Of a stretch of DNA of 39,080 bases, positions 1 through 39,080 are shown in pieces. Below the pieces are notes generated by a model. The model saw nothing but the letters and a program-made list of their open reading frames with translations, was not told where the DNA came from and ran no database searches. Both the position numbers and the translations under genes were made by a program. This DNA comes from a virus: IMG/VR virus record IMGVR_UViG_3300044766_000043, positions 1-39,080 of that record. The stretch is one strand, 5' to 3'. How positions within the stretch are numbered: position 1 is the first letter of the stretch; the number at the start of each line of letters is the position of its first letter.

Positions 1-179
1 GGCATCACATAACCGAAGGCCTGCAGGGCGGTCTTGCTGGCATGGAGGCCGATGCGGCAAAGCACCAGCGGGCCGGTGACTTTCTGCCATTCATTGATGC
101 GCCAGGTGAGATCACCATGCGCGGAGCGCAGGCCATTGAGGAGGCATTTCCAAAGCAGGCGGGGGTTTTGTGATTTCAT
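1..179 (-). CDS. Partial conserved phage/bacterial protein of unknown function (N-terminal 59 residues)
   Basis: A leftward ORF starts at ATG 179 and runs off the window, so only 59 codons are visible. The text, with a WKC start region, a TGPLVLCRIGLHAS core and an ALQAFGYV stretch, resembles short proteins common in phage metagenomes that carry a GLHAS-like motif. I cannot name a function. It follows the small membrane-protein gene at 224-451 in the same direction with a 44-bp gap. Its codons (CTC, CTGC contexts) do not match the rest of the phage, so it probably belongs to a different genome joined at the assembly repeat. Confidence 0.6.
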   Translation of the reverse strand, partial: MKSQNPRLLWKCLLNGLRSAHGDLTWRINEWQKVTGPLVLCRIGLHASKTALQAFGYVM

Positions 180-348
180 GTTTTTGGATGGTTTTTGAAT
201 TTCGGGAAAGAAGGCGGCCGGGATTAATCCGGTTTACGGGCCGCGGTGAGCGTAAAAATGATGCAAGCCAACAGGGCCGCGATAGCGCCGAGTGTGAGCA
301 CGATGGCCAGAGTGGCCTCCAAACCTTCGCGCAGGCTATACCTGGGGG
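1..348. other. Alternative-branch segment, probably not part of the circular phage genome
   Basis: These bases precede the left copy of the exact 127-bp repeat, and no matching sequence precedes the right copy. Codon use differs from the rest of the window: CTC leucine codons, a GAG glutamate codon and CTGC tetramers (including CTGCAG at 21-26) occur here, but all are rare elsewhere. I infer that an assembly path entered the phage circle from a related genome or variant. A real polymorphic insertion downstream of the nuclease gene is the alternative. Confidence 0.7.
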
Positions 349-451
349 CGGCCGACGCCGACAGCGTCAGAAGGTGAAAGGGCATTTTGCAGCGAAGGAC
401 CTGGCCTTCGTAAAAGAGAATGAAATGCGGATCCAGATAGACGTTTCTCAC
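224..451 (-). CDS. Small protein with a C-terminal membrane segment (chimeric variant of the 53-aa protein at 38895)
   Basis: Seventy-five codons start at GTG 451, which overlaps the nuclease stop in a GTGA arrangement that suggests translational coupling. The first 34 residues (RNVYLDPHFILF onward) lie in the 127-bp repeat and are identical to the 53-aa protein at the right end. Past base 349 the C-terminus differs completely and contains a hydrophobic helix (about residues 47-69, LAIVLTLGAIAALLACIIF) and a short basic tail. It may be a real allelic variant in another phage. In this window it probably records two alternative continuations after the same coding start. Function unknown. Confidence 0.5.
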   Translation of the reverse strand: MRNVYLDPHFILFYEGQVLRCKMPFHLLTLSASAAPRYSLREGLEATLAIVLTLGAIAALLACIIFTLTAARKPD

Positions 452-475
452 GATATTTTCCCCCGGTCGCGGTCC
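349..475. repeat. Left copy of exact 127-bp repeat (circle junction)
   Basis: Identical base for base to 38954-39080. It covers the end of the nuclease gene and the start of the following small gene. The left copy is internal (348 bp from the end) while the right copy ends exactly at the window end. The length of 127 equals the largest k-mer commonly used by de Bruijn assemblers, so an assembly overlap is the simplest explanation. A phage terminal repeat would have to sit at both ends. Confidence 0.9.
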
Positions 476-1566
476 AGGTATGGCGCCGTCGGCTTTTCGT
501 CGACGCATCCGGACAGCAATTCTTCGATCAGGTGTTCCAGGGCCGGGCCCCGGCGTTTGGTCGCTTCCCGAACCAGTTCGGTCAGCTTCTTTTTGTCGAT
601 CATGACGGCCTGAAGGAATCGTTCCTGAGAAATTCCCAGGTCGGCGCAATGCTGAAAGACCCTTTGCGGGTCGGAAATATAAGTCCGCGCTTCCCCGACG
701 TTCAATCGCCAGCCGGGGACCGCTTCGCCGTCGGCCAGCCGGCGCTTCGCTTCTTCCTTCACGGCCCGGATGACGTCTTCGGACGCATAGCTTCGGGCCA
801 GGAAGGCGGCGATTTCTTCGTTGCTGGCGATCCCGGCCGGGTTCAGTTCGCCCAGCTTCACGGCCGCGGCCTTTGCTTCCGGGCAATCCCGCCGGCAAGA
901 GCAATATTTGCACCAATTGCCGGCGGTCCTGGGGGCGTCGGGATCCTTCGCCCGATCCAGGTCGCCGATCAATTCATCCCGGGCCCGGATCAGGTCATCG
1001 GCGTCATAATGACAAATCGAATAAGGCGGTCGAAACCAAGGCTGATTGACGGCGACGAAGCCCCGATGAAAACCCCAGTTTTCGGCGATCAGGACCGCCA
1101 GGGCCCGAAGCTGAAGATTCCCCGGGGCCTTCGCGACTTCATGGCGCCCGCTTTTGTCGTCGATCAAGACGAAGTCTTCAACGCCATCGGCTGATGCCAT
1201 GAAATCAAACCGGCCCGAAAAGACGACCGCGGGCGCCTGGATCCATAGTCGACACTCGCTTCGCGTTTCCAGTTTCAGGTCCGGCGGAAAGATCGTGTCC
1301 AGGATGTCCCGGCGTCCGGCGACCAGGCTTTTGAACGTCTTCTGTTCGTCGTCGGTCAGGGCGTCGAACTTCAGGGATCCTTCCATGGCCGCGGCGATTC
1401 GCTGGCCCGATTCGGTCCAGGGCAAGACCGGCGCCGGCCGGCCTGGCAGGGCCCGCTTCAAATTCAAATAACCCCGGCAATGGTGGATCCGGGGATATTC
1501 AGACGCGGACGGAAGGCCCCGGCGTTCATCCACCGGGCCCCCGGAAATGACGACGCCTGATGTCAT
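448..1566 (-). CDS. PD-(D/E)XK exonuclease with Cas4/AddB-type Fe-S cysteines
   Basis: 372 residues. The catalytic core is visible: Asp121 in GRFDFMA, then LIDDKSG with Asp136-x-Lys138, and a QLRAL stretch near 152 like the family's motif with conserved Gln. One Cys lies near the N-terminus (Cys30 in RIHHCRGYL) and a cluster lies after the core (Cys219, 222, 224, 228). That layout is typical of Fe-S-stabilised RecB-family nucleases such as Cas4 and AddB. The protein likely resects duplex DNA ends for recombination. It sits directly after an annealase-like gene (4-bp overlap, ATGA), as in phage exonuclease/annealase pairs. The 3' end overlaps the next small gene. No CRISPR genes are present, so a Cas role is unlikely. 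Confidence 0.8.
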   Translation of the reverse strand: MTSGVVISGGPVDERRGLPSASEYPRIHHCRGYLNLKRALPGRPAPVLPWTESGQRIAAAMEGSLKFDALTDDEQKTFKSLVAGRRDILDTIFPPDLKLETRSECRLWIQAPAVVFSGRFDFMASADGVEDFVLIDDKSGRHEVAKAPGNLQLRALAVLIAENWGFHRGFVAVNQPWFRPPYSICHYDADDLIRARDELIGDLDRAKDPDAPRTAGNWCKYCSCRRDCPEAKAAAVKLGELNPAGIASNEEIAAFLARSYASEDVIRAVKEEAKRRLADGEAVPGWRLNVGEARTYISDPQRVFQHCADLGISQERFLQAVMIDKKKLTELVREATKRRGPALEHLIEELLSGCVDEKPTAPYLDRDRGKIS

Positions 1567-2735
1567 GACGTCTTTGTCGGCAAGGGGAAGATTTTTGACG
1601 CTTCGTCCAGGATCCCGGTCGGAAGGGCGAACAGTTCGTCAATCCCGTCCGGGACCTTTCCCAGCTTCTTCAGGTCATCGAAGAACCGGCGTTCATCGAC
1701 CTTCGCGTCCAGCAAACAGTTTTTCAGGCCGTCGATGATCTTCGCGCGTTCTTCGGCCGAATAAGTCTTCGCTGGGACCGATTCCGGCAATCTGGCCTTT
1801 TTGTCAGGTTGACCCGACTGATCCGCCGGCGGGCCCGCCTGGGCCGTCTTTTCAGCCTTCTCGGCTTCGAAAAGCGGTTTGGATGCGGACGTCGCGGCCG
1901 GCGCCTGGGCCCCCGCCAGGGGCGGGAAACAGTCGTCGATCGTCGCTTCATCGTCCCGGATCGCCGTCCGAAGGCCGGTCAGGACTTCCAGTTGCCGGAC
2001 GCCCAGGTCGCCTTCGCCGACGATTCCCAGGGATGCGAAGACCCGGGCCGGGTCGATGTTCGAATCTTTGACCCAGTTCATCACGGCCGCGCGCCGGGCC
2101 TTCATCGATTTCCGGTCGCCCAGCAGCACTTCCCAGACCTTCGTTTCGATCGGTTTCAGCAAACCGCGCGGAATCACCTGGAAGACGGCATCCCGGCGGG
2201 CCTTCGCAAGACAGGCTTTCGCGACGACGACCGCCATCCGTTCGGAATAGGGCGTCCCCTGCCTGGTCACGGTCGCTTCGACCGCTTCGGATGACGACGC
2301 ATAATTATTTTCGACATCGAACGCCATCCCGCGGCAGCGGACAAAGCGTTCCGACCGTTCGACGATCATCGCATAGACCCGGATGTTCTGGAAACAGGAG
2401 GCGGCGATTTCCGCCAGCCGCACGGACATGCCTGAAGCGAATTCCATCACCTTCCGTCCGTTGACCATCTTCGCCCCGACCGGCCGGTTGTAAACGCAAC
2501 TTTCGGCGACTTCTTCGTCTTGGGTCGCCTGGGTCATCGCGTCCTTCTGAAACTTTTCGATTGATCGGGCGTATTTCTTCGCGGTCTCGATCTGGATGTC
2601 GATTTCGGTTCGGTCGATTCGCTGCAACGCTTCCGTCCCGACGACTTCGACGGATCCGGTCTGGAATTCTTCGTCAGCTTGCGCTGGCGGGGACGCCAGG
2701 TTAGCCGGCGAGTTTTGTTTCTGGTTTTTCTTCAT
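1563..2735 (-). CDS. Putative phage recombination protein (RecT/Rad52-like annealase candidate)
   Basis: 390 residues. The core, about residues 40-265, runs from TEIDIQIETAKKYARSI through SVRLAEIAASCF to ECFPP-like text (DDCFPPLAG). It resembles a phage family usually found beside exonucleases and thought to act in single-strand annealing. I recognise it from general pattern memory, not a search. The C-terminal 125 residues are a low-complexity Ala/Pro/Lys linker plus a short helical tail, which would suit an SSB- or nuclease-contacting tail. It precedes the Fe-S nuclease with a 4-bp overlap, and its start overlaps the end of the Cys-containing protein by 35 bp. No strong Shine-Dalgarno is visible, so coupling to the upstream gene is likely. 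It could also be a replication accessory protein. Confidence 0.6.
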   Translation of the reverse strand: MKKNQKQNSPANLASPPAQADEEFQTGSVEVVGTEALQRIDRTEIDIQIETAKKYARSIEKFQKDAMTQATQDEEVAESCVYNRPVGAKMVNGRKVMEFASGMSVRLAEIAASCFQNIRVYAMIVERSERFVRCRGMAFDVENNYASSSEAVEATVTRQGTPYSERMAVVVAKACLAKARRDAVFQVIPRGLLKPIETKVWEVLLGDRKSMKARRAAVMNWVKDSNIDPARVFASLGIVGEGDLGVRQLEVLTGLRTAIRDDEATIDDCFPPLAGAQAPAATSASKPLFEAEKAEKTAQAGPPADQSGQPDKKARLPESVPAKTYSAEERAKIIDGLKNCLLDAKVDERRFFDDLKKLGKVPDGIDELFALPTGILDEASKIFPLPTKTS

Positions 2736-2991
2736 GGATGGGGGATGGATCAGGGTTCAGTTTCAGGACAAAGAATCGACCGGATCGGCCGCACGTTCCG
2801 CGGGCCAGGCCGATCAAGTGGGGATCCCGGCGTTCGTCTTCGCAATAGGGGCGAAGGTCGTCTAGGCGATAAGGGAATCCGGTCAGGGGATGATTTCCCT
2901 TCAAGGTCTTCAGCCGGAGATTGCAGCGGGCTTTCCGGCCGGGATTGATGGCGAAGACGCAAGCTTTGCAGATCGGAGACGGGTTCTTCAT
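2701..2991 (-). CDS. Small Cys-containing phage protein, unknown function
   Basis: 96 residues. Cysteines occur in CKACVF (residues 8 and 11), near 23 (ARCNLR), in the DLRPYCEDERR motif (about residue 50) and near 67 (RGTCGR). The spacing suggests a metal site, and the CEDER motif recurs in small phage proteins placed in recombination operons. The start at 2991 lies immediately downstream of the GGCNN array, which therefore forms its 5' leader. The 3' end overlaps the annealase-like gene by 35 bp. The enzymatic role is unknown. Confidence 0.6.
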   Translation of the reverse strand: MKNPSPICKACVFAINPGRKARCNLRLKTLKGNHPLTGFPYRLDDLRPYCEDERRDPHLIGLARGTCGRSGRFFVLKLNPDPSPIHEEKPETKLAG

Positions 2992-3054
2992 AGATGTTTT
3001 TCCTTCAGAAATTGGCTTCGCCCAGAATCATCCGGGCGAAGCGTTTAGCCTGCA

Positions 3055-3216
3055 TTGCCCCGCCCAGCCTTGCCTCGCCGGGCCTTGCCGCGCCACGCCT
3101 GCCTTGCCATGCCCCGCCAAGCCAGGCCTTGCCCCGCCGCGCCGGGCCTGCCTTGCCCCGCCGCGCCTTGCCCAGCCTTGCCCAGCCTTGCCCAGCCTTG
3201 CCATGCCTGCCTTGCC
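3055..3216. repeat. 33-unit pentanucleotide array NNGCC (GGCNN on the transcribed strand)
   Basis: Read on the + strand, bases 3055-3216 parse without remainder into 33 units ending in GCC: thirty 5-mers (NNGCC) and three 4-mers (TGCC). Each 4-mer is followed by TTGCC. TTGCC is the commonest unit, alternating with CCGCC, CAGCC, GCGCC, GGGCC, ATGCC and others. A CAGCC-TTGCC pair repeats three times near the 3' end. The array fills most of the 230-bp gap between the genes at 3222 and 2991, so on the leftward transcript it is a G-rich GGCNN leader. All frames are open but the translation is low-complexity Gly/Lys/Ala/Arg, so I do not call a gene. Confidence 0.9.
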
Positions 3217-3221
3217 TCTGA

Positions 3222-3704
3222 TCAATCATGCAGTTGCTTTCTGACTGATCGGATCGCCTGGAACACGCGCGCCAATTCCCGGAGACTGGCGTATTTCTCC
3301 GAAAACAGCTTCATCTCTTCGATCGCATCCTTCAAAAGCTGGCATCGCATGTCCCGATTCGCTAGGACGAAGGTCATTTCCCTATAACCCCCGCCGGCGC
3401 AATAACGATCCGGCTTCAGGCTGACGAAGACCCGGACCTTCATTCCCCGGCCGTTGATCGAAATGACCCGGAAGGTCCGCTGGATCAGTTCGCGGGCCTG
3501 CCAAAGTCGGAATTCGGCCGCGGCCTTCGTGTCATCCCATTGAAAGACGGCGTGAAGGGGCGACCGCGGGGATCGGGCCCGGTCGATAACGATGGCCGGG
3601 ACCAGGACGCCGGAATTGCGCGCGGCGAGCGAACGAAGTTCGGCGATGATCCGCCGGCGCCGTTTGCTAGACAACGCCGGTTTCATGGGATTTTTCCAGT
3701 TCAA
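3222..3704 (-). CDS. Conserved phage protein of unknown function (recombination operon)
   Basis: 160 residues from ATG 3704. An internal ATG at 3686 (MKPALSS) is an equally plausible start and would halve the overlap with the preceding gene. The middle (SPLHAVFQWDDTKAAAEF, then WQARELIQ) and the GGGYREM segment followed by a helical C-terminus match a widespread phage family I have seen beside recombination genes. It has no known activity. The N-terminus is rich in Arg/Lys (SSKRRRR), which could bind nucleic acid. It is followed by the GGCNN array. Confidence 0.65.
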   Translation of the reverse strand: MNWKNPMKPALSSKRRRRIIAELRSLAARNSGVLVPAIVIDRARSPRSPLHAVFQWDDTKAAAEFRLWQARELIQRTFRVISINGRGMKVRVFVSLKPDRYCAGGGYREMTFVLANRDMRCQLLKDAIEEMKLFSEKYASLRELARVFQAIRSVRKQLHD

Positions 3705-4308
3705 AGGTTCCCCATCCCATGCCGGCGGACTTCTTTGAATCGGGCCGGCCTTCCCCGATGCCTACTTGAAGACCGACGCGAGCCAGAAGATTCGACACGT
3801 CCGATAAGGTAAACTGATCCTGATCCCAACGGATCCGGATCTTTGCCTTCCAGTCATGGAAGGCGGCGCGAACGATCAAATAAGATGTCCCGGTTTCGAC
3901 CCGGCCGATGTCTTCCTGTTTGATCGGCTTGCCGATGATCCGGATCAAGGGGATTTGCGGTTCGATCTTATCGACGCCGTCGGCGATGACGAAGATCGAC
4001 AGCTTCGCCAAAGTCATTTTGAAATCGACCAATCTGCAAGCCGAAATCATCGCGTTTCGAATCGCGCCGGCGTGGAATCCGTCCCAGCCTTCTTTCGAAC
4101 GATAGCGGGCCAGTTCGAACAATTCGTCGGTCGATTGTGGTTCGCGTTTCTTCTTCGAAGATGCCGCTTTGCCGGTTTCCATCTTCGTCATGAATTCGCG
4201 TTTTGTCTTGGCGCTGAAACGGTGGATGACCAGGGGCGTCAAGCCACGAATGGCGAACGTCGCGGTCCCGAACTTTGGGGGCGCGATGGTTATTGTTTGG
4301 GTTTTCAT
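3667..4308 (-). CDS. Conserved phage protein of unknown function, RAMP-like appearance
   Basis: 213 residues. It begins with a beta-rich stretch (GTATFAIRGLTPLVIHRF), then a Lys-rich loop, then FHAGAIRNAMISACRLVD, and ends with LLARVGLQVGIGEGRPDSK. The layout recurs in many phages and superficially resembles RAMP/Cas6-like ferredoxin folds with a glycine-rich loop, but I see no evidence of CRISPR function. It lies 3 bp after the stop of the 93-aa gene at 4312 and overlaps the next gene by 20-38 bp. A nucleic-acid-binding recombination accessory is my guess; it is not demonstrated. Confidence 0.65.
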   Translation of the reverse strand: MKTQTITIAPPKFGTATFAIRGLTPLVIHRFSAKTKREFMTKMETGKAASSKKKREPQSTDELFELARYRSKEGWDGFHAGAIRNAMISACRLVDFKMTLAKLSIFVIADGVDKIEPQIPLIRIIGKPIKQEDIGRVETGTSYLIVRAAFHDWKAKIRIRWDQDQFTLSDVSNLLARVGLQVGIGEGRPDSKKSAGMGWGTFELEKSHETGVV

Positions 4309-4311
4309 GAG

Positions 4312-4593
4312 CTAAAGGGATTTCGCTTTCGTCGCGTTCAAAAGGTTCGTTTCAGCCAAAAAGGCCCGGAGCGGGATCGGCTCGCCGGCCTTCAGGATCA
4401 GGTTCATGTCTTCTTCCGCTTCGCGAAGGGCCTGCAAAAGCATCCGTTCGGACAGCCGGATCACCTGTTCCCGGGTCGCGTCCCTGGCCGCGTCGTAATC
4501 GGCGATCAGGCCGGCGGCTGTATGGGCGTCCCCGTAAAGCGTCGCGATCGCAACGCGACACGCCAGGTCGATCTGTTCGGCCGTCGGTTGCAT
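4312..4593 (-). CDS. Small helical protein, unknown
   Basis: 93 residues, predicted mostly helical. It has an AEQIDLACRVAIATLYG start and a second half rich in Leu, Glu and Ala. It has no cysteine clusters or membrane segments. It uses GAA and GTC codons like its neighbours and lies tightly between the Cys-rich gene at 4606 and the conserved gene at 3667, so it is likely real. I do not recognise the family. Confidence 0.55.
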   Translation of the reverse strand: MQPTAEQIDLACRVAIATLYGDAHTAAGLIADYDAARDATREQVIRLSERMLLQALREAEEDMNLILKAGEPIPLRAFLAETNLLNATKAKSL

Positions 4594-4605
4594 ATTCCGG
4601 GATGA

Positions 4606-4884
4606 TCATGGGGATCCGGGATCCGTGAAGGTCGTCGTCTGATCGTTTTGGGGACGGACGATCCCTTCCGGCCAGATTTCGACGCACCGGCCCGGCCGGG
4701 AAGCGTTCAACAGGTCGGACGCCAGGCCGCGATCATTGCCATTCATCATGTCATTCAGGATTCGGGTCGAACAGGCGGCGCAAAGCCCCTCTTCGACGGT
4801 CAGGCCGGCGGCGCAAGCCTGGCGGATCTTCCCGGCCCGGTTCGGACAGGCCGAACAGATCAAAGCGATTTTCGGCGGCTTCAT
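4606..4884 (-). CDS. Small zinc-binding-type protein
   Basis: 92 residues from ATG 4884 (MKPPKIALICSAC); the longer upstream reading has out-of-style residues. Two Cys pairs are visible, CSACPNRAGKIRQAC and EGLCAACSTR, the usual four-Cys metal site. The C-terminal half is acidic and polar. It belongs to the first genes of the leftward operon. A regulatory or recombination adaptor role is possible but unproven. Confidence 0.6.
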   Translation of the reverse strand: MKPPKIALICSACPNRAGKIRQACAAGLTVEEGLCAACSTRILNDMMNGNDRGLASDLLNASRPGRCVEIWPEGIVRPQNDQTTTFTDPGSP

Positions 4885-4931
4885 GTTTAGAAAGTTTAGG
4901 CGACTTTGACCGGGCGATCCTTCCCCCGGCG

Positions 4932-5272
4932 CTAGCCGCGGACCCAGACGCCGGCGATCGGCGTGACGTCCTTCATCAGATAATCCCATCCCTTCGCGGA
5001 CGGGACGAAGTCTTCCAGGGCGACTTTGTGTCCAGACTTCGACGGGTCTCGCGGAAAGCCTGACGTCGGGCGTCGACGAAGGGTGATCGCGTGGCCGGCT
5101 TCAGGTCGGCCATCATCTTCGCTTCGCAAGCGGAGCAAATGCCGTGAGAAATCCGGCCGGCGGTCGGATCTATTGCGGAAACGATCACGTCGCCCAGGTC
5201 CGCTTTGCACCATGCGCAAAGGCGATGACAGACGGCGACAGAAGAACCGGGAACGGTCGATGTCGGATTCAT
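4932..5272 (-). CDS. Zn-ribbon protein with an apparent -1 frameshift
   Basis: From ATG 5272 the frame encodes MNPTSTVPG followed by a Cys site, LCAWCKADLGD and SHGICSACEAKM, a pattern common in small phage and regulatory proteins. In that frame the ORF would stop at 4976 (98 aa). However, from about base 5105 down to the TAG at 4932 it is the -1 frame that follows the house codon style (GTC, GCC, GAA, GAC, ATC), ending DYLMKDVTPIAGVWVRG, and it has no usable start. I infer one 113-aa gene with either a sequence error, a true mutation or a frameshift near 5105. I see no classic slippery heptamer. This is the first gene of the leftward operon. Confidence 0.55.
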
Positions 5273-5353
5273 TGCTGGGATTTCTTTGGTTGGCCCGGGA
5301 TCGTGTCGATCTGGTCGTCCGGGGAAAACAGGATGGGGGAAACCTACGGTGCA

Positions 5354-5518
5354 ATGCAAGCCGAAATCATTACATTTGAAAAGATTTCGCAATTTCTTGA
5401 CGAAAATCGCGCCCGGGTCATCGTCCCCAGAACCGGGGAAGGGCGCTTGCTGGCGCGCTTTCCGCGATGTTGGGGCGCCTTGGACTTGGTCGTTCAGGGC
5501 GCCTTTTTTACATGGTGA
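5354..5518 (+). CDS. Possible 54-aa protein in the switch region
   Basis: ATG 5354 opens a 54-codon frame (MQAEIITFEKISQFLDE start, GAFFTW end) with house-style codons (GAA, GCC, GTC). An in-frame ATG at 5333 would add seven residues. It lies divergent to the leftward operon and its last codons overlap a rho-independent terminator. A GC-rich hairpin at about 5409-5446 sits inside the frame. It could be a short early regulator, or a leader/ncRNA locus rather than a gene. I do not recognise the protein. Confidence 0.4.
   Translation: MQAEIITFEKISQFLDENRARVIVPRTGEGRLLARFPRCWGALDLVVQGAFFTW
5472..5509 (+). terminator. Rho-independent terminator
   Basis: GGCGCC at 5474-5479 pairs with GGCGCC at 5498-5503 around an 18-base loop, followed by six T (5504-5509). 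It ends rightward transcripts from the 5354 frame. The stem is short but GC-only. Confidence 0.6.
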
Positions 5519-5524
5519 AGAACC

Positions 5525-5533
5525 TGTGAATAA
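5525..5533 (-). other. Perfect DnaA box, candidate replication origin region 5519-5617
   Basis: TGTGAATAA here reads TTATTCACA on the minus strand, matching the DnaA-box consensus TTATNCACA at every position. It lies in a roughly 100-bp gene-free stretch bounded by two rightward terminators, next to one of the few AT-richer patches of the genome, and between the divergent operons. A single box can occur by chance. A near match (TGTGGATGA) lies at 6436-6444. The helicase loader and organiser genes in the leftward operon fit a host DnaA/DnaB-dependent start. Confidence 0.4.
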
Positions 5534-5617
5534 CTATTTGACATCGAAACCCCCTGACCATTCATTCCCCTCTGAAGGTTGCGCGGTGGAACGCGAATCG
5601 GATCAAACCTTGGAAGA

Positions 5618-5651
5618 CCCTGGGCGATCTAAGCCATCGTCCAGGGTTTTT
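5618..5651 (+). terminator. Strong rho-independent terminator
   Basis: CCCTGG (5618-5623) pairs with CCAGGG (5641-5646). An inner CGAT/ATCG pairing extends the stem, and it is followed by TTTTTCTTT. It points rightward although no rightward gene immediately precedes it, so it ends either readthrough from the first terminator or a short RNA made in 5519-5617. It overlaps the 3' end of the leftward gene at 5629. Confidence 0.75.
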
Positions 5652-5925
5652 CTTTGGTCTTGACGCAAATAGTCCGATCATCAATTAGTCCGGCTGATTC
5701 CACCGCGCCCCGGCGTGACGTTATACCGGGACAGCCTCGAAAGCCGCGTTGCGGCCGGCGTCCCATCTTTCGGCGCCAGGTCTCACCGGCCCGGCTTAAA
5801 TAGTGATCCATCCCGGATCTGAAGACGATCGCATCCCAAACCGCGCGAAAAGGCTTGCCGACGCGGGCGACGGAAAAAAGTGAATACGCGACCCACATCG
5901 AACAGCGATTCAAGACAGACTTCAT
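5629..5925 (-). CDS. Small protein of unknown function
   Basis: 98 residues from ATG 5925 (MKSVLNRCS). ATG 5898 (MWVAYSLF) and an upstream TTG at 5976 are alternatives. A hydrophobic N-terminal stretch (WVAYSLFSVARVG) is followed by a basic, Arg-rich middle and a CPGIT motif. Codons follow the house style. It is transcribed leftward toward the candidate origin, and its last codons overlap the rightward terminator hairpin. I do not recognise it with confidence. Confidence 0.5.
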   Translation of the reverse strand: MKSVLNRCSMWVAYSLFSVARVGKPFRAVWDAIVFRSGMDHYLSRAGETWRRKMGRRPQRGFRGCPGITSRRGAVESAGLIDDRTICVKTKEKPWTMA

Positions 5926-5936
5926 CCCCCAGACGG

Positions 5937-6233
5937 GTGAAGTGTGTCCGCTCACCGACACCGAACAGGGATCCAATCGAACCGGATCTGATCCTGACGC
6001 TGGACTTGATCAACCGATGCCGGTCGGACAAGGGTCAATTTACCGGCGCAACACTAAGGGCGCTGGGGTCGTCGTTGCCCTTAGTGAAGGGATGGATGAT
6101 CAGCTTGATCGGGCGGAAGATTTCGCCGGCGGACTATCGGGACGCCATCGCGGCCCGCAATGGCGATCCCGGGAAGTTTCAACCTTGGTTCCAACGATCG
6201 CCGGGTCAAAGGGCGTTCGGATTCGACGTCTGA
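5937..6233 (+). CDS. Small phage protein with GW-containing motif, unknown
   Basis: 98 residues from GTG 5937; a GTG at 5880 would extend it. The segment with GQFTGATLRALG, then LVKGWMISLIGRKI, then ADYRDAI matches in style a group of small phage proteins with an L-x-x-LG then KGW pattern. No function is known. It is the first rightward gene and overlaps the convergent gene at 6206 by 28 bp at the 3' ends. Its codons are somewhat less typical than the late genes (CTA, AGG, TTG). Confidence 0.55.
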   Translation: MKCVRSPTPNRDPIEPDLILTLDLINRCRSDKGQFTGATLRALGSSLPLVKGWMISLIGRKISPADYRDAIAARNGDPGKFQPWFQRSPGQRAFGFDV

Positions 6234-6448
6234 TCTTCGCCCGGCTTCCGAAAGGGATGAAGGACGTCGGGAATCGCCTGGTTCCAGGATTCTCGGCGCT
6301 GTTTGCATCCCCCGCAACCCTGGACATTCGTCCCGGCGATCGCATCGATCCCGCGGGCGATCGGCTGGAAGATGACATGCGCGACGTCGCCCAGGCCGCG
6401 CGTCGCCGGCGGATTTTTCAGATGGAATTCGTTTCTGTGGATGATCAT
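6206..6448 (-). CDS. Small CGGCKxRRE-type phage protein
   Basis: 80 residues from ATG 6448 (MIIHRNEF), with an AAGG Shine-Dalgarno-like run upstream; an ATG at 6523 would extend it. The motif GCGGCKQRRESWNQ, preceded by a GLGDV helix, recurs in small phage proteins often placed near lysis or replication genes. House codons (ATC GCC, GAA, CTT CAT) strongly favour this strand over the + strand frames. It lies alone between rightward genes, so it must have its own promoter or be read from far to the right. Function unknown. Confidence 0.7.
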   Translation of the reverse strand: MIIHRNEFHLKNPPATRGLGDVAHVIFQPIARGIDAIAGTNVQGCGGCKQRRESWNQAIPDVLHPFRKPGEDQTSNPNAL

Positions 6449-6521
6449 GTCCGTCAAACCTTGCCGGCGAATTCCCCCTTTACAATTCGATTTTCTGGGC
6501 CGATTGGTTGCCTGAGTTGCC

Positions 6522-6908
6522 ATGATCGATCCCGAATCAATGTCCGACGGCCGGACGCCCGCTTCCGAACTGGAAGCCAAAGAAGAAGCAAAGGATCGGC
6601 CGGCGGAAGACTATTCGGCCGCGGTCGGTCGCGTCCTGTCCTGGTTCCTGGAAGGGCAAAGCCTGGCGCAAATCGGCCTTCGCGTCCTGGTCGCAACGCA
6701 TAAGCTTCGCCCGGATCTGATCGGCGGGATCAGCTTCCAGCAGATTTCCCAGATGGCCGGCTTCGGTCGGTCCGCGGCCCATAATCTGTCGACCGAATTC
6801 GAACGCAATTTTCCCGTCCGCGGGATTCACGATCGGTCGACGCTGGCCCGAGCCCATTATCGCGAAAGCCATCAGAAGACGGCGCGCGGCCGGCGCGCGG
6901 GAAGGTGA
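6522..6908 (+). CDS. Helix-turn-helix-like protein
   Basis: 128 residues from ATG 6522; ATG 6540 (MSDGRTP) is an alternative. The C-terminal half, SFQQISQMAGFGRSAAHNL, looks like an HTH in which the second helix carries GRSAAHN. It is probably DNA-binding and either the first late-operon gene or a regulator of it. A TACAAT hexamer at 6481 is a possible -10 but lacks a well-spaced -35. It ends 4 bp before the next gene. Confidence 0.6.
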   Translation: MIDPESMSDGRTPASELEAKEEAKDRPAEDYSAAVGRVLSWFLEGQSLAQIGLRVLVATHKLRPDLIGGISFQQISQMAGFGRSAAHNLSTEFERNFPVRGIHDRSTLARAHYRESHQKTARGRRAGR

Positions 6909-6912
6909 CGCC

Positions 6913-7269
6913 ATGTCGCAACCGGATCAACGCTTCGACGCTTTCGCGCTGATGCAGCGCGGCGAACCCCTGGCGTTCCAGATCGCCCGCGGCCGGCGCA
7001 ATGGTCATCCCGTCAGCCTGGTCTGTTTCGCGATCGACGCGCGGCTTCACGAATGGGAACGCGAAGACATCGAACACGCGATCAAAGTCGCCCTGGAAAT
7101 GAACCTGATCCGCTTTCGCGATCGATGGCTTCGGAATTCGCTGGCGCAACTCTGGACGAAATCCGGGGGATTGCGCCCGCCTCAATGCTGGGTCGAAATG
7201 AAGAAACGCTTCATCGACGACCGGCTGAAGGCCGATCAGATCATCGCAGAGAAAACGGAAGGGAACTGA
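6913..7269 (+). CDS. Hypothetical protein
   Basis: 118 residues preceded by a GGTGA ribosome site. It is rich in Arg, Trp and hydrophobics with a basic C-terminus, and has no cysteines of note beyond two. It sits between the HTH protein and the DUF3102-like protein with 2-4 bp gaps, so it is part of the same transcript. I do not recognise the family. Confidence 0.6.
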   Translation: MSQPDQRFDAFALMQRGEPLAFQIARGRRNGHPVSLVCFAIDARLHEWEREDIEHAIKVALEMNLIRFRDRWLRNSLAQLWTKSGGLRPPQCWVEMKKRFIDDRLKADQIIAEKTEGN

Positions 7270-7271
7270 CC

Positions 7272-7871
7272 ATGGCAAAAAACGAACAGATCGAACAGTT
7301 GCGGGACGACACGATCGTCCGCGGCCGGCAGGACCGCATCATCCACCTGGCAAAAAAAGCGTCCGCTTATGCCGGGCAGACACGCAAGCGGGCGCGCGCT
7401 TCCATCCAGGCGGCGATCGATTGCGGCAAACTATTGCTGGAAGAGAAGGCCATGATCGAAGAGAAATATCAGCGGACGCGCGGCTTCTGGGTCCAGTATT
7501 TCGACACGACCTTTGCCCGGCATCTGGACATCAGGACGGGTCAACGCTGGATGAACCTAGCGCGCCATGTCATCGAAGGAAAGATCCCCGAAGAGAACAT
7601 CATGCGGATCGGCGTCCTGTCCCTGGGAATGATGCCGTCGAAGATCCATCCTGATCTGGCGGGCGATCATCACATCGGACGCATCCAGTCCCATCTGTTT
7701 TTCGTCAACCGGTTCGACGTTTGGCGCCGATCCTTCCAGGAAGGTCATGCCCCGGGGGCCCTGACCGATGGGGAACGTCAACAGTTGAAGGCCGACTTCC
7801 GTCCAGTCATCGACTTCTTCCTCGCGTTCGGACTCATCGATGGGATCAACGCAATCGACAAGCCGCAATAG
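7272..7871 (+). CDS. DUF3102-like phage protein
   Basis: 199 residues from ATG 7272, preceded by GGAAGGGA. The central segment (IQAAIDCGKLLLEEKAMI, then FWVQYFDTTF, then GQRWMNLAR) fits the DUF3102-type pattern: an A-x-x-x-G-x-x-L-x-x-x-K helix followed by a Trp-containing helix and a helix ending in R/H. Such proteins occur in phages and mobile elements and are thought to bind DNA, but the role is unproven. It is the last gene before the HNH endonuclease insertion. Confidence 0.6.
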   Translation: MAKNEQIEQLRDDTIVRGRQDRIIHLAKKASAYAGQTRKRARASIQAAIDCGKLLLEEKAMIEEKYQRTRGFWVQYFDTTFARHLDIRTGQRWMNLARHVIEGKIPEENIMRIGVLSLGMMPSKIHPDLAGDHHIGRIQSHLFFVNRFDVWRRSFQEGHAPGALTDGERQQLKADFRPVIDFFLAFGLIDGINAIDKPQ

Positions 7872-7891
7872 ATCAACGCGATGAAGACGAC

Positions 7892-8515
7892 ATGTCGCCT
7901 AAGTCCATGACTAGAATCGCCGCAGAAGATCGAAGCCCGTCGCTTTGCTACTATTACGCCCATTTGACTGATCGATGTGAAGCCGGAAAGACCAGGGCCG
8001 CGGCGATCTGGGAAGCGCACAAATCAGATCCGGCCTTTCGAGAAAAGAAAAGGGCGATCACTCGCGCCTGGCGGAAGCTGAACCGATCAAAGCACCGCGC
8101 GGGATGCGTGAAATGGAAGATGGAAAATCCCGCGCGATGGCGCGAATTACAGAGAAGACAAAAGAAGAAGATCGCAGCGAAGATAGCGTCGAATCAGCGG
8201 CATCGGTTGCGCCATCTCTTCGACAATGATCGGGCGTCAGTAAGAGTATTGCCAAACCTAATTGGATGCACTCCAAAAACTTTGCTGGCCCACATCAGCG
8301 CACAGTTTCAGCCGGGCATGGCTTGGAGCAATTACGGGGCCTGGGTCGTCGATCATCGACGTCCAGTCTGTTCCTTCGATCTGCATGATGTAGATCAGGT
8401 GCGGCAATGCTTTTGCTTCCTCAACCTTCAACCCCTTTGGGACAAAGAGAACAAAGCCAAGGCCAAAGAAGAAAGGGATCTATATCCGCAAGACCAGGCG
8501 GCGGCAGGGGCCTAA
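7892..8515 (+). CDS. HNH endonuclease, probably a mobile (homing-type) gene
   Basis: 207 residues from ATG 7892. The C-terminal HNH core is clear: VVDHRRPVCSFDL, then CFLNLQPLWDKENKAK (about residues 150-195). The N-terminal half is very basic and likely binds DNA. It uses AGA arginine and AT-richer codons that neighbours avoid, so it looks recently acquired. It lies just upstream of TerS, a common site for HNH genes, which may either be selfish or assist cohesive-end packaging. The 126 bp after it contain no clear terminator. Confidence 0.8.
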   Translation: MSPKSMTRIAAEDRSPSLCYYYAHLTDRCEAGKTRAAAIWEAHKSDPAFREKKRAITRAWRKLNRSKHRAGCVKWKMENPARWRELQRRQKKKIAAKIASNQRHRLRHLFDNDRASVRVLPNLIGCTPKTLLAHISAQFQPGMAWSNYGAWVVDHRRPVCSFDLHDVDQVRQCFCFLNLQPLWDKENKAKAKEERDLYPQDQAAAGA

Positions 8516-8641
8516 GTAGCTTAATGTCATGGGGACCCACTGCCCCAGGAAGGAATCTTTTTACAATCCTGCCCTGTCTAGGTATCGCGAAGCCCCGTCC
8601 TTTTCTTGTGTGGCCCAGAAAACCTTTTTTTACATTTACAG

Positions 8642-9244
8642 ATGAAGCCAAAAGTTCACCATAAGACGTTACAAAAGCGGCGGATTCATAAGCCATTGAA
8701 GAAGCGTAAGTCCGCGGCCGTCCAGCCGCGGAAGCATTTGACGGCCCGCCGACGGATCCGGCGCCGGCCCAGGCGGATCCCCCAGGCCCCGCTTCGGGCC
8801 CGGAAGCTTCAACTGGCGATCATGCTGAAGATCAGCCGGCCGACCCTGGACGCATACCTGACGATGCAAGGGTCGCCGGTCCCGGATGAATCCAGGACTT
8901 ACGACGTCGAAGCGGTCGCCGAATTCATCAGCCAACAGGCGAAAACGGCCGCGGTCGACGCCAGCGCGAAGAACTACCGGATGGAAAAAACCAGGATGGA
9001 AGCGGAAAACCTGGCCTTCGACCTTCAGGTCAAGCGGGGCGAATTCTTCCGGAAGTCGGTCGCGATCCCGGTCTTCGCTGCCATGACCGCGGACCTGGTC
9101 GCGAACCTTCGGGAAAAGTTCGAAGCGGAACTTCCGCCCCGATATGTCGGCAAATCCCAGATTGAAAACGCCCAGATGAACCAGGTCGCCGTCGACCTGA
9201 TCATCGCCCGCTTCATCGCCGGCCAGAAACTTCCGACGGGATGA
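8642..9244 (+). CDS. Terminase small subunit (Nu1-like, probable)
   Basis: 200 residues from ATG 8642, a start without a clear Shine-Dalgarno. After a very basic N-terminus, an HTH-like segment (KLQLAIMLKISRPTLDAYL) suggests DNA recognition. A helical stretch follows (KNYRMEKTRMEAENLAFDL), and the C-terminus would contact TerL. Position, 7 bp before a GpA-type TerL, and size match lambda-type small subunits. It would bind the packaging site, which I could not locate. Confidence 0.7.
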   Translation: MKPKVHHKTLQKRRIHKPLKKRKSAAVQPRKHLTARRRIRRRPRRIPQAPLRARKLQLAIMLKISRPTLDAYLTMQGSPVPDESRTYDVEAVAEFISQQAKTAAVDASAKNYRMEKTRMEAENLAFDLQVKRGEFFRKSVAIPVFAAMTADLVANLREKFEAELPPRYVGKSQIENAQMNQVAVDLIIARFIAGQKLPTG

Positions 9245-9251
9245 CCAGGTC

Positions 9252-11093
9252 ATGACCGAAGACGAAATCAGTTTCGACCGGGCGGTCCGCGGAACCTGCC
9301 AGGCCCCCGACCGGCGGGAAGTCTGGGCCTGGGGCGCCGAATTCATGGACTTCGGGTCGACCGAAGCGTTCAAAGGCCATTACAACGTCGAAAACACGCC
9401 CTGGACCCGGGACTTCCTTCGGGCCTTCCGGGATCCCTATGTCCGCGAACTGACCTTCATCGGCCCGCCCCAGGAATCCGGGAAGACCTTCGCGGCCGAA
9501 ATCGCCCTTCTTTACCGCGCGTGCAATCAGCCCGCGAAGATGGCGTTCAACACAACGACGAACGTGAAGGCCGACGGCTTCGCGGAAACGAAATGGAAGT
9601 CGGCGATGTCAGCCTGTTCGAAGATCAGCGACCGGTTTTCAGGCGACCGGCATCAGAAGAAGCGTCGCCGGATCGTTTTCAAAGACGGATCCTTCCTGAT
9701 CATCCAAGGGGCCGAAACGCCGGGCAACCGGCAAAGCGATTCGATCGAAGTCCAGGTCAACGACGAAGTCGCCCTTTGGGAACGGCCCTGGTTAGCCCAG
9801 ATGCACAACCGGCTGCGGGCCTATCGGGAAACCCGGAAGATCGTGAACATCAGTTTCGGGGGCGTGAAGGGGACGGAAATCCATGAACATTTCCAGGCCG
9901 GAACGCAAAACGAATGGTCGCATGTCTGCCCGGCTTGCGGCCGGCCTTTCCAGTACGTTTTCGACAACCGGTCGCCGGCGTGCAATATCAAGTTCGATCT
10001 GGCGAAGGCGGTCCTTCATCCGAACGGGTCCCTGGATCTCCGGGAATTCGCGAAGACTGTCTTCGTCTTCTGTCAGAATCCGGTTTGCGGCCAGCGGTTC
10101 GAATGGTCGGCCGACCTGATGGCGCAACTGAACAGTCGCGGCGTTTATGTCCCGATGAACCCCGGCGCCAGCCGGGAAGTTGAATCCTTTCACGTCAACG
10201 CCTTCGCGATCGGCCGGCGACCCTGGGCGCAAATCCTGGAACCCTGGGTCCGGATGAACCTGAAGGGGACGATCTTCGCGATGGAAGTCCTGAAGGAATT
10301 CGTCCAGATGGAACTGGCGGAATTCTGGGAAGACCGGCCGATCATCGTTTCGACGGACCTGAAGCTGGCGACCTATCTTCGCGCCGAAATGATCAAGCCC
10401 GGAGCCTGGCCGGACGAATGGGTCCGGATGATGGCGGTCGACAATCAGCGGGGCCAACACGGCGACATCCCGCATCGATGGTTTGTCTGTCGGGCCTTCG
10501 CCCGGGACGGCCGGACCCGCCTGGTCGATTGCGGCCGGCTGAACGAATGGGAACAGGTCCGGGAAAAACAGCATGAACTGGGGATCCCGGACTGGACCGC
10601 GGAACGGCCGGGCCCCTGGGTGGTCGTCGATCGCGCTTATGATCCGACCCAGGTCGACGAAGTCTGTTCGCGCTTCAAGTGGTTCGGGATGCTGGGCCAG
10701 CCGACGGACGAATTCGTTCACGGCCCCCGGTCCCCCTATGCGGAGCAAAGGATGTTTTTCAGCGAACCGCGGGCGATCGACATCGGCTTCGGAACCGCGG
10801 AAGCCGGGCGCAACTTCGCCGTCTATCATCTTTGGTCTTCGGAGCGGATCCAGGACTTGCTGGCCGCGATCCGCCAGAACGCCGAACAGTTCGCCCTTCC
10901 GTCCGACTTGATGGAATTCGCGCCGGAATACGCCGACCATATAAATTCCCATCGACAGACGATGAAGATGACGCCGGCCGGCCAGGAAAAACTGACCTGG
11001 GTCAAGATCGGCGGCTGGCCGGATCACCTTTACGATTGCGAATCGATGCTGGTCGTCCTGGGCCTGATGGCCGGCGTCTTTCAAAGACCATGA
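9252..11093 (+). CDS. Terminase large subunit, GpA family
   Basis: 613 residues. A Walker-A-like GPPQESGKT lies at 71-79, and a Walker-B-like segment ends in VNDE near 169-172. A Zn-type cysteine set follows (Cys226, Cys229, Cys274, Cys279). The C-terminal nuclease domain begins near MMAVDNQRG (about 394) and contains VVVDRAYD and LYDCESM. These features fit the lambda gpA type (ATPase translocase plus endonuclease), which cuts and packages DNA into proheads. Its stop overlaps the glycosyltransferase start (ATGA), which is unusual because gpW normally follows. Confidence 0.92.
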   Translation: MTEDEISFDRAVRGTCQAPDRREVWAWGAEFMDFGSTEAFKGHYNVENTPWTRDFLRAFRDPYVRELTFIGPPQESGKTFAAEIALLYRACNQPAKMAFNTTTNVKADGFAETKWKSAMSACSKISDRFSGDRHQKKRRRIVFKDGSFLIIQGAETPGNRQSDSIEVQVNDEVALWERPWLAQMHNRLRAYRETRKIVNISFGGVKGTEIHEHFQAGTQNEWSHVCPACGRPFQYVFDNRSPACNIKFDLAKAVLHPNGSLDLREFAKTVFVFCQNPVCGQRFEWSADLMAQLNSRGVYVPMNPGASREVESFHVNAFAIGRRPWAQILEPWVRMNLKGTIFAMEVLKEFVQMELAEFWEDRPIIVSTDLKLATYLRAEMIKPGAWPDEWVRMMAVDNQRGQHGDIPHRWFVCRAFARDGRTRLVDCGRLNEWEQVREKQHELGIPDWTAERPGPWVVVDRAYDPTQVDEVCSRFKWFGMLGQPTDEFVHGPRSPYAEQRMFFSEPRAIDIGFGTAEAGRNFAVYHLWSSERIQDLLAAIRQNAEQFALPSDLMEFAPEYADHINSHRQTMKMTPAGQEKLTWVKIGGWPDHLYDCESMLVVLGLMAGVFQRP

Positions 11094-11812
11094 TCATCAC
11101 CGCGCAATGCTTCTTTAACGAACTGGACCTGTTCGAAATCAAGTGCGCTGAACTGGCCGGCCTGGTCGACGCGCACGTCGTCCTGGAAGCGACGACGACT
11201 TTTTGCGGGGCCCCGAAGCCCCTTCATTTCGCCGAACACCGCGGTCGCTTCGCCGGGTTCACGATCATCCATCAGGCGATCGATCTTCCCTCCGTCGGAT
11301 CGGGATGGGATCGGGAATATTTTCAACGCCAGGCTTTGCTGGCCCTGGTCAAATCGGTCCGGCCGGAAATCGTGATCTGGGTCGACGCCGACGAACTTCC
11401 CCGGGCCAGCACAATCGAACGCTTCCGGGCGACAAAGCTGAAGATCGCGACGATCGAAATGGATCAGCTTCTTTTTTTCTTCAACCGGATCGATCTGAGG
11501 GATACGCCCTGGACGAACGGGAAGATCGAATTCCTTCATCCGTCCCGACACGGCTGTCCGAACCGGGTCGAACCGGCGCCCGGGATCCCGGATGCCGGCT
11601 GGCATTTCGAATTTTTCGGCGACCGGCCGACCTTGCTGGCGAAGCTGGCGGCGACTTCGCACGCCCCCGAACCCGGATCGGTCGACATGCGGGCGAAGGT
11701 TTCGGCGGGCCAGTTGCCCGGGATCGAACGGACCTTCCCTTATCCCGAAGAGAAGATCCCGCAATATGTCCGGGCCAGCCGCGGCCGGTTCGCAACCTGG
11801 TTTCATCCATGA
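11090..11812 (+). CDS. GT17-like glycosyltransferase
   Basis: 240 residues. The N-terminus ITAQCFFNELDLFEIKCAEL, followed by VDAHVVLEATTTF and an AP-KPLHF segment, is characteristic of glycosyltransferase family 17 (beta-1,4-N-acetylglucosaminyl-transfer type). A VDADELP acidic motif follows near residue 100. In phages such enzymes can modify virion or host surface glycans, or rarely DNA; substrate unknown here. It is embedded between terL and the gpW-like gene with 4-bp overlaps on both sides and has house codon use, so it has been resident long enough to share the genome's bias. Confidence 0.8.
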   Translation: MIITAQCFFNELDLFEIKCAELAGLVDAHVVLEATTTFCGAPKPLHFAEHRGRFAGFTIIHQAIDLPSVGSGWDREYFQRQALLALVKSVRPEIVIWVDADELPRASTIERFRATKLKIATIEMDQLLFFFNRIDLRDTPWTNGKIEFLHPSRHGCPNRVEPAPGIPDAGWHFEFFGDRPTLLAKLAATSHAPEPGSVDMRAKVSAGQLPGIERTFPYPEEKIPQYVRASRGRFATWFHP

Positions 11813-13323
11813 AACGCTTCCCGAAGACCTTCGTCCAGTTAGGCCGCGCGGGCGACCTGTTAAACATCCTTCCCCTGGTCAAACACGAATTCCAGAAGCA
11901 TAAGATCCGGCCGCGGATCATGGTCGCTAGGGAATTCGCCGACATCCTGGACGGCGTCAAATACGCGGAACCCCTGATCTGGCCGGGCCGGTTTGAAGAC
12001 GTGAAGCCCGCGGTCTGGACCGCCGGGCGCCAGAAGGGCGACCTGGTCATCCCGCAAATCTACGGACATGATTGGTCGCCGGCAAAGCTTTGCACGTCCT
12101 TCGTCCGGGATTCCTGGCGGGTCGCCGGCGCTGATGTCCCCTGGGGATCGCTCCCCCTGGAATTCGACCGGCGGGACCGCGAAGGCGCGCGGACGGTCCT
12201 TCGTCATTTCGGCGTTTGCCCGGATGGCCGGCCTTTCGTCCTTCTGGCGGTCGACGCCATGTCATCCCCCTTCACCGGCGCGCTGTCCCTGAAGGCCCTG
12301 TTAAGCTATTCGCTGAAGGACTTCCGGATCATCAATCTGGCCGGATACCGGGCCCGGCATGTCTTCGACTTGCTGGATCTGTTCGATCGGGCCCATTGCC
12401 TTGTCACGGTCGACGCCGGCCTTCTTCACCTGGCGCACGCTTCCCGGGTTCCCGTCGTCACCCTGGTCGAATCCCATCCGACGCGCTGGCATGGGTCGGC
12501 CTGGCGCCCGCATCATGTCGCCCGCTTCCTTTATGATGATTTCCCGGCTTGCGAACGGGCCCTGGTCGACGCCGTCGTCAACGCCCGGGCGCCCAGCTAT
12601 CGGCCGACGATCATTCACGCCTGGACCGAATACCGCGGACAGACGATGGACGACGACACCGCCCGCCGGACGGCCCTTGCGCGAAAGTCCTGGGCCCCGG
12701 AATATCAGACCGGATACTGGATCGAACGGCGCTTCAGCCGGCGGAATTCGGCCCGGGATTCCCGCGGGATCGGGGATCCCCGGGGCGTTCCCTATGTCCG
12801 CGACGTCATCGACCATGCGATGATCATCGCCCGCAAGCCTTCCGACATCATCGCCCTGACAAACGCCGACGTCGGTTTCACGCCCGGCCTGACCGGCTGG
12901 ATCCTTCAGGCCGTCCGGCGACATGGCGCGGCCTTCGCCCATCGCTGGGATTTCGACCGCCTGGACCGGCTTTGCCTGTCGGAAGCGGAAGTGATGACCC
13001 AGGCGAAGTTTTACGTCGGGACGGACGCCTTCTTCTTTTCGGTCGCATGGTGGAAACAATACGGGCCCGAATTCCCGGACATGCTGATCGGCCGCGAACA
13101 TTGGGATGAAGTCTTCCGGCAACTGATCAAACGATATGCCGGCGTCCAGCTTGCCGGGGCGATCTATCATGAACGCCATCCGTCCTTCTGGGAACGGATG
13201 GACCAGCACGCGACGAACCGCGGCAACTGGCATAACACAAATCTAACGAAGTCCTGGTTTGCCCGGACCGGTTATCGGCCGATGGATTCTGAATGGTGGA
13301 AGGTCCCGGTCGATAACTTTTGA
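11809..13323 (+). CDS. Two-domain glycosyltransferase (GT9-like plus second GT-like domain)
   Basis: 504 residues. Residues 1-260 resemble heptosyltransferase-type GT-B enzymes: QLGRAGDLLNILP at 10-22, and VTVDAGLLHLAHASRVPVV at 199-217, the nucleotide-sugar-binding half. Residues 290-504 look like a separate domain with ALTNADVGF (349-357), YVGTDAFFF and IGREHWDE, like a small GT-A-type module. Both domains in one chain suggest sequential sugar additions or bifunctional modification. It overlaps the GT17-like gene (ATGA) and precedes the gpW-like gene, so it is co-expressed with packaging and capsid genes. Substrate unknown. Confidence 0.75.
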   Translation: MKRFPKTFVQLGRAGDLLNILPLVKHEFQKHKIRPRIMVAREFADILDGVKYAEPLIWPGRFEDVKPAVWTAGRQKGDLVIPQIYGHDWSPAKLCTSFVRDSWRVAGADVPWGSLPLEFDRRDREGARTVLRHFGVCPDGRPFVLLAVDAMSSPFTGALSLKALLSYSLKDFRIINLAGYRARHVFDLLDLFDRAHCLVTVDAGLLHLAHASRVPVVTLVESHPTRWHGSAWRPHHVARFLYDDFPACERALVDAVVNARAPSYRPTIIHAWTEYRGQTMDDDTARRTALARKSWAPEYQTGYWIERRFSRRNSARDSRGIGDPRGVPYVRDVIDHAMIIARKPSDIIALTNADVGFTPGLTGWILQAVRRHGAAFAHRWDFDRLDRLCLSEAEVMTQAKFYVGTDAFFFSVAWWKQYGPEFPDMLIGREHWDEVFRQLIKRYAGVQLAGAIYHERHPSFWERMDQHATNRGNWHNTNLTKSWFARTGYRPMDSEWWKVPVDNF

Positions 13324-13355
13324 CCGCCTGAAGGTGGACATGGCCGGGAAGGCTG

Positions 13356-13643
13356 ATGGCAACCCCGGTCCTAGACTTTGGCAGCTTCACGACCGCAGAG
13401 AAGGCGAACCTTCTGGCGGTCGCCAAAGCTGAATATTTGCGGCGAATCGTCACCGGTCGCGTGACCCAGGGATCTTCCGCGGCCCAAAGCTACGGCATCG
13501 ACCTGATGCAAATCGGCGACCTGATCCGCCTGATCAACGGCCTGACGGTCGACCTGGGCCTTCAGACGGTCGAAACCCGGGTCCGGCCGGTCTTCAACCA
13601 GGGGCCCGCGATCGGCCCGACGAACCCCATCGGATTTATATGA
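13356..13643 (+). CDS. gpW-like head-tail joining protein
   Basis: 95 residues, preceded by GGAAGG. Small size and placement after terL and its cargo but directly before the portal (4-bp overlap) match the lambda A-W-B order. The helix-loop text (EKANLLAVAKAEYLRRI, then IGDLIRLINGL) suits this head-completion family. The sequence match to gpW itself is loose, so this call is mostly positional. Confidence 0.65.
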   Translation: MATPVLDFGSFTTAEKANLLAVAKAEYLRRIVTGRVTQGSSAAQSYGIDLMQIGDLIRLINGLTVDLGLQTVETRVRPVFNQGPAIGPTNPIGFI

Positions 13644-15205
13644 GACTGACTGACCTGGCCTATTCGATGATCACCGGATCCTGGAAGCTGGACCGGCTTC
13701 GCGCAAAGGAATTCCTGGCGCTGGAACAGCGTCGCGATCGCCTTCAGCTTTACGCCGGCGCGAATCCCGGCCTGAACCGGCCGATGCCGAACGTCCTGAA
13801 CACGCCGGAAGACTTCAAACAGGCTTATGAACGGATCGTCCTAATCCGCGCGGCCCGGCAATTGGAAGAAGACTTCCCCTTCATCGACGGGATCCTGGGC
13901 GATTTCGAAACCTTCGTCGTCGGCGAAATGCAATATCTTCCGAACACCGGGAACCCGGACGCCGACAAGGCGATCCGCGGCTTTCTGGACTGGCAATTCC
14001 AGTCCCCGGACCTGTCGGGGCGCCTGGACCTGGCGACGATCGCCCGCCTGGCGATCCGGACGAAGAAGCGGGACGGCGAAGCCGGCTTCAAACTGGTCGA
14101 CGTCGGCGACGCCCTGAAGATCCATTATTATTCCGCGGACCTGATCGGGAACCCCCTGGTCGGGGCGAACATCGGGCCCAGCAATTACAACGGAATTATC
14201 GTCGATGAAAACACCGGGGCCGTTGTCAATTTCGACCTATACAAGCGACTTCCGAAGCTCAACGCCTACGTCTTTCAGGAGCGGATCCCCGCAAACTGGT
14301 TTATTCATTTTTACGACCCTTTCCGCTTCGAACAATATCACGGCGTCACGGCGTTCAAAAACGCGATCGAACACGCCTTCGACATCGACCAGATCGTCGA
14401 ATTCACGAAGTTGAATATCAAATATAGGTCGGCCCAGCTTCCCTTCATCCAGAACGAACAGGGCCGGCCGCGCGGGACCGGGTACGAACCCCAGGCCCCG
14501 ACCCAGACGGGCCAGCCGGTCCCGATGAACGTCCAGGTCGACGGCGTCAACACGACCTTCATGAAGCTGGGGGAACAGGTCGTCGAATTCCCGAACGACT
14601 TCCCGAATCAGCAATTCCTTCCGGTCATCACGGAATTGAAGCGGGACATCGCCCTGGGGGCGAAGCTTCCCTTCGAATTCGTCTATCGGTCGGAAACCGG
14701 GGGCGTCGTCCAACGTTTCTACGTTTCGAAGGCGGAACGCACGTTCGACGAAGAGAAGCGGCAACTGAAGCGGACGCTTCTGGATCCCTTCAAAAACCGG
14801 ACGATCCAGAAGGGGATCGACACCGGCTTCCTGGACCTGTCCAGCTTCGGGAACCTGGCGACTTCACTGGACCGTTTCGGCGGATCCTGGTCCCTGGGCC
14901 GGTCGATTTCCGTCGACTATGGCCGGGAAACGAAGGCCGACATCGAATTGATCGACGCGGGCCTGATGTCGCCCGACGAACACGCGGCCGATAACGGCCG
15001 GAACATGGACGACATCCGGGCGTCGATCAAAAGCAACGCGACCGCGATCCTGAAGGACGCGAAGGAAATCGCGAAGGAATTGGATCTTCCGGTCGAAACC
15101 GTCCTTCCCTACCTGGTCAAGAAATTCCCGAACCAGCGGGGCCAGGCCGGGGGTGCCGGCGGGATGGGCGGGGAAGCCGGCGGGGCGACGACCGTCGTCG
15201 AATAG
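13640..15205 (+). CDS. Portal protein (lambda gpB type)
   Basis: 521 residues, the usual portal length. The N-terminal half carries the family's DFPFIDGIL/GDFETFVVG-like segment. The middle includes HYYSADLIG and a WFIHFYDPFRFEQYHG motif, typical of lambda-type portals (H-x-x-P-x-R-x-x-Q-x-R/H-G), then AIEHAFDIDQIVEF. The C-terminus is Gly/Ala rich. It forms the dodecameric channel at the capsid vertex and docks TerL. Confidence 0.9.
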   Translation: MRLTDLAYSMITGSWKLDRLRAKEFLALEQRRDRLQLYAGANPGLNRPMPNVLNTPEDFKQAYERIVLIRAARQLEEDFPFIDGILGDFETFVVGEMQYLPNTGNPDADKAIRGFLDWQFQSPDLSGRLDLATIARLAIRTKKRDGEAGFKLVDVGDALKIHYYSADLIGNPLVGANIGPSNYNGIIVDENTGAVVNFDLYKRLPKLNAYVFQERIPANWFIHFYDPFRFEQYHGVTAFKNAIEHAFDIDQIVEFTKLNIKYRSAQLPFIQNEQGRPRGTGYEPQAPTQTGQPVPMNVQVDGVNTTFMKLGEQVVEFPNDFPNQQFLPVITELKRDIALGAKLPFEFVYRSETGGVVQRFYVSKAERTFDEEKRQLKRTLLDPFKNRTIQKGIDTGFLDLSSFGNLATSLDRFGGSWSLGRSISVDYGRETKADIELIDAGLMSPDEHAADNGRNMDDIRASIKSNATAILKDAKEIAKELDLPVETVLPYLVKKFPNQRGQAGGAGGMGGEAGGATTVVE

Positions 15206-15226
15206 TGGACAGGGCCCGCTTCTTCG

Positions 15227-16378
15227 ATGACTGACTTCGGATTCAAGCTTCAACTGGCCGCGGGGCGGGTCGATTCGGCGAACGGCGTGATCTACGACGT
15301 CACCCTGGCGAAGTCGGGCGTCATCGCCCTGGGCAAGTTCATCTTCGTCGACGGGGACGGGAACGTCACGAAGGATCCGGCGAAGGCCCGCCGGCGCTTG
15401 CCGGTTTATACTGACGATCAAACCCTGGAAACGCTGATGGGGGCTTTCCAGGATGCGGGAACCCGGATCCGGACCCGCGTGAATCATGACGATTCGATCG
15501 AAGCCCGGGCCGGTCACACTCAAAACTTTCGGCGGGAAGGCGACCGGGTCATCGGCGACCTTTACCTTCTGACCAATTTCCCGGCCCGGGACATCGTCCT
15601 GGAAGTCGCGGAAAAAACCCCCGACCTGATGGGGATGTCGATCGACCTGGTCCCGACCTTTGAAATCAAAGGGGACCGGGCGTTCATGCGGGTCCAGGAA
15701 TTGCTTGCGGTGGACATCGTCGACGAAGGTGCAATCACCCCGGCCGGAATGTTTCTGAACCGCGATCGGGTGGACACGGAACACAATTCGAAAACCAAAC
15801 CCCTTCTTATGGCAAAAGAAACGCCCGCAAAAGAAACGCCCCCCGCCCCCGATCCGACGGCGATGGAAGCCTCAATCAAGGAAATGGCCGCGCGCTGCGA
15901 CGGTCTTTCCGCGAAAGTCGCGGCCCTGGAAGCGTCACACGGCGCCTTGGCCGAAGATCACAAAACCCTTTTGGCGAAACATGCGGCCCTGGAAGCCGCT
16001 CACAACACGCTCGCCGGCGTGACGAAGAAGGCGGACGGCGCCCCGGCGCCGGCGCCCGACGGAATGGCCGCGGTCAAGCAGATCGCCGACGACCTGAAGA
16101 CCCTTCGGTCTGAAGTCGTCGAAATGAAGAAAACAAACGCGGCCCTGGGGATGAAGGCCGGCGGCAGCGAACCCAGCGGCAAGCCCGGAACTGGTCCTTC
16201 GGCCGATCCGAACGACAAGCCCGCCCCGGACGCCCCGAAGGATTATCTGACCCTGGTCGCCGAAAAGAAAAAGACCGGGATGTCCGCGGGCCTGGCCCAT
16301 CAGACGGCCCAGCGCGAACAGCCGGACCTTTATCGGAAACATCAGGAATCGCTCGGCGTTTGGCCGAAGTCGGCCTGA
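15227..16378 (+). CDS. Prohead protease-scaffold fusion
   Basis: 383 residues. The N-terminal domain (about 1-180) has VNHDDS with His87 and LMGMSIDL with Ser138, a His/Ser pair like phage prohead serine proteases that start with R-x-x-H-D. After residue 185 the chain becomes Ala/Lys/Glu-rich and coiled-coil-like (heptads about 205-320), then Pro-rich, as expected for a scaffold. A possible internal start (ATG 15809, MAKETPA) would give a 189-aa scaffold alone, as lambda makes Nu3 within C. It directly precedes decoration and capsid genes. Confidence 0.8.
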   Translation: MTDFGFKLQLAAGRVDSANGVIYDVTLAKSGVIALGKFIFVDGDGNVTKDPAKARRRLPVYTDDQTLETLMGAFQDAGTRIRTRVNHDDSIEARAGHTQNFRREGDRVIGDLYLLTNFPARDIVLEVAEKTPDLMGMSIDLVPTFEIKGDRAFMRVQELLAVDIVDEGAITPAGMFLNRDRVDTEHNSKTKPLLMAKETPAKETPPAPDPTAMEASIKEMAARCDGLSAKVAALEASHGALAEDHKTLLAKHAALEAAHNTLAGVTKKADGAPAPAPDGMAAVKQIADDLKTLRSEVVEMKKTNAALGMKAGGSEPSGKPGTGPSADPNDKPAPDAPKDYLTLVAEKKKTGMSAGLAHQTAQREQPDLYRKHQESLGVWPKSA

Positions 16379-16425
16379 TCAACTGAACCGAAACTTCCCC
16401 CCTTCACTCAAACAGGATCCCCATC

Positions 16426-16833
16426 ATGTCGACCTATTACAACAAAACGATCGTTGACGGTTTTTACGGTTCCTTCCGGGCCGACCCGGACCAGGCGAAC
16501 ATCCCGATTTATTCGCGCTGCAAATTCGTCAATGCGGTTTCCGCGGACGGCAAAGCCTGTCTTCAGGTCGCCGGGATCACGGAACGCGCGGACGTCGTCG
16601 CGATGCAACCGATCGTCGCCGGCGAATGGGGGACGGTCAAATTCCTGAACGGATGCGGCGAACAGTTCGCCATCGCGACGGAAACGATCACGCGGGGCGA
16701 CGAACTTTATTCGGCCGCTTCCGGCCAGATGTCGAAGTCGTCCGGAAGTTCGGCCGTCCTTTGCGGGCGGGCGACCAGCGACGCGACCGCGACGAACGTC
16801 TTCACCTATTCACCTTACGCCGGGCAATTCTGA
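16426..16833 (+). CDS. Capsid decoration protein (gpD/DUF2190-like)
   Basis: 135 residues, preceded by AGGA. The compact beta-rich sequence (VAGEWGTVKFLNG, then ITRGDELYSAASGQ) and its position between protease-scaffold and major capsid match lambda gpD or DUF2190 decoration proteins. These stabilise the expanded capsid by capping threefold positions. Confidence 0.75.
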   Translation: MSTYYNKTIVDGFYGSFRADPDQANIPIYSRCKFVNAVSADGKACLQVAGITERADVVAMQPIVAGEWGTVKFLNGCGEQFAIATETITRGDELYSAASGQMSKSSGSSAVLCGRATSDATATNVFTYSPYAGQF

Positions 16834-16875
16834 TCCCCGGCCCCTTCGAACCCAGGACCTTCAAATTTTCTCCCC

Positions 16876-17832
16876 ATGATCTATCAAAACAGCGTTGCAG
16901 CCCCCCGGCAGGAATTGACGGACGTCGTCATGGAATCCATCACGACGGACGACATGTTCGTCGGCCTGAAGGTCCTTCCCCCGGCCCCCCTGAAGCTTTT
17001 GACCGCGCACGTCCCGAAGATCACGATCGCCAAGGGCGACCTGATGCGGGCGACGTCGAAGCGGCGCACGCCCGGAGCGAAGTTCGATCGCTGGCAATCC
17101 GCGATCGAAGACGCCAACCTGACGCTAGTCCAGGTCCCCGAAGAATTGCAGATCCCGGATGAACAGTCCCTCATTTATGAGGATTATTTCGCGTTTGAAC
17201 AGGTCTACGCGAAGGAAGCGACGAATCGCCTGATGCGCGGCGTCGAACTCGACATCGCGGCGACCGTGATGTCCGCGTCGAATTTCGACGCAAACAACGG
17301 CGCCGTCGCCTATACGGTCGCGAACCTGGCGACGATGTCCCCGGTCGCCGACATCCTGGCCGCGATCCGCCTGGTCAAAGGCCGCGGAGAAAAGGCGAAC
17401 ACCCTGGTCTTCCCGGGCCCGGTCTGGGATCGCGTCCGCATCTCCGCGGACATGAAGTCTTTCATCGCCGGTTCGGTCAATCCCGGCGCCCGCGTGACGG
17501 AAAACACGGTCCAGATGGCGTTCGACGCGAACGGTATCAAGACCGTCCTGGTCGCCGACGGTTACGTCAACCAATCCGAACCCGGAAAGTCGAACATGAT
17601 CAACCTGATCTGGCCGACGACTTATCTCGGCGTCTTTTCCTGCCGGGAAGGGCAACTTCTGGCCGGCGGCATCGGCCGGACCTTCTTCTGGGAAAAGGAA
17701 GGCCCCCTGTTCAATATTCAGTCTTACCGGGACGAACCGGTCAAATCGAACGTGATCCGGGCCCTTCACACGACCCTGGAAGGGATCACGAATTCCCGGG
17801 CCGGGACCCTGATCGGGACGCAGTACGCCTGA
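16876..17832 (+). CDS. Major capsid protein (lambda gpE type)
   Basis: 318 residues. The layout fits gpE: an N-terminal start near MIYQNSVAAPRQELTDV, the E-loop region with the charged KRRTPGAKFDR segment, and a C-terminal AGGIGRTFFWEKEGPLF then YRDEPVKSNVIRA stretch typical of phage major capsids. It is followed by a strong terminator, a common way to boost capsid over tail transcripts. Confidence 0.9.
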   Translation: MIYQNSVAAPRQELTDVVMESITTDDMFVGLKVLPPAPLKLLTAHVPKITIAKGDLMRATSKRRTPGAKFDRWQSAIEDANLTLVQVPEELQIPDEQSLIYEDYFAFEQVYAKEATNRLMRGVELDIAATVMSASNFDANNGAVAYTVANLATMSPVADILAAIRLVKGRGEKANTLVFPGPVWDRVRISADMKSFIAGSVNPGARVTENTVQMAFDANGIKTVLVADGYVNQSEPGKSNMINLIWPTTYLGVFSCREGQLLAGGIGRTFFWEKEGPLFNIQSYRDEPVKSNVIRALHTTLEGITNSRAGTLIGTQYA

Positions 17833-17865
17833 CCCTTTGTCGGACGAGTCGGTTTCTTCATGATC

Positions 17866-17901
17866 CCCGCCCCTGGTTTCGCCGGGGCGGGTTTTCTTTT
17901 T
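17866..17901 (+). terminator. Rho-independent terminator after the major capsid gene
   Basis: CCCGCCCC (17866-17873) pairs with GGGGCGGG (17884-17891), an eight-bp GC stem with a 10-base loop, then TTTTCTTTTT. It is among the strongest hairpins in the window. It probably allows partial readthrough into the tail genes, since no promoter is obvious before 17914. Confidence 0.85.
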
Positions 17902-17913
17902 CAACCTGACGAC

Positions 17914-18222
17914 ATGAACGATCTTCACGCGATGCTGTTGGCCGCATCCTATGACGCCCAGCCGGTCATCGGCGAAGCGTTCACGTTTCAAAATCGACCC
18001 TACACCGGGACGTTTTCCCAGGCCGACGAAAAACTTCTGATGGAACTGGCCGGATACCTGGACGAAGCGGACATGATTTGCGTCGCCCCGATCGACCAGT
18101 TCGGGACGAACCTTCCCGACACCGGCGACCAGTTGATCCGCGGGTTCGACACCTATTCCGTCCGCGGCCGGAAGGTCGACCTTTCGGCCCTGGTCCTGGT
18201 CCTGAAGAAGATTTCGACGTGA
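17914..18222 (+). CDS. Head-tail joining protein (neck), probable
   Basis: 102 residues from ATG 17914. Small size, a Tyr/Phe-rich N-terminal half and a beta-rich C-terminus (RGRKVDLSALVLVLKK), together with its place right after the capsid and terminator, fit a gpFII/HK97 gp6-type neck protein. It overlaps the next gene (GTGA). The family assignment is positional. Confidence 0.55.
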   Translation: MNDLHAMLLAASYDAQPVIGEAFTFQNRPYTGTFSQADEKLLMELAGYLDEADMICVAPIDQFGTNLPDTGDQLIRGFDTYSVRGRKVDLSALVLVLKKIST

Positions 18223-19031
18223 AGCCGGTCCTGAACATGGCGGAAGCGGAAAAAAATATGGCCGCGGTCATCGGGGCCCTGACCGAACTGACCGGCTTTT
18301 CGCGCGAACAGGTCGTCATCGCCGAAGCCGGCGTCATCCTGAAGACTTGCGCGGCCCGGTCCCCGGTCGCCAAGCCCATCAAGACCGACCTTCGATCGCG
18401 GCTGACCGCGGTCCGGGACCTGAAACTGACCCGGGGGGATCTAACGGTCAATGCCGGCGTCCGGGGCCCGGAAGGCCGGGTCTGGGCCCGGAGCAAAGGC
18501 CCGGACGGCCAGGGGCGCTTCCGCATGGTCCGCGGGCCCGGGGCCCTGGTCGGGCCGGCAGTCCCCTATCACTGGCGGAACCAGGACTGGCAGGGATTCG
18601 AAAACACCCTGGCCGACTATCAGGCGACGGCCCGCCGGCTGATGATGCTGGGGCGCCAGTCGGCCGGATTGTCCCGGCAAAGCTGGGTTCAGATCGCCGA
18701 CCGGCTCGGGATACCCCTAGAAACGGTCCCTGGGGGCGACAAACTCAGTCCGAACCAGATCACCGCGGCCAGGCGGGCGACGTCCAGCCGGGGGACTTTC
18801 TACGCCAACGGGACGGCAATGCGGGAACGGTCCGCGGAACGCTTCTTCGTGACCCTGATCAATAATTTGCCCTTCGGACGAAAGATCAAATTCGATGCCC
18901 TTCTGGAAACGGTGATGATGGGCCGGGTCAAGTATTTCGCGACCAGCCTGGCCCATGGCGTCTTTTCGTCGATGGATCAGGTCGCGAAACGCTACAAAGG
19001 CTTTGCGGCGACCTGGGTCACAACCGGATAA
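18219..19031 (+). CDS. Tail/neck protein, gpZ-like position
   Basis: 270 residues if the coupled GTG at 18219 is used; ATG 18237 (MAEAEK) is the alternative. It is predicted helical at the N-terminus (ALTELTGFSREQVVIAEAG), with a basic middle and a C-terminal helix. Position between the neck protein and a tail-terminator-sized protein suits lambda Z or similar tail-completion proteins. There is no sequence-level recognition beyond that. Confidence 0.5.
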   Translation: MKPVLNMAEAEKNMAAVIGALTELTGFSREQVVIAEAGVILKTCAARSPVAKPIKTDLRSRLTAVRDLKLTRGDLTVNAGVRGPEGRVWARSKGPDGQGRFRMVRGPGALVGPAVPYHWRNQDWQGFENTLADYQATARRLMMLGRQSAGLSRQSWVQIADRLGIPLETVPGGDKLSPNQITAARRATSSRGTFYANGTAMRERSAERFFVTLINNLPFGRKIKFDALLETVMMGRVKYFATSLAHGVFSSMDQVAKRYKGFAATWVTTG

Positions 19032-19035
19032 ACCT

Positions 19036-19524
19036 ATGCCTTCCCCCGCCCCAGACTTTGAAACGCTGTACGACTTCGAAACCCAGGTCGAAGACGCCTT
19101 CGAAGCGATCCTGAAGGCGAACGGGATCCCGAACGTCTTCACCTCGCGGGCCCCGGACACGATCACGACGCCGGCGGTCGTCCTTCGCTTCGTGACCGGA
19201 CAGGTCGCATCCCAGCGCGCGCTTCGGGGAAACCCGCCCCGCCTGGTCCCGAACGGCTTCGAAGGGACGCTGATCGCCGAAATCCTGACCGGCCGGCGCC
19301 TGGCCGACGCCCCCGTCCATGGTCCCTTCCGGGGAAAAGTTCGTTATCTGTTGTCCGCGGCGGCGAACGTCATCGACCAGACGAACACGCCCTGGATCCA
19401 GATTCTTGACTTCCTGCCCGCCGGCGGGACGCCCCAGATCACGGACGAAAAGGAAATCGACCGGTCGGCCCTTCATTTCGCGATGAAGTTCGCGATCCGG
19501 AACGAAGCCTGGCCGTCCCCCTGA
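19036..19524 (+). CDS. Tail terminator-like protein
   Basis: 162 residues. Size and order (after a gpZ-like gene and before a small beta-rich tail protein) match the tail-terminator slot (lambda U). The text has an N-terminal helix (FETQVEDAFEAILKANG) followed by alternating beta segments. Assignment by synteny only. Confidence 0.5.
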   Translation: MPSPAPDFETLYDFETQVEDAFEAILKANGIPNVFTSRAPDTITTPAVVLRFVTGQVASQRALRGNPPRLVPNGFEGTLIAEILTGRRLADAPVHGPFRGKVRYLLSAAANVIDQTNTPWIQILDFLPAGGTPQITDEKEIDRSALHFAMKFAIRNEAWPSP

Positions 19525-19563
19525 ACAGCGCACAGTGGACAATCAACGAAAGACTGAAACCTT

Positions 19564-19914
19564 ATGCCACTCTCAATCTTCAGCGACGGAACCCAGGTTT
19601 TCGGCATCCCGGACAGTCCGGTCACGATTAATTCGATCACTTACATCGCCGAAGACATCAACATCACGCGGCCGTCGAACCGGCCCGAAATCAAAGACGC
19701 CAGTGGTCTTCCGATCGGCCAGGTGATCATCCCGCAGATCGAAACTGGAACGGCGAAGCTTCAACTGGCGTCCGGGTCGACCGCGATCCCGACGATCGGC
19801 CTGACGATGATCCTGGCGACCGCCAAGACCTATTATTTGACCGAAGTCGGCCGGGCCTACACCCAAGGCAATTACGCTTACGTCAACATTTCCTTCGCTG
19901 AGAAGTTGAACTGA
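19564..19914 (+). CDS. Small tail-tube-like protein
   Basis: 116 residues, almost entirely beta (PVTINSITYIAEDINITRP, then QIETGTAKLQLASG). It stands where the major tail-tube protein is expected, before chaperone and tape measure. It is shorter than lambda gpV but similar to the compact tube proteins of other siphophages. It is preceded by a GTGGACA gap motif at 19535. Confidence 0.55.
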   Translation: MPLSIFSDGTQVFGIPDSPVTINSITYIAEDINITRPSNRPEIKDASGLPIGQVIIPQIETGTAKLQLASGSTAIPTIGLTMILATAKTYYLTEVGRAYTQGNYAYVNISFAEKLN

Positions 19915-19933
19915 TGACGGATGCCCCCCGATC

Positions 19934-20548
19934 ATGGCCGGGACCCTTTACGACCTGATCCCCGGCTTGCGTGAGGCTGAAGAAGCGTTTCGCGAAGACC
20001 AACTGGAAGCCTTCACGGGGATCGAACCCCCGATCCGCGGGATCGAAGTCCGGCCCTTCACGCCCCGGATGTTCCTGGAACTGGATGGCGTCGGGAATGA
20101 CTTCATGCGGGATGTCGACGCCCCGCGGGTCGAACACCTGGCGATGTTCATCTGGCGGATTTCCCAGGAATTCGACCGTCTGAACACCTGGCGCCGGCGT
20201 CGCTTCCTCTGGCGCTTCCGGTCGATCGACTATGGGCCCGCGGTCGTCGACGTCCGCGAATACCTTCGCCGGAATTACGCCCCGATGCCGGTCGTCGCGT
20301 CCAGCAATACCGACACGGTCGCGGCCTGGCCGTCGGTCGTCGTCCATGTCTTCGCTTCGGAATATCACTGGCCCGAAGACACGATCCTGGACTTGCCCTT
20401 CCGCCGGCTTTGGCAATACCTGAACCGGATCTTCGAAAAGCGGGATCCGAAATATAAACAGAAGTCCGCGATCGCGATGAAGCTTCGCGACGACTGGCTT
20501 CAGAAGATGAACAGCCGGGCGGGAAGCCCGATCCCCGGGAAAAACTGA
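19934..20548 (+). CDS. Tail assembly chaperone-position protein
   Basis: 204 residues between the tube-like and tape-measure genes, the slot of tail chaperones. An acidic N-terminus (LREAEEAFREDQLEAFTG) and a helix-rich body with several Trp residues are visible. There is no sign of the usual -1 frameshift pair: it is one uninterrupted frame. Function is inferred from position. Confidence 0.5.
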   Translation: MAGTLYDLIPGLREAEEAFREDQLEAFTGIEPPIRGIEVRPFTPRMFLELDGVGNDFMRDVDAPRVEHLAMFIWRISQEFDRLNTWRRRRFLWRFRSIDYGPAVVDVREYLRRNYAPMPVVASSNTDTVAAWPSVVVHVFASEYHWPEDTILDLPFRRLWQYLNRIFEKRDPKYKQKSAIAMKLRDDWLQKMNSRAGSPIPGKN

Positions 20549-20551
20549 ATC

Positions 20552-21985
20552 ATGGCCTTCTCTTCATCCATTACGGGACGCCTGGGCCTGGATTCGTCCG
20601 ATTATCGGAAGGGTCTTCAGTCGGCCGGCCGGGATTTTCAGCAATTCACGCGCGGGACCGCGGCCGAAGCGGAATCCGCTGGCGGAATGGCGGGATCGAA
20701 GTTCGGTTCGGCCCTGGAACGGAAGATGGGCCTGAAACATGCCTTTATAGGGCTGTTCGCGGCCCTGGGCCTGAACATGGACAAGATCGCCGGGACCATT
20801 GCCGGCGCGATCGCTGGCGGGTCGAAGGAAGGCTGGCAGCGGGCCGGCGAAATCGCCGACCGCGAAAGCGAACTGATCGAAAAGAAGATCGAAAGCCATC
20901 TGGCCGGCCCGAAGCTGACCGAACACCTTCAGAAGAACCTGGCGCGCGCCATCAAGGGCCCGACGCCGACCGCGGGCGTCGGCGAAGGGATCGCGACGAC
21001 GCTGTCGACGATCCCGATCGAAGGGAAGGCGATCGGCGCCTTCGCCCGGATGCTCGGGATCGGGAAGACCGACGCCGAAAAGCTGGCCGACGCCAGCCAA
21101 CACAGCGTCGACATCCTGGAAGCGGAAGCGAAGCTGGAAGAGAATTCGGCCGAAGAACGGAAAAAAAAGATCGCCGAAGAAACGAAGCTGGACGACCTGA
21201 AGGCCGGCGAACTGAAGACCGAAGACGCGATCAACTATCTTCTTCACCGGTCCAGCGAAGTCGCGAACGAAATGGGTCATCTGGCGAAGGGGACGGTTCA
21301 ATATGACGAAAAGAAGGTCCAACTGGCGGGCCTTCATCAAAAGCTCGGCGAGCACGAAAACAAACGCCTGGCCGCGGAAAGGGAACATCAGACGAAGCTG
21401 AAGGAATTACAGATGTCCCGGCTTCAGAAGATGCGGGAATTCGAAATCGAAGCCGCGGACGGCGACAAAAAAGCCGGCCTGATCAAAGCGGAACTGGCCC
21501 GGATGGACAAAGAAATCGCCGGGGCGGCGAAGGACCAGGTCCGGCAACAGGAATTGATCAACGCGAAGACCGCGGTCGAACTGGACTATCGAAAGCAGAT
21601 CCTTCGCGCGTCGTCGGCGAAGAAGGCCGCGGAAAAGACCCTGGATGAAGCGAAGGCCGAACGGTCGAAGATGTCCCTGACGGAACTGGCGAACGTCGCC
21701 CGCTTCGGGGCCGGCCAGTCCGTCACGGTCGAAGACCAGGCCGAACAGGCCCGCCAGGCGATGCAGCTTCAGAAACAGGGCGAGGAAGCCCGGGTCGGCG
21801 GGAACCAGGATCAGGCGAAGGCCCTGTTTGAACAGGCCGACCAATTGAAGACGGCCCTGGTCAAGTCCGGGACCGTGAAGGAAGCGGAAGCCCCCTTCGC
21901 TGAAATCGTCAAGGGGATCGAAGAGTCCAATAAGATCCTGGCCGAAATGGAAGCGGTCTTCAAAGGGAAGTTCGTCGCCCAGTGA
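20552..21985 (+). CDS. Tape measure protein (short)
   Basis: 477 residues. The N-terminal motif SSSITGRLGLDSSDYRKGL then RDFQQF is typical of tape-measure starts. A hydrophobic Gly/Ala segment (AFIGLFAALGL, AGTIAGAIAGG) around residues 65-90 follows, then long charged coiled coil (about 190-420, rich in A/E/K). By the usual rule of about 0.15 nm per residue this predicts a tail near 70 nm, short for a siphovirus. Confidence 0.8.
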   Translation: MAFSSSITGRLGLDSSDYRKGLQSAGRDFQQFTRGTAAEAESAGGMAGSKFGSALERKMGLKHAFIGLFAALGLNMDKIAGTIAGAIAGGSKEGWQRAGEIADRESELIEKKIESHLAGPKLTEHLQKNLARAIKGPTPTAGVGEGIATTLSTIPIEGKAIGAFARMLGIGKTDAEKLADASQHSVDILEAEAKLEENSAEERKKKIAEETKLDDLKAGELKTEDAINYLLHRSSEVANEMGHLAKGTVQYDEKKVQLAGLHQKLGEHENKRLAAEREHQTKLKELQMSRLQKMREFEIEAADGDKKAGLIKAELARMDKEIAGAAKDQVRQQELINAKTAVELDYRKQILRASSAKKAAEKTLDEAKAERSKMSLTELANVARFGAGQSVTVEDQAEQARQAMQLQKQGEEARVGGNQDQAKALFEQADQLKTALVKSGTVKEAEAPFAEIVKGIEESNKILAEMEAVFKGKFVAQ

Positions 21986-21994
21986 TCCCCGACC

Positions 21995-22678
21995 ATGTCT
22001 AACCTTCCCCCCATCGTCATTGACGGCAACTTCGACCATCCGGTCGAAATCGAAGGAAGCCCGACCTTCGCGAAAGATGAAATCACTTACGCGACGATCC
22101 TGACCCGGCGTTATGCTGTCCTGAAATCTTCCTATGTCGCGTTACCCCAGGGGACCTTTGACGTTCAAAACAAAAACGCCCTTTTGGTCACGGAAGCGAC
22201 GGATTCGGTCGAAGGCCCGATCATGAAGTTTCACCGGGTCTATGCCGAAATCCCGAGTTATCGGACCGAACGTCGCCTGGTCGCCTTCACGCGGCCGGGC
22301 GTTTCAGACATCGCGATCAGTCAGCTTTCGGCGCTCCCGATTTCTTGGGATAAATATGGGCAGATTGCGCCCCTGACCCGCCTGTTCCTGGCAACGGTCG
22401 AATATACCTATCAGATCGGATCCCCGGTCGCTATCACGCAACTGACAAAGATCACTTACAAGGGCCAGGAAGTCGACTTCACTGGATCCGTTTATCGGTC
22501 GGTCGGGAACGTCGTCATCGCCGGGATGAATGGGAAGACGGAACCGCGATGGGTCTTCGAAGGCTTCACCGACCCGGCGACCTGTCCGTCGCTTTGGTGG
22601 CTGTCCGAATCGTCCCGGCGCTGGATGGGCCCGATCTGGGAAAAAGAACGGGTCAGCCTGACGCCGTCGCAATATTGA
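21995..22678 (+). CDS. Distal tail protein candidate
   Basis: 227 residues, beta-rich, with an acidic start (IVIDGNFDHPVEIEG) and a Trp-rich end (SLWWLSESSRRWMGPIW). It follows the tape measure, where distal-tail proteins usually lie. I do not recognise the family. Confidence 0.45.
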   Translation: MSNLPPIVIDGNFDHPVEIEGSPTFAKDEITYATILTRRYAVLKSSYVALPQGTFDVQNKNALLVTEATDSVEGPIMKFHRVYAEIPSYRTERRLVAFTRPGVSDIAISQLSALPISWDKYGQIAPLTRLFLATVEYTYQIGSPVAITQLTKITYKGQEVDFTGSVYRSVGNVVIAGMNGKTEPRWVFEGFTDPATCPSLWWLSESSRRWMGPIWEKERVSLTPSQY

Positions 22679-22684
22679 TCCGCC

Positions 22685-23020
22685 ATGACCCCGATCAAAC
22701 GGCTGGCGAAGGGCCAGGCCCCGACGCCCCTGGAAGAAAAATATTTCAACGAAATCGTCGACCTGTTGAACGCCCTGGCGACGATGCAAGTCAACCCGGC
22801 CGGTTTCGGGACCGTCCAGGTCGGGGCCCGGAACGTGATTCTGGACTGTTCGGCCTTCGCGACTGACGTCCAGAATCGGCTGAAGGCTTTGGAAGATGGG
22901 TCGACCGCGGTGAATGTCCAGATCCAGCAAATTCTGAACGCGCTTCAACAGGCGTCCGCGCGGGCGACGTGCAATCCGGACGGATCGGTCACGATCACCT
23001 TCACCTTCCCGGGCGTCTGA
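22685..23020 (+). CDS. Small tail-region protein
   Basis: 111 residues with an N-terminal helix (LEEKYFNEIVDLLNALATM), a beta middle, a helical heptad-like segment (AVNVQIQQILNALQQA) and a short beta end (SVTITFTFPGV). It could be a baseplate linker or trimerisation module. Stop and next start share the A of TGATG, so it is coupled to the large Cys-rich protein. Confidence 0.5.
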   Translation: MTPIKRLAKGQAPTPLEEKYFNEIVDLLNALATMQVNPAGFGTVQVGARNVILDCSAFATDVQNRLKALEDGSTAVNVQIQQILNALQQASARATCNPDGSVTITFTFPGV

Positions 23021-24687
23021 TGGAACTATCGACGACAACCGACATCTGTCCGCAATGCTGCGGGAAAGGGAAATGCGGCTTCCAGGGCCAGGCGAAATCC
23101 GGCGACGCCTGTCTATGTGGTTACGGCGAATTAGCCTATGCCAGCATCCCCCCGAGGTTTTTCCGACATCGGTCGAAGACCGGAACGATGAACATGATCC
23201 GGTCGCCGGATGCAATTTGCGACATGCCGACGACCCCGGGGAACATCAGCGGATCCAAACGCGGGGCGGTCCTTTCCCTGATCGGCTTCGCCGAATTCGC
23301 CAGTCCGTCGACGCCCCCGAATTGGTATCTGCGCAAAGCCTGGTCGGGGACGATGCGATACCAGGAATATTCCGACGCGGCTTGCGCGAACCGGATCACC
23401 GGTCATTATTGTCAAATCGACGAGTCGGGCGCCTGGGAATATTCCGCTTCGACGGGGGCCGTGATCGAACAGGATGGGCAATACACCCACCCTTCCCCCT
23501 GCAATCCGTCCGGCGTCCCGATCCTTCACGGCGTCAACGACGGGCCCTTTTGCTGGGGCGGACCCTGCACGACGACGAAGACCAAAACGCTTTGGGCCCT
23601 TTCCGCGGCTTGCGGCACGACTTGCGGCGGCGGAAACAGTTGCGGCGCCGCGGCCCCGGAAACCAACAGCGCGGCGACCCTGACGAACATCGACGGCGAA
23701 GCGAACGCGATCACGCGCTGGATGAACACGTCCCCGGCCTGGTCGGGATATTCAGCTTGCGGGACCCCGCCTAATCCCTGGTGCCTGGCCCAGTATGAAC
23801 AGCGCACCGGACAGACGTTTCATTATCAGGAGTGCAAATTCAACGTGACGAAGTCCGGCCTGGTCGCCGGGAAGCTTTATCATGCGACGGTCGACGTCTA
23901 TCGATCCCCCTACGGCGCCGGGACCTATTCCCTTTATCAAACCCTGGTCCTGACGGGGACGACCGATGGGTCCGGAAACCTGGCGATTAATGACCAGGTC
24001 GTCCCGAACGCGATCGGTTTCGACACCTATGTCACGAACGCTGTGATCCTCCTGGCCGACAGCATGGTCGACACCTGGAACCAGACCGGCCAATATAACG
24101 CGGCGACTTGCGTCCTGGTCGCGACGGACACGTCGACGCGCGTGACCGACGGCCTGGCGGATCCGGCCGGCGTGAATGAATCCGATTATGCGATCGCGGC
24201 CGGGGGCGTCACGGTCGCCTGGACGGCGACGACCCGGATCCTGACCGGGGCGGGCGCTTGCGTCTACGCCCCCCGGTCGGTCGGCGATCCCTTCCCCTGG
24301 GTGAAGTGCACCGGGACCGTGACGGAAACCCTGTCGGACGAAGACCTAGAAACCGACGCGATGAACCGGCTGTTCGCCCCCCAGGTCTATTCCGGCCATT
24401 CGGTCACGTCGGTCATGCAACCCCGGGTCGCCGGTCAACAGTGTTTCCTGGCGACGAAATCCCAGGTCAAAGCGACCTTCGCGGACCTGACGCCCGGCCA
24501 GGATTATGAAGGGGTGATCAACTTCGTGACCCGCGACGCCGGAACCGCGGACGACTGGACGGATTATGGTCAACAGACGTTTTCCTTCACCGCAACGGGC
24601 CCGATCGAAACGACGCCCTGGGTGGACGTGCCTTTGGTTAGTGGAATGGAAGTCATGGCCCTGTCTTGTGCGGCCGTCCCCGGATAA
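23020..24687 (+). CDS. Large Cys-rich tail-tip/fibre protein
   Basis: 555 residues from ATG 23020. The N-terminus has an unusual Cys cluster (Cys10, 13, 14, 19, 31, 33; CPQCCGKGKCG then CLCGYG) that could bind metal, and more Cys recur (CGTTCGGG). Two beta-sandwich-like modules (about 235-350 and 445-550) share a K-x-x-V/F then PG-x-x-Y pattern, like carbohydrate-binding or TNF-like folds. Position after the distal-tail genes suggests receptor contact. Not recognised as a known family. Confidence 0.5.
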   Translation: MELSTTTDICPQCCGKGKCGFQGQAKSGDACLCGYGELAYASIPPRFFRHRSKTGTMNMIRSPDAICDMPTTPGNISGSKRGAVLSLIGFAEFASPSTPPNWYLRKAWSGTMRYQEYSDAACANRITGHYCQIDESGAWEYSASTGAVIEQDGQYTHPSPCNPSGVPILHGVNDGPFCWGGPCTTTKTKTLWALSAACGTTCGGGNSCGAAAPETNSAATLTNIDGEANAITRWMNTSPAWSGYSACGTPPNPWCLAQYEQRTGQTFHYQECKFNVTKSGLVAGKLYHATVDVYRSPYGAGTYSLYQTLVLTGTTDGSGNLAINDQVVPNAIGFDTYVTNAVILLADSMVDTWNQTGQYNAATCVLVATDTSTRVTDGLADPAGVNESDYAIAAGGVTVAWTATTRILTGAGACVYAPRSVGDPFPWVKCTGTVTETLSDEDLETDAMNRLFAPQVYSGHSVTSVMQPRVAGQQCFLATKSQVKATFADLTPGQDYEGVINFVTRDAGTADDWTDYGQQTFSFTATGPIETTPWVDVPLVSGMEVMALSCAAVPG

Positions 24688-24695
24688 TCATCATC

Positions 24696-26606
24696 ATGAA
24701 CACGCAACTTTTTATCAACACCGCGGCGCAAAGTCTTTCCGCGGCCCTGGTCCGATCCCTGACCGACATGACGCCGATCAGCCTTCCGCAATTGGTCATC
24801 GGGGATAATCGCGCCTATGATCTTTTCCTGGTCGACGGCCTGGGTGGTTATGCCAGCTTTTCGGGCGATCCGTCTTACATCCCGAACCTGGCGATCGGAT
24901 CCTTCGGCTTCCCGACCGGCGGAACCTTTACCCTGACTTTTGGGGCGAACACGACTTCGGCCCTGAACTGGAACGCGACGACCGCTCAGGTCCAGGCCGC
25001 GCTTCAGGCCCTGGCATCAATCGGATCAAACAACTGTTTGGTGACGGGCGTCCCGGGTGAATATTACATCGTTACCTTCGTCGGGACCCTGGCCGCGGCC
25101 CCGCAATCCGATATCGTCGCCCATTTCAACCTTCTGACGCCGGATTCGACGATCGACGTGTCGACCGTCGTCGTCGGGACCGTTTCGCCGGCGGTCAATG
25201 CCGTCCAGCTTTTGAACTTCGCGACGAATCCGATGACCTTCGCGGACAATTGGACGACGATCACAAACGGCTGGACCGGCAAACTGTCTCTGCGGACGAT
25301 GCAAGCGGTCGAAGCCCTGGCCGCGGCCGGCGCCGCGGGCCTGATCACGGCCCTTTTCCAGATCACGGTCCAGGCCCCCAGCGGCGACCGGTCGACCTAT
25401 TTCGAAGGGGCGGTCAGCATTTACGATTCGATCATCAATCCGGAAAGCTTCGCCGGCGCCGACAAGCCCCTTCTGGCGACCCAGGCCGCATTGAACGCGG
25501 CCGTCCTGGGCCTGAATAACTTCACGGCCGAAACGGACACGCCCGCCAGCCCCGGAAATACGAACATCAGTCCGCCTTCCTCTTCCCGCTATCACTCCGC
25601 GAAGGTGACGCCGTCGGGCGGGGCCGGGACCTATACCCTTGCCCTTCTGACCAGTCAAACGCCCGCGACCGGGGCCTTGATCCATCTGGCGATCTTCCCC
25701 CCGTCGACCGCGGCCCTGGTCTTCGAAGTGCACAACGCGACCGCCGGCGGAACCCTCTTAAAGACGATCACGACCGACGCGACCGGCCGGCCCTTCTTCC
25801 TGGACTTCGAATTCAACGGATCCGCCTGGGTCCTGTCGGGTGATGATTCGGCCCTTCTGAATAAGCTTCAAAACCTGGCCGGCCTGGCGTCGACCCTGAC
25901 GTCAAAGGTCAACCTGGGGAACCTGTTTTCCCAGAAGACGACCGAAGCGACGTCCTGGACGATCGTCCCGGGCGACGAAGGGAAGCTTTTCGACGTGACC
26001 GCGGCCGGGGGCGCCGTCCTGGCGACCCTGCCGGCGGCAGCGACCGCGGGCGATGGCTTCCTGGTCGCCCTGCGCAAGACGGATTCGTCCGCGAACGCCG
26101 TGACAACGTCGCCGGCGACCTGGTCCCTGACGGCCCTGGGCGACCTGATCGTCCTTCGATCCGACGGGTCGACCTGGTCGGTCATTCTCTTCGCGAACAC
26201 ATCGGGCAGCGGCGGGACCGTGACCGCGGCCGTCCTGCGGTTGAACGCCGTGACGAACGGTCACGGTCTGACCGGTCTGGTCGGGGGCGGGGCGACGAAT
26301 CTGGACGGACTTGCGACCGCCGATGGAACTTATCAGGTCGGCGCGGTCGTCGCGGTCATCCTGACGGGCCCGAAGATCCTCTTCTTCCGTTTGCGGGCCG
26401 GGACCGACGCGCAAAACTCTCCCTGGATCGTCCGGCCGGCGGACTACAATGGAACGACGAATCAACTGGTCTGGGAATTCCTGACCATGACTTCCCAGGG
26501 GTATCCTTGCGTCTGGAATTCGACCCAGAGCAAATTCCAAACGATTTCTTCGACCGGCGGGGCCGGCGCCGAAGTGATTTCCTTCGGGACCGGCTTCAGC
26601 GTCTAA
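24696..26606 (+). CDS. Tail fibre/virion structural protein
   Basis: 636 residues from ATG 24696. Near residues 60-150 it has a well-known phage virion module (GGTFTLTFGANTTSALNWNA, then VQAALQALASIG, then VTGVPGEYYIVTF). The rest is Ala/Gly/Thr-rich and beta-like, with EVHNATAGG and HGLTGLVGGG segments. It probably forms part of the adhesion device together with its large neighbours. Confidence 0.65.
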   Translation: MNTQLFINTAAQSLSAALVRSLTDMTPISLPQLVIGDNRAYDLFLVDGLGGYASFSGDPSYIPNLAIGSFGFPTGGTFTLTFGANTTSALNWNATTAQVQAALQALASIGSNNCLVTGVPGEYYIVTFVGTLAAAPQSDIVAHFNLLTPDSTIDVSTVVVGTVSPAVNAVQLLNFATNPMTFADNWTTITNGWTGKLSLRTMQAVEALAAAGAAGLITALFQITVQAPSGDRSTYFEGAVSIYDSIINPESFAGADKPLLATQAALNAAVLGLNNFTAETDTPASPGNTNISPPSSSRYHSAKVTPSGGAGTYTLALLTSQTPATGALIHLAIFPPSTAALVFEVHNATAGGTLLKTITTDATGRPFFLDFEFNGSAWVLSGDDSALLNKLQNLAGLASTLTSKVNLGNLFSQKTTEATSWTIVPGDEGKLFDVTAAGGAVLATLPAAATAGDGFLVALRKTDSSANAVTTSPATWSLTALGDLIVLRSDGSTWSVILFANTSGSGGTVTAAVLRLNAVTNGHGLTGLVGGGATNLDGLATADGTYQVGAVVAVILTGPKILFFRLRAGTDAQNSPWIVRPADYNGTTNQLVWEFLTMTSQGYPCVWNSTQSKFQTISSTGGAGAEVISFGTGFSV

Positions 26607-26641
26607 TTGACAGCCGCGGCCGGCAGTCCTAAACGGCATCC

Positions 26642-29176
26642 ATGCCCGCCCCGACGCCTTCAGTCAACGCCCTGACGATCAACGCGGCGACGGCGAATCT
26701 GATCGATTCGTTCAACGTCCCGTCGGGCGTCAGTATCGTCGGCCAGGCCGGCGGGACCTTTGATTTCCGTCTGGGCAACGGTTATCTGGCGATGACCGCG
26801 CTGGGGGACACCCTTTACGGGGGGACGAACGGAATCGCGACGGCCCTGGCCGGGAACACGACCAGCACAAAAAAGTTTCTCAGTCAGACCGGGGCCGGGG
26901 GCGTATCCGCGGCGCCGGCCTGGTCGACCGTGACGAATTCAGACGTCGGATCCGAACCGGCCCTGGGGAATCCCGGCGTGACCGGTTATGTCCTATCCAG
27001 CACGACCGGCGGCGCGCGGTCCTGGATTGCGATCCCAGCGACGGGCGTGACCAGTGTCGCCAGCGGGACCGGCCTGACCGGCGGGCCCATCACGTCGACC
27101 GGGACCCTCTCCGTCACCGGGCCCTTGCTGACCCTGACGAACCTGGCCGACGCGGCCGGATGGCTTCACAGCACCGGGGCGAACGTCTTTGCCTGGTCGA
27201 CGCCGTCGAAGACCGATGTCGGCCTGGGGAACGTGACGAACGTCGCCCAGGCCGCGGCCGGCGCCGTCGGAAGTTCGGGCCTGACCATGTCAACGTCCCG
27301 CCTTCTGGGCCGGGCGACCGCGGCGACCGGCGCCATTGAAGAAATCACCCTGGGGACGAACCTGTCCTTCACCGGGACGACCCTAAACGCGGCCGGCGGC
27401 GGTTCCTTCGCGAATCCGACCGCGAATGTTTCGAACACGACGGTCAACGGATCCGCGTCGACGGCGATGCGATCGGATGCGGCCCCGTCGATTTCGACGT
27501 CCGCGGCCCTGCAATTCGCGACCCTGGGCCTGGGAACCGCGATCACCGGGACGCACGTCCTAGACATCCAGGCCGTGAACAAAGTCGCGGCGGCGTTCGG
27601 GGATGTCGCGGGATCCGGGGCCCTGTTCTATTTCAACGTCCCGACCGGGTACATCGATCTTTTTTCCCGAAATAATCACTATATCAGGATTTCCGGGTTC
27701 GTCGGTTCGTCGGAAGTCGAATGGGCCCGCTTCACGGTCGCGGGAAACCTTCTGATCGGCGGGACTTCGGAAACCGGCCTGACCGGCGCCGGCGGTCTGT
27801 TTCTTTACGGGACGACGGACGCGACGTCGGGCGCCGCGGGAACGCTGATCTGTTCGGGCGGGATCTACGTTTCGAAGAAAATCTGGACGTCTTCGTCGAT
27901 CAACACGGCGCTGACGACGGACGCGACGACGACCGCGACCGGATCGATCATCACGGCCGGGGGGATGGGCGTCGCGAAGACGATCTGGGCGACCGCGCTT
28001 CATCTTCCGTCGTCGGGATTCGCGATGCGGGACACGTCGGCGGCGTTCGACGTCACCCTGGCCGCGACTTCGTCAACAGCCCTGGGCGCCGGCCGGACCC
28101 TGACCCTGGACATGGTCAACGCCGACCGGACGATCAAGCTGTCCGGAAGCCCGACGCTGGCCGACTGGTTCGATCAGAGCGTAAAGACGACGGACAGCCC
28201 AACCTTCGTGGCTCTCACGACTTCAGCAGTGGCGGCCGTCACCACGGCAGCGGAATCATGGGTCGGACCCAGCAGCACGACCGGCATCTATTTCAAGGGC
28301 GGCAACGTCGGCATCGGGACGACGACACCCGTTTATCCCCTGGACATTAGGGGCGCAACCAATCACGCGGCGGCTTCCTTTGGTGCCGTTTGTTCAATAA
28401 ACGATTGGACCGGTATCTTTCTGTCGTGGTACAGCGGAACAGACACCTATAAGAAGGGCCTTATCGGATTCACTCCGATTGATGGAAATGTCAGAGGCAA
28501 CATGTTTTTTGCTCTGAATGGAGCCGCTTCCAGCGCAAATGCCACGATTGCCGACGCGGTTCTCACACTCTCTTATTTAGGGGATGCCACGTTTCTTTCT
28601 TCAATTAAGACCGGCGCTCCGACTGGCGGAACCGCGGCAGCGTGGAAGTTCGGGATCCATGGCGTCGGATCCGTCCAGGCCGACATCGCCGGCGTTGCCT
28701 ATAACCTGATCACGACCGAAGGGATTTTCGGCGGTCTTTACCTGCACGATGGCGTCACGGCCCAGACCATCGCGACCGGCGCGACCTACGTTCAGTTGAC
28801 CGGCTTCAACACGGCCCAGGGATCCAACGGCCAGGCGACTAATTGCACGCCCGACAAGACAAACAGAAAAATCACTGTCGGAAGAATCGGAAAATATCTG
28901 GTTCATTTTTCCTTCTCCGGATCCTGTAACACCTCGAACGCGACCTGGGGCTTCGTCGTCTTCGCGGCCGGCGCCGAACAACAGAACACGGAAGGAAGTT
29001 GCAAGATGGCGAATTCAGCCGACATCCAAACCTGTTCCGGCCATGGCTTCGTTTATATCACGTCCCTGTCCGGGACCGGCGGGGACATCGATCTTCGGAC
29101 CCATCATGACAACGGGGGAAGTCTGAACCTAACGCCGGTCTTCGTGAACCTGACGGCGACGCGGGTCGGCGACTGA
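26642..29176 (+). CDS. Tail fibre with C1q-like tip; mosaic middle
   Basis: 844 residues. The shaft is Thr/Ser/Gly-rich with repeated fibre-like phrases (SGTGLTGG, LGRATAATG, GNVGIGTTTPVYPLDI). The C-terminal ~135 residues (from about 710, YLHDGVTAQTIATG to FVNLTATRVGD) resemble a C1q/TNF-type jelly-roll trimer tip, the likely receptor binder. About bases 28195-28625 use different codons (CTC, AGA, TCT) from the rest, so this block was probably exchanged recently. A 35-bp gap upstream holds a GAC-A-GCC/GGC-A-GTC hairpin. Confidence 0.75.
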   Translation: MPAPTPSVNALTINAATANLIDSFNVPSGVSIVGQAGGTFDFRLGNGYLAMTALGDTLYGGTNGIATALAGNTTSTKKFLSQTGAGGVSAAPAWSTVTNSDVGSEPALGNPGVTGYVLSSTTGGARSWIAIPATGVTSVASGTGLTGGPITSTGTLSVTGPLLTLTNLADAAGWLHSTGANVFAWSTPSKTDVGLGNVTNVAQAAAGAVGSSGLTMSTSRLLGRATAATGAIEEITLGTNLSFTGTTLNAAGGGSFANPTANVSNTTVNGSASTAMRSDAAPSISTSAALQFATLGLGTAITGTHVLDIQAVNKVAAAFGDVAGSGALFYFNVPTGYIDLFSRNNHYIRISGFVGSSEVEWARFTVAGNLLIGGTSETGLTGAGGLFLYGTTDATSGAAGTLICSGGIYVSKKIWTSSSINTALTTDATTTATGSIITAGGMGVAKTIWATALHLPSSGFAMRDTSAAFDVTLAATSSTALGAGRTLTLDMVNADRTIKLSGSPTLADWFDQSVKTTDSPTFVALTTSAVAAVTTAAESWVGPSSTTGIYFKGGNVGIGTTTPVYPLDIRGATNHAAASFGAVCSINDWTGIFLSWYSGTDTYKKGLIGFTPIDGNVRGNMFFALNGAASSANATIADAVLTLSYLGDATFLSSIKTGAPTGGTAAAWKFGIHGVGSVQADIAGVAYNLITTEGIFGGLYLHDGVTAQTIATGATYVQLTGFNTAQGSNGQATNCTPDKTNRKITVGRIGKYLVHFSFSGSCNTSNATWGFVVFAAGAEQQNTEGSCKMANSADIQTCSGHGFVYITSLSGTGGDIDLRTHHDNGGSLNLTPVFVNLTATRVGD

Positions 29177-29245
29177 AGCCCTTGTGAAATCCGAATCCTG
29201 AAAATCGGCTTGCGGCCGGCCCGATAGAATTCTAGCCCGATCCCC

Positions 29246-29701
29246 ATGGAACTTTTGATTCGCGAAATCGAACCGCTTCTGGAAGCCCTGGGATCGCTGG
29301 ACGGCAACCCCCGCGCGGTCCAGGTCGCCCCGGAAACCGAACGCCTGATCGTCCAGCCCTTTCGCTTCAGTCAGAAGTTCACCTGGAACAAGGTCAAAAA
29401 CCTGGGGATCCTGAAGAAAAAGAAAAAGCTCATCGACGACATGCGGATCGAACTTCGGAAGAAGCACAACGACGGCGTCGATGGACTGCCGGACGAAAAG
29501 ACCGACGCCGGCCGGAAGGCCCGGATCGCCCTGGATGCGGACTGGGCCGAATTCCTGAAAACGAAGGAAGACTTTCCCGGCCTGTTGACGATGCCGGTCG
29601 CGGACCTGAACCTGTTCGATCCGAAGGAAAATCCGACCGGGAATCTGATCCCGGCGACGATCCTGGAAGCGGTTTCGGTCCTCTTCGACTCAATCCCCTG
29701 A
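29246..29701 (+). CDS. Hypothetical charged protein
   Basis: 151 residues with a helical acidic N-terminus (LIREIEPLLEALGSLDG) and a Lys-rich centre (LKKKKKLIDD). It has no membrane segment. It sits between fibre and exported Ig-protein genes, a typical slot for fibre chaperones or lysis-adjacent genes, but I do not recognise it. A 69-bp gap upstream holds a TAGAATTCTA palindrome without clear promoter spacing. Confidence 0.5.
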   Translation: MELLIREIEPLLEALGSLDGNPRAVQVAPETERLIVQPFRFSQKFTWNKVKNLGILKKKKKLIDDMRIELRKKHNDGVDGLPDEKTDAGRKARIALDADWAEFLKTKEDFPGLLTMPVADLNLFDPKENPTGNLIPATILEAVSVLFDSIP

Positions 29702-29714
29702 AGACTTTCCCATC

Positions 29715-30542
29715 ATGAAAAACATCATCAGCCTGATCTTCATCCTGGCCCTGATCCTGGCGCTTCCCTTGCGCGCGACACCGGCCAGCGGGACCGCAAC
29801 CCAGGGCCAGGCCGTGACGATTTCGGTCACGGTCGACGGGACGCCCCCGTTCACTTATAGCTTAACGAAGAACGGCGTCGTCATCGCCGGGGCGACTGGC
29901 CCAAGCTATTTGATCGCATCCGTCGGCGTGGCTGATGCCGGGACCTATGTCTTCACGGTTTCCAATCCGGCGGGATCCGCGGTTTCGGACAACGCCGTCC
30001 TGACGGTCAATCCGCTCGCGGCCCCGACCTTCACAACGCAACCGGCGAACATGACGGCGAACCTGGGGAAGCCGGCAACCTTCACGGTCGTCGCGTCCGG
30101 GACGCCGGCGCCGACCCTGCAATGGCTGAAAAACGGCGTCGCCATCCAAGGCGCGACCGGGGCGACCTATTCGATCGCGGCCGTCGCGAAGACTGACACG
30201 GGGACCTATTCCTGCCAGGCGACGAATTCTTCAGGAACGGCGACCAGCCAAGGGGCCGTCCTGGTCGTCATCGCCCCGCCGGTCATCACCGGGCCGACCA
30301 TCACGATCACCATGGGGACCGCGGGGACCGGCAACGCGACGCTGGCGGTCGGGATGCTGGCCCAGGCGAGCCCGGCCAGCTATCAATGGCAGCGCAACGG
30401 GAAGAACATCCCGGGGGCGACGGGGCCGACCTATACCCTGACGAACGCGACCCTGAACATCGGGAACAGTTTCGCGGTCCTGGTCGGGACGTCGTCCGGC
30501 CAGGTGAAAAGTCCCCTGGTCACAATTCAACGAAATCGCTGA
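29715..30542 (+). CDS. Secreted protein with three Ig-like domains
   Basis: 275 residues. A signal peptide is clear (MKNIISLIFILALILALPLR, then Ala-Thr-Pro-Ala). Three Ig-like domains follow (about 25-99, 101-187, 190-272). The first two have the I-set pattern TxxYxF/C (ADAGTYVFTVSN, DTGTYSCQATN), and the second and third have LQWLKNG and YQWQRNG. Similar domain chains occur in exported proteins of Verrucomicrobia, which hints at the host. In phages Ig domains usually decorate virions, but a signal peptide is unusual for that. Export to the host surface is more likely. It overlaps the holin-like gene by one base. Confidence 0.75.
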   Translation: MKNIISLIFILALILALPLRATPASGTATQGQAVTISVTVDGTPPFTYSLTKNGVVIAGATGPSYLIASVGVADAGTYVFTVSNPAGSAVSDNAVLTVNPLAAPTFTTQPANMTANLGKPATFTVVASGTPAPTLQWLKNGVAIQGATGATYSIAAVAKTDTGTYSCQATNSSGTATSQGAVLVVIAPPVITGPTITITMGTAGTGNATLAVGMLAQASPASYQWQRNGKNIPGATGPTYTLTNATLNIGNSFAVLVGTSSGQVKSPLVTIQRNR

Positions 30543-30799
30543 TGATAAAGAACCGGACTTTCTGCGAAATCCTCGCGCTGTCTTCGGTCCTCTTCACGAT
30601 CTGGATCCCTGGGGGCCTGTTCGCCTTTTGGAGTGTGAAGGCCGGTCATTTCGTCGACTTTCCGTCCGGCGTGACCGGCTTCATGGCCGCGGCGAACGCG
30701 ATCGTCCTGGGATTGCTGGGCCTGAGTCAGTTTTCCAACCGGACGACGACGACGACCGCGGCCGGGATAACGACAACGGCGCCGGCCCCCTCTTCATGA
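30542..30799 (+). CDS. Holin-like membrane protein
   Basis: 85 residues. Two hydrophobic helices (about 8-30 and 43-62) are separated by a short loop, with a Thr-rich C-terminal tail. Size, topology and location before a lipoprotein-coiled-coil gene suit a class II holin, but small phage membrane proteins of other function look the same. It is coupled on both sides by overlapping start/stop codons. Confidence 0.55.
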   Translation: MIKNRTFCEILALSSVLFTIWIPGGLFAFWSVKAGHFVDFPSGVTGFMAAANAIVLGLLGLSQFSNRTTTTTAAGITTTAPAPSS

Positions 30800-31752
30800 A
30801 ATCATCCCGAAGATTCAAATCGATCGCCGGCTTTGTCCCCTTCCTGATTCTTTGCTTCCTGGCAGCCTGTCCGAAGACGCCCCTGGTCGCCCCGGTCGTC
30901 ACTCCCGCGGGCCCGGCGACGGCCGCGCTGGCGCCAGTGATCGCCGACAACCAGGGGAAGACCGAAGAAGCGGTCAAAGCCCTGAAGGGATCGCTGTCGA
31001 AGGTATCGGCGTCGGCGAACGTGATCGGCGATGTCAACGCGACCCAGGCCCCGGGCCCGGCAACCGAAGGGATCCATCAGGAAGCGGAACTTCAGAAATT
31101 CATTGCCGGCCCGCCGACCGCCGAAGACGACGCGGCGGCATTGAAACGGAAGCTGATCATCCAGGCCGGGGACCTGACGACGATCAAAAGCCAATATTCC
31201 CAGGCCGACATCGAAGCGAAGGCCCAGAAGGACCGGGCCGACAAGGCGGAAGAAGCCGCGCGGCTGTCGAACCTGGCCGTCGGCGACGCGCAAAAGAAGG
31301 CGGCAGCGGAACAGGCCCAGCTTCAGGCGAAACTTCAAAAGCAGATCGACGACATAAACGCCCAGGCGAACGCCCGGATCCAGGCCGCGGAATCCGGCCT
31401 GAAGAAGCTTCAATTATTGATCTTCTTCGGGGGCGGGGCCTTTCTCTTTGTCGCCGGAATGGTGATCCTGGTCGCGGCCGTGAATGTCCCGATGTTCGGG
31501 CCGAAGGCCGGGATCGCCCTGATGATCGCCGGGGGCGGACTGATCGCCCTGGGGATCGTGATCAGCGAAGTTCAGAACTTCATCGACGCCCATCCCTGGA
31601 TAGTCGGGGCCGGGATCGCCGGCGTGGCGGTCCTGGTTGCGATCGCCGGGGCCCTGATGTATTCTAATCACCAACATCATTTGAACACTCTTAATCCGGC
31701 GCCAGCGACGCCGGCCGTCCCCGCAACGTCATCAAACCCCCCGAAAACATGA
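30796..31752 (+). CDS. Lipoprotein with coiled coil and three membrane helices; candidate spanin
   Basis: 318 residues. The N-terminus has a lipobox (LILCFLAAC, lipidated Cys25), a Pro/Ala-rich region, a helical coiled coil (about 115-206) and three hydrophobic helices (207-229, 238-257, 269-289). An N-terminal lipid anchor in one membrane and C-terminal helices in another matches the logic of unimolecular spanins, which bridge and fuse inner and outer membranes in lysis, although known ones have a single C-terminal helix. Proximity to the holin-like gene supports a lysis role; a virion-entry or envelope protein is the alternative. Confidence 0.5.
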   Translation: MKSSRRFKSIAGFVPFLILCFLAACPKTPLVAPVVTPAGPATAALAPVIADNQGKTEEAVKALKGSLSKVSASANVIGDVNATQAPGPATEGIHQEAELQKFIAGPPTAEDDAAALKRKLIIQAGDLTTIKSQYSQADIEAKAQKDRADKAEEAARLSNLAVGDAQKKAAAEQAQLQAKLQKQIDDINAQANARIQAAESGLKKLQLLIFFGGGAFLFVAGMVILVAAVNVPMFGPKAGIALMIAGGGLIALGIVISEVQNFIDAHPWIVGAGIAGVAVLVAIAGALMYSNHQHHLNTLNPAPATPAVPATSSNPPKT

Positions 31753-31913
31753 ATCCATGGCTTAGTTTCCTTCTCGGCGTCGCCCTGGGCGGTTCCGTCG
31801 TTTGGTTTTACAAGAACGCGATCATCGCCGACTTCGCCCTGGCGAAACAGAAGGCGGAAGCTGACCTGGTCGCCATCCGGCAGGCCGCGAAGGCGAAGGG
31901 AATCAACCTCTGA
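31749..31913 (+). CDS. 54-aa membrane protein (spanin/holin-like position)
   Basis: ATG 31749 overlaps the previous stop (ATGA). An N-terminal hydrophobic helix (WLSFLLGVALGGSVVWFY) is followed by a charged helix (LAKQKAEADLVAIRQAA). This is the inner-membrane-spanin layout in miniature. It might pair with the upstream lipoprotein or tune the holin. It ends 5 bp before the next start. Confidence 0.6.
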   Translation: MNPWLSFLLGVALGGSVVWFYKNAIIADFALAKQKAEADLVAIRQAAKAKGINL

Positions 31914-31918
31914 TCCGG

Positions 31919-32506
31919 ATGTCGGACACGAATCTTTTTTCCTTCAACGGCCCGGACGACAACGGCAAGACCGTTGCCCTGGGCGATGTCGACGCCGGCG
32001 GGCCAACCCCGTCCGGCGGGCGTTATTCGACGGCCCTGAAGTTTTCGACGGCCCTTCAGGACTTGAAACTGGTCGCATCCGGGACCGTGACCGGCGGGAA
32101 GGACGCTTGCGTCGACGTGAACAATTACTGCCGGAACCTGGACATCACGATCGCCCAGGCGAAGGCGACCGGCCAGTTCGTCGCGACAGTGAAGGGATCC
32201 AGCGACCAGGTGACGATCCGCGGGATGATCCTGGCGCGCGGGACGGTTTGCGAAGTGATCCTGGGCGACTGGTCGGATCAATCGCACGCCCGGGACACGA
32301 ACGTCTGTCTGGACCTGAAGATGATCGACGGAAGCCCGGTCCGGGTGATCGTCCTGGCAAGCGACTTTCCGGTCGAAATGGCCGGTTCCGGTCCCTATCG
32401 TTACCTTTTTATCAAACCCTGGTTCCCGGAATGGCTTCATTGGCTGATCGTCTTCGGGTTTGAAACTTTGCGTCGCTGGGGATTGTTCCGATCGCAAGCC
32501 AATTGA
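31919..32506 (+). CDS. Beta-rich phage protein, possibly host/virion adhesion-related
   Basis: 195 residues. A run of short beta segments (CVDVNNYCRNLDITI, then VATVKGSSDQVTIRGMIL, then ILGDWSDQS) looks like one or two turns of a right-handed beta-helix, with a GDWSDQ motif I associate with phage fibre-associated proteins. The C-terminus is aromatic (FIKPWFPEWLHWLIVFGF) and may be membrane-seeking. Location at the end of the lysis cluster is compatible with either. Function unknown. Confidence 0.5.
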   Translation: MSDTNLFSFNGPDDNGKTVALGDVDAGGPTPSGGRYSTALKFSTALQDLKLVASGTVTGGKDACVDVNNYCRNLDITIAQAKATGQFVATVKGSSDQVTIRGMILARGTVCEVILGDWSDQSHARDTNVCLDLKMIDGSPVRVIVLASDFPVEMAGSGPYRYLFIKPWFPEWLHWLIVFGFETLRRWGLFRSQAN

Positions 32507-32536
32507 AGGTGGACAGCCCCGGAAGGTTGTCCCCCT

Positions 32537-32806
32537 ATGAAATTGCCCTTTATCCTTTCGGATGCGGACTGGGAAACGCTGAAGCCGCGGATCAGTGAAG
32601 ACCTGACCGACACCGCGGCCCTGATCGATCCGAAACAGGCGAAGATTCTGGCGATCTTCCGGACGCTGGATCTTCGGGTCGAATGGACCTGTCGCCAGGC
32701 GATCATCAATCGGAACCTTCTGATCTTCCTTTGCGTCCTGGTCGCGGCTTTGACGATCCTTCACCTGAACGAACTAGGGCCGTTTCTGAAATTAATGGCC
32801 GGCTGA
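32537..32806 (+). CDS. Small single-pass membrane protein
   Basis: 89 residues with a charged N-terminal two thirds and a hydrophobic helix near 61-78 (LLIFLCVLVAALTILHL). The start is preceded by GGAAGG and a GTGGACA motif whose flanks can pair as a small hairpin. It probably belongs to the lysis/late cluster. Not recognised. Confidence 0.5.
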   Translation: MKLPFILSDADWETLKPRISEDLTDTAALIDPKQAKILAIFRTLDLRVEWTCRQAIINRNLLIFLCVLVAALTILHLNELGPFLKLMAG

Positions 32807-32810
32807 CGAC

Positions 32811-33332
32811 ATGAATTTCCGATCTTATCTTTCCAGTCCCGTCGATGTCCGGGTCCGTCTGCCATCGCTCACGGAACAGTTGCGCGACGTGATGATCGAA
32901 AATGATCAGAGAACAGTCCTGTTCGCGGACGACGACCCATCAATACAAAACGTGGTTTGGGCCCTGACGACCGTCTTCGCGATGGAACTGACGGTCGTCG
33001 GGACTTGTGCGGAATTGAAGACCATCCTGGAAAAGCGGTCCTTCGACATCGTCATCCTGGACTTCATGCTTTCGAACGGCGATTCGGCGAACATTTACCG
33101 GGAACAGCTTTCGAAATGTCCCGGGACCCAGGTCGTCTTCATCACCGGCCGAAGCCTGGACGAAGTTTCGACGAAGGTCCATGAAGCGGGGCCGGCCATG
33201 GTCTTCCCGAAGCCGGCGGCGTTCAGTTTGCCCTTCATGGTTCACCTTCTGGCCCAGATGGGCGTCCGGGTCCGCCGGCCGATCAAGCGGGAAGTCCCCC
33301 CACATCAGCCGCACCTGGCCGGCGCCTTCTGA
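32811..33332 (+). CDS. Stand-alone response-regulator receiver (REC) domain protein
   Basis: 173 residues. Acidic triad Asp40-Asp41-Asp42 (LFADDDPS), phosphoacceptor Asp84 in VILDFMLS, Thr112 in FITGRS and Lys134 in VFPKPA mark a complete CheY-like receiver with all key residues. The short N-terminal extension (1-34) and C-terminal tail are not DNA-binding domains that I recognise. It likely accepts phosphate from a host kinase or mimics a host regulator. It is the last gene of the rightward operon and overlaps the convergent gene at 33305 by 28 bp. Confidence 0.8.
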   Translation: MNFRSYLSSPVDVRVRLPSLTEQLRDVMIENDQRTVLFADDDPSIQNVVWALTTVFAMELTVVGTCAELKTILEKRSFDIVILDFMLSNGDSANIYREQLSKCPGTQVVFITGRSLDEVSTKVHEAGPAMVFPKPAAFSLPFMVHLLAQMGVRVRRPIKREVPPHQPHLAGAF

Positions 33333-33547
33333 CCGCGGCGCGCGGCCCGTTCCGCGTTGATCCGGCATTTGACCAGGAAGACCCAAAGGTCATAAAGGTC
33401 GATGGCTTCGATCTGGCGTGATCGCTTCCATCGGACGGTAATGATGTCCCTGGGGCCGACGCCGGCGACCAGGGCGTTTTCATGATTCCCCCGTTGCCGA
33501 TACTGGCCGACGGAAGATCGCTGGATTCGTTTCGATGTCGTTGTCAT
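33305..33547 (-). CDS. Small conserved-type phage protein
   Basis: 80 residues from ATG 33547 (MTTTSKRIQRSS). Basic N-terminus, then a beta/alpha pattern (GPRDIITVRWKR, IEAIDLYDLWVFLVKCRI), as in small phage proteins with an RQI-x-V-x-x-P-x-D/I-IxF style. It is convergent with the REC gene, and the two stops overlap by 28 bp. There is no clear terminator between them. Confidence 0.5.
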   Translation of the reverse strand: MTTTSKRIQRSSVGQYRQRGNHENALVAGVGPRDIITVRWKRSRQIEAIDLYDLWVFLVKCRINAERAARRGQKAPARCG

Positions 33548-33721
33548 CGCCCCTATTATATCAAATCGACTTTCCGGTTTCGAACCGGATGGGGCCCGGA
33601 TGAAGGCTTTGCCGAAGTCGCCCCTGGGGGAAAATAAGTCTTGACGGCTTTTCCGCGGATCCGGCCGGCGCCAGGGAAACCCGAACAATTTCGCCAAACA
33701 ATCGGCCGGTTTTCCCGAAAC

Positions 33722-33752
33722 AAAAAAGCCCGGAGCATTGAAGCCCCGGGCG
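33722..33752 (-). terminator. Leftward rho-independent terminator
   Basis: On the minus strand GCCCGG (33751-33746) pairs with CCGGGC (33733-33728) across a 12-base loop and runs into six T. It ends the transcript of the 84-aa gene at 33779. Confidence 0.8.
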
Positions 33753-33778
33753 GGTTATGGTGATAATTGTCGATCCGA

Positions 33779-34033
33779 TCAGGTTGGCGCGACAGGTGTC
33801 GCCGGCGGCGTCAGGGCGTCCAGGGCGTCGAGTTTGTCGGAAAGAACCTGGGCCCGGGCCTGGATCCCATCCAGCAAAGCCTGATCTTCCGGCGTGATGA
33901 AGCCGGCGGAAGCCTGAAGGGCCGCGATCTGGGCGGTCAGATTGTCGACGTCTCCTTGCAGATCGGAAATGGCGACGTCCTGGCGGTCGAAGAAGGCCGA
34001 AACCTTCGATGCGAATTCAGAGATTGCAGACAT
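33779..34033 (-). CDS. Small coiled-coil protein
   Basis: 84 residues from ATG 34033 (MSAISEFASKV); longer upstream starts lack the house style. Two helical stretches (DLQGDVDNLTAQIAALQA and EDQALLDGIQARAQVL) indicate a coiled-coil dimer, with a Pro/Ala tail. Similar small proteins are frequent in phage genomes. It has its own terminator at 33722 and probably its own promoter in 34034-34266. Confidence 0.65.
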   Translation of the reverse strand: MSAISEFASKVSAFFDRQDVAISDLQGDVDNLTAQIAALQASAGFITPEDQALLDGIQARAQVLSDKLDALDALTPPATPVAPT

Positions 34034-34266
34034 GATGATGAATAGTTGAAGCGACAGACGATGGATCATTTTGAAAAGCCGGACAGTGTCGCGGTCGGGC
34101 CGGCTTCTGGAATGGCTTTTGTGCTTTTCCATGGGGGGAAGATAGCACCGCGGACCGGAAATGGAAATGAGTATAAACCCTAACAGGGCCCTTAATTCCA
34201 GCCTGGGATCCGCTACGGGTTAGACCCCATCGACCGGCGGGGCCGGCGGTCGTAGGATCGGGGACC

Positions 34267-34461
34267 ATGTCAATCATCGGACTTCTGATCTGTTTGGCTT
34301 TGATCGGCGTCATCGCCTGGGCCCTGGTTACGTTTATTCCCATGCCGCAAGGGATCAAGACTGTGATCATCATCGTCGCGGTCGTCATCGCGGTCCTGAT
34401 CGCCTGTTCGGCGTTTGGGATCATCGATAATCTGGACATGAAGGTCCCCCGACTTCGCTGA
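34267..34461 (+). CDS. Small two-helix membrane protein (Thivi_2564-like)
   Basis: 64 residues. Two hydrophobic helices (IIGLLICLALIGVIAWALV and VIIIVAVVIAVLIACSAFG) flank a short FIPMPQGIK turn. This matches the Thivi_2564-type small membrane family often found in phages; role unknown, holin-like function possible. The 233-bp gap upstream (34034-34266) holds a TATAAA at 34172 but no convincing -35, and separates this gene from the divergent coiled-coil gene. Confidence 0.65.
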   Translation: MSIIGLLICLALIGVIAWALVTFIPMPQGIKTVIIIVAVVIAVLIACSAFGIIDNLDMKVPRLR

Positions 34462-34545
34462 TGTAATGATCGGGGCCAGGCCGGCGATTCCTTTGGCCTA
34501 GGCTGATTCTCCCGCCATGGTCTATGCCAGGCCCCGGCGATCGGC

Positions 34546-35115
34546 CTATGGCGTCGAAATCTGGGGCCCTGGCGTCAATCCTGGCGCCATCAGGCGGTCC
34601 GGCGCCGGATCCCGCCGGGGGACCGCGGCCAGGGGCGGGCGATCGAAGGGCAATTCTTTGTTCATCAGGTCGAAGGCGGTCACGGCCAGGCCGAAAGCCT
34701 GCCATTCATCGCCGGCAAGACCGTAGGTCGCCCCCGGGCCCTTCTTCGTTCCCGGCTTCCCGAACCGGTCGATCAAAGCCTGCCGGATGTTCCCGTCCTT
34801 CGCCCGCGTGTCCCGGCAGATCGCCCGCTTCACGTCGATCCGATAAAGCTGGCGCCAGGGAACGCCGGCCGCGGCGGCGACCTGGGCGCACCGGCCGGCG
34901 AAGAAGGCGGTCTGGAACAGGTCGGCCCCCGCCGGCATCCCGTAGGACGCGACCATTTCGACGACGACGAACCGGTCGATCTTCGCGGCACAATAGGCCC
35001 GAAGGGATTCCAGAAGGTCGGGATTCGGAAAGACGGCGTGTTGAAGGATCCGTTTCCCGTCAAAGCAGACCAGGCCGGAATGTTCCGGGCCCGGATCGAT
35101 GGCGATGATGTTCAT
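34546..35115 (-). CDS. RuvC-like Holliday-junction resolvase
   Basis: 189 residues from ATG 35115. RNase-H-fold acidic residues are visible: Asp7 in IIAIDPGPEHSG, Glu53 in VVVEMVASYGM, and Asp136/Glu137 in LAGDEWQAFGLAV. An RIDVKRAICRDTRAKD segment (92-107) fits phage RuvC relatives. It likely resolves branched replication/recombination intermediates before packaging. It is the last gene of the leftward chain (ATGA overlap with the transglycosylase). Confidence 0.75.
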   Translation of the reverse strand: MNIIAIDPGPEHSGLVCFDGKRILQHAVFPNPDLLESLRAYCAAKIDRFVVVEMVASYGMPAGADLFQTAFFAGRCAQVAAAAGVPWRQLYRIDVKRAICRDTRAKDGNIRQALIDRFGKPGTKKGPGATYGLAGDEWQAFGLAVTAFDLMNKELPFDRPPLAAVPRRDPAPDRLMAPGLTPGPQISTP

Positions 35116-35549
35116 GGCTTCCTTCGCTTGCGTTCCCAGACAAGGGCCTGGACCGCGCGGGCGTAACGATAGTTTGCCCGGCTGAACCAGCGGGCGTTTT
35201 TGCCGGCGTTCCAGCGAAGGGCGACAGTGTATTCGTTCACCGGGAACCCGGTCGCGGAAAGCTTCGCTTCGATGTCGAACAGGATCGCCAGGGCGACGCA
35301 TCGTTGCAAAAGCGGGTCGGCCCGGTCCATGGGGATCTTCGACCATTGCGCCCAGGTCGACGGAAGGATCCCCCAGGGCGTTCCCTCGCCGGCGGGGCCC
35401 GGGGGCGGGCCTTCGACCAGGGCGATCGCGTCCAGTTCATTGCCGGCATTAACCTGGCCGTGACAGGAAACGACCAGGACGGCCGCGATCAGACAGGCGA
35501 CAAAGCCCATCAGGATCGCCCAGACGAACAGCCGGAAGAAGGTCTTCAT
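35112..35549 (-). CDS. Lytic-transglycosylase-like lysis enzyme with N-terminal export anchor
   Basis: 145 residues. The N-terminal hydrophobic helix (about 5-28, ending VLVVSC, a possible lipobox at Cys29) could be a signal-anchor or lipoprotein signal. The catalytic domain shows DAIALVEG (Glu46), TPWGILPSTWAQW and VALRWNAGKN, the Glu and NAG pattern of goose-lysozyme/SLT folds. It probably cuts peptidoglycan during lysis. It lies in the leftward replication operon, far from the holin-like gene, an unusual split. Confidence 0.7.
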   Translation of the reverse strand: MKTFFRLFVWAILMGFVACLIAAVLVVSCHGQVNAGNELDAIALVEGPPPGPAGEGTPWGILPSTWAQWSKIPMDRADPLLQRCVALAILFDIEAKLSATGFPVNEYTVALRWNAGKNARWFSRANYRYARAVQALVWERKRRKP

Positions 35550-35731
35550 GATGGCGCCCCCGGTTTGGCCTTCAGGTTCCGGACGATCTTTTCCAGCTTC
35601 GACTTTGTGTCCTGGCGCCGAAGTTGCATCGCGTGAATCTGGGCCCGGTCCTTCGGCGGGACTTTCCACCAACAGGACGAACAAACGAAGATCACGCCGG
35701 ACTGTTTCCGGCCGCAAGCTGGGCAGATCAT
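35546..35731 (-). CDS. Small zinc-ribbon protein
   Basis: 61 residues from ATG 35731. CPACGRKQSG and CSSCWWKVP give a four-Cys ribbon followed by a basic helical tail. Such mini-ribbons are common in phage accessory regions. ATGA-coupled both up- and downstream. Confidence 0.65.
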   Translation of the reverse strand: MICPACGRKQSGVIFVCSSCWWKVPPKDRAQIHAMQLRRQDTKSKLEKIVRNLKAKPGAPS

Positions 35732-35775
35732 GACGTCAGCCTTTCCTTCAAAGCCTGTTCGATCGTTGTGTTCAT
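35728..35775 (-). CDS. Possible 15-codon leader ORF (MNTTIEQALKERLTS)
   Basis: ATG 35775 to TGA 35728 overlaps the ribbon protein start (ATGA), the same coupling used by proven neighbours. It could be a coupling leader or chance. No homology can be judged at this size. Confidence 0.25.
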   Translation of the reverse strand: MNTTIEQALKERLTS

Positions 35776-35778
35776 AAG

Positions 35779-36183
35779 CTATTCCATCCAATGAAGACAG
35801 CCCGGCGTTTCGCAGCGTCCATGGACGTGTCCGTTGTAAGCCGCATGAGTCATATGAAGTTTTCCCCCGCAAATCGGGCAGACTTCGACGCCGATCCAGT
35901 CTTTCCTGCGATGTTCGTTTTTGACCTTCGCGATCACGTCATTCGCCTTCATCAACTCGGCGATCGCGGCGTCGATCCGCTTCTGGTCTTCGGCCAATTC
36001 TTCGGCCGACGGGAATTCCAGTTTCGGGCAAAGGTTCCTTCGCTGATCCGGCGTCATCTTCGCGGAATGGCCGATCGCCAAACAGGGAAGGATCCGGTCG
36101 GTTTTTATCGCGTCATATCTGACGCCGGCTTTGCAAGTCTTGTTTTGGACGCCGTTGAAAAAACGACATTGGTTCGCGTTCAT
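35779..36183 (-). CDS. Phage Zn-finger protein of conserved type
   Basis: 134 residues from ATG 36183, ATGA-coupled. The N-terminus ANQCRFFNGVQNKTCKAG and the C-terminus CPICGGKLHMTHAAYNGH then CETPGCLHWME match a recurrent phage protein with a pair of Cys motifs at each end. Between them is a charged helix (ELAEDQKRIDAAIAELMK). Nucleic-acid or protein binding is likely; exact role unknown. Confidence 0.7.
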   Translation of the reverse strand: MNANQCRFFNGVQNKTCKAGVRYDAIKTDRILPCLAIGHSAKMTPDQRRNLCPKLEFPSAEELAEDQKRIDAAIAELMKANDVIAKVKNEHRRKDWIGVEVCPICGGKLHMTHAAYNGHVHGRCETPGCLHWME

Positions 36184-36410
36184 GATGTTTTGATCTGCAT
36201 TTTCTGTTCGACCAGGTCGACGTCCTGGGTCGCCCCAGAAGCCCCCTGGACCTTCAGTCGATAGTTCGGAAGCCGGCCGCGCGCCGTGAAACCGATCCAT
36301 TCTTGCGTCAGGACCAGGCCGGCCAGCCGGCGACCGTCGGGGGCGTCGAAGGTGCAAAGCCGGCCGACGAACCGCTTCGGCTGTTCAGCGTAGGGATCGA
36401 CGTCAGTCAT
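36180..36410 (-). CDS. Hypothetical small beta-rich protein
   Basis: 76 residues from ATG 36410 (MTDVDPYAEQ). It has alternating beta text (CTFDAPDGRRLAGLVLTQ, YRLKVQGASG) suggestive of a small barrel. It overlaps neighbours on both sides and shares the operon. Not recognised. Confidence 0.5.
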   Translation of the reverse strand: MTDVDPYAEQPKRFVGRLCTFDAPDGRRLAGLVLTQEWIGFTARGRLPNYRLKVQGASGATQDVDLVEQKMQIKTS

Positions 36411-36579
36411 CGGGATCGGGCGGAAGCCCTTCAATGAACCGAAGGACGGTCCGGATGTCTTGCGCCAGCGCGGCCTTCGCTTCCGTCCAGAAATAGGCGG
36501 CTTTAGACGATCGATCACAAAGATCCGCGTCATTCTTCAGGCGGTCGATCGCCTTCTGGACATCTTCAGGGATTTTCAT
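36403..36579 (-). CDS. Hypothetical small helical protein
   Basis: 58 residues from ATG 36579 (MKIPEDVQKAIDRLK); an ATG at 36591 adds four residues. It is helical and charged. It overlaps the HNH gene end and the next start. Not recognised. Confidence 0.5.
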   Translation of the reverse strand: MKIPEDVQKAIDRLKNDADLCDRSSKAAYFWTEAKAALAQDIRTVLRFIEGLPPDPDD

Positions 36580-36895
36580 GGGAAAACTCAAAGGTGGACT
36601 GGCCGCGGCGCCGGTCGCGGTTCCGGATCATCTGTTCGACGTGATGGCGGCGATCGTGTCGAAGGTGACAAAGCTGGCAAAGGCCCGCCAGGTTCAGAAA
36701 CGAACAGGCTTCCGGCCTTTGGTCGAAGACATGCGCGGTCGTCAGGACGACTTTGGATCCAGTGATCGGATGCGGATCCCCATGGACCGCCCCGCACCAT
36801 TCACACCGGCCCTTCCCGCGGACGAAGCGAATGAAATAGCTTCGAAGATCCCAGTCGGCCGGATACCTGGCGGCGTTTTCGGGACGGATGGGCAT
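36566..36895 (-). CDS. HNH-type endonuclease-like protein
   Basis: 109 residues. CEWCGAVHGDPHP then VVLTTAHVFDQRP and LCQLCHLRHD give the two Cys pairs plus His of a treble-clef HNH fold commonly found in phage operons. The presence in a replication operon suggests a role in DNA processing rather than selfish homing. Codon use is native, unlike the HNH gene at 7892. Confidence 0.75.
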   Translation of the reverse strand: MPIRPENAARYPADWDLRSYFIRFVRGKGRCEWCGAVHGDPHPITGSKVVLTTAHVFDQRPEACSFLNLAGLCQLCHLRHDRRHHVEQMIRNRDRRRGQSTFEFSHENP

Positions 36896-36897
36896 CG

Positions 36898-37707
36898 TCA
36901 GAAGGCCGACGCATCGCCGGCGGTTTTCTTCAGGAAGGGGATCATCCGGGCGGTTTCCGTGATCCGGCGGTTCAAAGCTTCGATCCGCTTCAGGTCGGCC
37001 GCGGTGATGTCCCCGAACTTCGCGGCCTGGTCTTTGACTTCGTCGCCCCCGATCTGGGTCGTCAGGATGAACGGCTTCTTCGACCGGGCCCGGACTTCCA
37101 GAAGGTCCTTCAGGAATTCGGCGATCCGTTCGTCCTGGGCCCCGGTCAGAAGCGAATCGTCGAAGAGAAGCAAATCAAAGATCGCCCATTTCTGGATCAT
37201 CCCCAGGTGATCTTTGGTCCATTTCGACGCCTTCAACTCTTCGGGCCAAAGGACGCCGACATAAGCCTTTCGCTGGAACAGACACCGGCGAAGCATCAGC
37301 ATTGCCAGGCGGGTCTTGCCGGTCCCCGTTTCGCCCAGGAAGATCAGGCTTTCCGTCCCCAGGTAGTCGGCCAGAAGATCGAACTGGGCCCGGGGGAAGC
37401 CCGCATGGGTCACGTCCGTATCTTCGAAGCTGGGCGGACAGATTTTCCGCCAGTGTTCGATCGCGACATTTTCACGCTGTTCGCGTTCCCATTTCTCGCG
37501 GCAGGGATCGCAAGCGGTCAACGACGCGAACAGGGCGATCGCCTGGATCGGCGCCCCGCATTTCGAACAGACGCAATCGACCAATTGCATCGCTTCATGT
37601 TCGGGATGATCCTTCAGAAACGACAACGTCGACATCTGGATCCCCCCGAATTCTTCGGGCAGGCTGATCCGGGAAAAATGCAGCGGACTGGATTGAAGGG
37701 GGATCAT
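36898..37707 (-). CDS. DnaC/IstB-type helicase loader ATPase
   Basis: 269 residues. N-terminal Zn site (Cys47, Cys50, Cys66, Cys69), then AAA+ core: Walker A GETGTGKT (125-132), Walker B LLLFDD (179-184), a sensor-like FILTTQ and Arg-rich C-terminal region. This is the layout of DnaC-like loaders that place host DnaB helicase at phage origins. The next upstream gene is an organiser-like protein, a common pair. An ATG at 37635 would remove 24 residues. Confidence 0.85.
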   Translation of the reverse strand: MIPLQSSPLHFSRISLPEEFGGIQMSTLSFLKDHPEHEAMQLVDCVCSKCGAPIQAIALFASLTACDPCREKWEREQRENVAIEHWRKICPPSFEDTDVTHAGFPRAQFDLLADYLGTESLIFLGETGTGKTRLAMLMLRRCLFQRKAYVGVLWPEELKASKWTKDHLGMIQKWAIFDLLLFDDSLLTGAQDERIAEFLKDLLEVRARSKKPFILTTQIGGDEVKDQAAKFGDITAADLKRIEALNRRITETARMIPFLKKTAGDASAF

Positions 37708-37709
37708 GG

Positions 37710-38156
37710 TCAGAAATGTTCGTAAGTTCGATCGATGCGGCCCCGGATCTTCGGATCCCCCTTCGCGGACGCCGGCGCCGGCCCGCCGAAGCTGAATCCC
37801 TCGCGCTTGTGCTTCCGGATGACGGCCTGCCAGTTTTTCATCTTCTCGCCCCCCAGTCGCCAGCCCTTCGCTTCGTAATGATCACAGAAGGCGGATCCAT
37901 CCAGGGGCCAGCCGATCTTCCGGGAATAGCTTTCGACCTGGACGGGCGTCGGCGGGATGTCCGATCCGTTGCGTTCCTTCTTCCCAGTCGTCGGGGACAG
38001 GGTGAAGTCCGGCTGGATCATGGCGAATTCCTGGTCGATGATTTCGGCCAGGTGAACGGGGCCCAGGGGCCGGCCCAGGCCTTTCGCTTCCAGGATCTTT
38101 TGCGCGCAACGGGTCCCGAAGGAAGGCCCCGTCGCCGGGGACGTGTCGGGCGTCAT
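37710..38156 (-). CDS. Replication organiser-like protein
   Basis: 148 residues. The C-terminal segment VESYSRKIGWPLDGSAFCDH, then a GEKMKNWQAVIRKHKREGF stretch, resembles the C-terminal region of phage initiator/organiser proteins (Y-x-x-x-GW then KxNWQxAVRxW/HK). The N-terminal part is unassigned and lacks a clear winged helix. It probably cooperates with the loader encoded next (2-bp gap). Confidence 0.65.
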   Translation of the reverse strand: MTPDTSPATGPSFGTRCAQKILEAKGLGRPLGPVHLAEIIDQEFAMIQPDFTLSPTTGKKERNGSDIPPTPVQVESYSRKIGWPLDGSAFCDHYEAKGWRLGGEKMKNWQAVIRKHKREGFSFGGPAPASAKGDPKIRGRIDRTYEHF

Positions 38157-38677
38157 GATTCGGCCCCTTCCCCGTCGCCTTCTTCGGCGCCGGCTTCGAA
38201 GTTGATCGTTCCCTGGGCCCGCTCGCCGGCGACGTAACGCTTCGCTTCGGCGACGACCGTGTTGATCAAGGCGACCAGGTCCTTCGGAAGCGGGACCGCC
38301 TTTTCGCCCGGCGTCGCTTCGCCGGCCTGTTCCGGGGCGAAGATCAGTCGAAGGGGCGTCGCGATGTTCAGGGGCCGGTTGTTATCGGGCAGATCCTTCT
38401 TCGCGACGATCGTGATCATCTGGCCGTCCAGGGGCCCGGCCAGGGTGATCCCCCCGACCGTCATTTTCTCAGCGTAGGACGCCGGGAAACCGCAGATGAC
38501 GCAAACGGCCGGCGCCAGGGCGTCCAGCGCGGCCGTGAATGACGCCAGGGGATTTTCCCGGCATTTCAAAGTGGACTCTTCCTTCGCGTGAGTGAAGGCG
38601 GCGAAGATATGGGACCGGGTCCTTCGGACTTTTTGAATCGTTAGGGACGCCGGATCGATCTGGGTTTCGGATGACAT
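38153..38677 (-). CDS. Conserved-type phage protein, unknown
   Basis: 174 residues from ATG 38677, with AGGA at a good distance. A beta stretch (MTVGGITLAGPLDGQMITIV) sits in the middle and there is an acidic Glu/Gly-rich tail (residues about 160-174), a tail type seen on SSB-like or DNA-mimic proteins. It is followed by the organiser gene (ATGA). Confidence 0.55.
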   Translation of the reverse strand: MSSETQIDPASLTIQKVRRTRSHIFAAFTHAKEESTLKCRENPLASFTAALDALAPAVCVICGFPASYAEKMTVGGITLAGPLDGQMITIVAKKDLPDNNRPLNIATPLRLIFAPEQAGEATPGEKAVPLPKDLVALINTVVAEAKRYVAGERAQGTINFEAGAEEGDGEGAES

Positions 38678-38910
38678 GATGTTCCTTTTTTGGTTTTTGG
38701 TTTCGAACGAAAGCGGATCTGGTCGGGCGTCGATCGGACGACGTCGACCTTCAGAAGCCGGGTCGCGACCGCATGAAGGACGCCCAGCGCGTCCCCATAG
38801 CTTTTACCGCGGGCGGACCAGCGCGCGAAATCCTTCAGGACGTCGACGTCGACCGGCGGGCCCCCGCAGAATCGCTGCCGGGGGACTTGGCCTTTTAGTT
38901 TCGCCGGCAT
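38641..38910 (-). CDS. Hypothetical basic protein
   Basis: 89 residues from ATG 38910 (MPAKLKGQV); ATG 38940 adds ten. Helical middle (DVDVLKDFARWSARG), Arg/Lys-rich end. It overlaps its neighbours by 16 and 37 bp, typical of this operon. Not recognised. Confidence 0.5.
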   Translation of the reverse strand: MPAKLKGQVPRQRFCGGPPVDVDVLKDFARWSARGKSYGDALGVLHAVATRLLKVDVVRSTPDQIRFRSKPKTKKGTSCHPKPRSIRRP

Positions 38911-39056
38911 GGGAAGGTGATGTTTAGTCCGCGGATCCATTGCTGGATCAGGACGGCCGACGCCGACAGCGTCAGAAGGTGAAAGGGCATTTTGCAGCGA
39001 AGGACCTGGCCTTCGTAAAAGAGAATGAAATGCGGATCCAGATAGACGTTTCTCAC
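38895..39056 (-). CDS. Small protein after the nuclease (circle-path version, 53 aa)
   Basis: GTG 39056 overlaps the nuclease stop (GTGA). The first 34 residues equal those of the 75-aa version at 224-451. The C-terminus here is SAVLIQQWIRGLNITF then CRRN, ending at TAA 38895. House codon use and overlap with the next gene indicate that this is the native form. Confidence 0.55.
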   Translation of the reverse strand: MRNVYLDPHFILFYEGQVLRCKMPFHLLTLSASAVLIQQWIRGLNITFPCRRN

Positions 39057-39080
39057 GATATTTTCCCCCGGTCGCGGTCC
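38954..39080. repeat. Right copy of exact 127-bp repeat
   Basis: Identical to 349-475. Joining this end to base 476 makes the leftward operon continuous and closes a 38,605-bp circle. Confidence 0.9.
39053..39080 (-). CDS. Second copy of the C-terminus of the Fe-S nuclease (partial, repeat-derived)
   Basis: The last nine codons of the nuclease (DRDRGKIS then stop) recur here because of the 127-bp repeat. The full gene lies at 448-1566, so this is not an additional gene. Confidence 0.85.

Follow-up and report, generated by a model that had tools for sequence, protein, structure and literature searches.

A GGCNN repeat array beside a vipr gene in a virus genome record is very probably the guide-RNA region of a phage VIPR system

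The window analysed here comprises positions 1 to 39,080 of IMG/VR virus record IMGVR_UViG_3300044766_000043 and carries terminase (9252-11093) and portal (13640-15205) genes. An open reading frame between these two genes (11203-13323, plus strand) has a borderline match to glycosyltransferase family 9. Read along the minus strand, the locus of interest comprises a gene designated vipr (4308-3667), a partner gene (3704-3222), a GGCNN repeat array (3216-3051), a hairpin (3042-3015), a gene for a small Cys protein, and two recombination-type genes. The partner gene, for which a later ATG at 3686 is a possible alternative start, belongs to PHROG 15946 (E 2.8e-20). The more distal recombination-type gene (448-1566, minus strand) encodes an exonuclease that matches PHROG 69, PD-(D/E)XK nucleases and DUF2800, with weak matches to Cas4. 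The other (1563-2735, minus strand) falls into PHROG 3657, a family without assigned function, and owes its annealase label to the original prediction, which was made from the sequence of this stretch; its sole tblastn match in the phage collection was in Microcystis phage Mae-JY30 (29%). Searches of the whole window with Rfam and for tRNAs gave no match, and a scan for sigma-70-like promoters near the array found none.

On the minus strand, the array contains 33 GGC triplets in a single unbroken chain (3057-3216 on the plus strand); successive triplets start 5 nt apart in 29 cases and 4 nt apart in three. When the window was simulated 200 times with a first-order Markov model, the longest GGCNN chain was 5 (mean 3.2), and the window outside the array reaches 4. 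The 33-unit array predicted at 3055-3216 is therefore real, although an altered junction extends its lower boundary from 3055 to about 3051. A tandem-repeat scan of the window returned period-5 and related repeats at this position only. On the plus strand, the most frequent units are TTGCC (10), CCGCC (4), CAGCC (4), GCGCC (3) and TGCC (3), with other types occurring once or twice each. All three 4-nt units are GGCA and each follows a GGCAA unit, so that TGCC stands beside TTGCC on the plus strand, as had been claimed. The array had also been described as perfectly phased; its period is indeed 5, but its phase is not constant, slipping by one base at every GGCA.

Within the array GGC is fixed while NN varies, giving more than ten unit types. 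A repeat that codes for protein, or a simple microsatellite expanded by slippage, has next to no chance of being the right reading. Most stop codons cannot form within the motif, hence open reading frames cross the array on both strands, but the period of 5 and the 4-nt steps shift the frame and TA units in relatives create TAG stops; the array is thus very probably non-coding, as originally proposed. Slippage would find a trace in a local duplication inside the array, a 10-bp repeat in which GGCTGGGCAA occurs about three times, but it is at odds with variable NN in a fixed GGC frame. Scanning IMG/VR for nine GGCNN units yielded at least 120 stretches, a few of which were plain repeats of one unit. 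The contigs that bear them differ widely in base composition and their NN vary, which indicates a widespread feature rather than slippage of one unit. NN also differ between relatives, the outcome expected if the array is not a microsatellite. Among examples that were read completely, arrays were intergenic and flanked small genes.

The 4-nt units are module boundaries. With a junction defined as GCAGGY, junctions in the window lie at 3210, 3151, 3102 and 3053, spaced 59, 49 and 49 nt apart. The first, GGCAAGGCA (3208-3216, minus strand), marks the 5' end of the array RNA, and the fourth, GGCAATGCAGGC, has one base changed and closes the array near 3051. Between them lie three minus-strand modules of 10-12 units each, whose NN are given here 5' to 3' on that strand. 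Module 1 (3149-3207, 59 nt) reads AT AA TG AA TG AA TG AA GC GG AA and ends in GGCA; module 2 (3100-3148, 49 nt) reads CC GC GG AA CT TT GG AT AA and also ends in GGCA; module 3 (3051-3099, 49 nt) reads GT GC AA CC GA AA TG GG AA and ends in an altered TGCA. Across loci, junction spacing was mostly 39-69 nt, and 152 of 174 distances equal 4 mod 5, a pattern that follows in part from the junction definition. What is informative is that each module has a single slip and that module lengths fall within a narrow range.

The vipr gene (3667-4308, minus strand) encodes a predicted RAMP-fold guide-RNA-binding protein. This protein and its counterparts in two related loci (L104:1089-1655 and L032:3-425) are all assigned to PHROG 4652, as is ALH47069.1 of phage SUSP1, whose gene adjoins a GGY array. 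By BLASTP, the window Vipr and ALH47069.1 share 24% identity over 183 aa. A PDB sequence search with a profile of 26 window-type proteins matched the SUSP1 Vipr protein (36pp) with an E value of 1.7e-5, and no other PDB match fell below 0.001. The glycine-rich loop GxGxxRP...G is conserved between SUSP1 Vipr and the window protein. Judged by sequence, then, the window protein is a member of the same family as SUSP1 Vipr. Its predicted structure (pLDDT 81.8) matches Csm3 and other Cas7-type RAMPs, with Z scores of up to 10.4. Neither Vipr nor the partner protein was matched by Pfam or PADLOC. The partner protein, a candidate vipr-accessory protein (Vap), gave a confident AlphaFold2 model (pLDDT 92.5) with weak fold matches (best Z 6.3); several winged-helix regulators are among them, which would fit a DNA-binding Vap. 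The original prediction suggested that the array might bind a periodic protein. The array does adjoin the gene of a RAMP protein, a kind that binds RNA periodically, but a guide RNA had not been considered.

VIPR, first reported in April 2026, is a viral system that resembles CRISPR and targets DNA under RNA guidance, which its discoverers propose to be older than CRISPR (PMC13142463). Its Vipr protein is an ancestral RAMP protein, and its guide RNAs (vrRNAs) alternate GGY and NN, carry 9-16 repeats and a 3' tail with conserved structure, and match DNA such that a single base is skipped between consecutive NN pairs; an accessory gene (vap, vap1-6) adjoins vipr, and the systems are mainly encoded by phages and prophages (PMC13142463). 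The window likewise encodes, in a phage genome, a SUSP1-related RAMP-type Vipr with the glycine-rich loop, and has intergenic GGY/NN repeats beside vipr. Together with a small additional gene adjoining vipr and membership of Vipr in PHROG 4652, these features are shared with the VIPR of Escherichia phage SUSP1 (KT454805; PMC13142463). The two loci differ in that SUSP1 arrays are mostly GGT and occur as separate vrRNAs whose 3' tail is structured, whereas the window has GGC units and a continuous array in which several modules follow one another with slips in phase of one base; their partner genes also come from different families (PHROG 5926 in SUSP1, PHROG 15946 here). If modules are guides, the 10-12 units per window module fall within the published range. 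The same report describes "staggered arrays with overlapping vrRNAs" (PMC13142463, fig. S18), and the multi-guide array of the window may be this form. We consider it most likely that the three modules, with GGCA phase slips between them, give rise to three guides from one transcript.

Class 1 CRISPR-Cas systems offer a second comparison. The predicted RAMP fold of the window Vipr resembles that of Csm3/Cas7, although Vipr is only about 10% identical in sequence to Csm3 chains, and both kinds of system have a modular guide array. A CRISPR array was nevertheless rejected as an explanation: there are no near-identical repeats and unique spacers here, the constant part being a GGC every 5 nt with the variable bases dispersed in that scaffold.

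Gene neighbourhoods were compared across related loci. Of 57 related loci, 38 have a GGY array of at least eight units in the orientation of vipr, and none has one in the opposite orientation. The window array is best read as minus-strand RNA, as first supposed. The remaining 19 loci have no chain of at least eight GGY units; most of those inspected carry degenerate arrays with a varying triplet, and a few showed no array. Relatives of the locus were found in both virus contigs and phages. Of 65 vipr loci, 56 encode a relative of the partner gene, which adjoins vipr in those read. By contrast, relatives of 1563-2735 were detected in none of the 65 loci and relatives of the exonuclease in one, with a weak match, in a single-sequence tblastn survey of flanks of about 4-5 kb, which could miss distant relatives. 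The proposed tie of the array to the annealase/nuclease pair is not supported in these loci. The idea that the array is a recombination substrate or binding site for these two enzymes draws on their nearness in the window and on the PHROG 69 and PD-(D/E)XK matches of one of them. Given the survey, and given that the annealase identity of 1563-2735 is putative, we regard it as extremely improbable.

The array had further been called an operon leader that might set RNA structure, such as two-layer G-quadruplexes, and a rival reading is that of a cis-acting, G-rich RNA leader controlling the genes behind it. The array does precede the Cys protein and recombination genes on their strand, but it lies behind vipr and the partner gene. 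The array region also folds better than dinucleotide shuffles (z -4.9), plausibly owing in large part to the strong hairpin after the array (3015-3042, minus strand), which has 12 pairs, a loop of 4 and a z of -4.7 against mononucleotide shuffles. Elsewhere, however, the recombination genes were not found beside the arrays, arrays accompany vipr whether they lie on one side of it or the other, and the degenerate arrays of several relatives contain many units without GG, so that two-layer G-quadruplexes are unlikely as a common function. A cis-acting RNA leader is therefore a very unlikely reading of this locus.

The hairpin is possibly a tail or end structure of the array RNA. It was not seen in all relatives, and no general conserved 3' tail was found across them, with a mean z of -0.66 behind arrays compared to -0.34 before them. 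The arrays of Mycobacterium phage Donkeykong (L171:3795-3830) and its relatives end in TTGGCTGG-GCAA-CCAGCCAA, a perfect hairpin by eye, with a sequence unlike that of the window hairpin.

Related vipr genes occur in 27 mycobacteriophage records, some of them duplicates of one phage, and in Gordonia phages; the mycobacteriophages were isolated on Mycobacterium smegmatis. In those of the Cheoctovirus group, vipr regions are 98-100% identical to that of Mycobacterium phage Donkeykong. The annotated vipr start of Donkeykong gp49 (L171:3800-4546), like that of the corresponding gene in relatives, falls within the final part of the array (3498-3809); because its PHROG match begins only at residue 63, this start was probably annotated too early, and the annotated start in Quico is later. 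Ten arrays that we read from the Cheoctovirus group differ by the presence or absence of whole modules. Where homologous modules are of equal length, all substitutions seen are in NN, in a small sample comprising two substitution sites across three versions of a single module. At L160:2851-3360, beside a window-type vipr, lies a larger array related to that of the window, with 99 GGY units (98 of them GGC) in one chain and with 9-nt GGCACCGCA junctions besides GGCA. We tentatively suggest, at somewhat less than even odds, that the GGCA phase slip is a working boundary for a multi-guide transcript (a guide start, end or cut), and that guides come and go as entire modules, in the manner of CRISPR spacers, by a route not yet described.

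Targets of the window guides were sought with the 1-nt skip rule in IMG/VR, related virus records and genomes, and nothing above chance was found. For mycobacteriophage guides, genome contigs contained no target, and two of these guides had none in 15 mycobacteriophage records; one guide from a Bradyrhizobium locus had none in 266 genomes of that genus. Two candidates were set aside. One IMG/VR match to a mycobacteriophage guide lay within a repetitive gene from an AT-rich virus and was taken as chance, and a Saal-type module matched gene 50 of phage Charlie (JN256079 33346-33374) at 17 of 20 NN bases, with the skipped bases on wobble positions, which is unconvincing given the many searches made and serves at most as a lead. 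In the NN spectrum of 324 array runs, codon positions 1-2 were the best-fitting of three registers, in weak agreement with wobble-aligned targets. A model from NN base frequencies alone fits better still, and this register fit should be interpreted with caution. Sequence-based testing of the skip rule gave no confirmation either; with no target found, our account of array function in this phage is based on homology to published systems, and DNA targeting by its guides is inferred by analogy with them.

Collectively, the anatomy of the array and its modules, the kinship and predicted fold of Vipr, the partner gene, and the co-occurrence of arrays and vipr on one strand lead us to conclude, with a probability of roughly 0.93, that the minus-strand array at 3051-3216 constitutes the guide-RNA (vrRNA) region of a VIPR system carried by a phage. 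By analogy with the systems of SUSP1 and P. fulva (PMC13142463), Vipr subunits would bind the minus-strand transcript along its GGC triplets, leaving NN bases to pair with double-stranded DNA with one base skipped between pairs, and the bound complex could then act as a transcriptional repressor of a competing phage, satellite or prophage. The locus is a clear and compact example of VIPR in which a multi-guide array can be read and the boundary motif is defined. Since relatives of its vipr occur in phages of M. smegmatis and in Gordonia phages, this type of VIPR is testable in laboratory hosts, and comparison of nearly identical mycobacteriophages reveals how guide modules change.
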